Shown here in pieces: positions 1-64,000 of a stretch of DNA of 64,000 nucleotides. Numbering within the stretch: the first letter of the stretch is position 1; every line of letters starts with the position of its first letter. The position numbers were made by a program, and so were the translations under genes. The notes below the pieces were generated by a model that saw only the letters and a program-made list of their open reading frames with translations, was not told the origin of the DNA and made no database searches. The DNA comes from Bacteroidetes bacterium HGW-Bacteroidetes-10 (GTDB lineage: Bacteria; Bacteroidota; Bacteroidia; Bacteroidales; UBA932): positions 1-64,000 of the forward strand of contig PHDT01000016.1 of the NCBI GenBank assembly GCA_002842695.1, read 5' to 3'.

Positions 1-1577
1 GAGTCTGCGGCAAAAAAGAGGATACCGCAAACATTCAGGATTTATTGATGTATGCATGCCAGGGCCTTTCTTATATGACAATCGAGGCAAGGAAGCATGG
101 CATTAATACTAACGATGAGAGCAAGCACATCACCAACTGCCTCTTCATCACTATTACCAATGCCAATTTCGACAATGATGCCATAATGGATGCCGTCAGG
201 GAGACTCTCAGGATGAGAGATAACCTTAAAGCAAAAGTTAAAACTGAGGAGAAGCACGATTCGATTTCCTGGACAGGTAAAACAGACGAAGAGTTTCACG
301 AAAAGGCAAAAAGGATTGGAATTCTTACTTTCGACAAGGATGAAGATATCCGCGCACTAAAGCAATATGTACTCTTTGGCATAAAAGGGATATCGGCCTA
401 TTGCGAACACGCCTTCAACCTTGGTTATGAAGACCCGGCAATCTACAACTTTCAGGAAGAGAGCTTTGTAATGATTACCAAACATATGACAATTGATGGC
501 ATGCTTGAATGGATCCACCGCACAGGTGAATATGGAGTTAAGGTAATGGCCCTTCTGGATAAGGCAAACACATCAACATACGGCACCCCTGAAATTTCTA
601 AGGTAAAACTTGGCGTTGGAAAGAACCCGGGGATTCTCGTAAGCGGTCACGATCTGAAAGACCTTGAGCAGCTCCTAATACAGACACAGGGAACAGGTGT
701 AGACATTTACACTCACTCAGAGATGCTCCCTGCTCATGGCTACCCTCTGTTCAAAAAATACAAAAACCTGGCAGGTAATTACGGTGGCCCATGGCACACT
801 CAACTTACAGATTTCGAGAGTTTCAACGGACCGGTTCTGTTTACAACCAACTGCCTTGTCCCTCCTCGCAAAACTACCACCTATAACGACAGGATCTTCA
901 CAACAGGAGCTGCCGGAATGCCCGGATGGAAACATATTACGAGACGACTCCAGAACGGACAGAAAGATTTTACAGAAGTAATTGAAATGGCAAAAAAATG
1001 CCCGCCACCTGCAGAAATTGAACAGGGCGAAATTACAGTAGGATTTGCACACGACCAGGTACTGGCCCTTGCAGACAAGATTCTTGCTGCAGTTAACTCA
1101 GGAGCCATTAAGAAGATGGTTGTAATGTCAGGTTGTGATGCGCGCCAGAAGAGCCGTGAATACTACACAGAATTTGCAAAGGCACTTCCAAAGGACACCG
1201 TAATTCTTACCTCAGGTTGTGCAAAATACAGATACAACAAGCTTCCGCTGGGAGATATCGGAGGAATTCCAAGAGTTCTTGATGCAGGTCAGTGCAATGA
1301 TTCATATTCATGGGCATTTGTGGCACTCAAGCTAAAAGAGGTTCTCGGACTTGACGATATCAACAAGCTTCCTATCGTTTTCAATGTTGCATGGTATGAG
1401 CAAAAGGCAATAATCGTTCACCTTGCCCTGCTCTATCTCGGTATCAAGAATGCACACATTGGGCCAACTCTGCCGGGATTCCTTACTCCAAACCTGTTAA
1501 AGGTTGTTGAGGAGAAATTCGGAATCAAAACTATTACCACCGTAGACGAGGATATGAAAATCTTTGGCATAAGCTGA
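1..1577 (+). CDS. hcp: Hydroxylamine reductase / hybrid cluster protein (Hcp), 5' partial
   Basis: Class I hybrid cluster protein, a cytoplasmic Fe-S-O enzyme with hydroxylamine or nitric oxide reductase activity, used in nitrosative stress. The frame is open to the left edge and reads VCGK followed by DTANIQDLL, the end of the N-terminal iron-sulfur cysteine cluster, so about 15-20 residues lie outside the window. The TTG/ATG near base 45 is internal and is not a start. Hybrid-cluster ligands are visible in order: the Cys of NCLVPPR, the Cys of SGCDAR, the Cys of SGCAKYRYN, the Cys of [10 protein letters not shown] and the Glu of WYEQKA. It ends in TGA. No regulator is visible. Identification is firm. 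Confidence 0.95.
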
Positions 1578-1613
1578 AAACCTTCGCTACCTTAAAATTT
1601 AATACTGTAATGT

Positions 1614-2216
1614 ATGAGAACTATACTGGCAGTATTTATCATTCTTTTGCTGGTACCCTCATGTGAGAAAGATGAGGGTACCCAAAATGAAACCTTCTGG
1701 TCAAACGAAAGGCTTGATCAGTCTCAGCCTCTGCTGAGCGAAATCCCCATGGATCTCACAAAAGTTATTGCTGTAATTGCTTTTGGTGCAGATTTGCCAG
1801 AAGTACACAATCCTACATTTGAATATTATACCTCAACTTCAGATGTCAAAATCAAGGCAGTCTGCAGCGGAACAATAATCAGAAAAACCTTCAACGACCG
1901 GTTTCAGGACTACAGCATCGCTCTGGCACCTAAACCAAACTCAGCCTGGACCATCATTTACGACCATCTTCTGGACTGCCCGGCAAAGGTGGGTGATGTT
2001 ATCACTGCCGGAGCAGAGATTGGGCGCATTGGGACCGGCAACAGGATAGAACTTCAGGTCAACAAGGTTGTAACCGGTCCGTCAGAAATCTCTGTATGCC
2101 CTTTAATGGTTGCCGGCCCCGCCTTCATAATCGCCCACAACGAACTCCTTCAGAGGTTGTTGCAGGGTCAGCAGTACAGCTTTGGCTGGTGTATAAAAAC
2201 AATAGTAACAGAATAA
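1614..2216 (+). CDS. Lipoprotein with degenerate M23-peptidase-like domain
   Basis: 200 aa with a lipoprotein signal (hydrophobic stretch ending LLVPSC, Cys at about residue 17). The C-terminal half follows the layout of an M23/LytM domain: a WTIIYDHL strand, then VGDVITAGAEIGRIGTG. Where active M23 enzymes have the zinc-binding HLHFE this protein reads RIELQV, so the metal ligands are missing and catalysis is unlikely. A probable role is envelope binding or regulation, but this is inference from the degenerate fold. The next gene is a paralogue 10 bp downstream, suggesting a two-gene unit. Confidence 0.6.
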   Translation: MRTILAVFIILLLVPSCEKDEGTQNETFWSNERLDQSQPLLSEIPMDLTKVIAVIAFGADLPEVHNPTFEYYTSTSDVKIKAVCSGTIIRKTFNDRFQDYSIALAPKPNSAWTIIYDHLLDCPAKVGDVITAGAEIGRIGTGNRIELQVNKVVTGPSEISVCPLMVAGPAFIIAHNELLQRLLQGQQYSFGWCIKTIVTE

Positions 2217-2226
2217 ACGAAAAGGC

Positions 2227-2850
2227 ATGAAAAATCACTCAGTTCTCTTTGTTTTTCTGTCAGCTATGCTGATTCTCTTCGCCTGCTTCTGCACAAGAGA
2301 GGAGCCCGCCGGCCCCGGAGAAAACGACCCTCCTATGCTAAACGAGAGTGTCATTGACCTGGCAGATGTCAGGGATCTGAAATTCTTTGGGGATTCACTG
2401 GGACGAAGATTAAGAAGGTCTTCAATACGCTATCTCTCTTCAAATTCACTCTCTGCAGTAACATCTGTCTCTGTGGGAATTGTCGATTCTGTCGTATTCA
2501 ATACCAATGCACACTATCTGGACTACAGAATACGGATTCGTGCATTTTCAAATTCGCTCTGGTACATAGTCTACAACCATGTGGCTGAGGTAAAGGTCAA
2601 ACCTGGCGACAATGTAGTCGCCGGCACTGTTCTTGGCAGGGTAGGAACCGGAGACCTTGTAGATCTTCAGGTCAGTAAAATTGCATACGAGAATTCAGGT
2701 GTGAAGCACGAGGCTGCCATCTGCCCCACCCTGCTGTTTCACGGAACAATTGAGCAGGAACATGCCCTGCTCCTCGGCAGGCTTGGAATAACCACTCAAA
2801 TCTGCAAAGGCGGAACAGCTACTCCATATTACTCAGAACTGTGGCGTTAG
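2227..2850 (+). CDS. Lipoprotein, paralogue of the preceding M23-like protein
   Basis: 207 aa with a lipoprotein signal (ILFACFC, Cys about 20-22). It repeats the architecture of its upstream neighbour: a WYIVYNHV strand, then KPGDNVVAGTVLGRVGTG, then VDLQV where an active M23 peptidase would have HLHFE. Catalytic histidines are therefore absent here too. The 10-bp gap to the first copy indicates co-transcription and tandem duplication followed by divergence. Substrate or partner unknown. Confidence 0.58.
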   Translation: MKNHSVLFVFLSAMLILFACFCTREEPAGPGENDPPMLNESVIDLADVRDLKFFGDSLGRRLRRSSIRYLSSNSLSAVTSVSVGIVDSVVFNTNAHYLDYRIRIRAFSNSLWYIVYNHVAEVKVKPGDNVVAGTVLGRVGTGDLVDLQVSKIAYENSGVKHEAAICPTLLFHGTIEQEHALLLGRLGITTQICKGGTATPYYSELWR

Positions 2851-2871
2851 CTACTTTGCCGTTTTAGTTTA

Positions 2872-2879
2872 TATCTTTG
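2872..2879 (+). promoter_or_regulatory. Bacteroidota -7 box (TATCTTTG) upstream of rlmF
   Basis: TATCTTTG fits TAnnTTTG and lies only 4 bp before the rlmF ATG, which implies a very short or leaderless transcript. A correctly spaced -33 TTTG is not obvious, so confidence is moderate. Confidence 0.4.
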
Positions 2880-2883
2880 CCCA

Positions 2884-3891
2884 ATGCAAACAGCAAGCGA
2901 TCTTCACCCTCGTAACAGACACCAGGGACAATACGACTTCGACAAGCTAATCCAAGCTATGCCGGAGCTAAAAAAACATGTGTTCACAAACGAACACGGT
3001 ACAATCACAATAAATTTCTTCGACCCAGTGGCTGTCAGGATGCTCAATAAAGCTCTGCTGATTCACTTTTATGGTCTCGAATATTGGGATATTCCTGAAA
3101 ACTATCTTTGTCCTCCAATCCCCGGCAGGGCAGAGTATATACACAGACTTGCAGATCTGCTTGCCGAATACCCTCCGGTAAGTGGCAAAATTGTAAAATT
3201 ATCAAACTCATCATCAGAAAAGGTGTTGCCTAAAAGCCGTGTTATTCTGGATATTGGCGTTGGTGCAAATTGCATCTATCCAATTATAGGATGCCTGGAA
3301 TATGGCTGGGCTTTCATAGGATCCGAGATTGATCCTGTTGCGGCAGAAAGTGCATTGAAAATTGTTGAAAGAAATGAGGCTCTGGATGGCATGGTTGATA
3401 TAAGGTTTCAGCCAAACAGATCTGACTTCTTCAGCGGTATATTACAGAGAGGTGAATTCCTTGCAGCCACAATGTGCAATCCCCCGTTTCACTCTTCACC
3501 TGAGGAGGCCAGGAGCAAAGCATCAAATAAACTTAAAAATCTGTCGGCAGGGAAATCAGAGGCAGAAGAGAGAATCATTCTGGGGCAAAAAGAGCTCTCC
3601 GGAGGGAAAAGTGTTAAAAGCGGAAAGCCAAAACTGAACTTTGGCGGCCAGAGCAACGAACTCTGGTGCCCGGGCGGCGAAATCCAGTTTGTACAGGAGA
3701 TGATAAGACAAAGTCACCGCTACGCAAAAAATGTAGGCTGGTTTACAACCCTAATCTCAAAAAAGGAGAACCTTCCCGCAATCTACTCAGCCCTAAAAAA
3801 GGTATCGGCCTCACAGGTAAAAACTATCGAAATGGGCCACGGCAACAAGAAATCCCGAATTGTCGCATGGAGATTTCTTGAGTCCAGATAA
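2884..3891 (+). CDS. rlmF: 23S rRNA (adenine(1618)-N(6))-methyltransferase RlmF
   Basis: 335 aa, the usual length. RlmF uses S-adenosylmethionine to methylate N6 of A1618 in 23S rRNA. The N-terminus (LHPRNRHQGQYDF) and the segment FDPVAVRMLNKALL with FYGLEYWDIP are family hallmarks. The SAM-binding motif I is LDIGVGANCIYP and the N6-methyltransferase motif IV is MCNPPFHSS. A Lys/Gly/Ser-rich insert follows motif IV (about residues 210-260), as is common in this family. It stands alone with its own -7 box. Confident call. Confidence 0.93.
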   Translation: MQTASDLHPRNRHQGQYDFDKLIQAMPELKKHVFTNEHGTITINFFDPVAVRMLNKALLIHFYGLEYWDIPENYLCPPIPGRAEYIHRLADLLAEYPPVSGKIVKLSNSSSEKVLPKSRVILDIGVGANCIYPIIGCLEYGWAFIGSEIDPVAAESALKIVERNEALDGMVDIRFQPNRSDFFSGILQRGEFLAATMCNPPFHSSPEEARSKASNKLKNLSAGKSEAEERIILGQKELSGGKSVKSGKPKLNFGGQSNELWCPGGEIQFVQEMIRQSHRYAKNVGWFTTLISKKENLPAIYSALKKVSASQVKTIEMGHGNKKSRIVAWRFLESR

Positions 3892-3908
3892 CTATTATAC
3901 AATTCAAA

Positions 3909-4694
3909 ATGAACTCCGGCAACTCATTTAAAATTAACGAAATTCCTAGATCAAGGCTTGCAACGTTTGATGTGTGTGCTATTTCAGACTCCCGAAATTA
4001 TATAAGCGCAATGCTCGAATTTGATGTAACTGAAACTCGCAGGAAAATAAGACAGATGAGGAAAGAGGGAGAGAGGATATCCTTTAATGCATACCTGATA
4101 AAGGTAATTGGAACAGCAGTAGAAAGACACAGAGAGGTAGCTGCTTTCAGGTACAGCAAACGAAGGCTGATGGTTTTTAACGATGTTAATATTTCAACTG
4201 TCGTAGAAAAAAGTGTCAGTGGCACCAAAGTTCCAATACCGATAGTTATTGAACAGGTAACTTTGAAAACAGCCGCTCAGATTACAACAGAAATTGAAGA
4301 TGCCAGAAACAGGAATATTTCAGGAAAGGATGTTGTAATTGGAAGAGATACCAAATGGTATGAAAATATATATTTCTCCATGCCTGGCTTCATTCGCAGA
4401 ACTGTAATGAAGACAATGCTCAGGTTCCCGAAGTCAACATTCAGACGTATGGGAAATGTGATGGTCTCCTACCCCGGAATGGTGGGAAGTATCAATGGTT
4501 GGTTCATCCACAAATCAATCCATCCGCTCTCATTTGGAATTGGATCAGTAATTAAGAAACCCGTTGTAGTTGATGATAAGGTACAAATTCGCGAAATACT
4601 TAACATGACCGTTCTTTTGGACCATGATATAATTGACGGCGCGCCAATGGCCAGAATGATAAAAGAGATTAATGGTCTGCTTTTAAATAATTAA
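3909..4694 (+). CDS. Stand-alone 2-oxoacid dehydrogenase E2-type acyltransferase domain
   Basis: 261 aa matching only the catalytic (CAT-fold) domain of dihydrolipoyl acyltransferases. The active-site motif is HDIIDGAPMAR near residue 238, corresponding to HxxxDG. There is no lipoyl domain and no peripheral-subunit-binding domain, so this is not a normal E2 subunit of a 2-oxoacid dehydrogenase complex. The middle region carries a conserved-looking insert (about residues 115-195). It starts 17 bp after rlmF. It may transfer an acyl group between CoA and another acceptor; substrate unknown. The lipoate genes lipA-lipB lie 1.6 kb downstream, but no functional link is shown. Confidence 0.7.
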   Translation: MNSGNSFKINEIPRSRLATFDVCAISDSRNYISAMLEFDVTETRRKIRQMRKEGERISFNAYLIKVIGTAVERHREVAAFRYSKRRLMVFNDVNISTVVEKSVSGTKVPIPIVIEQVTLKTAAQITTEIEDARNRNISGKDVVIGRDTKWYENIYFSMPGFIRRTVMKTMLRFPKSTFRRMGNVMVSYPGMVGSINGWFIHKSIHPLSFGIGSVIKKPVVVDDKVQIREILNMTVLLDHDIIDGAPMARMIKEINGLLLNN

Positions 4695-4708
4695 AGAAAT
4701 CAATCCCA

Positions 4709-5218
4709 TTGTTACCTTCAACTTTTGCAGCAATCGATTTTGAAACAGCCAACTCAAACAACTCAAGTGTTTGCAGTGTAGGGATAGTTATTGTTCGGGA
4801 CGGAGTTATTGTTGATTCAGCATACAGGCTAATCAGACCGGTTCCAAACTACTATTCATACTGGAACACCAAAGTTCACGGAATGAACTGTTATGACACA
4901 GACGACGAGTGCGAGTTTCCGCAGGTCTGGTCTCAGCTGGAACCTCTAATCGAAGGCTTGCCTCTCATTGCACACAACTCACCATTTGACGAAGGATGCC
5001 TCAAGGCTGTTCACAGACACTTTGGAATGCAATATCAGGGATACCAGTTTTTCTGCACAGTAAGAGTGTCAAGAAAACTATTGCCACACCTTCCAAATCA
5101 CAAACTGAACACTGTTGCTGCCCACTGTGGATACAATCTCACAAACCACCACCACGCCCTCGCAGACGCCGAGGCCTGCGCAGCAATCGCAATACAACTT
5201 GCCCGCTTTCTCCCCTAG
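4709..5218 (+). CDS. DEDDh 3'-5' exonuclease (DnaQ-like)
   Basis: 169 aa covering one RNase T/DnaQ-type exonuclease domain. Exo I is AAIDFETA (Asp and Glu ligands near residues 10-12), Exo II is HNSPFDEGCL, and Exo III-epsilon is HHALADAEA, giving His and the final Asp of the DEDDh set. The start is a TTG directly before LPSTF, because no ATG lies upstream of Exo I in this frame. It follows the acyltransferase gene by 14 bp. As a small single-domain protein it is more likely a repair or RNA-trimming exonuclease than a polymerase III epsilon subunit. Confidence 0.82.
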   Translation: MLPSTFAAIDFETANSNNSSVCSVGIVIVRDGVIVDSAYRLIRPVPNYYSYWNTKVHGMNCYDTDDECEFPQVWSQLEPLIEGLPLIAHNSPFDEGCLKAVHRHFGMQYQGYQFFCTVRVSRKLLPHLPNHKLNTVAAHCGYNLTNHHHALADAEACAAIAIQLARFLP

Positions 5219-5259
5219 CCTCCCGACTCCAAGCTGTACCGTGTGTCGAGTGTGCTTCA

Positions 5260-5363
5260 CCTCAGAGGAAAAGTGTCAAATCATTATATATCTGATATTT
5301 ATAATTTTTAACCAACTTATCTATCAAGCTGGTTGCTAAATATTTGACACTTTTCCTCTGAGG
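5260..5363. repeat. Family D palindromic element: perfect 22-bp terminal inverted repeat
   Basis: The ends 5260-5281 and 5342-5363 are perfect reverse complements over 22 bp (beginning CCTCAGAGG). They enclose 60 bp of AT-rich sequence with no ORF, 104 bp in total. The layout resembles families A-C in this window, but only one copy occurs here and no transposase lies beside it. It could also terminate transcription in either direction between the exonuclease gene and the next gene. Confidence 0.75.
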
Positions 5364-5415
5364 CATGTTGCTTTACCGGTATTATTTTGTTATCTTGCAA
5401 TACACCTGATGCACC

Positions 5416-5835
5416 ATGAAAAACAATACTGCCATGGATAAGCTGGAATTCACCGTCGATCCCGACATTTTCGCAAACATAGAGAGCGGACTTCAGAAGG
5501 CTTTTGTGGCCAAAATTAAACCGTCCGAAATACATGAGTTTTTCTATCTCACCTCTGAGAACAAAATTGATGTTAAGTATTTCAATACTATAGAGTTCAA
5601 AACAATTGCCGAACATATCCAGGATGTAGGTGACGGCTCTGCCGGAACAGAAGGATATGATCTTGACGGAAGGTTTATTAAAACCTGCCGGTACAAAATC
5701 GGTTATGCAGAAATTGATTTTCTTATTCCAAATGAACTCATAGAGAAAGAGGTACCTGACCTTACATCCTGCTACGATTGTGACCATATGCCACCGGTTG
5801 AAATAATGTTTCAGCTGAAGGAGAGACTTAATTAA
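5416..5835 (+). CDS. Hypothetical protein, 139 aa
   Basis: Not recognised. It is a soluble, acidic protein with no signal peptide or membrane segment. The C-terminal third has a CYDCDHMPP stretch with a CxxCxH pattern that could bind a metal. ATG start; the preceding MKNNTA may be bypassed for a second Met at residue 7. It lies 24 bp upstream of another small unknown gene on the same strand, so the two are probably co-transcribed. Codon use looks like that of its neighbours. Confidence 0.6.
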   Translation: MKNNTAMDKLEFTVDPDIFANIESGLQKAFVAKIKPSEIHEFFYLTSENKIDVKYFNTIEFKTIAEHIQDVGDGSAGTEGYDLDGRFIKTCRYKIGYAEIDFLIPNELIEKEVPDLTSCYDCDHMPPVEIMFQLKERLN

Positions 5836-5859
5836 TCAAGCAAAATTATTTATCAGCCC

Positions 5860-6249
5860 ATGAAGACACAAGCAATTCGCATCTCTAAAGCAGATTTCGA
5901 AAAGGTAGTAGCCGGAAAGAAAAAGGTGATTACCTGCGAAATTACCCCGGAAAATTCTAAAAAATACGTTTTCTTCTCTGATATGAGTACACATATCGAT
6001 TATGAAGACTGGAGCAAAATTCCCGACGGAGCAGTCAGCATAAAAGTTGAGCCAAAAGAGTTTGACTATGTAAAACTTACAGGCGGAGGCGGAAAGGGAC
6101 CATTACCTTCATGCACAGCCCATATTAAGGGCGCAGAGGTGATCTTTCTTGTAGACGAGCACAACGAGCAGGTCTTCTATGATGTAGACGGCATCGACTT
6201 TCCGGGACTTGTAGTCGATTACGAACTGGGCAAAATCACACACAACTGA
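5860..6249 (+). CDS. Hypothetical protein, 129 aa
   Basis: Not recognised. It is cytoplasmic, with a Lys-rich N-terminus (RISKADFEKVVAGKKKVITCEI), a central SGGGGK-like turn (KLTGGGGKGPLP) and several predicted beta strands. The FEKVVAGKKK segment loosely recalls an ASCH-type RNA-binding start, but the match is too weak for a call. It is downstream of the 139-aa unknown and 36 bp upstream of lipA. Confidence 0.6.
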   Translation: MKTQAIRISKADFEKVVAGKKKVITCEITPENSKKYVFFSDMSTHIDYEDWSKIPDGAVSIKVEPKEFDYVKLTGGGGKGPLPSCTAHIKGAEVIFLVDEHNEQVFYDVDGIDFPGLVVDYELGKITHN

Positions 6250-6273
6250 TAAGGTTTTTTCATTGCCAAAGTA

Positions 6274-6281
6274 TATCTTTG
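6274..6281 (+). promoter_or_regulatory. -7 box (TATCTTTG) upstream of lipA
   Basis: TATCTTTG fits TAnnTTTG and sits 4 bp before the lipA ATG, the same arrangement as at rlmF. No clear -33 element at canonical spacing. Confidence 0.4.
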
Positions 6282-6285
6282 GGCT

Positions 6286-7152
6286 ATGAAAATCAGAAAC
6301 GAGAAAAAACCAGAGTGGTTAAAAATAAAACTTGACACTTCCGGAGACTATTCAGAGGTAGGCCGGATTGTAAAAGAGCACGGGCTTCATACCATCTGCA
6401 GCAGCGGGATGTGTCCAAACAAATCTGAATGCTGGAGCCGGGGAACAGCCACATTCATGATACTTGGTGAAATCTGCACCAGATCCTGTAAATTCTGCGC
6501 TACGATGACAGGTAAACCGGCAGAGCCGGATTCGGCAGAACCCGCAGCGCTGGCCAGGTCGGTTTCGCTCATGAAACTCAAACATTGCGTAATAACATCT
6601 GTAGACAGAGACGACCTCCCTGACGGAGGTGCTGCCCACTGGGCCCGGGTCATCAGAGAGTGCCGCACAGTAAATCCTGACACAACAATTGAAGTCTTAA
6701 TCCCGGATTTCGACGGAAAACCGGAGCTTATTGATATTGTTCTGGAAGCCGGTCCGGATATTGTTGCCCACAACATCGAGACAGTAAGCAGGCTCACCCC
6801 GCAGGTCCGCTCAAGAGCAAAATATTCTCTCTCCATGCAAACCATTAAACACATTTCGCAAAGGGGATTCAGATCAAAAAGCGGGCTGATGCTTGGGCTG
6901 GGCGAGAGTGAAGAGGAGATTCTTGAAACTCTGCTGGACCTGAGGCACAACGGATGCGAAATTGTCACAATTGGTCAGTACCTCAGACCAACCCTCAAAC
7001 ACATTGAGGTTGCAGAATATGTAACCCCGGAAAAATTCGCACAGTACAAAGATATCGCACTTAAGGTCGGCTTTTCGCATGCAGAAAGCGGACCGCTTGT
7101 GAGATCTTCATATATGGCAGACAAGGCTGTAACCGGGAGTTCAAATAAATAA
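6286..7152 (+). CDS. lipA: Lipoyl synthase LipA
   Basis: 288 aa radical SAM enzyme that inserts two sulfurs into protein-bound octanoyl groups to give lipoyl. Both cluster motifs are present: the auxiliary cluster cysteines in CSSGMCPNKSEC and the radical SAM motif CTRSCKFC. Family segments ITSVDRDDLPDGGA and the C-terminal SGPLVRSSYMAD (the conserved RSSY serine) are intact. It precedes lipB by 23 bp, so attachment and sulfur insertion are encoded together. Standard and complete. Confidence 0.97.
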   Translation: MKIRNEKKPEWLKIKLDTSGDYSEVGRIVKEHGLHTICSSGMCPNKSECWSRGTATFMILGEICTRSCKFCATMTGKPAEPDSAEPAALARSVSLMKLKHCVITSVDRDDLPDGGAAHWARVIRECRTVNPDTTIEVLIPDFDGKPELIDIVLEAGPDIVAHNIETVSRLTPQVRSRAKYSLSMQTIKHISQRGFRSKSGLMLGLGESEEEILETLLDLRHNGCEIVTIGQYLRPTLKHIEVAEYVTPEKFAQYKDIALKVGFSHAESGPLVRSSYMADKAVTGSSNK

Positions 7153-7175
7153 CATTTGAAAATCATTATACTCAG

Positions 7176-7838
7176 ATGAGCAGATTCATAGTAAAGGAGA
7201 TGGGCCTCATTGATTACAAAGAGGCGTGGGAGATTCAGAAAAAGCTTTTCAATGAATTAATTGAAAAGAAGATGAAGGGAGAAAGCGGAGCAATGCACCT
7301 TCTTCTGCTTGAACACCCGCACGTATACACAATGGGGCTGCACGGCAACACCGGCAACATGCTCTTCAGTGATGAGATGCTTGAAAAAATTGGCGCAAAA
7401 TATTACAAAATCGAGAGAGGCGGCGACATCACCTACCATGGATATGGTCAGCTTGTGGGATACCCCATCTTTGACCTCGAAGAGCTGGGTATTGGAATCA
7501 AACAGTATATCTGGGCACTGGAGGAGGCAATTATCAGAACTGTAGCAGACTATGGAATATCAGCCTCGCGAATGGAAGGTGCAGTAGGCGTCTGGCTCGA
7601 CTGCGGAAAGCCATCGGCCCGCAAAATTGCCGCCATTGGAGTAAAGGCCTCCCGATATGTAACCATGCACGGGTTTGCCCTCAATGTAACAACCAATCTT
7701 GACTACTTCAATTACATAAATCCCTGCGGATTCGTTGACAAAGGTGTCACCTCAATCGCAAAAGAGACCGGCCACACACCCACCCTAAAAGAGGTTGGTG
7801 AGAAATTCACAAAACACCTCGATGAGGTTCTGGGGTAA
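7176..7838 (+). CDS. lipB: Octanoyltransferase LipB
   Basis: 220 aa. Transfers octanoate from acyl carrier protein to lipoyl domains, the step before LipA. Visible motifs are the RGGDITYHGYGQLVGYP block, the catalytic Lys in IGVKASRYVTMHG and the catalytic Cys in NPCG. It is the second gene of a lipA-lipB operon. Its TAA stop overlaps the first base of a family A palindrome, which would form a terminator hairpin immediately after the gene. Confidence 0.96.
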   Translation: MSRFIVKEMGLIDYKEAWEIQKKLFNELIEKKMKGESGAMHLLLLEHPHVYTMGLHGNTGNMLFSDEMLEKIGAKYYKIERGGDITYHGYGQLVGYPIFDLEELGIGIKQYIWALEEAIIRTVADYGISASRMEGAVGVWLDCGKPSARKIAAIGVKASRYVTMHGFALNVTTNLDYFNYINPCGFVDKGVTSIAKETGHTPTLKEVGEKFTKHLDEVLG

Positions 7839-7969
7839 AACTCTGCCAGAGTTTTTACGAACTTCCTCACCCAGTGCGTTTTATAAATTTAAGTACAGGT
7901 TTTTTCGCATTAGTTAATATGTTATATTATTGATTTTCTACAACTTGATAAAAACTCTGCCAGAGTTTT
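7837..7969. repeat. Family A palindromic element, copy A1 (133 bp)
   Basis: Bounded by AAAACTCTGCCAGAGTTTT at 7837-7855 and again at 7951-7969. It starts on the lipB stop codon, and its right end lies 36 bp before the first DUF4468-like gene. The central base of the second palindrome has the same sense as the first, unlike most copies. Each palindrome plus its T-run resembles an intrinsic terminator. Confidence 0.85.
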
Positions 7970-8005
7970 GTTTTCTTTTTGTAAATTTCGGGAAAATCAA
8001 ACACA

Positions 8006-8593
8006 ATGAAAGCCTTATTAATTTCAATTATGCTGATTCTCTCCGCCCAGTTTGCCACTGCGCAAAAAAAAGGAGCGGACGAATTACCGGTTCCGGTTAT
8101 TGACAGTACAATATGTTACGAAGGAGTGATGAGTGCAAATCCGGCACTCACAAGAGATCAGCTATATCAGAAAGTAAGGCAGTGGGCTTCTGCAAAAATT
8201 GTAGTTCCGCCCCATATTCCAACATTATTATATGATAATCCGGCCGAGGGAAATCTCTCTGCACGAATGATGTTTCATACAATAAACCTAAGCGCATCAG
8301 CAAATACCAATTATATGATTCCGCAGGCAATCATTCACTTTCAGGTTAAAGAGGGTAAGGTAAAATATACAATAACTGACTTCCTTTACACACACGGAGA
8401 AATTACGGCCAGTTACAAACGAATAACCGAAGGCGGCGGGCTGGCTTTATTCTTGAATGCAACATCTGAACAAACTTCCAGAACACACAGAACAGAATAT
8501 ATCTACTATCTCACCGAAATTGACCGAATCATTCAGATTCATCTCAAATCACTGCAGGCATATATTAAGAGACCGGTCATTGATGAGTTTTAA
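8006..8593 (+). CDS. Secreted DUF4468-like protein, paralogue 1
   Basis: 195 aa with a cleavable signal peptide (MKALLISIMLILSAQFATAQ). The mature part fits the Bacteroidota DUF4468 (TBP-like fold) layout: YEGVMSANPALTRDQLYQKVRQW, a beta-rich middle and an IHFQVKEGKVKYTITDF strand pair; the family call is from recollection. First of three paralogues separated by family A repeats. About 30 bp of leader (TTTTTGTAAATTTCGGG then AAAATCAAA) is shared with the other two. The protein ends DEF, and its TAA overlaps a family A palindrome. Function unknown, probably periplasmic. Confidence 0.72.
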   Translation: MKALLISIMLILSAQFATAQKKGADELPVPVIDSTICYEGVMSANPALTRDQLYQKVRQWASAKIVVPPHIPTLLYDNPAEGNLSARMMFHTINLSASANTNYMIPQAIIHFQVKEGKVKYTITDFLYTHGEITASYKRITEGGGLALFLNATSEQTSRTHRTEYIYYLTEIDRIIQIHLKSLQAYIKRPVIDEF

Positions 8594-8609
8594 AACTCTG
8601 GCAGAGTTT
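8592..8609. repeat. Family A single palindrome, copy A2
   Basis: AAAACTCTGGCAGAGTTT overlaps the TAA of the preceding gene and lies about 36 bp before the next start. Only one palindrome is present, so this is a solo end rather than a paired element. The following leader is nearly the same as after A1 and A5. Confidence 0.85.
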
Positions 8610-8645
8610 GTTTTCTTTTTGTAAATTTCGGGAAAATCAAAAACT

Positions 8646-9233
8646 ATGAAAGCGTTTACATTTGTAATAATGCTGATTATCAGCACTCAGTTTCTTTTTG
8701 CTCAAATTAAAGGTGACCAGAATGTTCCTGTACCAATAAAAGACAGCTTAATTTATTACGAAGCCATGATGAAAGCAAATCCCAATTTAACAAGGGACCA
8801 GCTATATCAGCAGGTAAGACACTGGGCTTATACAAAATTAATTGTGCTGCCAGTTACCTCTCCGGTGCTTTACGAAAACCCCGGTGAGGGAATAATTTCA
8901 GCAAGACTGGTTTTTAACCCGATTAAGCTCGGACCGGCAATAAATTCAAACTATCTTATACCACATGGCATTATTTATTTTCAAATTAAAGAGGGAAAAA
9001 TCAAATTCGTAATTTCTGACATTACTTACACACACGGACTGCTTATTGGTAATGTTTTTAAAGAGACTATTGGCAATAGTAAAAATCTATATTTTAACGC
9101 AACAAATGAGAAGAACTATAGAGCTTTCCGAAACGAATATATTTTTTATCTAACTGAGATTAATAATACAATTCAGAATCATCTGGGCTCGTTGTATTCA
9201 TTTATTAACAAGCCGTTGCTGGATGAGTTTTAA
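8646..9233 (+). CDS. Secreted DUF4468-like protein, paralogue 2
   Basis: 195 aa, the same length and layout as paralogue 1: signal peptide MKAFTFVIMLIISTQFLFAQ, the MKANPNLTRDQLYQQVRHW helix, the GIIYFQIKEGKIKFVISD strands and a C-terminal LDEF. It clearly arose by duplication together with the upstream leader. Its TAA coincides with the start of family A element A3, which would terminate its transcript. Function unknown. Confidence 0.72.
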   Translation: MKAFTFVIMLIISTQFLFAQIKGDQNVPVPIKDSLIYYEAMMKANPNLTRDQLYQQVRHWAYTKLIVLPVTSPVLYENPGEGIISARLVFNPIKLGPAINSNYLIPHGIIYFQIKEGKIKFVISDITYTHGLLIGNVFKETIGNSKNLYFNATNEKNYRAFRNEYIFYLTEINNTIQNHLGSLYSFINKPLLDEF

Positions 9234-9365
9234 AACTCTGCCAGAGTTTTTAGCAAGTTCTTGAATATTAAGCCATAACAATTTTTTAAGTAGCAATTTT
9301 TTTGATACATTAAAATAGTAATACCAAGATAATCTGTGAGTTCGTAAAAACTCTGGCAGAGTTTT
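9232..9365. repeat. Family A palindromic element, copy A3 (134 bp)
   Basis: Left palindrome 9232-9250 (centre GCC) starts on the stop codon of the preceding gene. Right palindrome 9347-9365 (centre GGC) is in inverted orientation. The inner flanks TTTTTAGCAAGTTCTTGAAT and GAGTTCGTAAAAA extend the inverted symmetry. It lies 116 bp before the RAYT start. Confidence 0.87.
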
Positions 9366-9449
9366 TATTATTCTAGAAAACATCTACTGAATTCCATTTA
9401 AAATTTCTAAGATTTCATCCCGGAAACAATAATTTTACCCAAAGTATAC

Positions 9450-9465
9450 TAACTCGGACAGAGTT
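9450..9465. repeat. Degenerate family A palindrome upstream of RAYT1
   Basis: AACTCGGACAGAGTT is a decayed version of AACTCTGCCAGAGTT and lies 15 bp before the RAYT1 ATG. It could be an old solo end or a site recognised by the RAYT. Confidence 0.5.
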
Positions 9466-9480
9466 ACAATTCAATTGGGT

Positions 9481-10071
9481 ATGAAGCATCAGAAAAGAAG
9501 GGAACAAGAGGGGAATTTCCATGTATGGCTCAGGGGTAATGGGCGATTCAATGTGTTCTATACAGATGAAGATCACACAGATTTTCTTCAGAGATGCGAT
9601 GAATCGGCAAAAGTGCACAACACAAAAATTTTCGCATTTGTACTAATGGCGAATCATATTCATTTAAGCCTTTACACAACTGAACTAACAGATTTTGTAA
9701 AAAGTGTTTTAATTGGATATGTGCAGAGGTATAACCGACGCCACAAATTGAGTGATAAATTATTCCGGACACCTTTTTCCAGCAGTAAGCTAATCAGCAG
9801 ATTACAAGTTGCAGAAAACATCCTTTACATCTTAAGCAATCCGGTCAAAGCCGGAATCTGTAATCATCCCAAGGAGTACATATGGAGTTCATATCACTTT
9901 TATGAAACCAATCAATCAAATCCATTGAGAAAACACATAAGCATTGATTGTTCCCCTGTTCATGAGATGTTTTTGGAAAGGATAATCTTGACAAAACACT
10001 TGAATCAGTCAGCCTTAATGCAGAACCAAAACCGAATATTGGCAGAATTCGAATTCCTGAATTTGAAGTAA
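9481..10071 (+). CDS. REP-associated tyrosine transposase (RAYT1), frameshifted
   Basis: IS200/IS605-related Y1 transposase of the RAYT/TnpA_REP type. The HUH motif is in MANHIHLS, with the catalytic Tyr probably in the QRYNRRH helix. WLRGNGRFNVFY, FRTPFSSSKLI and ILSNPVKAGIC are family blocks shared with the second RAYT at 18269. The upstream TTG at 9475 is possible, but ATG 9481 fits better. The frame closes at 10071, yet the expected C-terminal domain continues in the next frame to 10241. One missing T in the run at 9970-9974 would rejoin them (FFGKDNLDKTLES). It sits between family A elements A3 and A5, its likely substrates. Probably inactive unless frameshifting is used. Confidence 0.85.
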   Translation: MKHQKRREQEGNFHVWLRGNGRFNVFYTDEDHTDFLQRCDESAKVHNTKIFAFVLMANHIHLSLYTTELTDFVKSVLIGYVQRYNRRHKLSDKLFRTPFSSSKLISRLQVAENILYILSNPVKAGICNHPKEYIWSSYHFYETNQSNPLRKHISIDCSPVHEMFLERIILTKHLNQSALMQNQNRILAEFEFLNLK

Positions 10072-10241
10072 TTGAGCATATGAATAAATTGCTTAACGGA
10101 AGAAGTCTGGGGTCACTAAATTCAGCAGAAATTGAAAAGCTGATTATTCTTTTAAACAAACAGACACAAGCTACATATAGGCAGATAGCATCGGTCACCC
10201 ATTCGAGTTATGATGAAGTTCGTGGATTATGCAGAAGCTAA
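9966..10241 (+). pseudogene. Displaced C-terminal part of RAYT1
   Basis: The frame shifted by one base relative to RAYT1 reads GKDNLDKTLESVSLNAEPKP, then VIEHMNKLLNGRSLGSLN, and ends ATYRQIASVTHSSYDEVRGL. This aligns with RAYT2 (VINHLNNLLNGRNLYTLT and ASFRQIAGLMHESYAEVRRF), so it is the natural C-terminal DNA-binding part. Its TAA is 2 bp before family A element A5. Confidence 0.82.
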
Positions 10242-10243
10242 AA

Positions 10244-10377
10244 AAAACTCTGGCAGAGTTTTTACGAATTTGCTCATTATTTGCAATTTACAAAATCTAA
10301 CGATCCAAATTTTAAACCAAATCAAATGATTAAAACGCTGATTTTTCATTACTTGCTAAAAACTCTGGCAGAGTTTT
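10244..10377. repeat. Family A palindromic element, copy A5 (134 bp)
   Basis: Palindromes 10244-10262 and 10359-10377, both AAAACTCTGGCAGAGTTTT. It begins 2 bp after the RAYT1 C-terminal stop and ends 36 bp before the third DUF4468-like gene, with the same leader spacing as A1 and A2. Confidence 0.87.
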
Positions 10378-10413
10378 GTTTTATTTTTGTAAATTTCGAA
10401 AAAATCAAACTCT

Positions 10414-10893
10414 ATGAAAGCTTTAACATTTGTAATGATGCTGATTATCAGTACCCAGTTTGTTGTTGCTCAAAATAAGGGAGAACAAATCATTCATGTT
10501 CCGTTAAAGGATAGTGTTATTTTCATCGAAGGAGTAATGAATGCCAATCCAGCACTCACAGGGGAGCTAATTCTGAACACGATAAGATATTCAGCTCTTT
10601 CGTCAGAATATTACCTGAGTGTCCAGGGCATAATCTATCTGCAGGTCAAGCAGGGAAAGATTAAATATACCATAACCGATTTCTATTATAAACTTGAAGA
10701 TATTTCAAAGACTTTTACATTTCATAGTGAAGGCGACAGCAAAACCCTGCTTAGTAAAGCAACATCAGATCAACTCGGGAAAGTTATACGAAAAGAGTAT
10801 ACCCATTATCTGAATGAAATTGACAACAAGATAAAGATTAAGCTGCATTCCCTGAAAGAATTCGTAAACAGACCAATATTTGACGAGTTTTAG
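10414..10893 (+). CDS. Secreted DUF4468-like protein, paralogue 3, internally deleted
   Basis: 159 aa, 36 residues shorter than its two paralogues. The signal peptide (MKALTFVMMLIISTQFVVAQ), the MNANPALT block, the GIIYLQVKQGKIKYTITDFYY strands and the FDEF C-terminus are kept. The stretch that in the others runs from the RDQLYQKVRQW helix into the first strands is replaced by GELILNTIRYSALSSEYY. The core fold is therefore probably incomplete. Start and leader match the paralogues. Possibly a decaying copy. Confidence 0.65.
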   Translation: MKALTFVMMLIISTQFVVAQNKGEQIIHVPLKDSVIFIEGVMNANPALTGELILNTIRYSALSSEYYLSVQGIIYLQVKQGKIKYTITDFYYKLEDISKTFTFHSEGDSKTLLSKATSDQLGKVIRKEYTHYLNEIDNKIKIKLHSLKEFVNRPIFDEF

Positions 10894-10928
10894 CATACAA
10901 TACTTTGCCGGCTTTAAAATAACAAATG

Positions 10929-10950
10929 CTAAAGTTTCCCACGTGCAAAA
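10929..10950. repeat. 22-bp CACGTG-containing repeat abutting element A6
   Basis: A 22-bp sequence with CACGTG in its right half is repeated exactly, in reverse complement, at 48242-48263. Its last four bases are the AAAA that begins element A6. The first 12 bp of the reverse complement (TTTTGCACGTGG) also follow element A9 at 40262-40273. It is probably an extension or preferred target of the mobile repeats. Confidence 0.65.
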
Positions 10951-11078
10951 CTCTGCCAGAGTTTTTAGCAAGTTCTTGAATATTAGGCCAGAACAATATT
11001 TCAAGAAGGTGATTTTTCGGCATTAATAAATTGCTATGTCTTGATATTCTGCAAGTTCGTAAAAACTCTGGCAGAGTT
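10947..11078. repeat. Family A palindromic element, copy A6 (132 bp)
   Basis: Left palindrome 10947-10965 (centre GCC), right palindrome 11062-11078 (centre GGC, last bases changed to TTCG). The interior is nearly identical to the reverse complement of copy A9 at 40134-40265, with only a few substitutions, indicating recent copying in opposite orientation. Confidence 0.88.
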
Positions 11079-11136
11079 CGAAAATCCCTAAGAATTTGTT
11101 TTATATTTGTCACGGGTTAAAATCCAAAAACCGTTT

Positions 11137-11742
11137 ATGCTTAAAAGGGCCTCTGCCATATTGCTGATAATCATAGCCAACATTTTGCTGTTGGGACACA
11201 CTGTTGTGCCTCATCACCATCACGGGGAGCATATCTGCATCTGCAATTACAGTGAGCACTCTCACGACAATACTGCTCCGGGAAATGCCCAGGCAGATTT
11301 GTCGTCAGGTAAATATTCCGCAGGAAGTCAATCATCAGAATTTGACAACGATCATACCGGTTGCATTCATGGAGATAATATCTCCGATGAAAATTCACAT
11401 GAAGAGTGCAGCGGAGATACCCAAAACAGCTGTAACAGTTGTCCTGTTTCCGGACACAGCAGCGAAGGAAAGTGCAACTTTCTGGATTTACTTGTGCTTA
11501 TTCCGGCCAACGAGACAAAGTCAGAGAACGGCTCTTTTTCAGGAGATTCCCGCTTTAACAATGACACAGATTCCGGTTTTGAAAATGGCTCTCTGCCGGA
11601 TTTCTTTATTGCATATGTAAGTAACCGATTGTTCCATAATCTTCCGGAACCGGTCCAGCTCCTGAGTGAGCATAACGACAAAACTCCGCTTCTCTGCGGA
11701 ATCTATTTCACAAAAGGGCTCCGCGCCCCACCTGCTGTTTAA
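11137..11742 (+). CDS. His/Cys-rich secreted protein (DUF6769-like), metal-efflux associated
   Basis: 201 aa from ATG 11137; an upstream TTG at 11107 is less likely because MLKRASAILLIIIANILLL is a good signal segment. The mature N-terminus is metal-ligand rich: VVPHHHHGEHICICNYSEHSH, followed by a low-complexity Ser/Asp/Asn region with further His and Cys (CNSCPVSGHSSEGKC). Similar His-rich small proteins accompany CusB/CusA genes in Bacteroidota, and here the adaptor gene follows by 180 bp. It probably captures or senses Cu, Zn or related ions at the envelope; the metal is not shown by sequence. Confidence 0.65.
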   Translation: MLKRASAILLIIIANILLLGHTVVPHHHHGEHICICNYSEHSHDNTAPGNAQADLSSGKYSAGSQSSEFDNDHTGCIHGDNISDENSHEECSGDTQNSCNSCPVSGHSSEGKCNFLDLLVLIPANETKSENGSFSGDSRFNNDTDSGFENGSLPDFFIAYVSNRLFHNLPEPVQLLSEHNDKTPLLCGIYFTKGLRAPPAV

Positions 11743-11841
11743 GTTCTCCGACTGGACAATCACTCTTGCTTTTGCTTTTTTAATTGAAATTTCAGAATCT
11801 AAACTGAAAATCCTGCAAGGTAAATTGACTATTCAGTCCAG

Positions 11842-11890
11842 GCATCCGCCAACAGGATTATTGCATTGTAATAATCAGTCCTGGCGGTGC
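11842..11890 (+). terminator. Structured leader / possible attenuator before the efflux operon
   Basis: GCA-CCGCCA-GGA pairs with TCC-TGGCGG-TGC (11842-11857 with 11879-11890, with small bulges) around an inner ATTATT/AATAAT hairpin, and AGTTTT follows. It could terminate the His-rich gene or attenuate the adaptor gene 32 bp downstream. No known riboswitch was recognised. Confidence 0.4.
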
Positions 11891-11921
11891 AGTTTTCATT
11901 AACACTTAAACAGCAATCAAA

Positions 11922-13547
11922 ATGTCAGCAAAATTTCTACAAATATTATTAATTGCAATGGCGGCAACGTTTTCGGGCTGCCGGAACAATTCTGGGGATG
12001 CACATGAGGGAGAGAGCCATGAAGGTCACAATCATGAAGCCGAAGCCAAAAGCGAAGCAAAGGCCGACCCGCATGCCGGTCACAACCACGGAGAGGCTCC
12101 TAAATTTCAATATACTGCATACAGCAATAGCCACGAGCTCTTTGCCGAGGCCGATGCCTTTATTGCCGGCAAGAAGGCAGCAATTCTTTCACACTTTTCA
12201 ATACTTCCCGGATTCAAAGCAGTTGAAGAGGGCAAAATCACAGCTATCCTTACGGTTAACGGACAGGAGAGCAGGGCCGAACTTTCTGCTCCAACAAGAA
12301 AGGGTATTTACCTGTTTGAGATCACTCCATCAACTGCCGGAAAAGGGAGTCTGAGATTTGTGATCTCGGAAAAAGGAGGTAATACAGAATCTGGAACAGG
12401 CGAAAAAGGTGAATTAAGAAAGCGCGGTAATTATGAAGTAATTGTTTCCGAAGTGACTGTCTTTGCAGACGACCACGCACCTTATCATGCGCTGCAACCG
12501 GAACCATCTGCAGTAAATACAACTGTTTTCACAAAAGAGCAGTCGTGGAAAATTGATTTTGCCACTGCCCTGCCGGCACAGGAACCATTTGGCGAGATAA
12601 TCAAAACATCTGCACTCGTTACATCATCGCAGGAGGGAGAGGCAATAGTATCGGCAAAGTCTGCTGGGATTGTGATCTTTAGCGCGGGAGTGGTAACTGA
12701 GGGAATGAGTGTATCGGCAGGTCAGACAATAGCCTCAATTTCCGGAGGTATGGCAGACAACAATCCGGCCATCCGCTTTGAAGAGGCAAGAAACAACTTC
12801 GAAAAGGCATCAGCAGATTTTGAAAGGGCAAAACTGCTCTCTGCAGATAATATTATCTCTCAGAAAGAGTTCACGGATACGAAAAACAGATATGATAATG
12901 CTAAGTCAGTTTATGATAATTTAAGGGGCAACTTCAGCAGATCCGGGCAGAGCGTCAAAAGTCCGCTGGGCGGATTCATCCGCCAGCTCTTTGTGAGCAA
13001 CGGAGCATATGTTGAGGCTGGAACACCTCTTATGGTTGTATCGCAAAGCAGAAAGCTGACACTTACCGCATCGCTTCCGCAGAGATACCTGCCTGTTCTT
13101 GCAACAGTAAGGGAAGCATCAATTAAGGCAAACTCTCAGAGCCCGGCTCTGTCACTTGGCGAACTAAAGGGTAGGGTTCTCTCATACGGCAAAGCAGCAA
13201 ATTCAGATAATTTCCTGATTCCCTTCACAATGCAGATTGAGAATAACGGATCCTTTATTCCCGGAAGTTTTGTTGAGGTCTACCTTAAGGGGCTGAGCGG
13301 GACAAATGTTATAACCGTTCCGGTAAAAGCACTCATGGAGGAGCAGGGTCTCTTCTATGTTTGGGTTCAGATTACCCCGGAGCTGTTCGAAAAGAGGGAG
13401 GTTAAGGTTGGCAGAAATGACGGTCGAAGTGCCGAAATCCTTTCAGGTCTGCAGGCCACTGAGAGAGTGGTTACTGCCGGGGCAGTTCAGATTAAACTGG
13501 CTCAGGCAACAGGTACTCTTGACGCACATTCAGGTCACGTTCATTAA
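11922..13547 (+). CDS. RND efflux periplasmic adaptor, CusB-like lipoprotein
   Basis: 541 aa membrane fusion protein linking the inner-membrane RND pump to the outer-membrane channel. Lipoprotein signal MSAKFLQILLIAMAATFSGC. Next comes a His-rich, charged segment (HEGESHEGHNHEAEA, then DPHAGHNHGEA) and a C-terminal HSGHVH, both plausible metal-binding tails. The core has the barrel-sandwich hybrid halves (AKSAGIVIFSAGVVTEGMSV and VKSPLGGFIRQLFVSNGAYV) around a helical hairpin (about residues 285-340). First gene of a tight adaptor-pump-channel operon (11 bp, then overlapping). Metal specificity unknown. Confidence 0.88.
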   Translation: MSAKFLQILLIAMAATFSGCRNNSGDAHEGESHEGHNHEAEAKSEAKADPHAGHNHGEAPKFQYTAYSNSHELFAEADAFIAGKKAAILSHFSILPGFKAVEEGKITAILTVNGQESRAELSAPTRKGIYLFEITPSTAGKGSLRFVISEKGGNTESGTGEKGELRKRGNYEVIVSEVTVFADDHAPYHALQPEPSAVNTTVFTKEQSWKIDFATALPAQEPFGEIIKTSALVTSSQEGEAIVSAKSAGIVIFSAGVVTEGMSVSAGQTIASISGGMADNNPAIRFEEARNNFEKASADFERAKLLSADNIISQKEFTDTKNRYDNAKSVYDNLRGNFSRSGQSVKSPLGGFIRQLFVSNGAYVEAGTPLMVVSQSRKLTLTASLPQRYLPVLATVREASIKANSQSPALSLGELKGRVLSYGKAANSDNFLIPFTMQIENNGSFIPGSFVEVYLKGLSGTNVITVPVKALMEEQGLFYVWVQITPELFEKREVKVGRNDGRSAEILSGLQATERVVTAGAVQIKLAQATGTLDAHSGHVH

Positions 13548-13558
13548 TAACTGAAGCA

Positions 13559-16500
13559 ATGTTAAACAACATCATAAAATTTTCGCTCAGCAACAAGTAT
13601 CTCATTTTGCTCTGCTCAATGGTACTTGTGGTTTTTGGAGCAAGAACCGCCTCTAATATGGACATTGATGTCTTTCCGGACCTCACTGCTCCTACCGTGG
13701 TGGTTATGACAGATGCCCACGGAATGGCATCGGAAGAGGTAGAAAGGCTTGTTACCTACCCCATCGAGACTGCAGTTAACGGTGCCACAGATGTAAGGCG
13801 TGTAAGATCTGCATCCTCACAGGGATTCTCATTTGTATGGGTTGAATTTGACTGGGGAACAGATATCTTTAAAGCAAGGCAGATAGTTAGCGAAAAACTC
13901 ATCAGCATAAACTCACAGATGCCCCTGGGTATTGGTCAGCCGGAACTGGCACCGCAGTCGAGCGTAATGGGTGAAATCTTTTTTGTGGGGCTTCAGGCAG
14001 ACAGCACTAGCATGATGGATCTTCGCACTATCGCGGAATGGAATGTCAAGCCGCTTATTCTATCTACCGGAGGAGTCTCTCAGGTAACAATTATTGGAGG
14101 CGACTACAAACAGTACCAGGTAATAGCAGATCCTCAGAAGATGATCTATTACAAGGTAAGTGCAAAAGAGCTGGTAGATGTCTGCAGAGAGATGAGTAAC
14201 AACTCTGCAGGCGGAGCACTGAGGGAATTCGGCAATGAGTATGTGGTAAGAGGAGTTGCAAGAAGCTCAGACCCTGAGGAGCTGGCTGCCACTTATATCA
14301 AGTCAGTAAACGGAAGGCCAGTAAGAGTTAGCGATGTGGCCGATGTAAGAATCGGCAGTGCTACCAAAATGGGATATGCATCAGGAAATGCAAAACCGGG
14401 AGTCATTATTTCAATCTCAAAACAGCCAAACGCAAATACACTTGAGGTAACCGAAAAGATTGAGAAAAACCTTGCAGAGCTTGTAAAAACCCTGCCTCCG
14501 GATGTAAAACTTGACACAAAGATTTTCCGCCAGGCAGACTTCATTGAGACCTCCGTAAGGAATGTGGGAACCGCCCTGCTCGAAGGAGCCCTGTTTGTTG
14601 TGCTGATTCTCTTCCTCTTTCTGGGAAGCTTCAGAACCACAATCATCTCCCTGCTGGCCATTCCGCTATCGCTTCTGGGAGCAATCCTTGTAATGCAGAT
14701 GCTTGGGATGACAATCAACACTATGTCGCTGGGAGGAATGGCAATTGCGATAGGCTCTCTTGTGGACGATGCAATCATAGATGTCGAGAATGTTTACAAA
14801 CGGCTCCGCCAGAACCGGCTACTGCCCGAATCCGAAAGGCATTCGGCATTTACCGTAGTCTTCGAGGCCTCAAAAGAGATTCGCGCTTCCATTTTCAACG
14901 CAACCCTCATTATCATGGTGGCATTCCTCCCGCTTTTCTTCCTTTCAGGCATGGAGGGACGAATGCTTAAGCCGCTTGGAGTATCATTTCTGGTCTCTCT
15001 CTTTATGTCGCTTGTAGTGGCAATGACACTCACACCTCTCCTTGCAAAAATGCTTCTCTCATCAGACAAATACCTGGAGAAAAATCAGAAGGAGAAGTGG
15101 CTCTCTGCCAAACTTGTTCTCCACTATGAACGCTCGCTTATCTGGTCCCTGAAGCATAAAGGAGCGATTCTTGGCACAACAATACTCCTCTTTATTGCCT
15201 CCCTTGTCATCTTCACCGGCCTGGGGCGCAGCTTCCTCCCCGAATTCAACGAAGGCTCGCTCACCCTCTCCGTCGTCGCCAAACCCGGCGTCTCCCTCGA
15301 AGAGAGCAACTACCTTGGCAACCTTGTAGAGAAGGAGCTTCTTACAATACCTGAGGTAACAAGTACAGCCCGCAGAACAGGACGAGGCGAACTTGACGAA
15401 CACTCTCAGACCACAAACAGTGCAGAGATAGATGTCAACTTCAAACTGGACAAGAGGAGTCAGCAGGAGTTTATGGCAGATGTGAGAAAGACCCTGTCCG
15501 GTGTTCCCGGAATTGCCTACACAGTTGGGCAGCCGCTGGGTCACAGAATTGACCACATGCTTTCAGGAACAAGAGCAAATATCGCAATCAAGGTTTTTGG
15601 TCCGGACCTCAACAGACTATTCACAATTGGTAATGAGATCAAGCACTACACAGAGGATGTAGAGGGTCTTGTAGATCTGAATGTAGACCAGCAGATTGAG
15701 ATTCCGCAGATTCAGATAAGGGCAGACAGGGAGATGATGGCACAGTACGGAGTGCATATGTCTGATTTCAATGAATATATAGACCTTGCACTTGGCGGTG
15801 AAAAACTTGCAGACATTTACGAAGGTCAGAGAAAATTTGACCTTGTCATGAGAGTGGGTAACAGCGAGCCTAAGTCAGTGGATGAAATTAAAAATGCACT
15901 CATTGACACCCACACAGGTGGCAAAGTTCCGCTGGATCAGATAGCAAGTATTGTCTCGGCTTCGGGTCCAAGCTCAATAAGCAGGGAGAATGTTGAGAGA
16001 AAAATTGTAGTATCTGCAAACGTTGCAGGCAGCGACCTTCGCACTGTAGTTGAAGAGATTCAGAAACGGGTAGAGAAGTCGGTTAAACTTCCGGAAGGTT
16101 ATCGTGTCGAATATGGCGGACAGTTTGAGAGCGAAGCCCGTGCTTCAAGAAGTCTTATGCTAACATCCATTATTGCCATCGTAATAATATTTTTGCTTCT
16201 CTTCCAGGAGTTCAAAAACCTGAAACTTGCAGGCATTATTCTGCTGAACCTGCCACTGGCACTTATTGGCGGAGTATTTGCAATCTGGGTAACTTCAGGC
16301 GTGCTAAGCATTCCTGCAATTATTGGTTTTATCACTCTTTTTGGAATTGCAACAAGAAATGGTATATTGTTGGTGTCAAATTATCAGAGGCTGCAGGCAC
16401 AGGGAGTCTCTCTGCATGAAACCATTACCAGAGGCTCATCAGACAGGCTGAATGCTATTTTAATGACAGCCCTTACAGCTGCGCTGGCACTCATTCCGCT

Positions 16501-16660
16501 GGCATTAAAAGGCGACCTCTCAGGAAACGAGATACAGAGTCCAATGGCAAAAGTGATACTGGGCGGACTTCTTACATCAACTTTGCTGAACATTTACATT
16601 GTTCCGATTGTTTACAGCATTCTCAATATTCACAGAGATAAAAAACAAGACAGCATATGA
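13559..16660 (+). CDS. Heavy-metal efflux RND transporter (CusA/CzcA-like)
   Basis: 1033 aa, full length, with 12 expected membrane helices and two large periplasmic loops. It opens FSLSNKYLILLCSMVLVVFG and DVFPDLTAPTVVV. The TM4 segment reads MSLGGMAIAIGSLVDDAIID, with acidic residues in VDDAIIDVEN, differing from the classical CzcA motif DFGxxxDGAV found in the pump at 43599. It is probably a distinct heavy-metal-efflux subgroup. Proton-driven export of metal ions is the family role. It overlaps the downstream channel gene by 4 bp (ATGA). Confidence 0.9.
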   Translation: MLNNIIKFSLSNKYLILLCSMVLVVFGARTASNMDIDVFPDLTAPTVVVMTDAHGMASEEVERLVTYPIETAVNGATDVRRVRSASSQGFSFVWVEFDWGTDIFKARQIVSEKLISINSQMPLGIGQPELAPQSSVMGEIFFVGLQADSTSMMDLRTIAEWNVKPLILSTGGVSQVTIIGGDYKQYQVIADPQKMIYYKVSAKELVDVCREMSNNSAGGALREFGNEYVVRGVARSSDPEELAATYIKSVNGRPVRVSDVADVRIGSATKMGYASGNAKPGVIISISKQPNANTLEVTEKIEKNLAELVKTLPPDVKLDTKIFRQADFIETSVRNVGTALLEGALFVVLILFLFLGSFRTTIISLLAIPLSLLGAILVMQMLGMTINTMSLGGMAIAIGSLVDDAIIDVENVYKRLRQNRLLPESERHSAFTVVFEASKEIRASIFNATLIIMVAFLPLFFLSGMEGRMLKPLGVSFLVSLFMSLVVAMTLTPLLAKMLLSSDKYLEKNQKEKWLSAKLVLHYERSLIWSLKHKGAILGTTILLFIASLVIFTGLGRSFLPEFNEGSLTLSVVAKPGVSLEESNYLGNLVEKELLTIPEVTSTARRTGRGELDEHSQTTNSAEIDVNFKLDKRSQQEFMADVRKTLSGVPGIAYTVGQPLGHRIDHMLSGTRANIAIKVFGPDLNRLFTIGNEIKHYTEDVEGLVDLNVDQQIEIPQIQIRADREMMAQYGVHMSDFNEYIDLALGGEKLADIYEGQRKFDLVMRVGNSEPKSVDEIKNALIDTHTGGKVPLDQIASIVSASGPSSISRENVERKIVVSANVAGSDLRTVVEEIQKRVEKSVKLPEGYRVEYGGQFESEARASRSLMLTSIIAIVIIFLLLFQEFKNLKLAGIILLNLPLALIGGVFAIWVTSGVLSIPAIIGFITLFGIATRNGILLVSNYQRLQAQGVSLHETITRGSSDRLNAILMTALTAALALIPLALKGDLSGNEIQSPMAKVILGGLLTSTLLNIYIVPIVYSILNIHRDKKQDSI

Positions 16661-17928
16661 AATTCCTGATAACAACATTAGCAACACTGGCAATCGTTTC
16701 ATCTCCATTATCTGCATCACCCTATCCGGGCTTTTCAGAAAAAACAGAGATATTTTCAGACAAAACAGATGGTTCTGACAGAATAATGTTTCATCCCTCT
16801 GCCGAAACAGACCCTGCCGATAAAATTCTGCAGGAGGTGGAAAAAAACAACACAACTCTGTCGGCCTTAAGAAAAGAGGCCCAGGCGAGAAAACTGGGAA
16901 ACCGCACAGATATTTACCCGTCAAATCCGGAAGTTGAGTTTGGCTACCTGTGGGGCAGCCCCTCATCAATGGGAACCCGTCAGGATTTTGGAGTAAGCCA
17001 GACACTCGATTTCCCGCTTGCATACGGTTACAGGAAGAAAATAGCAGACCTGCGCGACAATCAGGTAGACCTTGAGTATCAGAAGAGCCTAAGGGATATC
17101 AGATACGAAGCAAGCATGGTCATTTACGACCTCATATACACCAACGCACTCCGCATCGAAATTGAAAAACAGTATTCCAATGCAAAGGCAATTGCCCATG
17201 CTTTCAAAAAACGCTTCGAAGCAGGAGATGTTTCAAAACTTGAGCTCAACAAGGCCGAGATTAACCTCTACCATGTAACAAAAGTTCTGGAGCACCTCAA
17301 CATTGACAAGGAGTATCTGTTGAATCAGCTCGCCGGCCTCAACGGAGGCACACGAATTGAACTCGAATCATCAACTTTTGGCACTCAGCTTATCCCGGCC
17401 AGCTTTGAGAACTGGTATGCAGAAGCCGAAAAAGAGAGTCCTGTTCTGGGCTGGCTCAGACAAAACATTGAGATAAGCCGGAAGGAGATTGCCCTTACAA
17501 AGGCTTTAGCACTGCCGCAAATCACTACCGGTTACATGAGTGAAAAAGTTGTGGGCGAAAAATTTCAGGGAGTAACCTTTGGAATCACCGTTCCGCTGTG
17601 GGAAAACAAGAACAAAATCAAGCAGGCCAAAGCCGCCGCCGAGGCTGCCGAGTCCATTGCAGCAGATGAAAAGGTTCGTTTCTACACCTCCCTCAAGGCA
17701 CTCCACTCAAAAACAATCTCCCTGCAAAACAGCGTCAATGATTTTCAAAACAGAATCCTCACATTCAACAACGTCGAGATGCTCCGCAAAGCCCTCGACC
17801 TTGGCGAACTCTCAATCATAGACTACTTCCACGAAGTTGAATTCTACTACGAAAGCATCGAGCACCTCATCGACCTTGAAAGAGAATTCAATAAGACGGC
17901 TGCGCAGCTGAGGCTGCAGATTATGTAA
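16657..17928 (+). CDS. TolC-family outer membrane efflux channel
   Basis: 423 aa with signal peptide (FLITTLATLAIVSSPLSASP) and the alpha-helical, low-aromatic repeats of outer membrane efflux proteins, e.g. YQKSLRDIRYEASMVIYDL and AGDVSKLELNKAEINLYHV, repeated with ITTGYMSEK and LGELSIIDYFHEVEFYYE in the second half. Third gene of the metal-efflux operon; its ATG overlaps the pump stop. It provides the outer-membrane exit, and possibly also serves the second pump operon in this window, which lacks such a gene. Confidence 0.88.
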   Translation: MKFLITTLATLAIVSSPLSASPYPGFSEKTEIFSDKTDGSDRIMFHPSAETDPADKILQEVEKNNTTLSALRKEAQARKLGNRTDIYPSNPEVEFGYLWGSPSSMGTRQDFGVSQTLDFPLAYGYRKKIADLRDNQVDLEYQKSLRDIRYEASMVIYDLIYTNALRIEIEKQYSNAKAIAHAFKKRFEAGDVSKLELNKAEINLYHVTKVLEHLNIDKEYLLNQLAGLNGGTRIELESSTFGTQLIPASFENWYAEAEKESPVLGWLRQNIEISRKEIALTKALALPQITTGYMSEKVVGEKFQGVTFGITVPLWENKNKIKQAKAAAEAAESIAADEKVRFYTSLKALHSKTISLQNSVNDFQNRILTFNNVEMLRKALDLGELSIIDYFHEVEFYYESIEHLIDLEREFNKTAAQLRLQIM

Positions 17929-18268
17929 ACATTATCATGCAAGTACTGTAGCATGTTATATTGCAAGTATTGTAGCTAGTATTGTAGCTAGTATTGTTGC
18001 AAGTAAAGTCGAAAAGCACACATGTCAGCCTAAATTACAACTACCTCATATTGTGTTATTTACAATTTCTAATTCTGGAATTTTAATCGAACTCCATTTC
18101 GTAAAACACAGTATTTCAGGCAAATGTAAATTAGGCTGACATGTTGTTTTTTTGTTTGCAATGTTAAAAACAATTTATAATTTTACAAAAGAAGGCAGAA
18201 CTCAGAATGCCTTTTTATAGTTCTTTGTTTATTAATTAATTACGAAGCGTAAGATCGAGGAGGGAGAA
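17929..18268. other. Intergenic region with short tandem repeats and element B1
   Basis: After the channel gene, 17938-18005 holds imperfect tandem repeats around GCAAGTATTGTAGCTA (AGTATTGTAGCT occurs twice, with further partial copies). Family B element B1 follows (18020-18144). Then comes an AT-rich stretch and a strong Shine-Dalgarno-like GAGGAGGGAGAA just before the RAYT2 ATG. Confidence 0.7.
18020..18144. repeat. Family B palindromic element, copy B1 (125 bp)
   Basis: Left end ACATGTCAGCCTAAATTAC (18020-18038); right end GTAAATTAGGCTGACATGT (18126-18144). These are near-perfect inverted repeats around about 87 bp of unrelated AT-rich sequence. It lies 124 bp upstream of RAYT2. Confidence 0.88.
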
Positions 18269-19066
18269 ATGAACACATCAGCAAAGAAAAAAAGATCTAC
18301 TCAAAAGTATTCCCGGGAACAATCCGGGATTTTTCATGTCTATTTCAGGGGAAACGGCAGGCAAAATGTTTTCTACTACGACAGAGATTATTTAAAATTT
18401 CTGGAAATCTGCAATGAAGTATCTCAACTTTACCAAACAAAGATTTGTGCAATTGTTATAATGGACAACCATGTTCACATGAATATTTCAACAAATCAGC
18501 TTACAGAATTCATGCGGGCATTGTTAATACGATTTGTAAGATGGTACAATCTTGACAAAGGCTGGGCAGAGCAGATTTTTAAACGACCTTTTGGCAGTGC
18601 AAAACTTATTTCAAGAGGTGTGATAAAAGAAAATCTAGGTTATATTCTGAGCAATCCGGTTACTGACAAAATCTGTAAGCAACCATGGGAATACAAATGG
18701 AGTTCATATCTGTGCTATTTCGAAGATAATCTATGCTATATAAGCAAATATATTACCATCGACAAATCATTGGTGGAGAGCATTTTCATTGATAAAGCTT
18801 CTATGAACCTATACATGAGTGACTATATGCCTGACAAGGAGATACCTAAAGACTCAAACTGGCACAGGACTCCTGACTACATAGTGATCAATCACTTGAA
18901 TAATCTCCTAAATGGTAGAAATTTATACACTCTAACCAGGCCCGAGTTACACGAGATTATGATCAGGCTTAAGTATGATAAAGATGCATCATTCAGACAG
19001 ATAGCGGGATTAATGCATGAGAGCTATGCTGAGGTACGGAGGTTCTTTGTTAGAAGACGTGAATGA
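18269..19066 (+). CDS. REP-associated tyrosine transposase (RAYT2), intact
   Basis: 265 aa Y1/HUH nuclease of the RAYT type. HUH motif MDNHVHMN near residue 70; probable catalytic Tyr in VRWYNLDKGW; family blocks FHVYFRGNGRQNVFYYD, FKRPFGSAKLISRG, YILSNPV and WEYKWSSYLCYF. The C-terminal region VINHLNNLLNGRNLYTLT through ASFRQIAGLMHESYAEVRRF is a predicted helix-turn-helix DNA-binding part. It starts at an ATG with a strong GGAGGG ribosome-binding site, unlike most genes here. It is distinct from RAYT1 (similar layout but clearly diverged) and is flanked by family B repeats, its likely substrate. Confidence 0.92.
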   Translation: MNTSAKKKRSTQKYSREQSGIFHVYFRGNGRQNVFYYDRDYLKFLEICNEVSQLYQTKICAIVIMDNHVHMNISTNQLTEFMRALLIRFVRWYNLDKGWAEQIFKRPFGSAKLISRGVIKENLGYILSNPVTDKICKQPWEYKWSSYLCYFEDNLCYISKYITIDKSLVESIFIDKASMNLYMSDYMPDKEIPKDSNWHRTPDYIVINHLNNLLNGRNLYTLTRPELHEIMIRLKYDKDASFRQIAGLMHESYAEVRRFFVRRRE

Positions 19067-19111
19067 GATGACCCCAAAATTTTGACAAGAAACTTATCGG
19101 TGTCACTTCAC

Positions 19112-19236
19112 ACATGTCAGCCTAATTTACAACTATCTGAATATATTGATGATACAAATTTGGTTTTTAGTAAAATTCCAGAAATAGAAATCACAAGCAT
19201 CTAATAATCAATCATATGTAATTTAGGCTGACATGT
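19112..19236. repeat. Family B palindromic element, copy B2 (125 bp)
   Basis: Left end ACATGTCAGCCTAATTTAC (19112-19130), right end GTAATTTAGGCTGACATGT (19218-19236). Same length as B1 and B4, different interior. It lies 45 bp after RAYT2. The following GCGACATTCT is repeated 25 bp later. Confidence 0.88.
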
Positions 19237-19317
19237 GCGACATTCTTGAGATTTTACTTGCGACATTCTGACGATGTTATATGCAAAATTCTCAATTCTT
19301 TAACACTACTTTAATCA

Positions 19318-21000
19318 CTATTTACCACTGATCTCAATATCTCTAAGCTGCTCCATCCTCTTCTTATCCAGAAATCCCTGGATAGTTTCGAGGTGTTCTT
19401 TGACCTGGCCGTTGCCAAATTCGTAGACTTTGGTTACCAGGCCGTCAAGGAAGTCACGGTCATGGGAGACCACAATGAGGGTGCCGTCAAATGCAAGCAG
19501 AGCCTGCTTGAGGATATCTTTGGTACGCAAATCGAGGTGGTTGGTGGGCTCGTCCAGAATCAGCAGATTCACAGGCTCAAGCAGAAGTTTGATCATGGCA
19601 AGACGCGTACGCTCGCCACCAGACAGGACCTTAACTTTTTTATCGATATCGTCCCTGCCAAACATAAAGGCACCAAGCAGGTCGCGGATCTTCGAACGGA
19701 TATCGCCCACGGCTATGTCGTCAATAGTCTGAAAAACAGTAAGATTTTCATCAAGTAGAGAGGCCTGATTCTGAGCAAAATAGCCAATCTGAACATTGTG
19801 CCCCAGAGTAAGTTTGCCATCGTGGTCAATCTCCCTCATAATGCATTTCACAAGCGTTGATTTACCCTCGCCGTTGCGCCCCACAAAAGCAACCTTGTCG
19901 CCGCGGTCAATGGTAAGAGAGGCATTTGAGAAGACCGTTTTGAATGTTTTCACTGCCGATTCGCCCTTGCCGCCTGCGGACTCCACAGGATAGCTCTTCC
20001 CTACTCCCTCAGTGATAACCGGGAAGTTGCCGCTGCGCGGAGATGGCGGAAACTTTAGTTTTAATGCCGATGTATCAATTTCGTCAACCTCTATCAGATC
20101 AAGCTTTTCAAGCATCTTAACCCGCGACTGAACCTGAAGAGTCTTCGAGTAGGTTCCTTTGAAACGCTCGATAAACTCTTTAGTTTCGGCAATCATTTTC
20201 TGCTGATCATCATACTGCTTTTGCTGTTGCTCTCTGCGCTCCCTGCGAAGCTCCAGGTAGTGCGAATAGTTAACCTTGTAGTCGTAAATGCGCCCCATTG
20301 TGAGTTCAATGGTACGGTTGGTTACATTGTCCACAAAAGATTTGTCGTGAGATATCAGAACCACAGCTTTAGCCTGGTTAATCAGAAACTCCTCCAGCCA
20401 GATAATCGACTCCATATCCAGGTGGTTAGTTGGCTCGTCAAGCAGAATAACATCCGGTTTGCGAAGCAGAATCTTGGCAAGTTCAATCCGCATACGCCAT
20501 CCGCCGCTAAGCTCAGAGGTTTGTCTGTTGAGCTCCTCACGCTTGAAACCAAGGCCCAGAAGAACCTTCTCAACATCCTCTGCAAAGTGGGTAATGTCAA
20601 TAGCGTAGTACTTTTCGCTTATTGCAGACAAATCCTCAATGAGTTTGTAGTACTCATCTGAATCGTAATCTGTTCTCTCCTCCAGCTGACGGTTATAATC
20701 TGCAATCTGCGCCTCAATGTCATGCAGGTGCTTGAAAGCCTGAGAGGCCTCCTCAAGGACAGTCCGGCCATCTTCAGTCATCAAATGCTGAGGCAGATAT
20801 GCAATAAGAGAATCCTTTGGGGCCGATATTACACCCCTGGAAGGGGCCCTTTCCCCTGCAAGAATTTTGAGCAGGGTAGACTTACCCGCTCCGTTTTTGC
20901 CCATGAGGGCTATCCTGTCTTTGTCATTGATTACAAAGGAGATGTTTTCAAATAATACTGTGCCGCCAAATTCAACACTCAACCCGTCGCAAGAGACCAT
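19318..21000 (-). CDS. ABC-F family ATP-binding protein
   Basis: 560 aa soluble protein with two ABC ATPase domains and no membrane segments. ABC-F proteins act on the ribosome (translation factors or antibiotic protection). Domain 1: Walker A GKNGAGKST, signature LSGGWRMRIELA, Walker B VILLDEPTNHLD. A charged linker (RERREQQQKQYDDQQK) follows. Domain 2: Walker A GRNGEGKST, LSGGERTRLAM, LLILDEPTNHLD. The ATG at 21000 (MVSCDGLSV) is preferred to a TTG 45 bp upstream because strand 1 begins there. Closest in layout to the Uup/YdiF-type branch; exact subfamily not assigned. Confidence 0.9.
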   Translation of the reverse strand: MVSCDGLSVEFGGTVLFENISFVINDKDRIALMGKNGAGKSTLLKILAGERAPSRGVISAPKDSLIAYLPQHLMTEDGRTVLEEASQAFKHLHDIEAQIADYNRQLEERTDYDSDEYYKLIEDLSAISEKYYAIDITHFAEDVEKVLLGLGFKREELNRQTSELSGGWRMRIELAKILLRKPDVILLDEPTNHLDMESIIWLEEFLINQAKAVVLISHDKSFVDNVTNRTIELTMGRIYDYKVNYSHYLELRRERREQQQKQYDDQQKMIAETKEFIERFKGTYSKTLQVQSRVKMLEKLDLIEVDEIDTSALKLKFPPSPRSGNFPVITEGVGKSYPVESAGGKGESAVKTFKTVFSNASLTIDRGDKVAFVGRNGEGKSTLVKCIMREIDHDGKLTLGHNVQIGYFAQNQASLLDENLTVFQTIDDIAVGDIRSKIRDLLGAFMFGRDDIDKKVKVLSGGERTRLAMIKLLLEPVNLLILDEPTNHLDLRTKDILKQALLAFDGTLIVVSHDRDFLDGLVTKVYEFGNGQVKEHLETIQGFLDKKRMEQLRDIEISGK

Positions 21001-21124
21001 TCTGTTTTTCTTCTGATTAAAATTTCGAGCCGCGAAGATAGACAAAAAAAATTAGGACTGGATTTCTGTTATGAATCAGAGAAATCTGTAGTAAGGGTGA
21101 AAGGCCGCAGAGCAAGCTTAATAA

Positions 21125-21838
21125 TCAGAATGTATAATAATTCACCTTGTTGATGGCGGTTCCCATTTTGTCACGCGGCAGGGAGAGGGAAAATTTTTCA
21201 GCTTTGTTTAGTGACACTGTAGTCATAACCGTTTTGCCACCTTTGGCATCTTCACTGGTCATCTCCATAACAAATCCGCCCACATTCAAAGTGTTGTGAA
21301 GGGCGCTCATCTTTGCCGCACGGAAAATTCCGTAATCGTTTGACATATCAACTTCATCTGTAATCCAAACCTCGCCAAAGATCTTTTTGAAGGTGTAGGT
21401 ATACCTTTTACAGAGCTTCCCCGCAATGGTTTTGGTTCCCTCTGCCGGAACAATGTCGAGTCTCTTAATATCCTCCCAGGCCGGATATTTGAACCTTGTG
21501 GCATTGTACATTGGCTCCGGAGCATCACTTCCAAAAATCTGGATTGCCACCTCACTGGTTAGGTCAAAGATTGTCAGCATATCACTTCCTCTGCCCGGAG
21601 AGTCAAGCACAACTGCAAAATCCTTACCGTCACTTTTGAAATATGTCCTGTAAACCAGAGTTCTCATATGCTCATTGTTCTTTGCATAGAACTCAATCTG
21701 CATATTGTTGCATCTGTCAAAGCTGTAGCTGTTCTCCCATTTAACGCCGGGGGCAGTCACATGCTGAGCAATGGCCTCTGAAGGAAGAATTGCTACAAAC
21801 AGCATTGCAACAAACAAACAGGTGTAAAGATTTTTCAT
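21125..21838 (-). CDS. Secreted hypothetical protein (DUF4412-like)
   Basis: 237 aa from the ATG at 21838, chosen because MKNLYTCLFVAMLFVAILPSEAIAQ is a signal peptide. The mature part is beta-rich, with DGKDFAVVLDSPGRGSDMLTIFD and a C-terminal AGKLCKRYTYTFKKIFGEVWITDEV resembling the DUF4412 pattern of a modified or measured polymer-binding fold; that link is tentative. It is monocistronic, between the ABC-F gene and a small unknown gene. Probably periplasmic. Confidence 0.6.
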   Translation of the reverse strand: MKNLYTCLFVAMLFVAILPSEAIAQHVTAPGVKWENSYSFDRCNNMQIEFYAKNNEHMRTLVYRTYFKSDGKDFAVVLDSPGRGSDMLTIFDLTSEVAIQIFGSDAPEPMYNATRFKYPAWEDIKRLDIVPAEGTKTIAGKLCKRYTYTFKKIFGEVWITDEVDMSNDYGIFRAAKMSALHNTLNVGGFVMEMTSEDAKGGKTVMTTVSLNKAEKFSLSLPRDKMGTAINKVNYYTF

Positions 21839-21892
21839 AATAGAACGTTTAGCTGGAATGCAGATAATCAGGTTTAGCAAAAATTCAGAAAA

Positions 21893-22321
21893 TCAGTAAA
21901 TTTTAACCATGACTGAGCGCCAGTGGTTAACCAGCTCAGAGCCGTCAAAGAGAGAACCGTATGCATAACACTCATCCTCATCGTTTTTGATAACAACTTC
22001 AAAACCGTTGATTTTTGTGTTCTGGACGCTGAACTTCGAGTAAACCACATTCTTATCTACCTTAAATTCTCCTATCTCCTTCCCCAGAAGGGTGTTTTCA
22101 CACTCAAAATTAAAGCGGGATTCATCTTCCCTGGAAATCCTGTAACAATTACAGATCTTTTTTCCATTAATGCAAACCCAGCTTTCGTTAGAAATCTCCT
22201 CTCTTCCAATCTCGATTTTGGTCTCCCCAATAGCGTTGGAAATGTTTCCGTTTTTGTCGACAAACTCGGAATTTGTCATCCATTCGGCCGAGTCGGACAG
22301 CAAATGCGTTACACCTTTCAT
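21893..22321 (-). CDS. Hypothetical protein, 142 aa (lipocalin-like fold suspected)
   Basis: Not firmly recognised. The longer frame reaches 22537, but only the part from ATG 22321 (MKGVTHLLSDSAEWMTNSEF) looks like a protein; the upstream part is arginine-rich translation of intergenic and GH5 sequence. The protein is beta-strand rich (KIEIGREEISNESWVCINGK, FEVVIKNDEDECYAYG) and has no signal peptide. A lipocalin-like or DUF1579-like barrel is possible but unproven. It follows the mannanase-like gene by 95 bp. Confidence 0.5.
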   Translation of the reverse strand: MKGVTHLLSDSAEWMTNSEFVDKNGNISNAIGETKIEIGREEISNESWVCINGKKICNCYRISREDESRFNFECENTLLGKEIGEFKVDKNVVYSKFSVQNTKINGFEVVIKNDEDECYAYGSLFDGSELVNHWRSVMVKIY

Positions 22322-22416
22322 GATTTGACAATTTTTTCCGGGATAACCGGGGTTCAAATTAATAATCGGGGCGCGAATCTGGAGCTGACAGAACCTTAGG
22401 AACTCTGTTTTATGCA

Positions 22417-23736
22417 CTAAAGATAATAAAAAAAACGAATTGCGGCGCAAGTGCTGTCTCCTGCAAAAACTGAGTAGAGACCCTGTGGTTCGTGGGCCGG
22501 GTCGCCGGTGAAGGCATCGCCCCTTTTCCAGAACCATTCAGTTGAGGTACCGGGAACCAAGATCGCCTCCCTTGCCCCGGTGACGGCCTCCCCGCCCCAG
22601 GCCCAGAAGTTACACCCGGCCATAAGAGAACCACTCTTTTTACCCTCAGCAACTCTGGAGATAATTGCTTTGTAGAAAAGATCCCGTCCGTTTAAGGCGC
22701 TCGATTTTGAGACTGAAAAATCTTCACGAGGATATCCGAACTCCTCAATAACCAGTGGCTTGCCAAGCCTTTTAGCAACCTCCAGATGAAGATCAATGTA
22801 TTCGTTTGCCTTAGCAATTGCGGTTGCAACATTTCCCTTTACATCTTCGCGCGGCACCCAGCGCCAGGTGTGAGGCCAGATATGGATATTGAGATAATCG
22901 ATTTCAGGAAATGCATGTATCTGTTCATAAAGTTCAATATCTCCCTCACACCCGATTACTCCCTCACTGCCGGTTGAGACCATATGATTGGGGTCAAGAG
23001 ATTTTATCAGCCTTGCTACTCCACCAATCCAACGTGCAAAGGCCTCCTTGTTATCCTTTCCGAAGGGCCGGGGCTCATTGGCTATCTGCCAAGAAAAGAT
23101 TGCCGGATCATCTTTGTATGGGAGGCCGCTTATAGAATTTCTTCTTGAGACAATAAACCTAACATGGTTCTCAAACATTACCCGGCAACTGTCGTTTTTA
23201 TGATATTGCGAGACATATTCACTGAAGGCATCCCAGCCCGCCAGCGTAGGCAGCGGGGCCTTTCCGGCCCCGGCCCACTCCAGATACTTTATAAACCCGC
23301 CTGACCACTCCCATGCATTATTCAGATAGAGCACAGCCTTCATTTTCCTCTCGCCAAGCATAACCATTAGTCTGTCCAGGCCCCTTAACAGAGTGTCATT
23401 GTACACGCCGGGCGAGGGCTGGAGCAGCGGCTCAAACTTAACCGGAACGCCACCCTCCCCTTCACCTCCCACAAGAATCCGCAGGTTTGTCACCCCCAAC
23501 TCTTCAAGATTGTCCAGCTCCCTTCTCAGTCGCGCAATATCCCCGCCCTCGCCCTCCGAAGCCAGAAGCGCGCCATACCAGAAATTAGCCCCAACAAAAT
23601 AGTAAGGTTTACCATCAATAATAAACTGCCCATTCTCAACACGGGCAAAATCATCGACGGCGGCATTACGGGAACATGCCGCTGACCCAATCAATAAGAA
23701 AAGAGGCAACAACCACGAAAAAAACCTCATTATCAT
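22417..23736 (-). CDS. GH5-family mannanase-like lipoprotein
   Basis: 439 aa. Glycoside hydrolase family 5, most like endo-beta-1,4-mannosidases (subfamily 7): FIIDGKPYYFVGANFWYG opening, acid/base Glu in SWQIANEPRPFGKDN, nucleophile Glu in PLVIEEFGYPRE. Lipoprotein signal (LIGSAACS) puts it on the cell surface or in the periplasm. It would cut mannan or glucomannan. The last residues (TCAAIRFFYYL) are encoded partly by a 12-bp sequence identical to the end of family C repeats, so the C-terminus may have been remodelled by a repeat remnant. No PUL partners (SusC/SusD) are adjacent. Confidence 0.88.
   Translation of the reverse strand: MIMRFFSWLLPLFLLIGSAACSRNAAVDDFARVENGQFIIDGKPYYFVGANFWYGALLASEGEGGDIARLRRELDNLEELGVTNLRILVGGEGEGGVPVKFEPLLQPSPGVYNDTLLRGLDRLMVMLGERKMKAVLYLNNAWEWSGGFIKYLEWAGAGKAPLPTLAGWDAFSEYVSQYHKNDSCRVMFENHVRFIVSRRNSISGLPYKDDPAIFSWQIANEPRPFGKDNKEAFARWIGGVARLIKSLDPNHMVSTGSEGVIGCEGDIELYEQIHAFPEIDYLNIHIWPHTWRWVPREDVKGNVATAIAKANEYIDLHLEVAKRLGKPLVIEEFGYPREDFSVSKSSALNGRDLFYKAIISRVAEGKKSGSLMAGCNFWAWGGEAVTGAREAILVPGTSTEWFWKRGDAFTGDPAHEPQGLYSVFAGDSTCAAIRFFYYL
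22438..22449. repeat. Possible family C end remnant inside the GH5 3' end
   Basis: AATTGCGGCGCA equals the outer 12 bp of family C elements at 32597 and 33764. The match is short, and chance cannot be excluded. Confidence 0.35.
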
Positions 23737-23821
23737 AAAACTAAATAAATCCCAGAAAAACCTCTCAGTAAGATTCTCAAATCTTTATGCAGGTTTTTAA
23801 TCTATAATTTCTATCTAAGTC

Positions 23822-24586
23822 TCAGAATCTCCTCTTAATACCAAAACTTACTGTTCCGGCCCCCGAATAGTTTTTGCCATTGTCAGACTCCTTCTGAATA
23901 GGAATGAATCCGTAGTTTCCGCCACCCTCAATAAACATTGAGTTCTGGTCTGTAAACTTGTATGCAAAGCCAATGTAGCCGTTCAGTCCAAAGTTAAATT
24001 TGTTAAGCTGATCGATTATGTCGGTATCTGCATCAAAAGGCTGAGGAGTTGGTGTAAGCGGAATTGTACCAGCTGCGTCGGCATAAATTATACTTTCACC
24101 GCTTGTTATCTGGTGTGCCCTGAGCAGAAAGCCTGCGAAAGGACCAATGGCTGCATAAAAACTGAGCGGGCCTGTCCTTGAAATATTCCAGCTGAATCTT
24201 GCCAGAACCGGAACAATCAGGTAATTCATCTTTGCAACACTCTTGTAATCTGCATAGAGATAATTGATACCCAAAGCCTGTGCGACAGGAGCCAGAGGTC
24301 CTGCCGGAACAAAAGCCTGAAATTTGTCCTTCTGACCTCCCTGAGAAGAGAACTCCGCTCCAAGAGAGATTGAGAATACTTTGCTGATGTGGAATTCGCC
24401 AAAGGCACCATAATTTGCCCCCAGTCTGGATTCATATCCTTCATTCAAAGGATTCTGAACTCCTCCTGCCGTGAGATTAGGAATGTTGAGCCCGCCTTTT
24501 AGCCCCATCGAGAAATTTTGTGCAGAGATTGCACCGGTAACTCCAAAGAGAGAGATTACCACGAGAACAAGTGAAAGTTTTTTCAT
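23822..24586 (-). CDS. PorT-family outer membrane beta-barrel protein
   Basis: 254 aa with signal peptide (MKKLSLVLVVISLFGVTGAISAQ), then alternating amphipathic strands: FSMGLKGGLNIPNL, YGAFGEFHISKVFSISLGAE, YLIVPVLARFSWN, PLSFYAAIGPFAGFLLRA, GYIGFAYKF and a C-terminal GTVSFGIKRRF with the terminal aromatic typical of barrels. Matches the common Bacteroidota PorT/OMP_b-brl_2 fold. Monocistronic; ligand or function unknown. Confidence 0.8.
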   Translation of the reverse strand: MKKLSLVLVVISLFGVTGAISAQNFSMGLKGGLNIPNLTAGGVQNPLNEGYESRLGANYGAFGEFHISKVFSISLGAEFSSQGGQKDKFQAFVPAGPLAPVAQALGINYLYADYKSVAKMNYLIVPVLARFSWNISRTGPLSFYAAIGPFAGFLLRAHQITSGESIIYADAAGTIPLTPTPQPFDADTDIIDQLNKFNFGLNGYIGFAYKFTDQNSMFIEGGGNYGFIPIQKESDNGKNYSGAGTVSFGIKRRF

Positions 24587-24636
24587 TGCATAGTGGTTTA
24601 AGATGACATAAAGTTAAATCATTTTATAAATAAAAA

Positions 24637-24662
24637 GCCCAAAGTCTATGGAAACTTTGGGC
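24637..24662 (-). terminator. Intrinsic terminator
   Basis: A 9-bp perfect stem (GCCCAAAGT with ACTTTGGGC) and 8-nt loop, followed on the minus strand by TTTTTA. It ends the 24688-24990 gene. Confidence 0.75.
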
Positions 24663-24687
24663 CCTGGGAAAGAAATAACATAAACAC

Positions 24688-24990
24688 CTAACTCTTCTCT
24701 TTTTGCTGAAGATTACCTATTTTTTCCTTTTCCTCTTTTAGTAAGTTTTCTGTAAAGCCAATAACAGCAACAAGAATAAATGCAGCAATTATCCAGATGT
24801 ATAGGGTCCATCCCGGTTTGGCTTTGGCAATTTCTGAAGATGTTGCCGCACTTACAGTGTTAACACTGCCCACATTATTTTTGGCAACATAGTTTTTAGA
24901 TTCACTGCTACTCACAGAAGCGGCCGCCTGAGCAGGCGAAAGAGCCGCGATAGTAAGCATAAGGAACAGAGTAAAAACAATCTTTCTCAT
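24688..24990 (-). CDS. Small membrane protein, 100 aa
   Basis: Start at ATG 24990 (MRKIVFTLFLMLTIAALSPA, a signal peptide); the frame opens 21 bp earlier, but that adds a poor N-terminus. After a Ser/Ala/Asn-rich spacer there is one membrane helix (WTLYIWIIAAFILVAVIGF) and a Lys/Glu-rich cytoplasmic tail. No recognised domain. Followed by a good terminator. Confidence 0.55.
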   Translation of the reverse strand: MRKIVFTLFLMLTIAALSPAQAAASVSSSESKNYVAKNNVGSVNTVSAATSSEIAKAKPGWTLYIWIIAAFILVAVIGFTENLLKEEKEKIGNLQQKEKS

Positions 24991-25108
24991 GACGATTAAA
25001 TATTCTTGCAAAAGTTCTTAGTGTAAAATTAGACCTATCATTTAAAAATTGCTCTTTTATTAGTGTATACCCTATTTATCCCCTATTTGAAAATATGGGC
25101 AAAATGAG

Positions 25109-25155
25109 AAACCCGCCCCTCTTTATCAACGGATTGACAAAAAAGAGGCGAGTTT
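25109..25155 (-). terminator. Probable terminator after the PHP gene
   Basis: AAACCCGCCCCTCTTT and AAAGAGGCGAGTTT form an imperfect GC-rich stem around a 17-nt loop, about 40 bp past the stop of the minus-strand gene at 25196. Confidence 0.5.
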
Positions 25156-25195
25156 ACGATTTGTTAACAGCGAGGACTGCGCTTGTTTTCAGGAG

Positions 25196-26419
25196 CTAAT
25201 TCACTGTTGTTATGAACGTAATAAGCGGTTCGGCTGCATTTACATGAATATTCTTAACCTTTACCGCAATCTTACAGTTTGTAACCACTTTTCCCCTGGG
25301 AATTAAGCTAATTGCTATTGTTTCATTGGGATAAATTACCAGATTTCTGCCTGTTGAAAGCGGAGTGAAGTATTCATTCTCCATAAATTCAAGTTCATAC
25401 GGAATTCCGGATGTATTTCTAAGCTCAACCAGAATACTCTTTTCATTTGCTCTGGCTACCCTGCTTTTAATTGAATTACGAAACAGCGGAGCCGTAAACT
25501 CCTCCTTTCCGTAGAGATAGTTGGAAGAATATCCTACTGTTCTTCCGGCGAAGAGCGCCTCCTTAACGGAAGCCATAGTTCTCTCTTTGGCAAAAATGAT
25601 TGTCGAAGGACGATGTTGTCCCTGACGATATCTTAGCGAAGCGTGTGAATCTGAGTTTGACATCATAGTCAGATTTTTCTCCATAGCCCATTTGTGTACC
25701 AGAGGAATATACATGTTTGTATTTACAATCTCTATTCCATTCATCAGCCCTGCCTTGTACAGCTGCTCATGGATATAGCCCCACTCTGCAACTCCCTTTG
25801 GATTTTTATATGACGGGTGATTCCATGTGATGAAACAGCCAAGATCCTGTGCTGCTTTAAGAGTCGCGGCCAGAGTGTTAGTATCTCTTCTGTTCTGCGG
25901 ATTAATAAATCCTGCAAGCTTATTTGCATCCTCCAAAAATAGAATATTGTAATGCCCAGCAGGAACTTCACGCGTAACCTCTGCTCCCGGAATCAACATA
26001 ATTCCAAGTTCATCTGCCAGGTTCTTTGCCAGTTTATACTCCATATTGAGGTCTGCAGAGTTAACCTTTTTCTCGTTTATGTAGTGAAACTCAAGGTGGT
26101 CTGTAATTGCAATAATATCGAGTCCGTCGCGGAAAGCCTCCTCCACTCTTGTTGTTGGCCAGATTGTTCCGTCAGAAAAAATTGTATGCATGTGCAGGTC
26201 TGCCTTAAGCAGAACATACCCATCAACCTCCGGAAGATACATAGGTGTGCGGGATTCGTTTATTATGTAGTTGCTCTGTTTGGGATAAGCTGCAGGAGAG
26301 TCTGGCTGCATTGAGCGTGCACCCGGCTCCTTTGTCTGAGCCTGAAGTGAGGCAGATAGCGGAGAGGACAGAAAGAGAATCAGCATAAAAGATGCTGCAA
26401 TAAGTTTTGGGATTTTCAT
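25196..26419 (-). CDS. Secreted PHP-domain metal-dependent hydrolase
   Basis: 407 aa with signal peptide (LIAASFMLILFLSSPLSASLQAQ). PHP-fold phosphoesterase motifs appear in order: LKADLHMHTIFSDG, AITDHLEFH, GAEVTRE, TWNHPSYKN and SNSDSHAS, giving the His/Asp metal site. A beta-rich C-terminal extension (about residues 310-407) probably binds a ligand or cell surface. Most PHP proteins of this kind are exported, but their substrate is unknown. It is 16 bp downstream of the coaW-like gene and may be co-transcribed. Confidence 0.82.
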   Translation of the reverse strand: MKIPKLIAASFMLILFLSSPLSASLQAQTKEPGARSMQPDSPAAYPKQSNYIINESRTPMYLPEVDGYVLLKADLHMHTIFSDGTIWPTTRVEEAFRDGLDIIAITDHLEFHYINEKKVNSADLNMEYKLAKNLADELGIMLIPGAEVTREVPAGHYNILFLEDANKLAGFINPQNRRDTNTLAATLKAAQDLGCFITWNHPSYKNPKGVAEWGYIHEQLYKAGLMNGIEIVNTNMYIPLVHKWAMEKNLTMMSNSDSHASLRYRQGQHRPSTIIFAKERTMASVKEALFAGRTVGYSSNYLYGKEEFTAPLFRNSIKSRVARANEKSILVELRNTSGIPYELEFMENEYFTPLSTGRNLVIYPNETIAISLIPRGKVVTNCKIAVKVKNIHVNAAEPLITFITTVN

Positions 26420-26435
26420 AGCAGATTAATTAAAA

Positions 26436-27245
26436 TTATTTTTCCGAGAGAGCGGCACCAATAGCTGTGGCATATTCGGCATCTTCAGGGAATACGAATT
26501 TTATGTTGTACATTATTGAAATCTCCTCGAGAGTTCTTTGACCAATACGATTCTTGCTTCCGTTTCCTGTTATGTAGACAGTAGAGGCATTTCTGCTCTT
26601 AGCCGCAAAAACCGAAACAACACCAATAACCTGATAAACCATATTCAGAACGCCAAGAGCGATATCCTCCTTTTCGGCTGTATCCAGCATCTTGCCAAAA
26701 TTAGAAGCTGTGGCCTTTTTGTTCAGGAAGCTTATATCTGCATCTGAAATATCCTCAATGAGGAGGTCAACCTGAGTGAGATCTCCGGAATCTGCCAGGT
26801 GAAGAATGTTTTCGAAAGTTGAAGATTTGATAAGCTCTTTGCAAAGACCTGTTATGGTTCCGCCACCAATTCCAGTTCCGCCCAGGTGGGTGATTTTATC
26901 CTTTTTAGCCTCAATTACAGAGGTTCCAGTTCCAATATTGGCGATAATCACATTCTCCTTTCCGGAAAGAAACATTCCGCCTATTCCAATAGCAGTGATT
27001 TCATCAATCTGATGTGTCGGAATCCCGAAAATTTCCTTCTTAATCTCAAGCGCACCAGCCCCTGTGATAATTATCTTCTCAACATTCGAAATATCGATAT
27101 TGCTCTCTATAATCATCTTTCCCAGCGCTCCCGATGCAGATGTAACCGCATCAAAGGCCTTGGTCTTAACCGTCCTTATAATCTTTCCGTTTTCGACAGC
27201 AACCGCTTTTGTGGTTGTACTGCCAATATCAATTCCAATAATCAT
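26436..27245 (-). CDS. coaW: Type II pantothenate kinase (CoaW-like)
   Basis: 269 aa of the ASKHA fold. Phosphorylates pantothenate in the first step of coenzyme A synthesis. The phosphate-1 loop is GIDIGSTTTKAV, followed by GTGTSVI and LGGTGIGGGTITGLCKEL, which separates type II pantothenate kinases from BadF-type ATPases; a C-terminal YITGNGSKN adenosine loop follows. The gene has its own -7 box and lies immediately upstream of the PHP gene. It might alternatively act on another small acid; the pantothenate assignment rests on motif layout. Confidence 0.8.
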   Translation of the reverse strand: MIIGIDIGSTTTKAVAVENGKIIRTVKTKAFDAVTSASGALGKMIIESNIDISNVEKIIITGAGALEIKKEIFGIPTHQIDEITAIGIGGMFLSGKENVIIANIGTGTSVIEAKKDKITHLGGTGIGGGTITGLCKELIKSSTFENILHLADSGDLTQVDLLIEDISDADISFLNKKATASNFGKMLDTAEKEDIALGVLNMVYQVIGVVSVFAAKSRNASTVYITGNGSKNRIGQRTLEEISIMYNIKFVFPEDAEYATAIGAALSEK

Positions 27246-27264
27246 TGCATTGCAGATTTCAGCC

Positions 27265-27272
27265 CAAAGGTA
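27265..27272 (-). promoter_or_regulatory. -7 box (TACCTTTG) of the coaW-like gene
   Basis: Read on the minus strand as TACCTTTG, 19 bp upstream of the ATG, a normal distance for a Bacteroidota promoter. Confidence 0.5.
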
Positions 27273-27281
27273 AATAAAAAA

Positions 27282-27295
27282 TCAGGCTGACATGT
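27282..27295. repeat. Solo family B end (copy B3)
   Basis: TCAGGCTGACATGT matches the right end of family B elements over 11-12 bp; no left end is nearby. It lies in the promoter region of the coaW-like gene. Confidence 0.55.
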
Positions 27296-27303
27296 GCAAA
27301 GAG

Positions 27304-27426
27304 CTACCTAATTACGGTATTCACTTTTGGCGCTGCCTTTTTAGGCTGAATATTCTTCATAATGCCCTGCAGCTTACGGCCCTTCATTGCATCAAACATA
27401 TTCTGAAGCCCTTTGCTGCTGGTCTT
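27304..27426 (-). pseudogene. In-frame continuation past the TGA of the 27427 gene
   Basis: Forty sense codons in the same frame after the TGA, reading KTSSKGLQNMFDAMKGRKLQ then GIMKNIQPKKAAPKVNTVIR, closed by TAG. The basic, helix-forming content looks like a natural C-terminal tail. TGA is used as an ordinary stop elsewhere in the window. Confidence 0.5.
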
Positions 27427-29745
27427 TCAGCATGGCTCCATAAAGAATGAATAGCCGGTCTCTTTGTTTTTAAACAGATAGGAAACCATTTCAAAAGGTC
27501 TGTCACATTTGAAAACCTGAGCAGAAACAACCGGCAGACTATAGGTTCTGCTCCACGGACCAGTCTCTGCAACCGAAGCGGCAGGGCTGCCCGAAAGCTG
27601 AACCAGATTGGCAGTTTTGTCAAAATAGACAACAGCATTCCTCGCCTCAGGAAAGGCATCCACCATAGCCCTTTCGGCAGCAGGAAGGGGATCGGAATAG
27701 TTCATCCCCTTAATCAGCCTAAGCCTGCCCTGCGGATTAGTCACTCCTCTTAAAGGTGTAACCAAAACAAAACTTCTCAAGGCCGATGCTGTTGTTGATG
27801 AGTGTGTTCCTGAGAACTGCATATCTTCTGTCTCAATCTCTGAGATTACCAGCCCGTCGGTTTCAACCCAGTCAGATTCAACAATAAATCCTTCCACATT
27901 AATCCGGGCCTTAACCAAATCTCCCGGTATGAAATTTAGATTCCTCACCTCATAGCTCCCCTTCAAAGAGCTAATTACACCGGACAGCGGCCGGCCGCCT
28001 GACTGTGAGACAAACTCAACAGGACCCCTGTATTCCAGAATATTTGACATAAATTCTGAAATCTTTTTCATCCGCTCGCTCCGGCTTAATGCCGATGTAT
28101 GCTGAAACTTCGCTGCGCCACCGGAAAGGCCTGCTGCAGCAGCAGTTTGAGCAGCCCCCGGAGATGTATTGTGTGAAGTCGCAAGCTTATACCACTTGCT
28201 TTTCCCGCCGGATACTGAACCTCCGGCAATTCCCGCATAGTAGTCTGCATGATAGAGCTGAATTTCGCTGAAAGGAATTGTGGCTTCAGATTCGGGGCTT
28301 GCATTTGCCACGCCGGGCACTCTTACAGAGACTGTGCTCCCCTTTTTAAGAGGAATATTCTTTGCCAGAAATATCCCATCCTTATCTGTCAGGGCCGGAT
28401 AAATTCCCGGCTGTGATGCCGGGTTCTGTTTAACCAGCAGAGTAAGAGGGCCTGTGTAAGGGATTGTGTCACCGCCTACAGATTTTCTGATCTCTCCCGC
28501 AACAAAATCCCCAAAGGCGCAAGCCTCATGAATTGTAATGTCGTACCCTGCAAAATTTGGTTTTTCGTACCTGAGCATCAGGATATACTTATTGAACATG
28601 GTCTTCTTGAGATGCAGCAGCTTCCACTCAGACAAGGCCCTCAGCCCTATCTCCGCAGAGATTATGTCATCCTCAATCTTACCCGTAGCCTCAAGCCCCG
28701 CTGTAAAATTGATATCCAGCAATTTCAGCCCGAAGACCCTCATGTTTGCATTACACATAACCCCCGCAAAAGCCTTTGCGTCCAGTACCAGATCTGCACT
28801 CATTTCATTGAAGAGCGAATAGTCAGAGATGTTTTTGAAACTTGTGGGAGCATACCAGAATGTACTTCCCTTTACACCAAGCTGAAGGTCAAACGCATGA
28901 GCCATTTCTACCTTGAGGGTTATGTTACCCTCAAAAGTAAGAGCCAGATAAATAGCAATTTCACACTTCCCAAGCTCCGGTATCTGAGCATATCCGCCCC
29001 ATAGGAGCATCTTCTGCTCATTCTTAAGCTTAATATTCATATCGGCCTTAAGATTGAGCGCCTCACCCGCCTTAAAGAGAATCCTGTAGCCGTTGTTCTT
29101 GGTATAACTGGCTTCAATTATGGGATTTGTAAGGCTGATATTTCCATTGAGGGTTATAAAACATCCCGACTTCCCCAGACTGTCCAGTACAATCTTATAA
29201 TCCTTGAAAACAAAATTGATGAGATAATCCTCCTGATTTTTCGATGATGTCGTCTGAACGGCAGGATCTGTCTCAGCCGTGTTGGCCAGAGTGAGCGCAA
29301 CCTCCTGAGGCGGAATATTGAGATCCTCAAAAACCGATGACATTTTTGGCTTCAGAACCATCAGGCTCTTCTCATCTATTGGCTGAGCCTGAAAGGCAAA
29401 TTCCCCCTCCCGGTCCAGATAGATTAGCGAAGGGTCGGGGTTGAATCCGCCCATGGCAGACCTGTCAAGAATCCCGTCGGCACTCATCTTCAGGCGGCTC
29501 TTTTGCTCGCCGGTTAATACCCGGACATTGGGTGCCAGTTTATAGGTGACATTTTTGAACTCGCCTGCCACCTCGCGATTATTTATGGCTCTCTGTGCCA
29601 CCGGGTGAACTCTTTTCACCCGGTTAAACTCACTTGCCGTAACAACCCCTTCAAATTTTGAGAGGTCATTAATCTTTCCCTGCTGACCCTGTAAAATCAC
29701 AGGAAAAGAAATCAGGGCTATTAAAACCGAGAATAGATACTTCAT
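27427..29745 (-). CDS. Large secreted protein of unknown function
   Basis: 772 aa from ATG 29745, the point where a signal peptide begins (MKYLFSVLIALISFPVILQGQ). Not recognised. The first half is beta-rich (KCEIAIYLALTFEGNITLKV and neighbours). The middle has an Ig-like or carboxypeptidase-regulatory-like stretch (LLVKQNPASQPGIYPALTDK, DGIFLAKNIPLKKGSTVSVR) and a second such segment follows near 600 (EVRNLNFIPGDLVKARINVE). It ends at a TGA, but the same frame continues open for 40 codons to 27304 with coding-like content, so the stop may be a mutation. Probably a surface or periplasmic structural protein. Confidence 0.65.
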   Translation of the reverse strand: MKYLFSVLIALISFPVILQGQQGKINDLSKFEGVVTASEFNRVKRVHPVAQRAINNREVAGEFKNVTYKLAPNVRVLTGEQKSRLKMSADGILDRSAMGGFNPDPSLIYLDREGEFAFQAQPIDEKSLMVLKPKMSSVFEDLNIPPQEVALTLANTAETDPAVQTTSSKNQEDYLINFVFKDYKIVLDSLGKSGCFITLNGNISLTNPIIEASYTKNNGYRILFKAGEALNLKADMNIKLKNEQKMLLWGGYAQIPELGKCEIAIYLALTFEGNITLKVEMAHAFDLQLGVKGSTFWYAPTSFKNISDYSLFNEMSADLVLDAKAFAGVMCNANMRVFGLKLLDINFTAGLEATGKIEDDIISAEIGLRALSEWKLLHLKKTMFNKYILMLRYEKPNFAGYDITIHEACAFGDFVAGEIRKSVGGDTIPYTGPLTLLVKQNPASQPGIYPALTDKDGIFLAKNIPLKKGSTVSVRVPGVANASPESEATIPFSEIQLYHADYYAGIAGGSVSGGKSKWYKLATSHNTSPGAAQTAAAAGLSGGAAKFQHTSALSRSERMKKISEFMSNILEYRGPVEFVSQSGGRPLSGVISSLKGSYEVRNLNFIPGDLVKARINVEGFIVESDWVETDGLVISEIETEDMQFSGTHSSTTASALRSFVLVTPLRGVTNPQGRLRLIKGMNYSDPLPAAERAMVDAFPEARNAVVYFDKTANLVQLSGSPAASVAETGPWSRTYSLPVVSAQVFKCDRPFEMVSYLFKNKETGYSFFMEPC

Positions 29746-29920
29746 GACAATTTCAGTTAAAATTGTACTTGCGAAAAATTTCAGAAACCGGGAATCCAAC
29801 GAACCGCCCCGGTAAACCCTCCTTCAACACTCAAAAGGGCTGGCTACTCTATAGAAAAAGTAAGCAGAGATGAATTTTAAAAAATATGAACCTAAGTTAC
29901 TAAAAAATAAACAAAAAAAT

Positions 29921-30053
29921 AAACTCTGCCAGAGTTTTTACAAACTTCCAGATTTACTGAATATTAGCATTTCGTTGTGTCAAAAAACCACCTACTTATA
30001 ATCTTGTTTGAGACTAATATTCAAGTACTTGCTAAAAACTCTGGCAGAGTTTT
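29921..30053. repeat. Family A palindromic element, copy A7 (133 bp)
   Basis: Left palindrome AAACTCTGCCAGAGTTT (from 29921), right palindrome AAAACTCTGGCAGAGTTTT at 30035-30053, inverted. Inner flanks TTTTTACAAACTT and TCAAGTACTTGCTAAAAA match other copies. Confidence 0.88.
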
Positions 30054-30124
30054 TCGGGTTACAGTACAGGGAATATACAAAGTTGTAGGAGCATCGGTTA
30101 GATGCATCAGGGACTAGAAATTTG

Positions 30125-30132
30125 TATATTTG
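30125..30132 (+). promoter_or_regulatory. -7 box (TATATTTG) of the DUF2461 gene
   Basis: TATATTTG fits TAnnTTTG, 5 bp before the ATG at 30138, again implying a very short leader. Confidence 0.45.
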
Positions 30133-30137
30133 CTTCC

Positions 30138-30809
30138 ATGAAAAGAGCAATTCAATTTCTTGACAATCTTCAGGAGAACAACTACAGGGAGTGGTTTGAG
30201 GACCACAAAGATGAATACAAAGAGGCACAGGCAATATTCAACGACACTGTTGACAAGATAATTGCCGGTATTACAACATTTGATCCGTCAGTGGGGCACC
30301 TGACTGCACGCAACTGCACATTCAGAATTTACAGGGATGTGAGGTTTTCCCGCGACAAGGCTCCTTACAAAACCCATATGGGAGCATTCATCTCCCCAAA
30401 AGGAAAGGGTGGCGGATATTCGGGCTACTATTTTCACATTGAGGCAAAAAATGCAGCATATATAGGCGGACACATCCTCAGCACAGGCATCTACAGGCCC
30501 GAACCGGTAGTCCTTAAGAATATCCGCGAGGAGATATTCCTGAACGGCGACCAGTTCGAAGAGACCATCGGCCTTGCAAAAGGATTTAACCTCGAGCTGG
30601 GTGATGCATTAAAAAGGGTACCCAACGGATACCCTGCAGATTTTAAATATGCTCAATACCTGAAACTCAAGGATTTTTTCCTGAGCAGGTTTGTTGACGA
30701 CAACTTTATGACCTCGCCGGATCTTGTTGAGCGCGCAGTAAAAGAGTTCCGAAAAACGCTGGAATTCCATCAGCTCCTCAACAAAGTAACTGACTACGCT
30801 TTGGAGTAG
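30138..30809 (+). CDS. DUF2461 family protein
   Basis: 223 aa from ATG 30138 ([20 protein letters not shown]), preferred over an ATG 36 bp upstream because the -7 box lies between them. Family hallmarks: [41 protein letters not shown] and the C-terminal FFLSRFVDD. The biochemical role of this widespread cytoplasmic family (TIGR02453) is unknown. Its 3' end overlaps the convergent guaC gene by 16 bp. Confidence 0.88.
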
Positions 30810-31837
30810 ACCTGATTCTCCTGCTCCGCCACGCGTATAAATGTGGTGCGCTTTGAGAGCTCCTTGAGCTGCGATGCGCCCACATAGGTGCATGTGCTGC
30901 GGACACCCCCCAGAATATCCAGAACTGTCTCGTCCACCTTGCCACGGTAAGGAACGGTGACAGTTTTCCCTTCACTGGCGCGGTATTCGGCCACTCCGCC
31001 CGCATGCTTTTTCATTGCGGTAGCTGAGCTCATTCCGTAAAACATCTTCACCTTTTCGCCATTCTTCTCGATTAGCTCCCCGCCGCTTTCGTCGTGCCCC
31101 GCAAGCATTCCGCCCAGCATCACGAAATCTGCACCGGCACCAAATGCCTTGGCAACATCCCCGGGAGTTGCGCAGCCCCCGTCGCTGATAATGAGACCAC
31201 CCAGGCCGTGAGCAGCATCGGCACACTCAATGATTGCAGACAACTGCGGATATCCCACTCCTGTTTTCACACGGGTTGTGCAGACAGATCCGGGGCCGAT
31301 TCCAACCTTGATTATGTCGGCACCTGCCAGCAACAGCTCCTCAACCATCTCACCTGTTACAACATTGCCGGCAATAATCACTTTCTCCGTGAATTTCCTG
31401 CGAACCTGCTTTACAAATGCCACAAAATGCTCTGAGTAACCATTTGCCACATCAATGCAGATAAATTTAATCTGCGGATGCTCATTCATAATGTGCGACA
31501 ACTTCTCATAATCTGAATTACTGGTACCGGTACTCACCGCAATGTGATTCTCAATACCGGCCGGCGCTTTCGCCAGAAAATCGCTCCACTGCTGCAAAGA
31601 GTAGTGCTTGTGAATTGCCGTGAACATCTTGTGATTCTGCAGAGCCAGAGCCATTTCGAAAGTGCCAACGGTATCCATATTAGCCGCCATGATTGGAATC
31701 CCAAACCACTCACTCTTATTGTGCAGAAGCTTAAATGTCCTCTCCAGTTTCACCTGCGAACGACTCTTAAGGGTAGACCTCTTGGGACGAAACATTACAT
31801 CCTTGAAGCCCAGTTTAATATCATATTCAATTCTCAT
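30794..31837 (-). CDS. guaC: GMP reductase
   Basis: 347 aa. NADPH-dependent conversion of GMP to IMP plus ammonia, for purine salvage. TIM-barrel IMPDH/GMPR fold: [17 protein letters not shown], the catalytic Cys loop [17 protein letters not shown], the phosphate-binding [20 protein letters not shown] and [13 protein letters not shown]. There are no CBS domains, and KHYSLQQW is reductase-like, which separates it from IMP dehydrogenase. Its end overlaps DUF2461 convergently; upstream lies the HD gene on the same strand. Confidence 0.94.
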
Positions 31838-31875
31838 TTTCCAGATTTATTTTTCTGATTATATATTTTTTATGC

Positions 31876-32433
31876 TTAGAACCCCAGTTCCTTCTCGATG
31901 GGCGCAAGCGCCCCAATAGCCAGTTCTGCAAACTCATCAAGTGGAATCCCGATTTTCTCACACTCCATTATGTTCTCCCTGTGCACCGATGCAGCAAAAA
32001 GTTTCTCCTTCATCCGCTTAACAACCGATTTTGTCTTCACACTCGAAATCTTTTTATCGGGATAGACAAGCGCAACCGCAAAGATGAGCCCGGTTATGGT
32101 CTCACCTGCTGCAAGCGCATGGTCAAACTTAGTTGAACGCAGACGACCCGTAGCCTTTTCGTTATGCAAAAGTATCGCCTCAACAGCATCCGCAGGCATC
32201 TCCTCCTTCGTGAGCATCTCTGCAGCAATATTACCATGCTTAAAAGAGTCGCCATTTGTAATCTCCACATCAATGTCGTGAAGCAGGCCCGCCAGACCCC
32301 ATTTATCCACATCCTCGCCAAGCTTAACGGCAAGCGCGCGCATCACTGCCTCAGAAGCGAGACAATGCGCAATCATTTTTGGGTTAGAGATGTGATTATT
32401 TAACAGTTCCAGATAGTGTTCCCGAGTTTTCAT
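31876..32433 (-). CDS. HD-domain hydrolase
   Basis: 185 aa from ATG 32433 (MKTREHYLELLNNHI); the upstream in-frame MRRRLLFLLNS is only translated family C repeat end. Metal motif LLHDIDVE (HD) with an upstream His in AHCLASEAVM and downstream EAILLHNE. Small stand-alone HD proteins of this type are phosphohydrolases, often on nucleotides; substrate not evident. It lies 38 bp upstream of guaC on the same strand, hinting at a purine link. Confidence 0.8.
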   Translation of the reverse strand: MKTREHYLELLNNHISNPKMIAHCLASEAVMRALAVKLGEDVDKWGLAGLLHDIDVEITNGDSFKHGNIAAEMLTKEEMPADAVEAILLHNEKATGRLRSTKFDHALAAGETITGLIFAVALVYPDKKISSVKTKSVVKRMKEKLFAASVHRENIMECEKIGIPLDEFAELAIGALAPIEKELGF

Positions 32434-32474
32434 ATTGATAATTTGAGGGAACGAATTTAGCAAAAAAAGTAGTC

Positions 32475-32597
32475 TGCGCCGCAATTTCTGTTAACCATTT
32501 GACATCATGCATAATACAAAAGACAAACTTCTCATTTCGAAAAGTTTGTCTTCTATATAACACTGTATTACTGTACATTAACAGAAATTGCGGCGCA
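32475..32597. repeat. Family C palindromic element, copy C1 (123 bp)
   Basis: Ends TGCGCCGCAATTTCTGTTAA (32475-32494) and its reverse complement (32578-32597), with an inner hairpin AAGACAAACTT/AAGTTTGTCTT. The interior is almost identical to C2 at 33642. It lies between the HD gene and marR/ohrR. Confidence 0.9.
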
Positions 32598-32602
32598 GTC
32601 AC

Positions 32603-32621
32603 GCGCGCGCAGCGCTGCACC
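32603..32621. repeat. GC-rich 19-bp repeat after the ohrR-like gene
   Basis: GCGCGCGCAGCGCTGCACC here is repeated exactly in reverse complement at 48302-48320, with weaker similarity extending about 25 bp further. Both copies sit immediately downstream of a minus-strand stop codon (ohrR-like; mobile mystery B). Confidence 0.65.
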
Positions 32622-32650
32622 GGCACCGGCGGCGAAGCAGCCGGTACCAA

Positions 32651-33097
32651 TTATCTACTCAGCACCTTCACCAGCTTCTTAAGTGTATCCCTGAACTGCA
32701 GAATCTCCTCCTGCGAAATTGAATCGTCATTAAACGAACCGACAATCTTTCCGGGAATGAGCAGAGCCCTCTCTTTGAGCGCCTCCCCCTCTTCAGTTAG
32801 CGAAATAATTACGCTTCTTTCATCGGCATCTGAGCGTCTTCTTTTGAGAATCCCCTTCTGTTCCAGCCTCTTGAGGAGCGGTGTTACCGTGTTAGATTCG
32901 AGCAGCAGCTTTGTACATATCTCATTCACTGTCTGCTCGCTGTGCTGCCATAAAACCATCAGCACCAGGTACTGCGGATATGTGATTCCCAGCTCATTAA
33001 GCAGAGGTGTATAGATCTGGGTTGTCAGCCTTGATGCCGCATAAAGCGGAAAGCAAAGCTGATTTTCCAGATAGAGGATTTCTGCATTTTTTTTCAT
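32651..33097 (-). CDS. ohrR: MarR/OhrR-family organic-peroxide-sensing repressor
   Basis: 148 aa winged-helix regulator. The N-terminus ENQLCFPLYAASRLT carries the OhrR redox cysteine (NQLCF), followed by ITYPQYLVLMVLW and the wing region LKRRRSDADERSVIISLT. In OhrR, oxidation of this Cys by organic peroxides releases DNA. It sits 2 bp downstream of the glutathione peroxidase gene on the same strand, so it likely represses its own operon through the gpx promoter. Assignment as OhrR rather than generic MarR rests on the Cys and the context. Confidence 0.85.
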   Translation of the reverse strand: MKKNAEILYLENQLCFPLYAASRLTTQIYTPLLNELGITYPQYLVLMVLWQHSEQTVNEICTKLLLESNTVTPLLKRLEQKGILKRRRSDADERSVIISLTEEGEALKERALLIPGKIVGSFNDDSISQEEILQFRDTLKKLVKVLSR

Positions 33098-33099
33098 TT

Positions 33100-33582
33100 C
33101 TAGAGAATTTTTGTCAAAAATGTTTCCATTTTCTCCGGTTTAGTCATTGGCGAAAACCGCTTAACCGGCCTGCCACTCTTGTCGATTACAAATTTAGTGA
33201 AGTTCCACTTGATTTTGCTGCCAAAGAGTCCGCCCAGTTCAGATTTCAGATATTTGAAAATTGGGTGCGCACCTTCACCATTCACATCTACCTTGCCAAA
33301 CATTGGGAATGTGACCCCATAGTTAAGCTGACAAAATTCGGCTATATCGCCCGCCCCGCCCGGCTCCTGATTTGCGAACTGATTACAAGGGAAGCCCAGA
33401 ATCACCAGCCCCTTCTCCTTATATTTCTGATAAAGCATCTCCAGCCCCTCAAACTGCGGAGTGAGCCCGCACTTGCTCGCCGTATTAACCACAATCACAG
33501 TCTTCCCCCTGAAATCACCCATCGAGACCACCCTCTCCTGAAGAGTACTCGCTTCCAAATCATAGAATTTTATTTTATTCAT
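33100..33582 (-). CDS. Glutathione peroxidase family (thiol peroxidase)
   Basis: 160 aa from ATG 33582 (MNKIKFYDLEA); the in-frame MRRRF upstream comes from repeat C2. Reduces peroxides, in bacteria usually with thioredoxin. Catalytic Cys in NTASKCGLTPQFEGLE, Gln in GFPCNQFANQEPG and Trp/Asn in KWNFTKFVIDKSG complete the tetrad; the active residue is Cys, not selenocysteine. First gene of an operon with the ohrR-like repressor, with a well-formed promoter. Confidence 0.93.
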   Translation of the reverse strand: MNKIKFYDLEASTLQERVVSMGDFRGKTVIVVNTASKCGLTPQFEGLEMLYQKYKEKGLVILGFPCNQFANQEPGGAGDIAEFCQLNYGVTFPMFGKVDVNGEGAHPIFKYLKSELGGLFGSKIKWNFTKFVIDKSGRPVKRFSPMTKPEKMETFLTKIL

Positions 33583-33608
33583 CGTATTAGATTTTATCGT
33601 TTGCGATA

Positions 33609-33639
33609 CAAAGGTAAACACAAAAAACAAAAAAACAAA
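33609..33639 (-). promoter_or_regulatory. Promoter of gpx-ohrR (TTTG -33, TACCTTTG -7)
   Basis: On the minus strand, TTTG (33636-33639) and TACCTTTG (33609-33616) are separated by 19 bp, the canonical Bacteroidota spacing, 26 bp upstream of the ATG. Repeat C2 starts 2 bp behind the -33 box. Confidence 0.7.
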
Positions 33640-33641
33640 TC

Positions 33642-33764
33642 TGCGCCGCAATTTCTGTTAACCACTTGACATGATGCATAATACAAAAGACAAACTTCTC
33701 ATTTCGAAAAGTTTGTCTTTTGTATAACATTGTTTTACTGTCCGTTAACAGAAATTGCGGCGCA
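33642..33764. repeat. Family C palindromic element, copy C2 (123 bp)
   Basis: Same 20-bp ends and same length as C1; the interior differs at a handful of positions. It lies between the gpx promoter and the 3' end of the helicase fusion gene (10 bp from its stop), and could terminate that gene. Confidence 0.9.
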
Positions 33765-33774
33765 GAAACCCCGC

Positions 33775-36147
33775 TCAAATCACCCCCACCAGCTCTCCTA
33801 CCACCTGGTAGTTATCATCTTCTGGTAAAATGATTGGCTCGTAATCTGAATTCAGCGGCTTTAGGACAATTTTCTCATGAATCCACTCACCGGTGTCGTG
33901 ATCATAGGCCTTTTCGCTTGTGTATGTTTTGATCGTGAAATTTCCGCTGTGATCCCGGTCAAACAGGGAGTGATGCTGAACGAGGACAATTTTATTGTTT
34001 CTTGAACCAACAACATTTGCACGGAACACACAGAGACTCCCGTCGGCAATCCTTGGTTCCATTGACTTTCCGGAGGCCCTCACCACAAACATATTCTTGT
34101 TCAGCTTACCTAAGCCATCAGCCCTTACCCAGCCGGAAATATGCGCCTCCTCTCCTTCGCCGAACTTACCGCAGGCTGCTTTAATAGTGTAGAACGGCAG
34201 AAAATCAATATATTTTGCGCTGTCAATAACATCAGGCTCAATACGCGCTTTCAGGTCAACAATCTCTTCGGTGAGCGTCTTTTCTGCAGATAGTTCCATC
34301 TGCATTCTGAAATGTTCTGCAAGAGGTTTGTCACAGAAATATACCCAGCAACCCTTCATACCTCTTGTCATCAAGGTTCTGTAAGTATTTTTAATAATTC
34401 TGTCGGCTGTCTCGAGTGCCTCCTTTGGATTCTCTTTAAAGAGAGACCTAATCCCCTTAAGCGACTGGTCCATTTTTGACCTGCCATTAAAATCAGTTAC
34501 AATGTGTCCGTCCTCAAATCTGATATCTGGACCCACAACAACACCAATATAATCGAGTTCCAGACCCTGGCAAGTATGAATACATCCAATCTCACTGACA
34601 GAATCAGGAGCAATAATCCAGTTACTTCCGTCATTTTTCAGGTTCCACCGCATCTCAAAATTGAGTTCAGGAATTTTTACATCCATTGACTGCGGGTTAT
34701 TTGCACTCTCCCAGTCCCAGCAATATCCTGCAACCATTCGGGATTTATTGTTATGCTGATTCTTTTTCTCTATCTCCCGCCTTAGTTCATTTGGGTCATC
34801 AAATATCCTGAAGTCAAATGTATCTCCGGATAGTTTAATGTTTGCTGTATTCGCAATCTGAAGAGTGTTGTCCAGCCATGCTAGATAGCCATCGGAACCA
34901 TTACATCTGAACTGCGATTCTAGCTTGAGCATGGCAACCTGAGCACCCGACTTCTTTGCCAGATCTGCAATCTCTTTGCTGGTTCCAATATCCTTGATAT
35001 GCACCCGCTGGTCGTTATCAATAAAGAAAACAGAGAATTTTGAGGCATTAATAATTTCAACAATCTGGTTGTCACCCATATTTTGAAACAAGCCCGACTT
35101 CAAATTGAGTCTGTGAGCCTCATCCACAATCAATGCATCAAACAGACCCGGTTCACAATCAATAAAGCTTCCGGAGCCTCCAAAGAGGTTAGTAATGCTG
35201 CTGCTTTTTACTATCCCCCTAAGTTTTGTAGTATATACAGCCCGTGGAGCAGCATTCTTGGAAACATATTTTGCAACCATCCCCTCTTTCGTGAGATTTG
35301 CCAGAAGATTAATTGCCACGACGCTCTTTCCGGTACCGGGACCACCCTCTACAATCAGCACCTGCTTCTTGCCGTTCTTACTTGTCCGGGCCATTTTAAG
35401 AGCCGACTCAAAAACCAGTTTCTGGTCATCAATCATAATAAACTCGCTATTACCATAAAGCATTGAACCGATAGCATCAGCAAGCTGCTTTGATGGTCTT
35501 AGCTTACCATTCTCAATCCGGTACATTATGTCCCTCTTGTCACCAAACTTGACATATCTCTTAATGAAATCCCTAAGTTTAATTGCATCGGGCCTGAGAA
35601 ATACCGGAGCCTTATCAATATAATATTTGAAGAGATCATTTGTGATGACATTATCCGGAGAATAGTTGTGCAGATATGCACAGGGGATTATTTCAATATT
35701 CTCATCCTGAATGGTCTGATTATAATCAAGCAATGTAGAGGCATATGACCAGGCCTGATATGATGGATGGACTGTATCTGTATATCCATGCTGAAACCTA
35801 GTTCTTACGAGGTCCGGCATTGATGTCAGCTCTGCCTGACTCCACTGTTTTAGCTCCACAATAACTACCTTCTCCTTCCCCTCATTGTTAAGGCCGGAAA
35901 TAATAAAGTCGATTCTTTTTGAAGTAAGCGGAATCTGAAATTCGATTGATATCCCTGCATCGTGAGCGATTTCAGGATCTTCAAGAACATTCTTCATCCT
36001 GAGCATAGAGTTAGCCCACGACTGAATTTCATTTGGAGCCGCCTTTCTTCCCAGGTAGCTTTTAAATGCCTTTTCAATCTTAATCTCAATTTCGTTATTT
36101 ATAACGTCATTAAGGAAATCCTGCTTAACTGCCTGATAAACTATCAT
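33775..36147 (-). CDS. PD-(D/E)XK nuclease-like / DUF2075 helicase / S24 peptidase fusion
   Basis: 790 aa with three parts. Residues 1-200 carry a PD-(D/E)XK-like core: Asp80 in SKRIDFIISG, then Glu98 and Lys100 in VIVELKQW. Residues 255-610 are a DUF2075 SF1-like helicase: Walker A GGPGTGKS (268-275), Walker B VDEAH (341-345), HTCQGLELDYIGVV (524-537) and TLMTRGMKGCWVYF (591-604). Residues 650-790 are a LexA/UmuD-type S24 domain: possible cleavage site Cys659-Gly660 in TIKAACGKFGEG, catalytic Ser695 in ASGKSMEP, and Lys740 in FTIKTY. The Cys-to-Ser distance of 36 equals that of E. coli UmuD (Cys24-Ser60). It overlaps the upstream MazG-like gene by 4 bp. Probably a defence or DNA-damage effector; that role is inferred. 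Confidence 0.8.
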   Translation of the reverse strand: MIVYQAVKQDFLNDVINNEIEIKIEKAFKSYLGRKAAPNEIQSWANSMLRMKNVLEDPEIAHDAGISIEFQIPLTSKRIDFIISGLNNEGKEKVVIVELKQWSQAELTSMPDLVRTRFQHGYTDTVHPSYQAWSYASTLLDYNQTIQDENIEIIPCAYLHNYSPDNVITNDLFKYYIDKAPVFLRPDAIKLRDFIKRYVKFGDKRDIMYRIENGKLRPSKQLADAIGSMLYGNSEFIMIDDQKLVFESALKMARTSKNGKKQVLIVEGGPGTGKSVVAINLLANLTKEGMVAKYVSKNAAPRAVYTTKLRGIVKSSSITNLFGGSGSFIDCEPGLFDALIVDEAHRLNLKSGLFQNMGDNQIVEIINASKFSVFFIDNDQRVHIKDIGTSKEIADLAKKSGAQVAMLKLESQFRCNGSDGYLAWLDNTLQIANTANIKLSGDTFDFRIFDDPNELRREIEKKNQHNNKSRMVAGYCWDWESANNPQSMDVKIPELNFEMRWNLKNDGSNWIIAPDSVSEIGCIHTCQGLELDYIGVVVGPDIRFEDGHIVTDFNGRSKMDQSLKGIRSLFKENPKEALETADRIIKNTYRTLMTRGMKGCWVYFCDKPLAEHFRMQMELSAEKTLTEEIVDLKARIEPDVIDSAKYIDFLPFYTIKAACGKFGEGEEAHISGWVRADGLGKLNKNMFVVRASGKSMEPRIADGSLCVFRANVVGSRNNKIVLVQHHSLFDRDHSGNFTIKTYTSEKAYDHDTGEWIHEKIVLKPLNSDYEPIILPEDDNYQVVGELVGVI

Positions 36148-36485
36148 AACTCATTATATTTTTTTGCATTACCCTTGGCTTTATCAACAGGGTATTTTTG
36201 AGAATTATGATTTAATTTGTCTTCAATAATTTTCTGAACATCAAGGTCAAATTTATCTGCCAGCAGAAGAGCATAAATGAGAACATCAGCAAGCTCCTCC
36301 TTTAATCTCTCTGGATTTGCCTCATTCTCCTTTTTCCACAGAAATAATTCAAGCAACTCCCCCGCCTCAATATTCAACGCAATAGCTAAATCCTTGGGAT
36401 TATGGAACTGAGCCCAATCCCTCTCATCACGAAATTTGACGATTCTGGATATTATTTCATTTATCTGTGACATATAGCGAGACAT
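36144..36485 (-). CDS. MazG-like nucleotide pyrophosphohydrolase
   Basis: 113 aa all-alpha NTP pyrophosphatase of the MazG/dCTPase superfamily. EAGELLELFLWKKE supplies the first ExxE metal motif and LKEELADVLIYALLLAD the second (ExxxD). Hydrolyses (d)NTPs to (d)NMP and pyrophosphate. It overlaps the nuclease-helicase fusion gene by 4 bp (ATGA), so the two are translationally coupled; nucleotide depletion or clean-up alongside DNA processing is the natural inference. A start at Met5 is also possible. Confidence 0.85.
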   Translation of the reverse strand: MSRYMSQINEIISRIVKFRDERDWAQFHNPKDLAIALNIEAGELLELFLWKKENEANPERLKEELADVLIYALLLADKFDLDVQKIIEDKLNHNSQKYPVDKAKGNAKKYNEL

Positions 36486-36511
36486 TTTCTTGTTTCCACA
36501 AATGTACCTAA

Positions 36512-38791
<2,280 letters not shown>

Positions 38792-38850
38792 TATTTTACC
38801 TCTTTTTACCACGCACCCTGAAGCTCTTAAACACTCTAAATCTGACTTGT

Positions 38851-40134
38851 ATGAAAAGCTTTTATGTTGCTTTTGCTCTCCTTCTGTTAATCAGTTGCGA
38901 ACAGAGCGCGGTAGTCTCTTCGGTGAACCTGTTTTCTGAACAGATTCCAGGAAGTAAAAATCACGGTCCTAATGGTACATGGTGGGGCTATAATCAAAGT
39001 AAGATAGTCAGGTATGGGAATACCGTCTACATGTATGTAGTAGAAAATGAAAATATTGACACCAATCCAAATCCTAACGCTGCCAATCCATCAAAAATTG
39101 CCATTTACAGAAAAGATGGAGAGGGAAGCTGGCAAAGGGGTGCAAGGTTAAACACTTCAAGGCCGGGAAATATTCTTTTAGATTCAGACGGCATTGTTCA
39201 CCTTATTGTCTTTGAGCCAACATACACTCAGTCTTCGGAAAATGGTTCATATGGACGGCTTAAGCACTACTGGTTCCCAAATTGCAAAACCGGTGATATT
39301 ACATCTTATCAAGAGGAGATTATTGTCGACAACGACGGAGCAACTCAGGGTGAGACAGTAAATATTCGGGTAGGTGCTTCAATAGGACCTGATGACCTTA
39401 TTGCCGTCTCATACGGGCTGAATAAGAATCACGTTGTCTGCTACAAAGAGAAAACAGGCATAAAATGGTTTCAGGAGTATGCCGGATTTGGCCTGGGCAG
39501 CGATTTTTATTATCCATATGTTCTGGCATCCTCTTCCGGAATAAGTATTTTGGCTATTCAGGATGACTGGGTAGGAAACAATCTTCCCAACATTTATCAG
39601 AAGTCACAATATTTCGAGAAAAAAAACGGATCCTGGATCACTGAAAGTATTGTCAATCTGCAGTCACACTCCCTTGCCCAGTCACGCCCGGAGCTTGCAG
39701 ACAACAGTGACATTTATCTCGATAATTCAGGAAACATTAACCTGATGTACATCACCAAACTGGACCCAGCCGATAAATATCACAATACTTTTACACAAGC
39801 CACCCGAAGTGGAAACACATGGAACAAAACAGAGCTAACAAAAATTGACTCCAAAACCAACTGGATCAGAATGATAGAAGTGAGTGGGCAGATGTACTAT
39901 TTCCTAAGCACATGGGATAAGGTTTACATAAAAAAGGGGATAAACGGAGAGTACAAAAGGCTCAACACACCTAAAGTTGAAGGAATTTATCTCTATCTGG
40001 CAGCACCCAGAGGGGGAACATCCGCCTCTGAAAGCTATATTGATATGCTGATTCTCTGTGGCAGCAGCAATTCGTACCCAAATGCAAAAAATTATTATGT
40101 CAGAATCTCAAAAAGCGAGCTGAGTAAACTGTGA
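38851..40134 (+). CDS. Lipoprotein with beta-propeller-like (BNR/sialidase-like) repeats
   Basis: 427 aa with lipoprotein signal (YVAFALLLLISC). The mature part is strand-rich with recurring blade-like units such as KIVRYGNTVYMYVVENEN, RPGNILLDSDGIVHLIVFEP, SDIYLDNSGNINLMYI and QMYYFLSTWDKVYI. This resembles BNR or sialidase-like propellers, but Asp-box motifs are weak and no catalytic set is evident. Probably a surface binding protein. Its TGA touches the left palindrome of element A9, which would act as its terminator. Confidence 0.6.
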   Translation: MKSFYVAFALLLLISCEQSAVVSSVNLFSEQIPGSKNHGPNGTWWGYNQSKIVRYGNTVYMYVVENENIDTNPNPNAANPSKIAIYRKDGEGSWQRGARLNTSRPGNILLDSDGIVHLIVFEPTYTQSSENGSYGRLKHYWFPNCKTGDITSYQEEIIVDNDGATQGETVNIRVGASIGPDDLIAVSYGLNKNHVVCYKEKTGIKWFQEYAGFGLGSDFYYPYVLASSSGISILAIQDDWVGNNLPNIYQKSQYFEKKNGSWITESIVNLQSHSLAQSRPELADNSDIYLDNSGNINLMYITKLDPADKYHNTFTQATRSGNTWNKTELTKIDSKTNWIRMIEVSGQMYYFLSTWDKVYIKKGINGEYKRLNTPKVEGIYLYLAAPRGGTSASESYIDMLILCGSSNSYPNAKNYYVRISKSELSKL

Positions 40135-40265
40135 ACTCTGCCAGAGTTTTTACGAACTTGCAGAATATCAAGACATAGCAATTTTTTAATGCCGAAAAAA
40201 CACCTTCTTGAAATTTTGTTCTGGCCTAATATTCAAGAACTTGCTAAAAACTCTGGCAGAGTTTT
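40134..40265. repeat. Family A palindromic element, copy A9 (132 bp)
   Basis: Left palindrome AACTCTGCCAGAGTTTT (40134-40150) begins at the last base of the preceding stop codon; right palindrome 40247-40265. The reverse complement of the whole element matches A6 at 10947-11078 nearly base for base. It is followed by TTTTGCACGTGG, also found beside A6 and B4. Confidence 0.9.
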
Positions 40266-40428
40266 GCACGTGGCGGCGCAGAACCCCAGCCTCTCAAGCA
40301 CCCTTATTGACGCCGCATTTTCCGGATCAACCGAAGCTGTGAAATTTCCCGCTGCGACCTGTACAAGTACACACTCTCTTTATCTCCCGGCTCTACAGGC
40401 CTGATGGATAGTCGTTTGGTCTCTAACT

Positions 40429-40956
40429 TCATAAAATGGGAGACATTAAAATATAACACTCATTATCAAGCACCTTGCCATCATATCGCTTTTCCGCAAG
40501 CTTCAGAATGCCCTCATATTCAAACCCGAACTTCCTGATTATCGCCTTTGACCTATCGTTGAAAGGAAAGCAGTAGGCCGAAATCGCCTCGAGTTTGAGT
40601 TCTTCAAAGCCGAACCTGATTACCTCTTTAACTGCCTCACTCATAATTCCGAGGCCCCAGTACTCCTCGCCCAACGCATAACCAATCATCTTAACACCAT
40701 CATACTGGCGCTTGTGATCGTCAATCAGCCCAACAGAGCCTATCATCTTACCGCTCTCCCTGAGCACAATACCCCAGACGCCTTCCTTCTCCATGAAAAT
40801 CTCCTTCATAATATCCAGCGACTCCTCCCTGGTTTCATGAGGCTTCCACCCAGCATTAGGCCCGACATTCGGCCCCGAAGAGTATTCATAAATATCCTCA
40901 AGATCAGAAAGTTCAATGGGTCTGAGAATAAGTCGCTGAGTCTGGAGAGTGGTCAT
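40429..40956 (-). CDS. GNAT-family N-acetyltransferase (RimJ/RimL-like)
   Basis: 175 aa. N-terminus LQTQRLILRPIELSDLEDIYEY and the acetyl-CoA loop region IGYALGEEYWGLGIMSEAVK, then SAYCFPFNDRSKAIIRKFGF, are typical of RimJ/RimL-type GNATs acting on protein N-termini or small molecules; substrate unknown. It overlaps the 97-aa membrane protein gene by 4 bp (ATGA) and ends a three-gene operon starting at 41651. Confidence 0.85.
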   Translation of the reverse strand: MTTLQTQRLILRPIELSDLEDIYEYSSGPNVGPNAGWKPHETREESLDIMKEIFMEKEGVWGIVLRESGKMIGSVGLIDDHKRQYDGVKMIGYALGEEYWGLGIMSEAVKEVIRFGFEELKLEAISAYCFPFNDRSKAIIRKFGFEYEGILKLAEKRYDGKVLDNECYILMSPIL

Positions 40957-41246
40957 TTGATTTGAAATTTGTTCGGATTCTTAGGGTACCTACCCTGCTT
41001 TACCCTTTCTGCCTGCTCAAAAACCTCTTTGATGCTCCAGAGGCATGAGAACCCAAGCACGCCAAGTAAAGTCGAGACAATTGCGTCACCGGCAAAAACT
41101 GAGAAGGCGATACTTATAAGCCCTGCAATCAGAAACCAGATCCAGCTGCGGGTGCCCAGGTAGTATTCGGCCTTAATAACCAAAGGGTGGAAAAGGCCGA
41201 TAATCACAAAGGTAGCGGCCCCTACAATTAATCCGTCGTAATTCAT
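40953..41246 (-). CDS. DUF4491 family small membrane protein
   Basis: 97 aa with three hydrophobic helices (LIVGAATFVIIGLFHPLVI, WIWFLIAGLISIAFSVFAG, STLLGVLGFSCLWSI) and a basic tail EQAERVKQGRYPKNP. Matches the small Bacteroidota/Firmicutes DUF4491 pattern from memory. Function unknown. Middle gene of an operon with a lipoprotein and a GNAT enzyme. Confidence 0.75.
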   Translation of the reverse strand: MNYDGLIVGAATFVIIGLFHPLVIKAEYYLGTRSWIWFLIAGLISIAFSVFAGDAIVSTLLGVLGFSCLWSIKEVFEQAERVKQGRYPKNPNKFQIK

Positions 41247-41255
41247 CTGCCGTAT

Positions 41256-41651
41256 TTAAATCTTTGTGCGGGAAAGCTCGGCGCCTGTTGGGTGCGGAAG
41301 ATTTGCCTCTTTCTCAACTGTAATGAATACCTCGTCAAACTCAAACGGGAATGAGGTTTTGTAAGTGAGTTTCTTTGCGTTCTTCACATTGAGCTGGCCT
41401 ACATTTTTAACTCCTCTCTCTTTGGTTACAATCCATACACTGTAATTGCTACCCGCAGGTTCAAGCCTGTCCGGGCTGGCAAGATTTTTTGCAGTGATCT
41501 CAAGAACATAATTATTGTGGCTGTCCTTTGATTTCTTGGCAACTATATCGGCTGCCGGAGCTATGCTTGATACAGGAAAAACAGCTGTTGCACCGCATGA
41601 TGTTAATAATGCGGCCAGAGCCATAACCATAAGTGTCTTAAATGTTTTCAT
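41256..41651 (-). CDS. Small lipoprotein, 131 aa
   Basis: Lipoprotein signal LMVMALAALLTSC with Cys at about residue 19. The mature region is a single beta-rich domain (NNYVLEITAKNLASPDRLEP, YSVWIVTKERGVKNVG), compatible with an Ig-like fold. No family recognised. Nine bp upstream of the DUF4491 gene, so co-transcribed. Confidence 0.6.
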   Translation of the reverse strand: MKTFKTLMVMALAALLTSCGATAVFPVSSIAPAADIVAKKSKDSHNNYVLEITAKNLASPDRLEPAGSNYSVWIVTKERGVKNVGQLNVKNAKKLTYKTSFPFEFDEVFITVEKEANLPHPTGAELSRTKI

Positions 41652-41711
41652 AATTTATTTTGTTTAAATCCTAAACAAATTTAAAGACAAAAAGTTTTCT
41701 GTGCCGGAGGT

Positions 41712-42368
41712 TTATCCGTTCACCTTTTTATAATCCGCAAGAAACTTTTCCAGCCCAATATCTGTAAGCGGATGTTTTAGCAGGCCGAGGATGGCGTCGA
41801 GCGGGCAGGTAGCAACGTCGGCACCGGCTTCCAGGCACTGGATAATGTGCATTGTGTGTCTGATTGAGGCGGCAAGCACCTCGGTGCGGTAGCCGTAATA
41901 GATATATATTTCAACAATCTGGCGGATAAGCTCAACTCCGTCTGTGGAGATGTCGTCAAGTCTGCCAACAAATGGCGAAACATAGGTTGCGCCGGCCTTT
42001 GCTGCCAGAAGAGCCTGACCTGCCGAGAAGACAAGTGTGCAGTTTGTGCGTACGCCATGCTCAGAAAAATATTTGATCGCCTTGATTCCATCCTTTGTGC
42101 AGGGAACCTTAACAACAATCTGCTCATGCAGAGCAGCCAGTTCAAGACCCTCACTTATCATACCTTTGAAATCTGTGGCAATTACCTCGGCACTTACGTC
42201 ACCGTCAACAATGTTGCAGATATCGACATAGTGCTGCCTTATTTTCTCTTCACCTTTAATTCCCTCTTTCGCCATGAGCGAAGGGTTGGTGGTGACTCCG
42301 TCCAGAATCCCAAGGTCATTCGCCTCGCGTATCTGGTCAAGGTTTGCAGTATCTATGAAAAATTTCAT
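41712..42368 (-). CDS. Transaldolase (fructose-6-phosphate aldolase-like, short form)
   Basis: 218 aa from ATG 42368 ([20 protein letters not shown]). Short-form transaldolase/FSA TIM barrel: [14 protein letters not shown], the Schiff-base Lys in [31 protein letters not shown] and the C-terminal [17 protein letters not shown]. Acts in the non-oxidative pentose phosphate pathway. Members of this subgroup with these motifs are usually true transaldolases in Bacteroidota. A TATCTTTG box lies 26 bp upstream. Confidence 0.9.
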
Positions 42369-42393
42369 GATAAAAATGTTTAAGAATTTACCC

Positions 42394-42401
42394 CAAAGAT
42401 A
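42394..42401 (-). promoter_or_regulatory. -7 box (TATCTTTG) of the transaldolase gene
   Basis: On the minus strand TATCTTTG, 25 bp upstream of the ATG; the -33 element is not clear. Confidence 0.45.
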
Positions 42402-42463
42402 GCACTTATTTAATTGCATGTCTGAAATGAGACGGGCTCAACCATGCATGCAGATATGCATAA

Positions 42464-43573
42464 TTACAGCTGAATATTATACGACCCTTTTACAATCATC
42501 TGGCCCTCAATCCTGCCGCTTAGAATCTCTGTGTAACCATTGAACTGCCTGCCTGTCTGAATCTCTTTTTTCGAAAAGAGGTATATTCCCTTCTCCTGTT
42601 TCTCAAGAAGCAGAACAGAGTGACCACTATCGGTTTTAATTAATGCATCATCCGGCAGAGCATCCACCAGGCTCGATGAGGTAACAGCCTCGCACTCCAC
42701 AAATTCGTAGGCAACCGGATTAACCTGCTTTTTATCAGCAACAGATGCAAAACATTCAATTGATTTTGAGTCATTATCAACCCTTACACCTACAGATGTT
42801 ACAGTTGCCATGCGTTCAATATCTGAATTAGCAGATTTAAACCGGACACTCTGCCCCTTCTTAATTTTTTCGATATCTGTGGCAAACACCATCATACGAA
42901 GCTGAAACATAGCCGGATTAACAATCTCAATTAATTCTGCCCTCGAATCTGTGTAGCTTCCAATATTTGCCTTAAGAGCAGAGACATATCCGCCTATGGG
43001 TGACCTAACGATATATGATGCATAAAAATCCCCGGCCTCCACCTTTGCTGCAGACAAGCCCATAGACTCAATTCTGAGCCTGAGGCCATTGTATTTTGCA
43101 GAAGAGCTCTTGAGCTCACTCTCAATAAGAAGGAACTCTCTCTTTGATGTAATGTTTTCCTTATAAAGAGATTCTATCCGTTCGAAATCGCTCTTCGCTC
43201 GATTGAAATTTGCAGAGGCCTCGGCAAAATCCCTTTGAATATCAATCACCTCGTTACCCGAAATCTCCATCAAGGGCATATTTCTCTCAACCATCTGGCC
43301 GCTGTGACAATGAATTGCCTTTATAACCCCAGGGACAGGAGTGCTTACAGTTGCCATTCCGTTAGGCACCGGCACAATGGTTCCGCTGCATTTTACAACA
43401 TCTTCGAAGGTCACACTCTCCATCTCTCCCAGCAACATTTTATCATTAACAAACTGCTCGCCGGTAATTTCAACAAGTTCACTTTCCGGCTCTGCCGGTT
43501 CTTTTCCTGAACTGCAAGAGGCAAAAAGGGCGACAGCAGTCAGCAGGTATAAATAATATTTTAATGTATTCAT
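42464..43573 (-). CDS. RND efflux periplasmic adaptor lipoprotein (second system)
   Basis: 369 aa from the ATG of MNTLKYYLYLLTAVALFASC; six upstream in-frame codons are unlikely. Lipoprotein membrane fusion protein with barrel-sandwich halves (STPVPGVIKAIHCHSGQMVE and YIVRSPIGGYVSALKANIGS) around a coiled-coil hairpin (FNRAKSDFERIESLYKEN). It lacks the His-rich tails of the adaptor at 11922. Last gene of the operon 47598 to 42464, after the RND pump. Confidence 0.85.
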   Translation of the reverse strand: MNTLKYYLYLLTAVALFASCSSGKEPAEPESELVEITGEQFVNDKMLLGEMESVTFEDVVKCSGTIVPVPNGMATVSTPVPGVIKAIHCHSGQMVERNMPLMEISGNEVIDIQRDFAEASANFNRAKSDFERIESLYKENITSKREFLLIESELKSSSAKYNGLRLRIESMGLSAAKVEAGDFYASYIVRSPIGGYVSALKANIGSYTDSRAELIEIVNPAMFQLRMMVFATDIEKIKKGQSVRFKSANSDIERMATVTSVGVRVDNDSKSIECFASVADKKQVNPVAYEFVECEAVTSSSLVDALPDDALIKTDSGHSVLLLEKQEKGIYLFSKKEIQTGRQFNGYTEILSGRIEGQMIVKGSYNIQL

Positions 43574-43598
43574 AGTAAAATAATTTTTCAACTTATAA

Positions 43599-46500
43599 TT
43601 AACACTCTCTTTTTCTGATAAATCTGAGCGGGAAAAACTTCACTCCAATAACATTGTAAAAAATCTCGAACATTAACGGAAGCGCAATCATTGTAAGCAT
43701 TGTTGAGGTAAACAAACCTCCAATAACCACAGTTGCAAGCGGACGTTGAACCTCTGCTCCGGCACCGGTTGAGATGGCCATCGGCAAAAAACCCATTGCA
43801 GCGGCACCGGCTGTGAGCATTACCGGACGCAGCCGGTCCTTTGTTCCCTGAATAATTAATTCCCGCATTGACATTGTGCCGTTTTGTATAAGATTTTTAA
43901 GATGCTCTATGAGCACTATTCCGTTAAGGACAGCAATTCCAAACAGAGCGATGAACCCAACCCCTGCAGACACACTAAACGGCAATCCCCGCATCCAGAG
44001 AAGCGTTACACCTCCTACTGCAGCAAGAGGAATTGCTGTAAAAATCATAATTGCATCCTTGAGGGACTTAAATGCAAAGTGAAGGAAGACGAATATCAGC
44101 AAAAGAGCCACCGGAACTGCAATCAGCAGCCTGTTTGTTGCATTCTGCAGATTTTCAAACTGGCCTCCGTAGGCAATATATGTTCCCGGTTTAAGCGTCA
44201 CATTCTCTCCCACAACAGTCTGAATATCTTTAACAACAGATTGAAGGTCTCTGTTACGGACGTTAACACTCACAACAACCCTGCGGTGGGTGTTCTCCCT
44301 TGAAATCTTTGCAGGCCCCTCTGCATACTCAATCTCTGCAAGCTCAGACAATGGAATCTGACTGCCACCTGAAACAGGGACACGGAGCTCTCTAATATTA
44401 CCAATATCGTTCCTGTTTTGCTTATCAAAGCGGACAACCATATCAAACCTCTTTTCCCCTTCAAATACAACACCTGTTGCCTCACCTCCAAACGCAACAG
44501 CCAGATAGCTGTTGAGAGTTTTGATGTCAACTCCGTAATATGCAATTTTGCTCCTGTTGTAATTTATTTTAATCTGAGGCAGCCCCGCTGTTTTTTCAAG
44601 GATAATATCTGTTGCACCAGGTATTCCCTCAATAAGATTTTTGACTTCAACTGCCTTTTTATCTATATATTCCAGATCATCACCAAAAATTTTAATTGCA
44701 ATATCTGATCGCACACCGGTAATTAGTTCGTTAAACCTCATCTCTATAGGCTGAGTAAACTCATATTCAATCCCCGGAATCACAGAGAGAGCCTCCTTAA
44801 ACTTATCTGCAAGCTCCTCCTTGCTCTTTGCGCTGGTCCATGTTTTACGAGGCCTGAGTTTGATAATCATGTCAATCTCCTCCATAGACATTGGATCTGT
44901 TGGTACTTCTGCCGCACCAATCCTGCTCACCACTTTATCGACCTCGGGGAATTTGCTCATAAGAATCTGTTCCATTCGGGTAGTGGTCTCAACGGTTTTT
45001 GTCAGGGATGTTCCTGTTTTAAGCACAGGCTGAATGACAAAATCCCCCTCATCCAGAGTGGGTACAAACTCACCCCCTATTCTGGTAAAGAGGAACGCAG
45101 TAAAAATCAAAGAGATTAATGCAGCACCCAGCACAATGCGCTTATGTGCACATGCCAGTTGAATAACGGGCGAATAGGATTTATGTGCCATACTCATAAT
45201 CCAGTCCCCGATATTCTTTTTCTCTGACTTTGAAGGTCTCAGAAACAGCGAAGTAGCAACCGGAAGCCATGTAAGGCCCATTATCATTGCTCCAGTAATT
45301 GCGAAACAGAACGAGAGCGCCATGGGTTTAAACATCTTTCCCTCAACACCGCTCAGGGATAGAATCGGGATAAAGACAATGAGAATAATAATCTGACCAA
45401 AGATTGCAGATTTCATCATTTTTGAAGCACCCTCATAAGAGATCTTATCCATTATTCCAGCCCTCTCCTCACCTGTCACGTTTTCAAGCTCGCTCCGTTT
45501 TTTCATCGTCTTAAGAGCAATGTACTCCACAATTATGACCGCACCGTCAATGATAATCCCAAAGTCAAGCGCTCCAAGACTCATGAGGTTGGCATCTATC
45601 CCAAAAAGATACATCATTGCTATTGTAAAGAGAAGCGCAAGCGGGATCATGGAAGTAATCACCAGAGCAGATCTTATATTCCCAAGCAGAAGAATAACGG
45701 TGAGCATTACAATTAATGCTCCCAGTATAAGATTCTCGACTACAGTAAATGTTGTTTTTGCAACAAGCTCACTCCTGTCAACAATCGGATTGATGAATAC
45801 ACCATCGGGAAGGTTTTTCTGAACCTCGGCAACTCTGCTTTTAACTTCATTAATTACCTCTTTGGAATTTGCATTCTTAAGCATCATCACCTGCCCGAGA
45901 ATTGTCTCTCCCTTTCCGTTGGCAGTTATAGCCCCGTATCTGTTTGCATGACCAAACCTGACACTGGCAACATTCTTCACCAGTACAGGTGTCCCGTTAA
46001 TATTTTTAACAACAATGTTTTCAATATCCCCGGCAGTTTTGACCTGTCCGTCTCCGCGTATAAAGTAACTCTGATTCGTTTTCTCAATATAGGAACCTCC
46101 GGATATACTGTTATTTGCCTCAAGAGCATCAAACAGTTCCATAAGAGTTATGTTCGCTGCCGAAAGCAAAGCCGGGTCAACTGCCACCTCATACTGTTTA
46201 AGGTATCCGCCCCAGCTGTTTATCTCTACTACTCCGTTTATACCGGAAAGTCTTCTCTTTATTACCCAGTCCTGAATTGTCCGCAGGTCTGCTGCAGAAT
46301 ATTTTCCCTCATAACCCTCTTTAATGTCAAGCGTGTACTGATAAATCTCACCTAGTCCGGTAGTGATAGGCCCCATCTCCGGCTCGCCGAATCCTTCCGG
46401 AATCTTTGCTGCCGCACTCTTGATTTTCTCAGCAATAAGCTGACGGGGCAGATATGTCCCCAGTTTCTCGTCAAATACAATTGTGACAAGAGATATCCCA

Positions 46501-46763
46501 AATTTTGAGACCGATCTTATCTCCTTTACCCCGGGAAGGTTTGCCATCTCCATCTCTACCGGAGAAGTAATGTACTGCTCAATTTCCTGAGTTGAGAGAT
46601 TTCCCGAAGTTGTAATAACCTGTACCTGATTGTTTGTGATATCGGGAACTGCGCCCACAGAAATCTTGAACACAGAATAAAGCCCAAAAGCTGCAATCGT
46701 TAATGTGAAGAGAATGACTATCAGCTTATTCTTAATACTTACATCGATTATTTTTTCAAGCAT
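43599..46763 (-). CDS. Heavy-metal efflux RND pump (CusA/CzcA family)
   Basis: 1054 aa, full length. Classical CzcA/CusA features: DVSIKNKLIVILFTLTIAAFG opening, VGAVPDITNNQVQVIT, and the TM4 proton-relay segment MSLGALDFGIIIDGAVIIVE with its acidic residues. Exports divalent or monovalent metal ions. It has no fused C-terminal TolC domain, and no outer-membrane channel gene lies in its operon. Upstream is a porin-like gene, downstream an adaptor. Confidence 0.92.
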   Translation of the reverse strand: MLEKIIDVSIKNKLIVILFTLTIAAFGLYSVFKISVGAVPDITNNQVQVITTSGNLSTQEIEQYITSPVEMEMANLPGVKEIRSVSKFGISLVTIVFDEKLGTYLPRQLIAEKIKSAAAKIPEGFGEPEMGPITTGLGEIYQYTLDIKEGYEGKYSAADLRTIQDWVIKRRLSGINGVVEINSWGGYLKQYEVAVDPALLSAANITLMELFDALEANNSISGGSYIEKTNQSYFIRGDGQVKTAGDIENIVVKNINGTPVLVKNVASVRFGHANRYGAITANGKGETILGQVMMLKNANSKEVINEVKSRVAEVQKNLPDGVFINPIVDRSELVAKTTFTVVENLILGALIVMLTVILLLGNIRSALVITSMIPLALLFTIAMMYLFGIDANLMSLGALDFGIIIDGAVIIVEYIALKTMKKRSELENVTGEERAGIMDKISYEGASKMMKSAIFGQIIILIVFIPILSLSGVEGKMFKPMALSFCFAITGAMIMGLTWLPVATSLFLRPSKSEKKNIGDWIMSMAHKSYSPVIQLACAHKRIVLGAALISLIFTAFLFTRIGGEFVPTLDEGDFVIQPVLKTGTSLTKTVETTTRMEQILMSKFPEVDKVVSRIGAAEVPTDPMSMEEIDMIIKLRPRKTWTSAKSKEELADKFKEALSVIPGIEYEFTQPIEMRFNELITGVRSDIAIKIFGDDLEYIDKKAVEVKNLIEGIPGATDIILEKTAGLPQIKINYNRSKIAYYGVDIKTLNSYLAVAFGGEATGVVFEGEKRFDMVVRFDKQNRNDIGNIRELRVPVSGGSQIPLSELAEIEYAEGPAKISRENTHRRVVVSVNVRNRDLQSVVKDIQTVVGENVTLKPGTYIAYGGQFENLQNATNRLLIAVPVALLLIFVFLHFAFKSLKDAIMIFTAIPLAAVGGVTLLWMRGLPFSVSAGVGFIALFGIAVLNGIVLIEHLKNLIQNGTMSMRELIIQGTKDRLRPVMLTAGAAAMGFLPMAISTGAGAEVQRPLATVVIGGLFTSTMLTMIALPLMFEIFYNVIGVKFFPLRFIRKREC

Positions 46764-46869
46764 AGTGTTTAGGTCTTTAAGTTACTATTGAAAAAATTCC
46801 CTTGAATTTACGAAATATTTGACAGTAGGAAGCACTTTTGGTTTAATAACAGGAGCGGAATTAAGGTCT

Positions 46870-47598
46870 CTACCTGAACGCCTTCCTCACAAAAATCCCA
46901 AAATTCTCCTTACTGCCTTTAAGCGGACCATACCAGTCCCAGTTTGCGGCAAGGCCAAAGCCGATAGTTTTGCGGGTGAGGCCAAGGCGTGCATAAATTC
47001 GGCTTCTGTCGTGCCTGCCACTCTCCATGCTGATATTGTACTGCCCCTCTGCGCGGGTGAGCAGCGACCAGTTTTCACTCAACCGCGGCCTGTATTCAAC
47101 AAATCCCTTGTTCTCAAAATTGTGCGACTCAGTCAGATAAAAACCTGAAATTGCAGTAGCAGAAAAATCCCCTGCCGAGATCTGATACTGAAGGCCGGAA
47201 AACGGGCGGAATCCCCATGCCGAATGCAATGCTGCGCCCGCCACAATGTTGAGCCCCTTCAGAACCTCATAGTTGAGCAGAGCCACATTCATAGACTCGT
47301 TGTTTGTCTTGTCGTTCCCATAATCTGCAGCCATATATGATGCAGCCTGAAACCCAAACCTGCTTTTATCTGTAAACTTTCTGGCAATAGAAAAACTAAT
47401 TACAAATCTGCTATGCCCTGCAAACAACTCTACCGGAATAGGAGAAGAGGTGTTTACAATGGCTGTAGTCGCGTTCACTCCGGCAGCAACCGCTTCTACC
47501 CCGGGAGTAGTCGCATTTAACCCGGATTTCGAATCCTGCGCGATTGCCGTGGATGCAGAGAGTAGAAAAAAGATCCAAAGTGAAAATCGTCTTATCAT
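46870..47598 (-). CDS. Outer membrane beta-barrel protein, efflux operon
   Basis: 242 aa with signal peptide (SLWIFFLLSASTAIAQ). Strand-rich with recurrent aromatic ends: FVISFSIARKFTDKSRFGFQ, GLNIVAGAALHSAWGFRPF, FSATAISGFYLTESHNFENK and the C-terminal FGIFVRKAFR typical of a barrel's last strand. First gene of the second metal-efflux operon, so it may be a metal-related porin or a replacement exit component, but it has no TolC-like helices. An upstream run of TT/PGVEAVAAG-type repeats (residues 28-50) is a linker. Confidence 0.62.
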   Translation of the reverse strand: MIRRFSLWIFFLLSASTAIAQDSKSGLNATTPGVEAVAAGVNATTAIVNTSSPIPVELFAGHSRFVISFSIARKFTDKSRFGFQAASYMAADYGNDKTNNESMNVALLNYEVLKGLNIVAGAALHSAWGFRPFSGLQYQISAGDFSATAISGFYLTESHNFENKGFVEYRPRLSENWSLLTRAEGQYNISMESGRHDRSRIYARLGLTRKTIGFGLAANWDWYGPLKGSKENFGIFVRKAFR

Positions 47599-47660
47599 AA
47601 GAGATAGTTTTTCAAGAGTTTAAATTACATCTAAATATAGGGCGAAAGTACACCACTAGC

Positions 47661-47791
47661 AAAACTCTGCCAGAGTTTTTACGAACTCGTTGATATATTG
47701 CACCTTATATTTTATGAAAATTTTTCTTGAGCATTAAAATATTTGCTAAATGCTTGTTATACTGCATTTTTGTAAAAACTCTGGCAGAGTT
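47661..47791. repeat. Family A palindromic element, copy A10 (131 bp)
   Basis: Left palindrome AAAACTCTGCCAGAGTTTT (47661-47679), right palindrome AAAACTCTGGCAGAGTT (47775-47791), inverted. Confidence 0.87.
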
Positions 47792-47798
47792 AAAAGGT

Positions 47799-47816
47799 GC
47801 CGGGCAAATGCCCGGC
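47799..47816. repeat. Short GC-rich hairpin
   Basis: GCCGGGCAAATGCCCGGC: 8-bp arms with a 2-nt loop, 7 bp from A10. Possibly a terminator stem, but it lacks a T-run. Confidence 0.5.
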
Positions 47817-47918
47817 GGGAGTTAGCCTTCGGCACAGGTTTTTCAAGCTTGCACGCAGAAGGTTGTTTTCATAGCCTGGCAAAGGTTTCGAGTATGTTTT
47901 AAATGACAATTTTTCACG

Positions 47919-48033
47919 GACCCGTACGGCCGTAACTAATTGTTTATCTGCAAGTAGCACTTTGTCCCCGCGGATGATCCGCGGGGACAAAGTGGCTCTC
48001 GTTGATTTTCAGAGCGTTGCAGCTGTACGGGTC
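47919..48033. repeat. Nested inverted repeat with perfect 17-bp stem
   Basis: Outer arms GACCCGTAC (47919-47927) and GTACGGGTC (48025-48033). Inside, a 37-bp hairpin at 47958-47994 has perfect 17-bp GC-rich arms and a 3-nt TGA loop. Not related in sequence to families A-D; only one copy in the window. Confidence 0.65.
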
Positions 48034-48114
48034 GTTATCAGGAATCTTATGAAACTGTTTGCTAATCTGGATTTGGTAAAAAATTACTGACTAAGTTCTG
48101 TTCATGAAAAACCA

Positions 48115-48239
48115 ACATGTCAGCCTAGATTACATTTATCTGATTTACTTGCTTTTAACTTTGCAGAAAATTAAGAAAATTCAAATTTAGAAATCGTATA
48201 TTATTGATATAATGACGATTGTAATTTAGGCTGACATGT
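48115..48239. repeat. Family B palindromic element, copy B4 (125 bp)
   Basis: Ends ACATGTCAGCCTAGATTAC (48115-48133) and GTAATTTAGGCTGACATGT (48221-48239), exactly the length of B1 and B2, but 29 kb from RAYT2. Confidence 0.88.
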
Positions 48240-48241
48240 GC

Positions 48242-48263
48242 TTTTGCACGTGGGAAACTTTAG
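48242..48263. repeat. 22-bp CACGTG repeat beside B4
   Basis: Exact reverse complement of 10929-10950. It starts 2 bp after the right end of B4, whereas the other copy abuts a family A element. Confidence 0.65.
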
Positions 48264-48301
48264 AAGAGTTCAAAGGTAACGTCACCTTTGCTGCCGGTGG
48301 A

Positions 48302-48320
48302 GGTGCAGCGCTGCGCGCGC
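48302..48320. repeat. GC-rich 19-bp repeat after mobile mystery B
   Basis: Exact reverse complement of 32603-32621, 8 bp beyond the stop codon of the Fic-type gene. Confidence 0.65.
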
Positions 48321-48328
48321 TTTTATTG

Positions 48329-48925
48329 TTAACCTCTAGCAAAATCAATTAATGGGTTTATATCTCCTGAATCTGCTAGTCGTATTGCTGCCAGATATCT
48401 AGATCTGGCGTCTCCTTTTTTATTAAGATTGGTTCTATTCCATGAAAAGGCCGGCTTTCCAAAGATGTGACTTATAATAATATCAGCCATTAATCTTGAA
48501 TGTCTTCCATTTCCATTTGCGAAACAGTGAATTTTTACGATTCCGTGTTTAAATTTAATCGCAATCTCTTCATCGCTATATGTGTTATTATTAATCCAAA
48601 ACTTGCAATCATCTAGTAATTGCTTTAACGTCAAAGGAACCTGATATTTATCAACACCAATATTTTTGTTGGTTTTTCTGAACTCACCTGCCCAAATCCA
48701 CACTTCGCTAAACATTCGTTTATGAAGTTCTCTTACAAAAACTTCACTTAAAATATAATCACTTTTCCACTTCTTGCCAATAGTCCACTGAATGGCTTTC
48801 TCGATGTTGTACTGTTCAAATTCGTCTAACTCTCCCCTGGTTGTAATAGACTTAATCTGCAAGCCCTCCTTTTCATCTTCATCAAGAGGAGTCTGTCCAT
48901 CTATGTAATCGATTTTTAATCCCAT
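48329..48925 (-). CDS. Mobile mystery protein B (Fic/DOC domain)
   Basis: 198 aa. N-terminus IDGQTPLDEDEKEGLQIKS and the Fic motif IHCFANGNGRHSRLM (HxFxxGNGRxxR) identify the mobile mystery protein B family (TIGR02613), Fic-like enzymes that typically transfer AMP or a related group to a target protein. The His, Gly and Arg of the active loop are intact. It overlaps the mobile mystery A gene by 10 bp. The pair behaves in genomes like a mobile toxin-antitoxin-type cassette; that activity is inferred. Confidence 0.88.
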   Translation of the reverse strand: MGLKIDYIDGQTPLDEDEKEGLQIKSITTRGELDEFEQYNIEKAIQWTIGKKWKSDYILSEVFVRELHKRMFSEVWIWAGEFRKTNKNIGVDKYQVPLTLKQLLDDCKFWINNNTYSDEEIAIKFKHGIVKIHCFANGNGRHSRLMADIIISHIFGKPAFSWNRTNLNKKGDARSRYLAAIRLADSGDINPLIDFARG

Positions 48926-49380
48926 AAATATCTCGGCATTAAGGCTTTGATTTCATCTGCTTTGGACTTAATTGCTTTTGTAAGGCGATCTGACGAAATC
49001 TCCTGATCTTCGAGCATCATTGTGTTTGATGTTCGCAAAACAATCTCCCTTGCAATTTCCATTGCTCTCTTCTCTATCATATCATCAATACTCTGCTCTT
49101 TTGGAATAAATCCGTAGACAAGTTTCATATCAAGTACAGCTCCAACCTCTCTTAACCGTTTAAGAGTAATTGAGCCGTTTGACTCACGTTCTTCAATCTC
49201 TTTTACACTTTGAGAAGATATGTTTAATTTATTTCCCAGTTGTCTTAGAGACATATTTAGAGCAACCCGAATTGTATTAATCCACCCCTTTTGAGGAACT
49301 GCAACTGAATTCAAGGGTTTAAAAACAGACAGTTTTTTATCGGTCTGTTCAATAAGCAGTCTTTGCTTTGATGTATTCAT
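48916..49380 (-). CDS. Mobile mystery protein A (HTH regulator)
   Basis: 154 aa from ATG 49380 (MNTSKQRLLIEQTDKKL), preferred over an upstream TTG because the operator array begins right at 49381. XRE-like helix-turn-helix in MSLRQLGNKLNISSQSVKEI; the KGWINTIRVAL segment is typical of TIGR02612. Partner and probable autoregulator or antitoxin of the downstream Fic-type protein, with which it overlaps. Confidence 0.88.
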   Translation of the reverse strand: MNTSKQRLLIEQTDKKLSVFKPLNSVAVPQKGWINTIRVALNMSLRQLGNKLNISSQSVKEIEERESNGSITLKRLREVGAVLDMKLVYGFIPKEQSIDDMIEKRAMEIAREIVLRTSNTMMLEDQEISSDRLTKAIKSKADEIKALMPRYLWD

Positions 49381-49460
49381 AAGGTTATATCCTTGATTTA
49401 TTAATTCAAATATAAGGCTATATCCTGATTTATCCAAATATATTTTAAGGTTATACCCTT
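49381..49460 (-). promoter_or_regulatory. Three operator sites with 33-bp period upstream of mobile mystery A
   Basis: AAGGTTATATCCTT (49381-49394), AAGGCTATATCCTG (49414-49427) and AAGGTTATACCCTT (49447-49460) are near-palindromes AAGGnTATAnCCTT spaced exactly 33 bp apart, three helical turns, directly before the start codon. They are likely binding sites for the HTH protein they precede. Confidence 0.75.
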
Positions 49461-49477
49461 AAATAATTTATGAACAC

Positions 49478-50350
49478 CTAAATTTTATGCTTTATGAAAG
49501 TATTATTATCCAGCTCCTCAAATGCCAGATTGAGCTCCTCGTTTGTGTTCATGACTATGGGGCCGCCCCAGGAAATGGGTTCGCGGAGCGGTGCTGCTGC
49601 AATCAGGAAGAATCTTGCTCCGCCAGGGCCAGCCTTAACCGCCACCTCATCAAATTCAGAATCGGCCTCAGAGGAACTCTTTAAAAGAATTGCACAAGCC
49701 TTCTCCTCAAAATGGGCAAAAGCATTATCCGCAGATAAAGAACCCTCAATCAGGTACAAAAAGAGTGTCTGATTATTTGGGGTTTCACGGTAGCTCCAGA
49801 GAGAACCGGCTTTAAGATCCACATCCAGGTACTGAACCTTCACGTAATCGCCGGAAACAGCACCTTTATGCCCCTTGTAGCTGCCCGAGAGCACCCTCAC
49901 CGTCGCTTCCTGCTCCTCAACCACCGAAACATCTTCGCTCAGAATGTCGCGGTATGCCGGGTGGGTCATTTTATCCTTTGCCGGAAGGTTCACCCAAAGC
50001 TGGCAACCCAGCATCCTGTCTGACTCCTTTGGCATCTCCTGGTGAATAATCCCGGACCCGCCTGTCATCCACTGACACTGCAAATCTCCAATCACCCCAA
50101 AATTACCCAGACTGTCGCCGTGCTCAATCTTCCCTTTGAGAAGATAGGTCACAGTCTCAATTCCCCTGTGCGGATGCCACGGAAATCCCCTGATATAATC
50201 CTGCGGATTTACCGAATCAAAACCATCCAGCATCAGAAACGGATCAAAATCCTTTACTGTCCTCAATCCCAGCACCCTGCGAAGATGAACTCCCGCACCG
50301 TCAACGGCATTTTGCCCCCTGACAGTCTGTGAAACAACTCTTTTAGACAT
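49478..50350 (-). CDS. Pirin family protein
   Basis: 290 aa bicupin. Metal ligands are in HPHRGIETVTYLLKGKIEH and GGSGIIHQEMP. Some pirins act as quercetin 2,3-dioxygenases and others as redox regulators; the substrate cannot be read from sequence. Monocistronic with an ATG start; no signal peptide. Confidence 0.92.
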   Translation of the reverse strand: MSKRVVSQTVRGQNAVDGAGVHLRRVLGLRTVKDFDPFLMLDGFDSVNPQDYIRGFPWHPHRGIETVTYLLKGKIEHGDSLGNFGVIGDLQCQWMTGGSGIIHQEMPKESDRMLGCQLWVNLPAKDKMTHPAYRDILSEDVSVVEEQEATVRVLSGSYKGHKGAVSGDYVKVQYLDVDLKAGSLWSYRETPNNQTLFLYLIEGSLSADNAFAHFEEKACAILLKSSSEADSEFDEVAVKAGPGGARFFLIAAAPLREPISWGGPIVMNTNEELNLAFEELDNNTFIKHKI

Positions 50351-50404
50351 GGCTTGAAATTTAATTTGGTGATAACCAAATTTAAGAAAAATAAAGGGAT
50401 TTAC

Positions 50405-51505
50405 CTATCTTTTTAAGGCAGATTCTCCCTCGTTTATCCGCTTAAGATGGCAGAAAAGCAGCTCGCCCGTTTTTTCGTCGCGCAGGTGCATCCCGTTCCC
50501 CTCACAATATTTGAAATATTTACAATCTGCACAAAGTCCGGTTTTAGTCCAGCTCCTCTCCCTGAAGATCGAATACCTGCTCTCCCAAACCTCCCGGAAA
50601 TTATCCCGGTAAATGTTCCCCTGAATGAAGTTGGCCCTAAGATTCGGGCAGGCAGAGATTGAACCGTCGGCCAGAATAGAGGCAACATTAATACCTGCCC
50701 TGCAGAAAAAGAGGTTGTCCCTCGCCTCCCCCTCATAGCTCCCGAGGAAACCTTCGCAACCATAATTAAGGCCGATTCGTCCCTCCTTTTTTGTCGCCGT
50801 AATAAAATCAAACAGCTGTTTGAACTCCGCAGGCTCAAGCTGAAGCTCCGGATGCTCCGCCGCCCTTCCAATGGGGAAAACGGTGAAGAGCCGCCAGTCC
50901 TTTACTCCGCAAGCGATAAGCAGCTCTTTGATATCATTTAATTCACTAAAATTCTTCTGATTAACACAGGTTACCACATCATAGACCAGATCCGGAACCA
51001 AAGGCAGCAATTTTATGGCATTCAGCGCATTTGCATAGCTTTTCGCAGAGCCCCTCAGCCAGTTATGGCTCTCCTCCATTCCGTCAAAGCTGATGGTCAC
51101 AGCCCTCAGCCCTGCCCTTAGCAGCGAATCGAGGCGTTTTTTGTCCATCAGCATTCCATTGGTCACAATCCCCCACGGGAAGCCCCTTTTATGCAGAGCC
51201 AGTCCCGCCTCCTCAAGGTCGCGCCTCACCAGAGCCTCACCCCCGGTAAAAACTATCATGGTCTCATTTGGGCTGACAATCTCCTTTACCTCATCGATTG
51301 CCCTGAGAAAATCTGCTACAGGCATATCAGGAACACCAGCCTCGCGTTTGCAGTCGCTTCCGCAGTGGATGCAATTGAGATTGCACCTGAGAGTCGCCTC
51401 CCAGAAAATGTAATTGAGCTTATGAAGTTTGAATTCGTTCTTTTTGAAACGGCTAAAGAGGTTAAGCGCAATGCGCTTTTTGAGAGGAATGTTCAGAACG
51501 CTCAT
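50405..51505 (-). CDS. Radical SAM/SPASM enzyme of the rSAM/lipoprotein system
   Basis: 366 aa. Radical SAM motif CNLNCIHC (CxxxCxxC) near residue 40, with GGEALVRRD and GIVTNGM; SPASM-type C-terminal cysteines in CRAGINVASI, CPNLR and CADCKYFKYCEGNG. It matches the Bacteroidota enzyme that pairs with a lipoprotein (TIGR04133/TIGR04134 from memory) and would modify it post-translationally. It overlaps the lipoprotein gene by 4 bp. The modification is unknown. Confidence 0.85.
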   Translation of the reverse strand: MSVLNIPLKKRIALNLFSRFKKNEFKLHKLNYIFWEATLRCNLNCIHCGSDCKREAGVPDMPVADFLRAIDEVKEIVSPNETMIVFTGGEALVRRDLEEAGLALHKRGFPWGIVTNGMLMDKKRLDSLLRAGLRAVTISFDGMEESHNWLRGSAKSYANALNAIKLLPLVPDLVYDVVTCVNQKNFSELNDIKELLIACGVKDWRLFTVFPIGRAAEHPELQLEPAEFKQLFDFITATKKEGRIGLNYGCEGFLGSYEGEARDNLFFCRAGINVASILADGSISACPNLRANFIQGNIYRDNFREVWESRYSIFRERSWTKTGLCADCKYFKYCEGNGMHLRDEKTGELLFCHLKRINEGESALKR

Positions 51506-51942
51506 TTTTTCGCTTTGAGCTTAACATCAAAATCCTTCTCTGTTTCGCCACTGTACCAGTGGTTGTCACCCCCGGTAAAAACAGGATTTTTGAACTCAAT
51601 GGCTGTATCCAGATCTGAATACTGTTTAAGAGACCCGTCCCTTATATCTCTGAATTTGAGCGAGTAGGTCGATGTAATCGGCATGCCTGCTCTATCCTCC
51701 ACCTCATACTCCCCTGCTGCATTAGTGTAGGTTGTATCATTTTTCATAATAACCCTAACATTCTGAATCGGCAAATTGGTCTCGGCAGATTTCACCTGAC
51801 CGCTTACAATGAACTTCGCCGACGGCGTCCCATATTCTACCCTCGCAAAGCGCTCACACGAAGCCCCAAATCCCAAAACAGCGAGTAATGCGCCAATCAG
51901 CAAATTGACACCATTCAGAAAACCCGATTTAACCGATTTCAT
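51502..51942 (-). CDS. Radical SAM-associated lipoprotein
   Basis: 146 aa from ATG 51942 (MKSVKSGFLNGVNLLIGALL); the open frame reaches much further upstream, but that part overlaps the nitrilase gene and has no signal. Lipobox GFGASC, then RVEYGTPSAKFIVSGQV, the YGTP signature of the lipoprotein partner of the SPASM enzyme, and a carboxypeptidase-like beta domain. Translationally coupled to the enzyme by ATGA overlap. Probably exported to the cell surface after modification. Confidence 0.83.
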   Translation of the reverse strand: MKSVKSGFLNGVNLLIGALLAVLGFGASCERFARVEYGTPSAKFIVSGQVKSAETNLPIQNVRVIMKNDTTYTNAAGEYEVEDRAGMPITSTYSLKFRDIRDGSLKQYSDLDTAIEFKNPVFTGGDNHWYSGETEKDFDVKLKAKK

Positions 51943-52012
51943 AGTAAAGAATTTCAGAGAAAGTATATTGTTAAGATGCAGCAGGCGTGGGAAATGTTGC
52001 ATGTTAGTTTTA

Positions 52013-52960
52013 CTAATTATCCAGCCACACAACTTTCTGCTCCGAATCATGCTCCTGCCCCAAAATCTCTCTGTAGAGTTCAGGGCGGCGGGCATTAATG
52101 TAGCGGTGGCCTCCGGCGAGGGTGAGTTTTTCGGGGGTAATGGTGGCGGTGACAAATGAGTCGTCAAAGGAGCGGCATTCGGCAATAATGTCCCCGAATG
52201 GGTCAATAATCATTGAGCAGCCGTTTTTAAGCTGATCGTCGTCCATCCCTATTGGATTGGAGAAAATTGCGTAGATGGCGTTGTCGTAGGCTCTCGAAGG
52301 GAGCCATTTCATGAGCCAGGACCGGCCCTTCATTCCGTCAAACTCCAGGCGGAGGGAGGTGGAATCGGCCTCACGGTTTTCCCAAAGCAAAGGATCTACG
52401 AATCCCGCACCCGGCCTTGTGGATGGCGTGCACATGGTCACATGCGGCATAAAGATGATGTCGGCCCCAAGCAGTTTGGTGGCGCGGACATTCTCCACAA
52501 TGTTGTTGTCGTAGCAGATGAGGATTCCGCACTTCCAGCCCTGAATCTCAAAAATGCAATAGCTGTCGCCCGGCGTCAGATGCGGATTTATGAATGGGTG
52601 GAGCTTTCGGTACTTCGCCACAAGTCCGTTTTTATCCACGCAGACATAGGCCTTGTAAAGCTTCTCTTCGCTATCCTTTTCGAACAGCCCCGCCAGCACC
52701 ACAATATTGTTCTCGCGAGCAATTTCCGTTAGTTTATGTATGCTGATTCCGTCCGGAATTGGTTCGGCCAGGTCGAGCATCTGCTCTTTTGAGAGGTTTC
52801 GGGCGAATGTGTAGCCTGTGACAGAACACTCATGAAATGCAATCACATCTGACCCCTCCTGTGCCGCCTGCTTTGCCAGACGCGCAATCACCGAGAGATT
52901 GTAACTCTTGTCTCCGCTCCTGTTCTCAAACTGAGCAGTTGATATTTTAAGGTTTTTCAT
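52013..52960 (-). CDS. Carbon-nitrogen hydrolase (nitrilase superfamily)
   Basis: 315 aa from ATG 52960 (MKNLKISTAQFENRSGD). Glu-Lys-Cys triad: Glu in IAFHECSVTGY, Lys in AKYRKLHPF and Cys in GILICYDNN. Close to amidase/nitrilase branches that act on small amides; the exact substrate is not determined. Separated by 71 bp from the lipoprotein gene and overlapping the upstream frame only outside this start. Confidence 0.87.
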   Translation of the reverse strand: MKNLKISTAQFENRSGDKSYNLSVIARLAKQAAQEGSDVIAFHECSVTGYTFARNLSKEQMLDLAEPIPDGISIHKLTEIARENNIVVLAGLFEKDSEEKLYKAYVCVDKNGLVAKYRKLHPFINPHLTPGDSYCIFEIQGWKCGILICYDNNIVENVRATKLLGADIIFMPHVTMCTPSTRPGAGFVDPLLWENREADSTSLRLEFDGMKGRSWLMKWLPSRAYDNAIYAIFSNPIGMDDDQLKNGCSMIIDPFGDIIAECRSFDDSFVTATITPEKLTLAGGHRYINARRPELYREILGQEHDSEQKVVWLDN

Positions 52961-52976
52961 AGGCTGCACATTTAAA

Positions 52977-53312
52977 CTATTCAACCGTCAGCTTTCCGGA
53001 TTTCAGCCCGAATTCGTTGCATCTGGTTTTAACGACAACTTTGCTTCCGCTTTTAATCTCGGGAACGGGCAGTTCAAGGTTCTCTGACTCCTGCGACGAT
53101 TGCGTCTTCAAAGATATTGTCTTGACATCTTTGCCGTCTACATTAATGATAATCTGATCGATATAATGGGTTTTAACATCCTTAACACGATGCAGGATAT
53201 CAATTTTGAGTTTACCATCCTGGTATGACAAATTAACCTTTTTAGCAGGGTCTGCCTTGGCAGAGAGTAGTGGTGCAACTATAAGCACAAATAGTATAAT
53301 TAGTTTTTTCAT
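52977..53312 (-). CDS. Small secreted protein, 111 aa
   Basis: Signal peptide MKKLIILFVLIVAPLLSAKA, then one beta-sandwich-like domain (YIDQIIINVDGKDVKTISLK, GSKVVVKTRCNEFGLKSG). Similar proteins sit beside small b-type-cytochrome-like membrane genes in Bacteroidota, and two such genes follow here. It might carry an Ig-like or desulfoferrodoxin-like fold, but the metal ligands are not evident. Function unknown. Confidence 0.6.
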   Translation of the reverse strand: MKKLIILFVLIVAPLLSAKADPAKKVNLSYQDGKLKIDILHRVKDVKTHYIDQIIINVDGKDVKTISLKTQSSQESENLELPVPEIKSGSKVVVKTRCNEFGLKSGKLTVE

Positions 53313-53319
53313 AAATCTG

Positions 53320-53517
53320 TTATGCGAAAAAATAGAAGTAAAACATTATTAAAGCGTGCACAGAAACTACACCAAATGCAGCAAGCGCCGCCTTTTTGTG
53401 AGCTCTGAACTTTGGTTTAATTTTAATGATTCTTAATCCGGTCAGAAAAGCAAATATCAAAAATAAAAAGCCCAAAAGACTTGCTACAATAGCAATATCC
53501 CATAAAACCTGTTCCAT
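53320..53517 (-). CDS. Small two-helix membrane protein (b561-half-like)
   Basis: 65 aa: helix 1 IAIVASLLGFLFLIFAFLTG and helix 2 AALAAFGVVSVHALIMFYFY with an intervening KPKFRAHKKAAL. The His in FRAHKKA and VSVHALI resembles haem-ligand positions in cytochrome b561-type proteins and echoes PYHKAAA of the neighbouring 223-aa protein. Partner of that protein is plausible; it is only 9 bp away. Confidence 0.6.
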   Translation of the reverse strand: MEQVLWDIAIVASLLGFLFLIFAFLTGLRIIKIKPKFRAHKKAALAAFGVVSVHALIMFYFYFFA

Positions 53518-53526
53518 AATCTTTGT

Positions 53527-54183
53527 TTAAAATTTTATTACAACTGTTGCCAGAAATAGTGAGCTGAATGCTGTAATTGCTGCTGCCTTGTGGTACGGCT
53601 TCAGCTTTGGATTATCCTCCTGCAGGCCGCTAAGAAGATTTGTGGCAATCATGCTGGAGAGGTGAATTACTGAAAGTACCCTGTGGATTCTGAATTTTGT
53701 GAATCCCTTTGCCCTGTCGTGCATTACCGGAGGCTGAAAAAGTGCTATCGCAGCAGAAGAGAAATAGAATACATTTGAGAGTCCTGCAAATGTCTCATGC
53801 AGATCTTTATTCCTCTCATTCCCCTTGTAAAGTTGCTGACCTGTTATTCCGGCTCCTATCATGCTGAGCAGCGATGCGTAGCCAAGATACTGGTGTGCTC
53901 TGACGGTGTATGACCTGATGTTCATTTCGAGGTTTCTGGAATCTTCTGAGAGTTCAAATACATTGAGATTTCGCATCAAGCCCTTTTTTCCCCACAGCAG
54001 GCGTTGGGTAAAAAGGTAATTTTCAGGCAAAAGCGACTCCTCTTCTGAATTTAAAAGAGTATCCGCAACCTGAACTTGAGCCGTAAGTGTATCTTTAGCA
54101 GGTGTTTCTAATTTAAGAGTATCCTGCGCGCCTGCATTTATTGCAGCACAAAGGATTATTACTGATAAAATAATTCTTTTCAT
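53527..54183 (-). CDS. Predicted b561-like membrane protein with signal peptide
   Basis: 218 aa from ATG 54183 (MKRIILSVIILCAAINAGAQ). After an acidic linker there are four hydrophobic helices with His at their ends: VRAHQYLGYASLLSMIG, HETFAGLSNVFYFSSA, FRIHRVLSVIHLSSMIATN and PYHKAAAITAFSSLFLA. This pattern suggests a di-haem b561 or ferric-reductase-like electron carrier. Operon partners are the small protein and secreted protein downstream and a His-rich protein upstream. Confidence 0.65.
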   Translation of the reverse strand: MKRIILSVIILCAAINAGAQDTLKLETPAKDTLTAQVQVADTLLNSEEESLLPENYLFTQRLLWGKKGLMRNLNVFELSEDSRNLEMNIRSYTVRAHQYLGYASLLSMIGAGITGQQLYKGNERNKDLHETFAGLSNVFYFSSAAIALFQPPVMHDRAKGFTKFRIHRVLSVIHLSSMIATNLLSGLQEDNPKLKPYHKAAAITAFSSLFLATVVIKF

Positions 54184-54318
54184 ATCGGTACAAAATTTAG
54201 TAGTTATTTTATTCACAAGATGGATGTCATTATGGTTAATGACCTGAACCTATAAGCATGTTTAAATTGTTGCAATCAGAGAAGATGCAACCAGAACTGG
54301 CCGGTGGCGCCAGGCCTT

Positions 54319-54621
54319 TTAGATTCTCGGCGGTTGCCAGATACTTGAAGTGAACCCGGTACTGACTCTCTCCTCTGAATCCGGAATGAAGTCCAGATGA
54401 GGGAATAAAGCAGCAGTGCGTGATTTTAACTCATTGCAGTTTACATTGTAAACAGATGTATGCGAATGAGAGTGTTCAAAGTGATCTGCTATACCCTGGG
54501 CCGCATTGCAGGTTATCACAGCATGAGTATGAGACCTGGGAAAGAAATCATAGTCTGCCATAATTATAATCAGGCAGATAATAAGAAGTGTCGCAGAGAT
54601 TGATTTCTTTACTTTATTCAC
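54319..54621 (-). CDS. Small His-rich membrane-anchored protein (DUF6769-like)
   Basis: 100 aa with an N-terminal hydrophobic segment (ATLLIICLIIIMADY) and His pairs (PRSHTHAVI, DHFEHSHSHTSV). Resembles the larger His-rich protein at 11137, which precedes a metal RND operon. Expected to bind soft metals or haem-related ions. It lies in a same-strand group with the b561-like genes and the DUF6448 protein. Confidence 0.6.
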   Translation of the reverse strand: MNKVKKSISATLLIICLIIIMADYDFFPRSHTHAVITCNAAQGIADHFEHSHSHTSVYNVNCNELKSRTAALFPHLDFIPDSEERVSTGFTSSIWQPPRI

Positions 54622-54694
54622 AGTAGCAAATATAAAAATCTTCTCCGGATAAGTTCAGAGAAGATTAATATTTATTACTCGAAAAACTATATAA

Positions 54695-55285
54695 TTAGTG
54701 TTTGTGTACTGAACTGCCTCCTTCGGGTACAATAATATCATGGATTGCCTCTATTGTGTGGGTATAATCTACATATGCCTTCACAAACTCCCTGCCCTTC
54801 TCAGACGATTCATTCTTAACCTTGTCCAGCATCTCCACCTTGGCATATTTCTCTCTTATGACCTTGCCAATATGGTTGTTGAATTTTGCAAGAAATGCAT
54901 CAATATTTCTTTCTGAGATAGCCTGGTCACTCATTTTAATAATTTGTTTGGTGGTTCCGGCATGCTTCAGCCCTGTAAAAGGAGCGCCCTCGGTCTCTCT
55001 GTGAAGCCTCACAAGGGTTTCAAGGAAGTGTTTTTCTACTATTGCGTATATCTCCTTATCTCCCGACTTCAAAGAATAGGTCTTATTGAACAGATGAATA
55101 ACCTCCTTCTCCTGCTCAGGTGTAATCCACTTGAGAATTAATTTTACATTGTTGGTTTCAAGTGCAGTTAAAGCATCTTTTACAGTTGGTCCGTCATAAG
55201 AATCGCAATGTGCAGATGCAGGCAATGTACCTGCTATAAATAGTAATGCACTTACAAAAAGAGTTGTTAAAATTTTGGTTTTCAT
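54695..55285 (-). CDS. DUF6448 family secreted protein
   Basis: 196 aa with signal peptide (ILTTLFVSALLFIAGTLPASA), followed at once by HCDSYDGPTVKDALTAL. The HCDxxDGP opening and mainly helical remainder match the DUF6448 family known in Bacteroidota (from memory). Conserved His, Cys and Asp at the new N-terminus suggest metal or haem coordination. C-terminal HKH. Function unknown. Confidence 0.72.
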   Translation of the reverse strand: MKTKILTTLFVSALLFIAGTLPASAHCDSYDGPTVKDALTALETNNVKLILKWITPEQEKEVIHLFNKTYSLKSGDKEIYAIVEKHFLETLVRLHRETEGAPFTGLKHAGTTKQIIKMSDQAISERNIDAFLAKFNNHIGKVIREKYAKVEMLDKVKNESSEKGREFVKAYVDYTHTIEAIHDIIVPEGGSSVHKH

Positions 55286-55382
55286 AATCGCAGAAAATTA
55301 AATTAGTTAGTAATAAAGTACAAGAGCAAAAGTACTGTGCAGTATATTGCTTCGCGACCTACTTTATAACTTGGGACCTAAT

Positions 55383-56513
55383 TTAGTTCTGCGATTGCTC
55401 CCTGAACTCCTTTGGTGTTAAACCGGTGAGCTTTTTAAAAACTCTGTTAAAGGTTGATTTTGTGTTAAATCCACATTCAAAGGCGATTCCAAGAATTGAG
55501 AGATAATTAAATGCAGGATCTACAATCCTGGCTTTTACCTCTTCTACTCTGTAATGATTTACAAAGTCAAAAAAATTGACACCTAACTGTTCATTAATAA
55601 CTCTTGAGAGAAAATGTGACGGAATTTCAAGACTATTCGCCAGTCCGGGAAGGGAAAGATCGGGGTCAAGGTATGGTTTCCGGGAAGACATAAAATCCTT
55701 TAGCCTGATAACATACTGCCCTGCCTCTTCATCGTCTATGACAGTGCCGGAGTATTTTGCCCTCTCTTCTGTCACAAACTGGCTTTCGGTCTCATTAAAA
55801 TTAACAAAAATCTCCTTTTGCTTAAGGCCGAAATAGCCAATAAGTATTATGAAGGCCGAAAGCGACAGCGTGAGCCCATGTGTGCAGAAGACCCATGAAA
55901 ACATATTGAATACATGGTGGATGGTTGCAAAGATCATAAGGGCGGTCCAGATAAATCCGAAAGTGTATATGAGCCTTCTGAGCCAGCCAAGGTTTACATT
56001 TTCAAGAGTGGAGAAATTGTTAAAAATATTTACATCAAGCCTCTTTAAACTTAGAATTGAGAGGACAAAATAAAAGGGGCCGGATATTACAACCAAAATC
56101 AGAAACAGGCTGAAAATCCAGTGTGGATTATGCGGCCCTGCAGTGTGATTCAGCCTTATACCCTCTTCTATATCTGGATATTGTGACGCTGTCAGTAAAA
56201 AAAGGTTAAACAGAACAAACGGAGCAAAATGGATGAGCCTTTTTATATCTGGCTTGAATTCTACGTCAGTAAGGGCAGAGATATAGAGGAACAGGAACGG
56301 CCCGTGCAACAGTAGAAGAGAGATGAAACTAGCAGACAGAACGTGAAAGTTATCGAACAAAGTCTCTGCAAAGAGGGCATAAATACCGGTATATACTCCC
56401 AGATAGATAAGCCATAAAATAAGCACATTATCATGCAATGCCTTCTTCTTCTGAAAAATGAGCAGTGCAAAAAATATTGCGTTAAAAGCAGCTATCAGGA
56501 AAATGTACTTCAT
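55383..56513 (-). CDS. Membrane-bound AraC-family transcriptional regulator
   Basis: 376 aa. The first 230 residues hold about six to seven hydrophobic helices (e.g. IYALFAETLFDNFHVLSASF, LTLSLSAFIILIGYFGL); the last 100 form an AraC HTH (YLDPDLSLPGLANSLEIPSH and GIAFECGFNTKSTFNRVFKK with LTGLTPKEFRE). Membrane AraC proteins in Bacteroidota sense envelope conditions. Located just upstream of the DUF6448/His-rich/b561 genes, which it may control. Confidence 0.85.
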   Translation of the reverse strand: MKYIFLIAAFNAIFFALLIFQKKKALHDNVLILWLIYLGVYTGIYALFAETLFDNFHVLSASFISLLLLHGPFLFLYISALTDVEFKPDIKRLIHFAPFVLFNLFLLTASQYPDIEEGIRLNHTAGPHNPHWIFSLFLILVVISGPFYFVLSILSLKRLDVNIFNNFSTLENVNLGWLRRLIYTFGFIWTALMIFATIHHVFNMFSWVFCTHGLTLSLSAFIILIGYFGLKQKEIFVNFNETESQFVTEERAKYSGTVIDDEEAGQYVIRLKDFMSSRKPYLDPDLSLPGLANSLEIPSHFLSRVINEQLGVNFFDFVNHYRVEEVKARIVDPAFNYLSILGIAFECGFNTKSTFNRVFKKLTGLTPKEFREQSQN

Positions 56514-56556
56514 CTTTTTATTTTCTCTTGAACTCTATTTAGAGATGGCGAGGCAA

Positions 56557-57045
56557 CTAAAGTTTTGCAAACAAAGTCACATAATTATGCCCGTACTTCT
56601 TTGCGCAGAGCGGGCAGTAGGCATAATGGATATAGTAGTCTGAGGCCGATTCGCCGCTCTCTTTGAGGTACTTATCCATCTCTTTAATGAATTTGGGAAT
56701 CTCGTTGTATTTGCCGTCAAAGACGCGTGACACAAAGGTTCCGGAAAGTTCTGCATTCTGCGAATCGGCCACCATTTTCGAAACCGAATAGTAGATTTCC
56801 GAGCGGAAGGCCGACGGGTCGCGGAAGAGAATCAGCGTATCTGCTTTATCCGGCAGATGTGCACCCGCCTTCTCAACCTGGCCGTACATTTTGGTTATCT
56901 TCTTACCGATTGTTGGCGGGAACGGCATGTGAAACAGCGTGGGCATTGTCTCCTTAATGAACAGCTTGTTTTCCCAAACCTCTCTCTTTTTGTCCCATTT
57001 TGAAACGTCAAACTCAGGACAGCACTCATCAATTTGATTTTCCAT
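56557..57045 (-). CDS. Conserved hypothetical protein, 162 aa
   Basis: Cytoplasmic. Begins MENQIDECCPEFDVSKWDKK, and the C-terminus has YCPLCAKKYGHNYVTLFAKL with a CPxC pair. The recurrent DECCPEF plus CPLC layout suggests zinc or thiol chemistry. Adjacent to a membrane protein gene 12 bp upstream on the same strand, so probably co-transcribed. No family assigned. Confidence 0.65.
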   Translation of the reverse strand: MENQIDECCPEFDVSKWDKKREVWENKLFIKETMPTLFHMPFPPTIGKKITKMYGQVEKAGAHLPDKADTLILFRDPSAFRSEIYYSVSKMVADSQNAELSGTFVSRVFDGKYNEIPKFIKEMDKYLKESGESASDYYIHYAYCPLCAKKYGHNYVTLFAKL

Positions 57046-57057
57046 GGTAATATATTT

Positions 57058-57600
57058 TTAGTTATTGGTTTTTGGAAGCTTCTTCACCTCAATTGAGAGC
57101 ATTATGCTGAATACTATCTCAAACACCACCATCAGCAGTGCCAAAACATATGGTTCAAAATTGAGACCCACAATAAGTGCGGTTACCGGAACCAGCACAG
57201 ACATTACTCCGTAAATCTTTGAACTGTAGAGCCATGCATATGGCAGCAGGTGCGCTCCAAAAATCATCGCGATAACCATTACCATCTTGTCAGGAACTGC
57301 AGCGTATACCCACATGGCTATCAGCAGATAAAGCATCTGATTAAGCGAAAAAAGAAGGCCGAGGCTGTTAAGCGGATTCTTTTTGTCGCTGAACTCCACC
57401 TTGATAAGCTTTGAAATAAAATAGGCCAACGGAACCAGCGGTGCTGTTGCACAAAAGGTTAGCATATTCTTCATAAGAATCGGCAGGTCAGTCATGTGAA
57501 CAGCCGCCACCAGCGCCCAGATCACTATCGACCCCAAAATAAAGTGCAGCCCCTTCTTCTGCTTAGTCGCACAGTCGAGTTTAAGTTCAGATAAGTTCAT
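57058..57600 (-). CDS. DUF7010-like integral membrane protein
   Basis: 180 aa from ATG 57600 (MNLSELKLDCATKQKKGLHF). About five to six membrane helices, e.g. GSIVIWALVAAVHMTDL, FCATAPLVPLAYFIS and MVMVIAMIFGAHLLPYAW. It resembles the DUF7010 family. Function unknown. First gene of a two-gene unit with the 162-aa protein. Confidence 0.65.
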   Translation of the reverse strand: MNLSELKLDCATKQKKGLHFILGSIVIWALVAAVHMTDLPILMKNMLTFCATAPLVPLAYFISKLIKVEFSDKKNPLNSLGLLFSLNQMLYLLIAMWVYAAVPDKMVMVIAMIFGAHLLPYAWLYSSKIYGVMSVLVPVTALIVGLNFEPYVLALLMVVFEIVFSIMLSIEVKKLPKTNN

Positions 57601-57704
57601 GTTGTGGATTTTGTTAATCGAATTCAAATATAAGTAAAAATCAATAGGGTATTCCCGGCAAAGTGTGTCTTATATATATCTGACCACCAACTAAACTAAC
57701 AACT

Positions 57705-58934
57705 ATGAGAAAAATACTAACATTCATTGCATTTGCATTTAGCTGTACGCTGGCAATTGCTCAGCCTAACAGGCTGATAACCACCGGTACCATTGAAAGT
57801 CTGGAATCGAAGATCCTTAACGAAACAAGGAGGGTCTGGGTTTATGTGCCGGGGAGCGCGCTCAACGACATTTCAGGCCCTAAGAGTTATCCTGTCCTCT
57901 ACCTGCTCGACGGCGACGCCCACTTTCTGTCGATGGTGGGAATGATTCAGCAGTTTTCCAGAAACACACTCTGCCCGGAGATGATTGTGGTGGGCATCGC
58001 AAACACAGACCGTACGCGCGATTTGACCACATCAAACATATCAGGCCCTATCCGCATGATGGGAAATGCAGTCGCCCCAACTTCCGGAGGTTCAGATAAA
58101 TTCCTCGCCTTCATTGAGAAGGAGCTGATGCCCTTTATCGAATCAAAATACCCCACTCAGCCTTACAAAGTCTTTGTTGGCCACTCTTTTGGAGGGCTGA
58201 CAGTCATCAATGCGCTCATCAACCATCCGCATATGTTCAGCGCATACCTTTCCATCGACCCCGGCATGTGGTGGGACAACGAGAAACTGCTCAGCCAGGC
58301 GCAAAGCGTGCTCAGGAACAAAAAGTTCGAGGGAAAATCGCTTTACATGTCAATTGCAAATACCCTGCTGCCCGGAATGGATTCGGCACAGGCAATGGCC
58401 GACACCACAATGCAATCGCAGTTTTTCAGAAGCATCATGAAGCTCGACGGCGCCTTCAAAGCGAACAAGGCAAACGGACTCAGATATGGTTCAAAATTTT
58501 ATGCTGCCGACGACCACAACTCTATTCCCATTATCTCAATACACGACGGGCTGCGATCAATTTTCAGCTTTTATCAGTTTAACCTGACGGCCGCAGAGAT
58601 TGCCGGTTTTAATGCCGAAACCCTTAAGCGCATCGACGCACATTACGAATCGGTTTCAAAGCTAATGGGCTATCCGGTTAAGTTTCCTGAGATGATGGCC
58701 AATGCGCTGGCCTACCGGTTTATGGGCGAAGGACGAATGGCCGAAAGCGAAATGCTTTTCGCGCTCAACATCAAAAACTACCCCAACAGCTTCAACGTTT
58801 ACGACTCAATGGGCGAATTCCACGAAGCTCAGGGCAACAAACAAAAAGCAATCGAACTCTACAAGAAAGCCCTCTCAATCAGAGAGTTTCCCGTGACACG
58901 GGAGAGGATGGAGAGGTTGCTTAACGAGAAATAG
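57705..58934 (+). CDS. Secreted esterase (PF00756-type) with C-terminal TPR
   Basis: 409 aa. Signal peptide MRKILTFIAFAFSCTLAIAQ, then an alpha/beta hydrolase of the putative esterase family: PVLYLLDGDAHFLSMVG, nucleophile Ser in GHSFGGLTVINAL and the late His in YAADDHNSIPIISIHDGL. The last 60 residues form a TPR-like unit (NVYDSMGEFHEAQGNKQKAI, ELYKKALSI). Such enzymes cleave siderophore or acyl esters; substrate unknown. Monocistronic. Confidence 0.85.
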   Translation: MRKILTFIAFAFSCTLAIAQPNRLITTGTIESLESKILNETRRVWVYVPGSALNDISGPKSYPVLYLLDGDAHFLSMVGMIQQFSRNTLCPEMIVVGIANTDRTRDLTTSNISGPIRMMGNAVAPTSGGSDKFLAFIEKELMPFIESKYPTQPYKVFVGHSFGGLTVINALINHPHMFSAYLSIDPGMWWDNEKLLSQAQSVLRNKKFEGKSLYMSIANTLLPGMDSAQAMADTTMQSQFFRSIMKLDGAFKANKANGLRYGSKFYAADDHNSIPIISIHDGLRSIFSFYQFNLTAAEIAGFNAETLKRIDAHYESVSKLMGYPVKFPEMMANALAYRFMGEGRMAESEMLFALNIKNYPNSFNVYDSMGEFHEAQGNKQKAIELYKKALSIREFPVTRERMERLLNEK

Positions 58935-59026
58935 TCGAGTGCTTGCACTGCGAGATCGCTCGGCGAGCTTGCACTGTGACCCAGAAGCTCTTTACCTCTG
59001 AGGTGCATAGTTGCAGGGTTGTGCTC

Positions 59027-60337
59027 TTAGAACCTCAACGAGTCCCGGGCCATTAGTGTTACAATCTCTTTTTCAAAATTGTACAGTCTGACATGCGTGT
59101 AAGAATTCTCCTTTTCACTCTGAGGAGCGATAACGACAAAGCTCATTGTTGCTGGAACCACGCTGTTATGGTCAATCCATGTTCCCGAATTTGCATAGAT
59201 CGATTTCTGCCCCTTATGGTTATTTGATGCAATGATTTTAGGATCGTGAGTATGTCCGAATATGACTACTCTGGCCTCTGACTGCGGATTCAGAAAGTAC
59301 TGATTCCTCGCCTGAAAGTCAGATTCTCCCGCTTTGGCAGCATTAGCAATTGCCTGGCTTACAGGAATGCCGACAGCTACTTTATTATGCACCTGCCTTT
59401 GATCCCATGTATCCTGAATACCCTTGTAGAGTTTAACATCTATATGTCCTCCCCGGATACTCTGATAAGGCAGTACATCATTTACAGAATATGCTCCCCT
59501 GAAACCATCCATATTGGTCACTATAATTTTCTCGTCAAACTTGTTTGGAATTGTAAACCGTTCTAGAGTTCTGCTCCATACATTCCAGTACAGGAAAAGC
59601 ATAAGCTGACTGGGGTTTCCTAATATGTTGGGGGTAACTTCGGGTATTACATCAACAGCCGGCGGAAAGTTGTTTATATAACTATGAACTCCAATTCTTG
59701 TAAAGAAGTAGCCGGGAGGTGTGATTGTTCCCGGAGCTATATCCTGATTGGAAATTGGGTCGGGAGCGCAGAAAAAATTATAGCGGTGAGCATGTTCAAT
59801 TGCTATCTGCGGAAAGCCCTGGGGATAATATGTACCCAAACCTTGCTCCTCATCCCTTGCCTGATTAATTCCCGGAAGAATTCTGTCAACATTTTCTGCA
59901 GTAATAGTTAAATCGTGATTACCCGGCACATATGTAACAAGGATTTTTCCCTCTTTTATTATTCTGTTGAAAGCATTTATCACCCCTCTGTTGGCAGACG
60001 CAATACGATTAACATAATCGGCCTGATCCTTACCCTGATATATATCCACAGTTGCCGGAATAAACCACTCATCAAGCATATCCCCTGCAATGACCAGCTC
60101 CTTTACATGACGAGACGACTTTACCTCAGATAGAAAAAGCTCAAGTGACCTGAGGTTTTTGCTGCATTCGGCATAAGATAAATCGGCCCCCAAATGGATG
60201 TCGCTTATTACAACAATTAAATTCCTCTCTTTGCTGCCGCCGGAAAAAGGATCAATAAGCTTCATCTCATCAACCTTCGTACAGGAAGAGAGAAGGCTGA
60301 CAAACAAAACTGCCGCAACAAAATTTAACTTTTTCAT
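59027..60337 (-). CDS. Lipoprotein metallophosphoesterase (UDP-2,3-diacylglucosamine pyrophosphatase-like)
   Basis: 436 aa with lipobox VSLLSSC. Calcineurin-like motifs in order: VVISDIHLGADL, IAGDMLDEWF, YVPGNHDLTI, HAHRYNF and IFGHTHDPKII, giving the two-metal centre. Secretion argues against LpxH itself; a role in phosphate or nucleotide scavenging is possible. A beta-rich tail follows. Monocistronic. Confidence 0.82.
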   Translation of the reverse strand: MKKLNFVAAVLFVSLLSSCTKVDEMKLIDPFSGGSKERNLIVVISDIHLGADLSYAECSKNLRSLELFLSEVKSSRHVKELVIAGDMLDEWFIPATVDIYQGKDQADYVNRIASANRGVINAFNRIIKEGKILVTYVPGNHDLTITAENVDRILPGINQARDEEQGLGTYYPQGFPQIAIEHAHRYNFFCAPDPISNQDIAPGTITPPGYFFTRIGVHSYINNFPPAVDVIPEVTPNILGNPSQLMLFLYWNVWSRTLERFTIPNKFDEKIIVTNMDGFRGAYSVNDVLPYQSIRGGHIDVKLYKGIQDTWDQRQVHNKVAVGIPVSQAIANAAKAGESDFQARNQYFLNPQSEARVVIFGHTHDPKIIASNNHKGQKSIYANSGTWIDHNSVVPATMSFVVIAPQSEKENSYTHVRLYNFEKEIVTLMARDSLRF

Positions 60338-60371
60338 CTGATTTTGAATATGTTTGTAAATATACCGCTCA

Positions 60372-60719
60372 CTACTTAAGCCTCAAAAATTCCCCGTCAA
60401 TTATCATCAGCTTCACCCCGTCAACAGTTTTTGAGCGATGTGAGCTGAGGTCGTCTGAGACAACATAGGTCATTCCGGGTGTCAGCCTGAAGGTAGCACC
60501 ATCCTGCATTTCGCTTTCGAACTCGCCTTCAAGGCAGTGGACAATGTGCCCCTTCTTGCACCAGTGGTCTGCCAGATAACCTTTTGAATACTCGACTATT
60601 CTGATTCTCAGCCCCTCGTATTGCATTGTCTGCCACCAGGCTGTGCCGGTCTCGCCTTTAAATTCCTCTCTTGGAACGCTGCTCCAGTCTATTGTCTGGA
60701 ATGGGATATTTGGGTTCAT
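60372..60719 (-). CDS. DHCW-motif cupin-fold protein
   Basis: 115 aa from ATG 60719 (MNPNIPFQTIDWSSVPREEF). Cupin fold with the ADHWCKKGHIVHCLEGEF block (DHxW/C set), and TPGMTYVVSDD. Small cupins of this type probably bind metal and a small ligand; no enzyme activity is established. Ten bp downstream of the Fic gene, same strand. Confidence 0.85.
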   Translation of the reverse strand: MNPNIPFQTIDWSSVPREEFKGETGTAWWQTMQYEGLRIRIVEYSKGYLADHWCKKGHIVHCLEGEFESEMQDGATFRLTPGMTYVVSDDLSSHRSKTVDGVKLMIIDGEFLRLK

Positions 60720-60729
60720 GGTTAATATG

Positions 60730-61686
60730 TTAAATGAATTTATACTTTGTAGAGTTCTTAAAACCACTTTTTTCTAAAATTCCCTTTTCAACAGCAAATA
60801 GCAAATCACGGCTGGCTGTTGCAGATGATATTTCTCTGAAATTTTTGAGATAATCTTTCCTTGCAAAATCAGCCTCTTTAACTATTGACCTGAAAAGATT
60901 TATTCTGTCAATATTCGTAAGGCTAATGTTCTGAATGCTGAGTAATTCATCAAGAGATTCAAGAATAACTTCAAGCATAAATTCGATGAAAATGGTAGAT
61001 TCTCCCGAATTGTCAGAACCGGCCAATGCTTCATAATACTTTTCCTGACGCTCCTTAATTATGGATTCAACAGGAAGAAATTCAAAAACCGGATATGCTT
61101 TCTTTAATATCAGCGTTTGCCAAAGTCTTCCCATCCTGCCGTTTCCGTCAATAAAGGGATGGATAAATTCCATTTCATAGTGAAAAACACAACTTTTAAT
61201 AAGGCTAATTTCATCATCATTTTTCAGATAGCTGAACAGATCATTTAGCAATGGTTTCAGCAAGTCGCTCTTAGGTGCAACATGAGTTATCTCAGAACCT
61301 CTTACTATCCCTACCGATTTACCCCTGAGCCTCCCTGCCGAATCAATCAGCCCTTTCATAAGCATTCCATGAGCCTCACAAAATGAATCAAAACTATTTG
61401 GATTAAATTTATCCAGGTTTTCATATACCGCAAGAGCATTCTGAACTTCGAGAACATCTTTAGCGGGGCCTGAAACTCTTTTACTCTCAATAATTGCAGT
61501 AACCTGATCAACAGTAAGAGTGTTCCCCTCTATTTCCAGAGAGGATTGAATTGTTTTTATTCTGTTTTTCTTTCTTAACTCTGCCGGAGGTTTATGTAGA
61601 TGGGCCGAATTCACCTCACCAATTCTCTCTGAAATTGAGGCAACCAGCTTGAGTATTTTTCCGGTTATCGTATATGGTGGCTTCAT
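60730..61686 (-). CDS. Fic family protein, class II (self-inhibited)
   Basis: 318 aa. N-terminal inhibitory helix motif SSLEIEGN ((S/T)xxxE(G/N)), Fic core motif HPFIDGNGRMGR (intact His, Gly, Arg) and a C-terminal winged-helix-like domain (SSATASRDLLFAVEKGIL). AMPylates a protein target; the N-terminal Glu blocks ATP in the resting state, so no separate antitoxin is needed. Shares an operon with the cupin gene. Confidence 0.9.
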   Translation of the reverse strand: MKPPYTITGKILKLVASISERIGEVNSAHLHKPPAELRKKNRIKTIQSSLEIEGNTLTVDQVTAIIESKRVSGPAKDVLEVQNALAVYENLDKFNPNSFDSFCEAHGMLMKGLIDSAGRLRGKSVGIVRGSEITHVAPKSDLLKPLLNDLFSYLKNDDEISLIKSCVFHYEMEFIHPFIDGNGRMGRLWQTLILKKAYPVFEFLPVESIIKERQEKYYEALAGSDNSGESTIFIEFMLEVILESLDELLSIQNISLTNIDRINLFRSIVKEADFARKDYLKNFREISSATASRDLLFAVEKGILEKSGFKNSTKYKFI

Positions 61687-61800
61687 TTGTATTTATGCTG
61701 ATAGTATCATATGATAGTATCAAAGGTGCAAGTTTTTAACAGAACTTGCAAAAAATTCATGCAAAATTGTCAATTCTGATTATAGCACGGTCGTGTTAAA

Positions 61801-63180
61801 TCATATCGAATAAATACTCATGTTTTGTATGTACGGCATTCCGTAAGTCCTGTTATAGTAATTGTTCCACGAGTTCCCTATGAGTCCCTGAATATTGCGT
61901 ATTTCCATCTCCAGCAGGTAGAGCTCGGGGAGACTTTTAATCTGGGCAAGCTCACTGGCCCCAATGAAATTATGATCCAGGAAAGAGTTCTCCACTGCAT
62001 AGGCTTTAACAAGGTGCCTCAAAATTGCAAGGTTAGATCTGAAGAGAGTCCTGTCTCTTTCTCTGCGCAGATTTAAATAATCGTGGTTATTTCTGAATTT
62101 TTGGTTTATAATGTATACCGATTCTTTCCTGAACATCTCTCCTCCTATTTCATTGTTTTCGGCTTTTTTGAACAAGGCCGAATACTCTTTATCCTCCTTA
62201 AGAAACGCAGTCAGCTGAGCATCCTTGTTTTGAAAAGCCTCTCTGAGAGTCCGCAATGAATCGACGGAGCTGATATACACATCATTTGCAGCAAGGGGGA
62301 TTGAGAATACCGGAATCGAGGCTGAATCGGCCACCCGCATATCAATGTATTTCTCAAAAATAAGGTTGCTGTATTTTTGGGTTAGTCCGGCAAGCCTCTG
62401 CTCAAGCTCCTTTACCTTAGCCGGCGTCTCCCGCTCTCTGTCAATGTTTTTCTTTCTGGCCGTATAAAGTGAGTCAAACGCACCCTGGCTGTATGTCTTA
62501 TTCTTAAGATCTGTTATAACATAGTTCTGTTTTAATGTTCGCACCTGATATTTAATATGCTGAATTTGATTATCCATTGAAAAAATCGATGCATCAAACT
62601 GAGTTATATTTTTGACAAAAGGATCGATGCCAAGTAATGATACCGGAAAAATCTCATTTTTAGACTTGAAAGTATCATAAAGATGTGAAATCACCGCAAC
62701 ATAATATCTCTTTACATACAAATTACTTTTATTCACCAGATTCTTGTAAATGGTATCGTTTCTGTAACGCTGAATATGAAGGGTTGCCAGTTTCTCGTCT
62801 CTTGTTTTGATTTGCTCTGCTTTTGCTGAAGGTAGCGCGATTAGTTTAGCATAAGATTTATTAGCCGCTTTGTAGTTGTTATACTGCTGAAGACTCTCCA
62901 TATAGATAGAGTACGCCTCCTTAAGCTCAGGAGCAGAACCGGCATATCTCTCATTTAAGTATTTGCCAAAGAAGGTGCCGGGAATTAAAATCGCCCCTCT
63001 GCCAAACTCCTTTACCACAACATCCATTATGAGATAGCTTTTTTCTTTCTCTTTTTTCTGCAGTTGTGCCGACAAAGAATCGGCAGAATTTTTGATTATT
63101 GATGCGAATGATTCACTTTGAGAAAAACCTGAATATGAGCTAAAGGCAAATATCAGCAATAGCGGCAACAACTTTTTCAT
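61801..63180 (-). CDS. Secreted coiled-coil-rich protein of unknown function
   Basis: 459 aa with signal peptide (LLPLLLIFAFSSYSGFSQS). The rest is helical and rich in Lys, Glu, Asn, with long coiled-coil-like stretches (QIQHIKYQVRTLKQNY, KVKELEQRLAGLTQKYSNLI). No known domain recognised. Monocistronic, upstream of a 137-bp region before the hip operon. Likely periplasmic or surface-exposed. Confidence 0.55.
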   Translation of the reverse strand: MKKLLPLLLIFAFSSYSGFSQSESFASIIKNSADSLSAQLQKKEKEKSYLIMDVVVKEFGRGAILIPGTFFGKYLNERYAGSAPELKEAYSIYMESLQQYNNYKAANKSYAKLIALPSAKAEQIKTRDEKLATLHIQRYRNDTIYKNLVNKSNLYVKRYYVAVISHLYDTFKSKNEIFPVSLLGIDPFVKNITQFDASIFSMDNQIQHIKYQVRTLKQNYVITDLKNKTYSQGAFDSLYTARKKNIDRERETPAKVKELEQRLAGLTQKYSNLIFEKYIDMRVADSASIPVFSIPLAANDVYISSVDSLRTLREAFQNKDAQLTAFLKEDKEYSALFKKAENNEIGGEMFRKESVYIINQKFRNNHDYLNLRRERDRTLFRSNLAILRHLVKAYAVENSFLDHNFIGASELAQIKSLPELYLLEMEIRNIQGLIGNSWNNYYNRTYGMPYIQNMSIYSI

Positions 63181-63270
63181 ATTGACTTATATTGTGTTTT
63201 AACAAATATATTAAATATTCATTAAATTAAACATATAAATTAAAAATAAATGGTATAAATATATTCTTTT

Positions 63271-63320
63271 GCATATAATTTTATATATTTGCATATAATT
63301 ATATTCAAAAGCATATAATG
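63271..63320 (+). promoter_or_regulatory. Three GCATATAAT repeats at 20-bp intervals before hipB
   Basis: GCATATAAT starts at 63271, 63291 and 63311, exactly 20 bp apart, the last overlapping the hipB ATG at 63318. CTTTTG and CAAAAG flank the outer copies in inverse orientation. A probable HipB operator array. Confidence 0.7.
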
Positions 63321-63527
63321 AGACGTGTATCGGAATTTGTCAAAGAGCGCAGAAAAGAGGTAAACCTTACTCAGGAGGAGTTTGCAGAGCGCGCTGGTGT
63401 AGCACTTACAGTAGTTCGCAAAATTGAGCAGGGTAAAACAAATCTGAATATGGATAAAGTTAACCTGGTACTGAAAATGTTTGGTCACGAACTTGGTCCG
63501 GTTAACAGTAAAGACTTAAGCGAATGA
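63318..63527 (+). CDS. hipB: HipB-like antitoxin (XRE HTH)
   Basis: 69 aa. XRE helix-turn-helix: VNLTQEEFAERAGVALTVVR with KIEQGKTNLNMDKVNLVL, typical of HipB. Binds DNA and represses its own operon, neutralising HipA-type kinase. ATG overlaps the last repeat of the operator array and the gene overlaps hipS by 4 bp. First gene of a three-gene split Hip operon. Confidence 0.88.
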   Translation: MRRVSEFVKERRKEVNLTQEEFAERAGVALTVVRKIEQGKTNLNMDKVNLVLKMFGHELGPVNSKDLSE

Positions 63528-63856
63528 GAGAGGCAAAGGTATATTACAAAGAGCTGTTTGCAGGCATCCTGACTGAAACAGATGATGGCGAATATCTGTT
63601 TCGCTATGATGAAAAGTATGTTGCAAATCACCCGGAAAAGTTCATCACCTTTACAATGCCGGTAACAATCAAACCATACAGAGATAACCGCCTCTTCCCA
63701 TTTTTTGAAGGGCTCATTCCGGAGGGCTGGCTGTTGGACATAGCCTCTGAAAGCTGGAAGATAAACCAAAGTGACAAGATGGGATTGTTACTGGCATGCT
63801 GCCGGAACTGCATAGGAGCAGTAAGTGTTGAACCAATATCAGCAAAAGATGAATAA
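63524..63856 (+). CDS. HipS-like protein (HipA N-subdomain 1)
   Basis: 110 aa equal to the N-terminal subdomain of HipA: YYKELFAGILTETDDGEYLF, FITFTMPVTIKPYRDNRLFP and the FFEGLIPEGWLLDIASESWK block. In HipBST systems this part is a separate protein that acts as the antitoxin. It ends 5 bp into the next frame, so it is naturally separate, not a frameshift. Overlaps hipB by 4 bp and hipT by 8 bp. Confidence 0.85.
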   Translation: MREAKVYYKELFAGILTETDDGEYLFRYDEKYVANHPEKFITFTMPVTIKPYRDNRLFPFFEGLIPEGWLLDIASESWKINQSDKMGLLLACCRNCIGAVSVEPISAKDE

Positions 63857-64000
63857 CAGATGTCTGTATTGTTATAAACCTCTTGAGGATGGCCTTGATT
63901 TCCATGAAAAATGCTCACTGGAATTCTTTGGAACATCAACTCCCCCTGTTATAGAGTATTCTCTTAACCAGATGGACGAGCTCGCGAAAAACATTGTGGA
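63849..64000 (+). CDS. HipT-like kinase (HipA C-terminal core), 3' partial
   Basis: First 50 codons before the window edge: MNNRCLYCYKPLEDG, FHEKCSLEFFGTSTPP and IEYSLNQMDELAKNIV. The CxxC with a later HxxC is characteristic of Bacteroidota HipA C-terminal proteins; the kinase core lies beyond base 64000. Expected to phosphorylate a tRNA synthetase or similar target. Third gene of the hip operon. Confidence 0.78.
   Translation, partial: MNNRCLYCYKPLEDGLDFHEKCSLEFFGTSTPPVIEYSLNQMDELAKNIV

What the first reader, a model, noticed from the sequence alone, without database searches (positions are those of the whole stretch)
33775..36485. Nuclease-helicase with a UmuD-like self-cleavage module, coupled to a MazG-like pyrophosphohydrolase
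Seen: one 790-residue protein joins a PD-(D/E)XK-like core (Asp80, Glu98, Lys100), a DUF2075 helicase with intact Walker motifs, and a C-terminal S24 domain. The S24 part has Cys659-Gly660, Ser695 and Lys740. Known: E. coli UmuD cleaves at Cys24-Gly25 using Ser60 and Lys97; the Cys-to-Ser distance is 36 in both. The upstream MazG-like gene overlaps by 4 bp. Inferred: RecA filaments or another damage signal trigger cleavage, freeing residues 1-659 as an active or relocated nuclease-helicase while nucleotide pools are trimmed. This would be a damage- or phage-triggered defence operon.
Basis: partly seen in the sequence, partly recalled or inferred. Interest (0 to 1): 0.82.

Follow-up and report, generated by a model that had tools for sequence, protein, structure and literature searches.

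The report
Self-cutting switch on defence helicases
A bacterial DNA-cutting motor protein carries at its tail the same self-cutting switch that bacteria use to sense DNA damage, and that switch has been attached again and again to quite different anti-virus enzymes, which suggests a shared way of controlling them.

Summary
Window gene 33775-36147(-) encodes a PD-(D/E)XK nuclease, a Schlafen-group-3 (ex-DUF2075) helicase and a C-terminal S24 domain; a MazG-like gene overlaps it by 4 bp. The S24 module folds (AF2, pLDDT 90.8) like LexA/CI/UmuD. In 99 aligned modules P1 is Ala or Cys, P1' Gly/Thr/Ser, and Ser and Lys are kept; 30 of 30 loci fetched by a profile search without motif selection agree. 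The unexpected result is breadth: the same module ends GIY-YIG-Schlafen helicases, type I HsdR, type ISP, type III Res, SauUSI-like type IV and DruE-like proteins, and has changed architecture repeatedly. MazG follows the Schlafen helicases only. Cleavage, the RecA trigger and the direction are untested. Defence-island enrichment was not found, and the window shows only scattered single defence hits. Eight paper searches showed no report of this fusion in what I saw of them.

The parts
33775..36147 (-). Nuclease-helicase-S24 protein, 790 aa
   Evidence: ORF; Pfam; AF2 model mean pLDDT 84.5
36144..36485 (-). MazG-like nucleotide pyrophosphohydrolase, 113 aa, overlapping the helicase gene by 4 bp
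   Evidence: PF12643 E 7.2e-21; E40, E43, E46, E64, D67 invariant in 37 of 37 aligned partners, window included
35548..36147 (-). N-terminal PD-(D/E)XK-type nuclease region (residues 1-200; Asp80, Glu98, Lys100)
   Evidence: Residues 90% or more conserved in the 25-sequence alignment A2; no Pfam hit in this stretch at E <= 1, so the nuclease label rests on the motif
34330..35367 (-). Schlafen-group-3 (DUF2075) SF1 helicase domain, residues 261-606
   Evidence: PF09848; Foldseek top hits human SLFN11, RecBCD chain D, DSH9, Dna2
34249..34293 (-). Predicted disordered linker, residues 619-633
   Evidence: pLDDT below 50; seven S24-less PD-type relatives end at 617-630 aa
33778..34206 (-). C-terminal S24 (LexA/UmuD-like) module, residues 648-790
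   Evidence: PF00717; AF2 pLDDT 90.8 for residues 631-790; Foldseek hits LexA 1jhe, 8trg, CI 8gmu, UmuD 8gmt
34168..34173 (-). Predicted cleavage bond Cys659-Gly660
   Evidence: P1 Ala 91/Cys 8, P1' Gly 73/Thr 19/Ser 7 of 99
34063..34065 (-). Catalytic Ser695
   Evidence: 99 of 99 (80 of them selected by a pattern that contains it); 30 of 30 from the profile search
33928..33930 (-). Catalytic Lys740
   Evidence: 99 of 99; 30 of 30

Best explanation
The window encodes a MazG-like plus PD-(D/E)XK-Schlafen-helicase pair. Its motor protein carries a cleavable LexA/UmuD-type S24 module on a flexible linker. The module is a plug-in switch shared by many unrelated DNA-translocating restriction and defence enzymes. 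Most likely working: while DNA is intact the enzyme is whole and ready. When RecA filaments form, the module docks on RecA as LexA does and cuts its own chain at (Ala/Cys)-Gly. That removes the S24 (dimerising) domain and leaves a new C-terminus on the motor (often ...AA in relatives), which AAA+ proteases can pull on, so a dangerous nuclease-motor is switched off during host DNA repair: a built-in form of restriction alleviation. Shown: anatomy, conservation, predicted fold, repeated fusion. Inferred: self-cleavage, RecA as trigger, and inactivation as the outcome.
For: S24 fold matches LexA, CI and UmuD, including RecA-bound structures; the best hit, 1jhe, is recalled to be a LexA mutant held in the cleavable form. 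Cleavage pair and dyad intact in 99 of 99 modules and in 30 of 30 loci fetched from a profile search (32 matches; the window and 7 loci already known among the 30). The module is on at least six architectures, most with an ATP-driven DNA motor. In the Schlafen family its presence needs 5 changes on the tree and one S24 clade is rejected (p-AU 8.7e-9); across architectures the module tree needs 19 label changes where 7 is the least: it behaves as an accessory part. Five S24-less relatives 53-58% identical keep the nuclease and helicase motifs. P2-P1 is Ala-Ala in 74 of 99, as in E. coli LexA (recalled). LexA-like proteins are reported to hold degrons next to their conserved residues (PMC5742171, abstract). 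HsdR is the target of ClpXP in restriction alleviation, with no degron found (PMC4231737, abstract and section 14). Own genome has matches for RecA, ClpX and ClpP.
Against: No cleavage data. The window's own subfamily has Cys at P1 (8 of 99 rows), so its fragment would end -AAC, not a ClpXP tag that I know of; 16 modules have Val at P2. In type ISP the same chain holds the methyltransferase, so removing it would cost protection as well, and two of the five ISP proteins (L068, L110) show no helicase domain in their own ORF. Type IV enzymes attack modified DNA (recalled), where unmodified host DNA is no danger. Cleavage of UmuD activates. In E. coli restriction alleviation is stated not to be an SOS function (PMC11109961, section title only). 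No CTAA-N5-TTAG motif, even with one mismatch, between the operon and the divergent gene. Defence-island enrichment not found.
Confidence: 0.42

Rival explanations
1. On-switch: S24 holds the nuclease-helicase inactive or tethered; damage- or phage-induced RecA filaments trigger cleavage and free residues 1-659 as an active effector, while the MazG-like partner trims nucleotide pools.
For: UmuD precedent (cleavage activates; PMC8565304, passage). S24-less relatives end just before the linker, so the freed 1-659 resembles a complete natural enzyme. The helicase is closest in fold to SLFN11, a damage-response protein (recalled). Hachiman, another nuclease-helicase, is reported to be activated by DNA damage (PMC12278908, abstract in listing).
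Against: S24-less relatives work without any release step. HsdR, Res and DruE act within complexes with specificity or partner subunits (recalled) and need no such release. A switch that arms nucleases whenever the host's own DNA is damaged would be self-destructive unless suicide is intended.
Confidence: 0.27
2. The module is a cleavable sensor that does not depend on RecA: cleavage follows dimer contact, stalling of the motor, or a phage component such as SSB.
For: IrvR is a LexA-like protein reported to be an exception to RecA dependence (PMC7101444, abstract). Nhi, a nuclease-helicase whose profile weakly matches this helicase, is thought to respond to phage SSB (PMC12904381, passage). The window module has a longer Ser-Lys spacing than UmuD (45 here, 37 recalled).
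Against: Closest folds are the RecA-dependent LexA, CI and UmuD. The module sits on very different motors, which argues for a common host signal.
Confidence: 0.18
3. The S24 module serves as a dimerisation or maturation domain; its chemistry is used once or not at all, without regulation.
For: S24 domains dimerise (recalled); the module is absent from close relatives.
Against: Retention of Ser, Lys and the small-residue cleavage pair across 99 divergent modules and in 30 of 30 loci of the profile search would not be needed for dimerisation alone.
Confidence: 0.1

Closest known systems
UmuD / LexA / lambda CI (peptidase S24 self-cleavage family)
   Same: Fold, Ser-Lys dyad, Ala/Cys-Gly bond upstream of the Ser; Cys at P1 as in E. 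coli UmuD
   Different: Fused to the C-terminus of nuclease-motors, not to a DNA-binding domain or a short N-tail; longer loop between Ser and Lys; P1' Thr or Ser in 26 of 99
Restriction alleviation of EcoKI (ClpXP digestion of HsdR)
   Same: Same class of target (HsdR and other ATP-driven restriction motors) and the same need to spare host DNA
   Different: There the degron is unknown and no self-cleavage is described in what I read; here the switch is built into the protein and would respond to damage
Nhi / AbiO nuclease-helicases and PADLOC PDC-S41
   Same: Partial profile matches over helicase and N-terminal parts (34-66 bits)
   Different: Matches are weak and partial; the best-matching stretches in the window protein lie within residues 4-418 and do not reach the S24 part
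Type I HsdR, type III Res, type ISP, SauUSI-like type IV, DruE
   Same: Carry the same C-terminal S24 module in the relatives found here
   Different: Unrelated N-terminal architectures; no MazG-like gene found beside them
Human SLFN11 (Schlafen group 3)
   Same: Top Foldseek hit of the whole model (E 1.6e-10)
   Different: 10% identity, rmsd 15.2 over 591 columns; no S24 domain (recalled)

Membership tests
Peptidase S24 (LexA/UmuD/CI self-cleaving) | S24 fold | tested here: met
   PF00717 above cut-off; AF2 and Foldseek to LexA, CI and UmuD, E down to 8.8e-7
Peptidase S24 (LexA/UmuD/CI self-cleaving) | Ser-Lys catalytic dyad | tested here: met
   Ser695 and Lys740 in the window; 99 of 99 and 30 of 30 aligned modules
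Peptidase S24 (LexA/UmuD/CI self-cleaving) | Ala/Cys-Gly scissile bond about 35 residues before the Ser | tested here: met
   Cys659-Gly660 in the window; P1 Ala or Cys in 99 of 99, P1' Gly in 73 of 99 with Thr or Ser in the rest
Peptidase S24 (LexA/UmuD/CI self-cleaving) | RecA-stimulated self-cleavage | not testable with these tools
   Needs protein and RecA filaments; RecA and UmuD are in the genome
Schlafen group 3 (PF09848) helicase | Profile match and Walker motifs | tested here: met
   343.7 bits against cut-off 24; GGPGTGKS and DEAH motifs
MazG-like pyrophosphohydrolase (PF12643) | Profile match and ExxE...ExxD acidic residues | tested here: met
   74.7 bits against cut-off 27; E40, E43, E64, D67 in 37 of 37
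Known anti-phage system (PADLOC) | Full-length match to a catalogued defence protein | tested here: not met
   Only partial, weak hits for the window protein (PDC-S41 58.9 bits, AbiO 37.3, Nhi 34.9)
Known anti-phage system (PADLOC) | Defence-island neighbourhood | tested here: not met
   No enrichment against random regions in a small test; window with scattered single hits only. One S24-less plasmid copy lies beside a restriction system
Restriction alleviation | Loss of the motor subunit by proteolysis after DNA damage or on unmodified host DNA | not testable with these tools
   Needs experiment

The most novel reading that the evidence does not exclude
Bacteria own a portable self-cleavage module, of the LexA/UmuD fold, that is attached to the C-terminus of type I, III, ISP and IV restriction enzymes, DruE-like helicases and Schlafen nuclease-helicases, and that lets one cellular signal (RecA on damaged DNA) switch many different immune motors by autoproteolysis. 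It would be a direct protein-level link between the SOS signal and immunity.
Probability: 0.5. Interest if true: 0.9.

Novelty: new variant of a known kind. Interest (0 to 1): 0.78.

Why it matters
How cells keep powerful DNA-cutting motors from attacking their own damaged chromosome is an open question; for EcoKI the signal on HsdR that ClpXP reads could not be found (PMC4231737, section 14). A self-cleaving LexA-type module on HsdR, Res, ISP, SauUSI-like, DruE-like and Schlafen enzymes would be a hard-wired answer, testable in one tube with RecA. It would also tie DNA-damage sensing to immunity without transcription, and give a marker (C-terminal S24 with Ala/Cys-Gly, Ser, Lys) for finding new regulated defence enzymes.

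Tried and rejected
Considered and set aside. (1) S24 as a degenerate or decayed domain: rejected, active-site and cleavage residues are kept. (2) The fusion as an assembly error: rejected, five Bacteroidales relatives (L060-L064) have the same architecture at 61-67% identity. (3) MazG as part of the S24 mechanism: unlikely, MazG accompanies Schlafen helicases with or without S24 and was found beside none of the other 71 loci searched (blastp, E 1e-3; some loci end at contig edges). (4) Defence-island enrichment: tested, not found; the test counts families rather than genes, only the 25 commonest families were shown, and the random regions included hits to CBASS cyclases and a type I restriction enzyme. 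(5) SOS-box control: no CTAA-N5-TTAG, even with one mismatch, in 36486-36586, and fewer matches in the window than chance gives (14 against a shuffled mean of 27.7, all 100 shuffles having at least 14); the GGA-N5-TCC motif was read about but not scanned for. (6) A palindrome upstream of the operon was not found upstream of the 36 other MazG-like genes (three of those have other palindromes). (7) The first viral scan with the whole protein gave nothing; with the module, 2 loci. (8) Plasmids searched with the window's module gave 1 record; phages searched with L043's module gave 2 records, both HTH proteins at 25.9% identity; the window's own module was not run against phages. (9) No coordinates came with the models, so the Cys659-Ser695 distance was not measured. 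(10) That the module follows host phylum more than enzyme type: not borne out; on 67 rows with both labels architecture needs 10 changes (shuffled mean 30.4) and phylum 26 (shuffled mean 42.4).

Rows dropped: L049 (module cut by the contig end; Ser-Ile in place of Ser-Met), L058 and L059 (short UmuD/LexA-type proteins) were aligned but left out of the 99. Of the 99, 80 came through a scan whose pattern contains the Ser-Met, so Ser conservation in them is by selection; 2 viral rows came through patterns that include the Ser or the Lys. One search gave 32 matches, 30 of them fetched; the profile itself was built from modules that hold the residues. L056, a weak helicase match without a MazG hit, and L057 were not counted in the Schlafen set; L065 and L111 were left out of the tree. 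The control for one search used 93 of 138 random-region proteins, from 12 of 17 regions (one protein from the last), because of the residue limit. One search scanned 53 of 55 window ORFs of 120 aa or more. Seven of 99 rows have no assigned architecture; most assignments rest on clustering and BLAST/phmmer, with Pfam on 22 S24-bearing relatives. L039, L065, L093, L099, L103, L104, L106, L108, L118 and L127 are split by frameshifts or stops in the record, begin late or lack their front part, and L071, L090, L096, L098, L111, L112 and L122 run off a contig end; they were used as the pieces that read open and not mended.

Novelty searches (PubMed Central open licences only). Searches returned no paper; two returned 5 and 1, seen as listing. 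Of the 100 papers, 40 were listed; five of those were opened (PMC8565304 and PMC13192584 as passages, the first also section 12; PMC4231737, PMC5742171 and PMC7101444 as abstracts, the first also section 14). None of what I saw describes S24 fused to restriction or defence motors; the unlisted 60 were not seen.
Full report
Observation. The gene at 33775-36147(-) is one open frame of 790 codons and the gene before it, 36144-36485(-), overlaps it by 4 bp. Pfam finds the Schlafen-group-3 helicase (formerly DUF2075) at 261-606 and Peptidase_S24 at 678-787 in the first, and MazG-like in the second. A search of the genome (2.41 Mb in 42 contigs, 93.5% complete) finds this copy only.

Fold. AlphaFold2 on the module with 62 relatives gave pLDDT 90.8. 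Foldseek against the PDB lists LexA 1jhe first (TM 0.82 on the target, 0.65 on the query), then LexA on a RecA filament (8trg); lambda CI on RecA (8gmu), UmuD' (1umu) and UmuD on RecA (8gmt) follow; signal peptidases come with E 0.02 or worse. The full-length model (pLDDT 84.5) has a poorly predicted linker at 619-633 between helicase and S24, and its top matches are SLFN11, RecBCD chain D, DSH9 and Dna2. No coordinates were available, so the geometry of the active site was not measured.

Relatives. A sample of 395 genomes of the phylum gave 33 with a match, mainly of three kinds: the same nuclease-helicase without S24 (five at 53-58% identity and 617-623 aa, two at 32-33%); GIY-YIG-Schlafen helicases with S24; and the S24 module alone at the end of much larger proteins. 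Of 99 modules aligned, P1 is Ala in 91 and Cys in 8; P1' is Gly in 73, Thr in 19, Ser in 7; the Phe two residues on, the Ser and the Lys are in 99. The Ser was part of the search pattern for 80 of these; the Lys and the cleavage pair were not. In a sample of 395 genomes of the class searched with a profile, 32 had the module, and the 30 fetched loci (the window and 7 already known among them) all keep P1 Ala/Cys, P1' Gly, Ser and Lys. Cys at P1 marks the window's own subfamily (the window and L060-L066).

Architectures. By clustering, phmmer, tblastn and Pfam on 22 S24-bearing relatives the 99 divide into PD-(D/E)XK-Schlafen 21, GIY-YIG-Schlafen 12, two HsdR types 12 and 24, DruE-like 12, type ISP 5, SauUSI-like (PLD, SF2 helicase, DUF3427) 5, type III Res 1, and 7 unassigned. 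PADLOC agrees on the representatives scanned: REase_I (123-127 bits), mREase_IV (743-815 bits), REase_MTase_IIG (1889 bits), REase_III (477 bits), DruE (358 bits). The name SauUSI is recalled. Two of the ISP proteins, L068 and L110, show no helicase domain in their own frame. Among 97 proteins near 24 of 26 chosen non-Schlafen loci (two gave no neighbour), 6 carry Methylase_S, 1 N6_Mtase and 2 N6_N4_Mtase, as expected for real restriction operons. Sixteen phyla are named among 73 rows with a phylum; MAG contamination is possible, for instance L102, a MAG contig titled Klebsiella pneumoniae.

Evolution. On the module tree (quick method; 22 of 95 inner branches starred, 42 open) the eight architecture labels need 19 changes where 7 is the least possible; shuffles average 57.6. 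Closely related modules sit on HsdR (L074, L077) and type ISP (L076, L080, L083) in one group (SH-aLRT 95 to 98). Within the PD-(D/E)XK-Schlafen family (26 rows), presence of S24 needs 5 changes, starred branches force 2, and a single S24 clade is rejected (p-AU 8.7e-9; long branches L078 and L037). So the module is gained and lost faster than its hosts diverge, as expected for a regulatory plug-in. Over 67 rows with both labels the modules follow architecture (10 changes, shuffled mean 30.4) more closely than phylum (26 changes, shuffled mean 42.4), which speaks against free exchange within a lineage as the rule; still, in Omnitrophota the variant Ala-Val-Ala/Thr is on both Schlafen (3) and HsdR (7) hosts, and it also occurs in a few rows elsewhere.

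The MazG partner. A MazG-like gene lies next to the helicase in 37 of 41 Schlafen-type loci including the window: directly upstream in 31, further upstream with a gene's length between in L036, directly downstream in five Halomonadaceae/Marichromatium loci. The four without are L037, L065, L067 and L111; L111 is cut by a contig end, and the contig of L065 ends about 1.2 kb upstream of its helicase. None of the other 71 loci searched has it. Its acidic residues are invariant in 37 of 37. It goes with the helicase, not with S24.

Defence context. The PADLOC scan of 93 neighbours of 17 Schlafen loci gave 37 families against 133 for 93 proteins from random regions of 12 of the same 17 genomes: no enrichment, in a small test that counts families. 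Of 53 window proteins scanned, single ones hit 12 families such as mad3, SoFic, DEDDh and pVip; no multi-gene system is seen. A Hymenobacter plasmid copy, S24-less by its length, lies beside a restriction endonuclease and DNA methyltransferase; on a 25-kb Marivirga plasmid a pyrophosphohydrolase stands directly before a helicase match that comes in four pieces. A defence role for the window pair is therefore an inference from its relatives.

Mechanism. Shown by sequence and model: a cleavable-type S24 module on a linker behind a complete nuclease-helicase. Inferred: RecA-triggered self-cleavage. The direction is open. Off: LexA and CI are inactivated by cleavage (recalled); LexA-like proteins hold degrons beside their conserved residues (PMC5742171, abstract); restriction motors are already known to be removed by ClpXP in restriction alleviation (PMC4231737 and PMC11109961, abstracts); the predicted new C-terminus is -AA in 74 of 99. 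On: UmuD, and the fact that 1-659 looks like a complete S24-less relative. Against off in the window itself: its Cys P1 gives -AAC. RecA, UmuD with a UmuC-like neighbour (recognised by eye), ClpX and ClpP are in the genome, and none of its three S24-profile matches looks like LexA; Bacteroidetes are reported to lack LexA (PMC8565304, section 12).

Verdict. The larger finding is that this module is a common attachment on DNA-translocating restriction and defence enzymes.

Noticed in passing
window 36518-36538: A perfect 10-bp inverted repeat with a 1-bp centre between the MazG-like gene and the divergent gene at 36587 (a katG by eye); looks like an operator, not found upstream of relatives.
   Followed up: partly
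L074, L076, L077, L080, L083: Closely related S24 modules on HsdR and on type ISP enzymes in MAGs: recent module exchange between restriction classes.
   Followed up: partly
L092 and L113: Short proteins (275 and 277 aa) ending in the same S24 module behind an unfamiliar N-terminal domain, in Acidobacteriota.
   Followed up: no
L073:3845-7480: A 1212-aa protein with the S24 module whose only Pfam hit at E 1e-4 is S24; only a weak type III Res match (36.6 bits) in PADLOC.
   Followed up: no
L097:1-3462: MrfA-type helicase fragment with a DUF559/MTES_1575-like nuclease stretch (917-980) before the S24 module.
   Followed up: no
Omnitrophota loci among L071-L124: The cleavage-site variant Ala-Val-Ala/Thr is shared by Schlafen and HsdR hosts of one phylum, though overall the modules follow architecture more than phylum.
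   Followed up: partly
L142 (own genome C24): UmuD-like gene followed by a UmuC-like one; its UmuD has Tyr-Ala/Gly at the cleavage site, unlike the Cys of the window protein.
   Followed up: no
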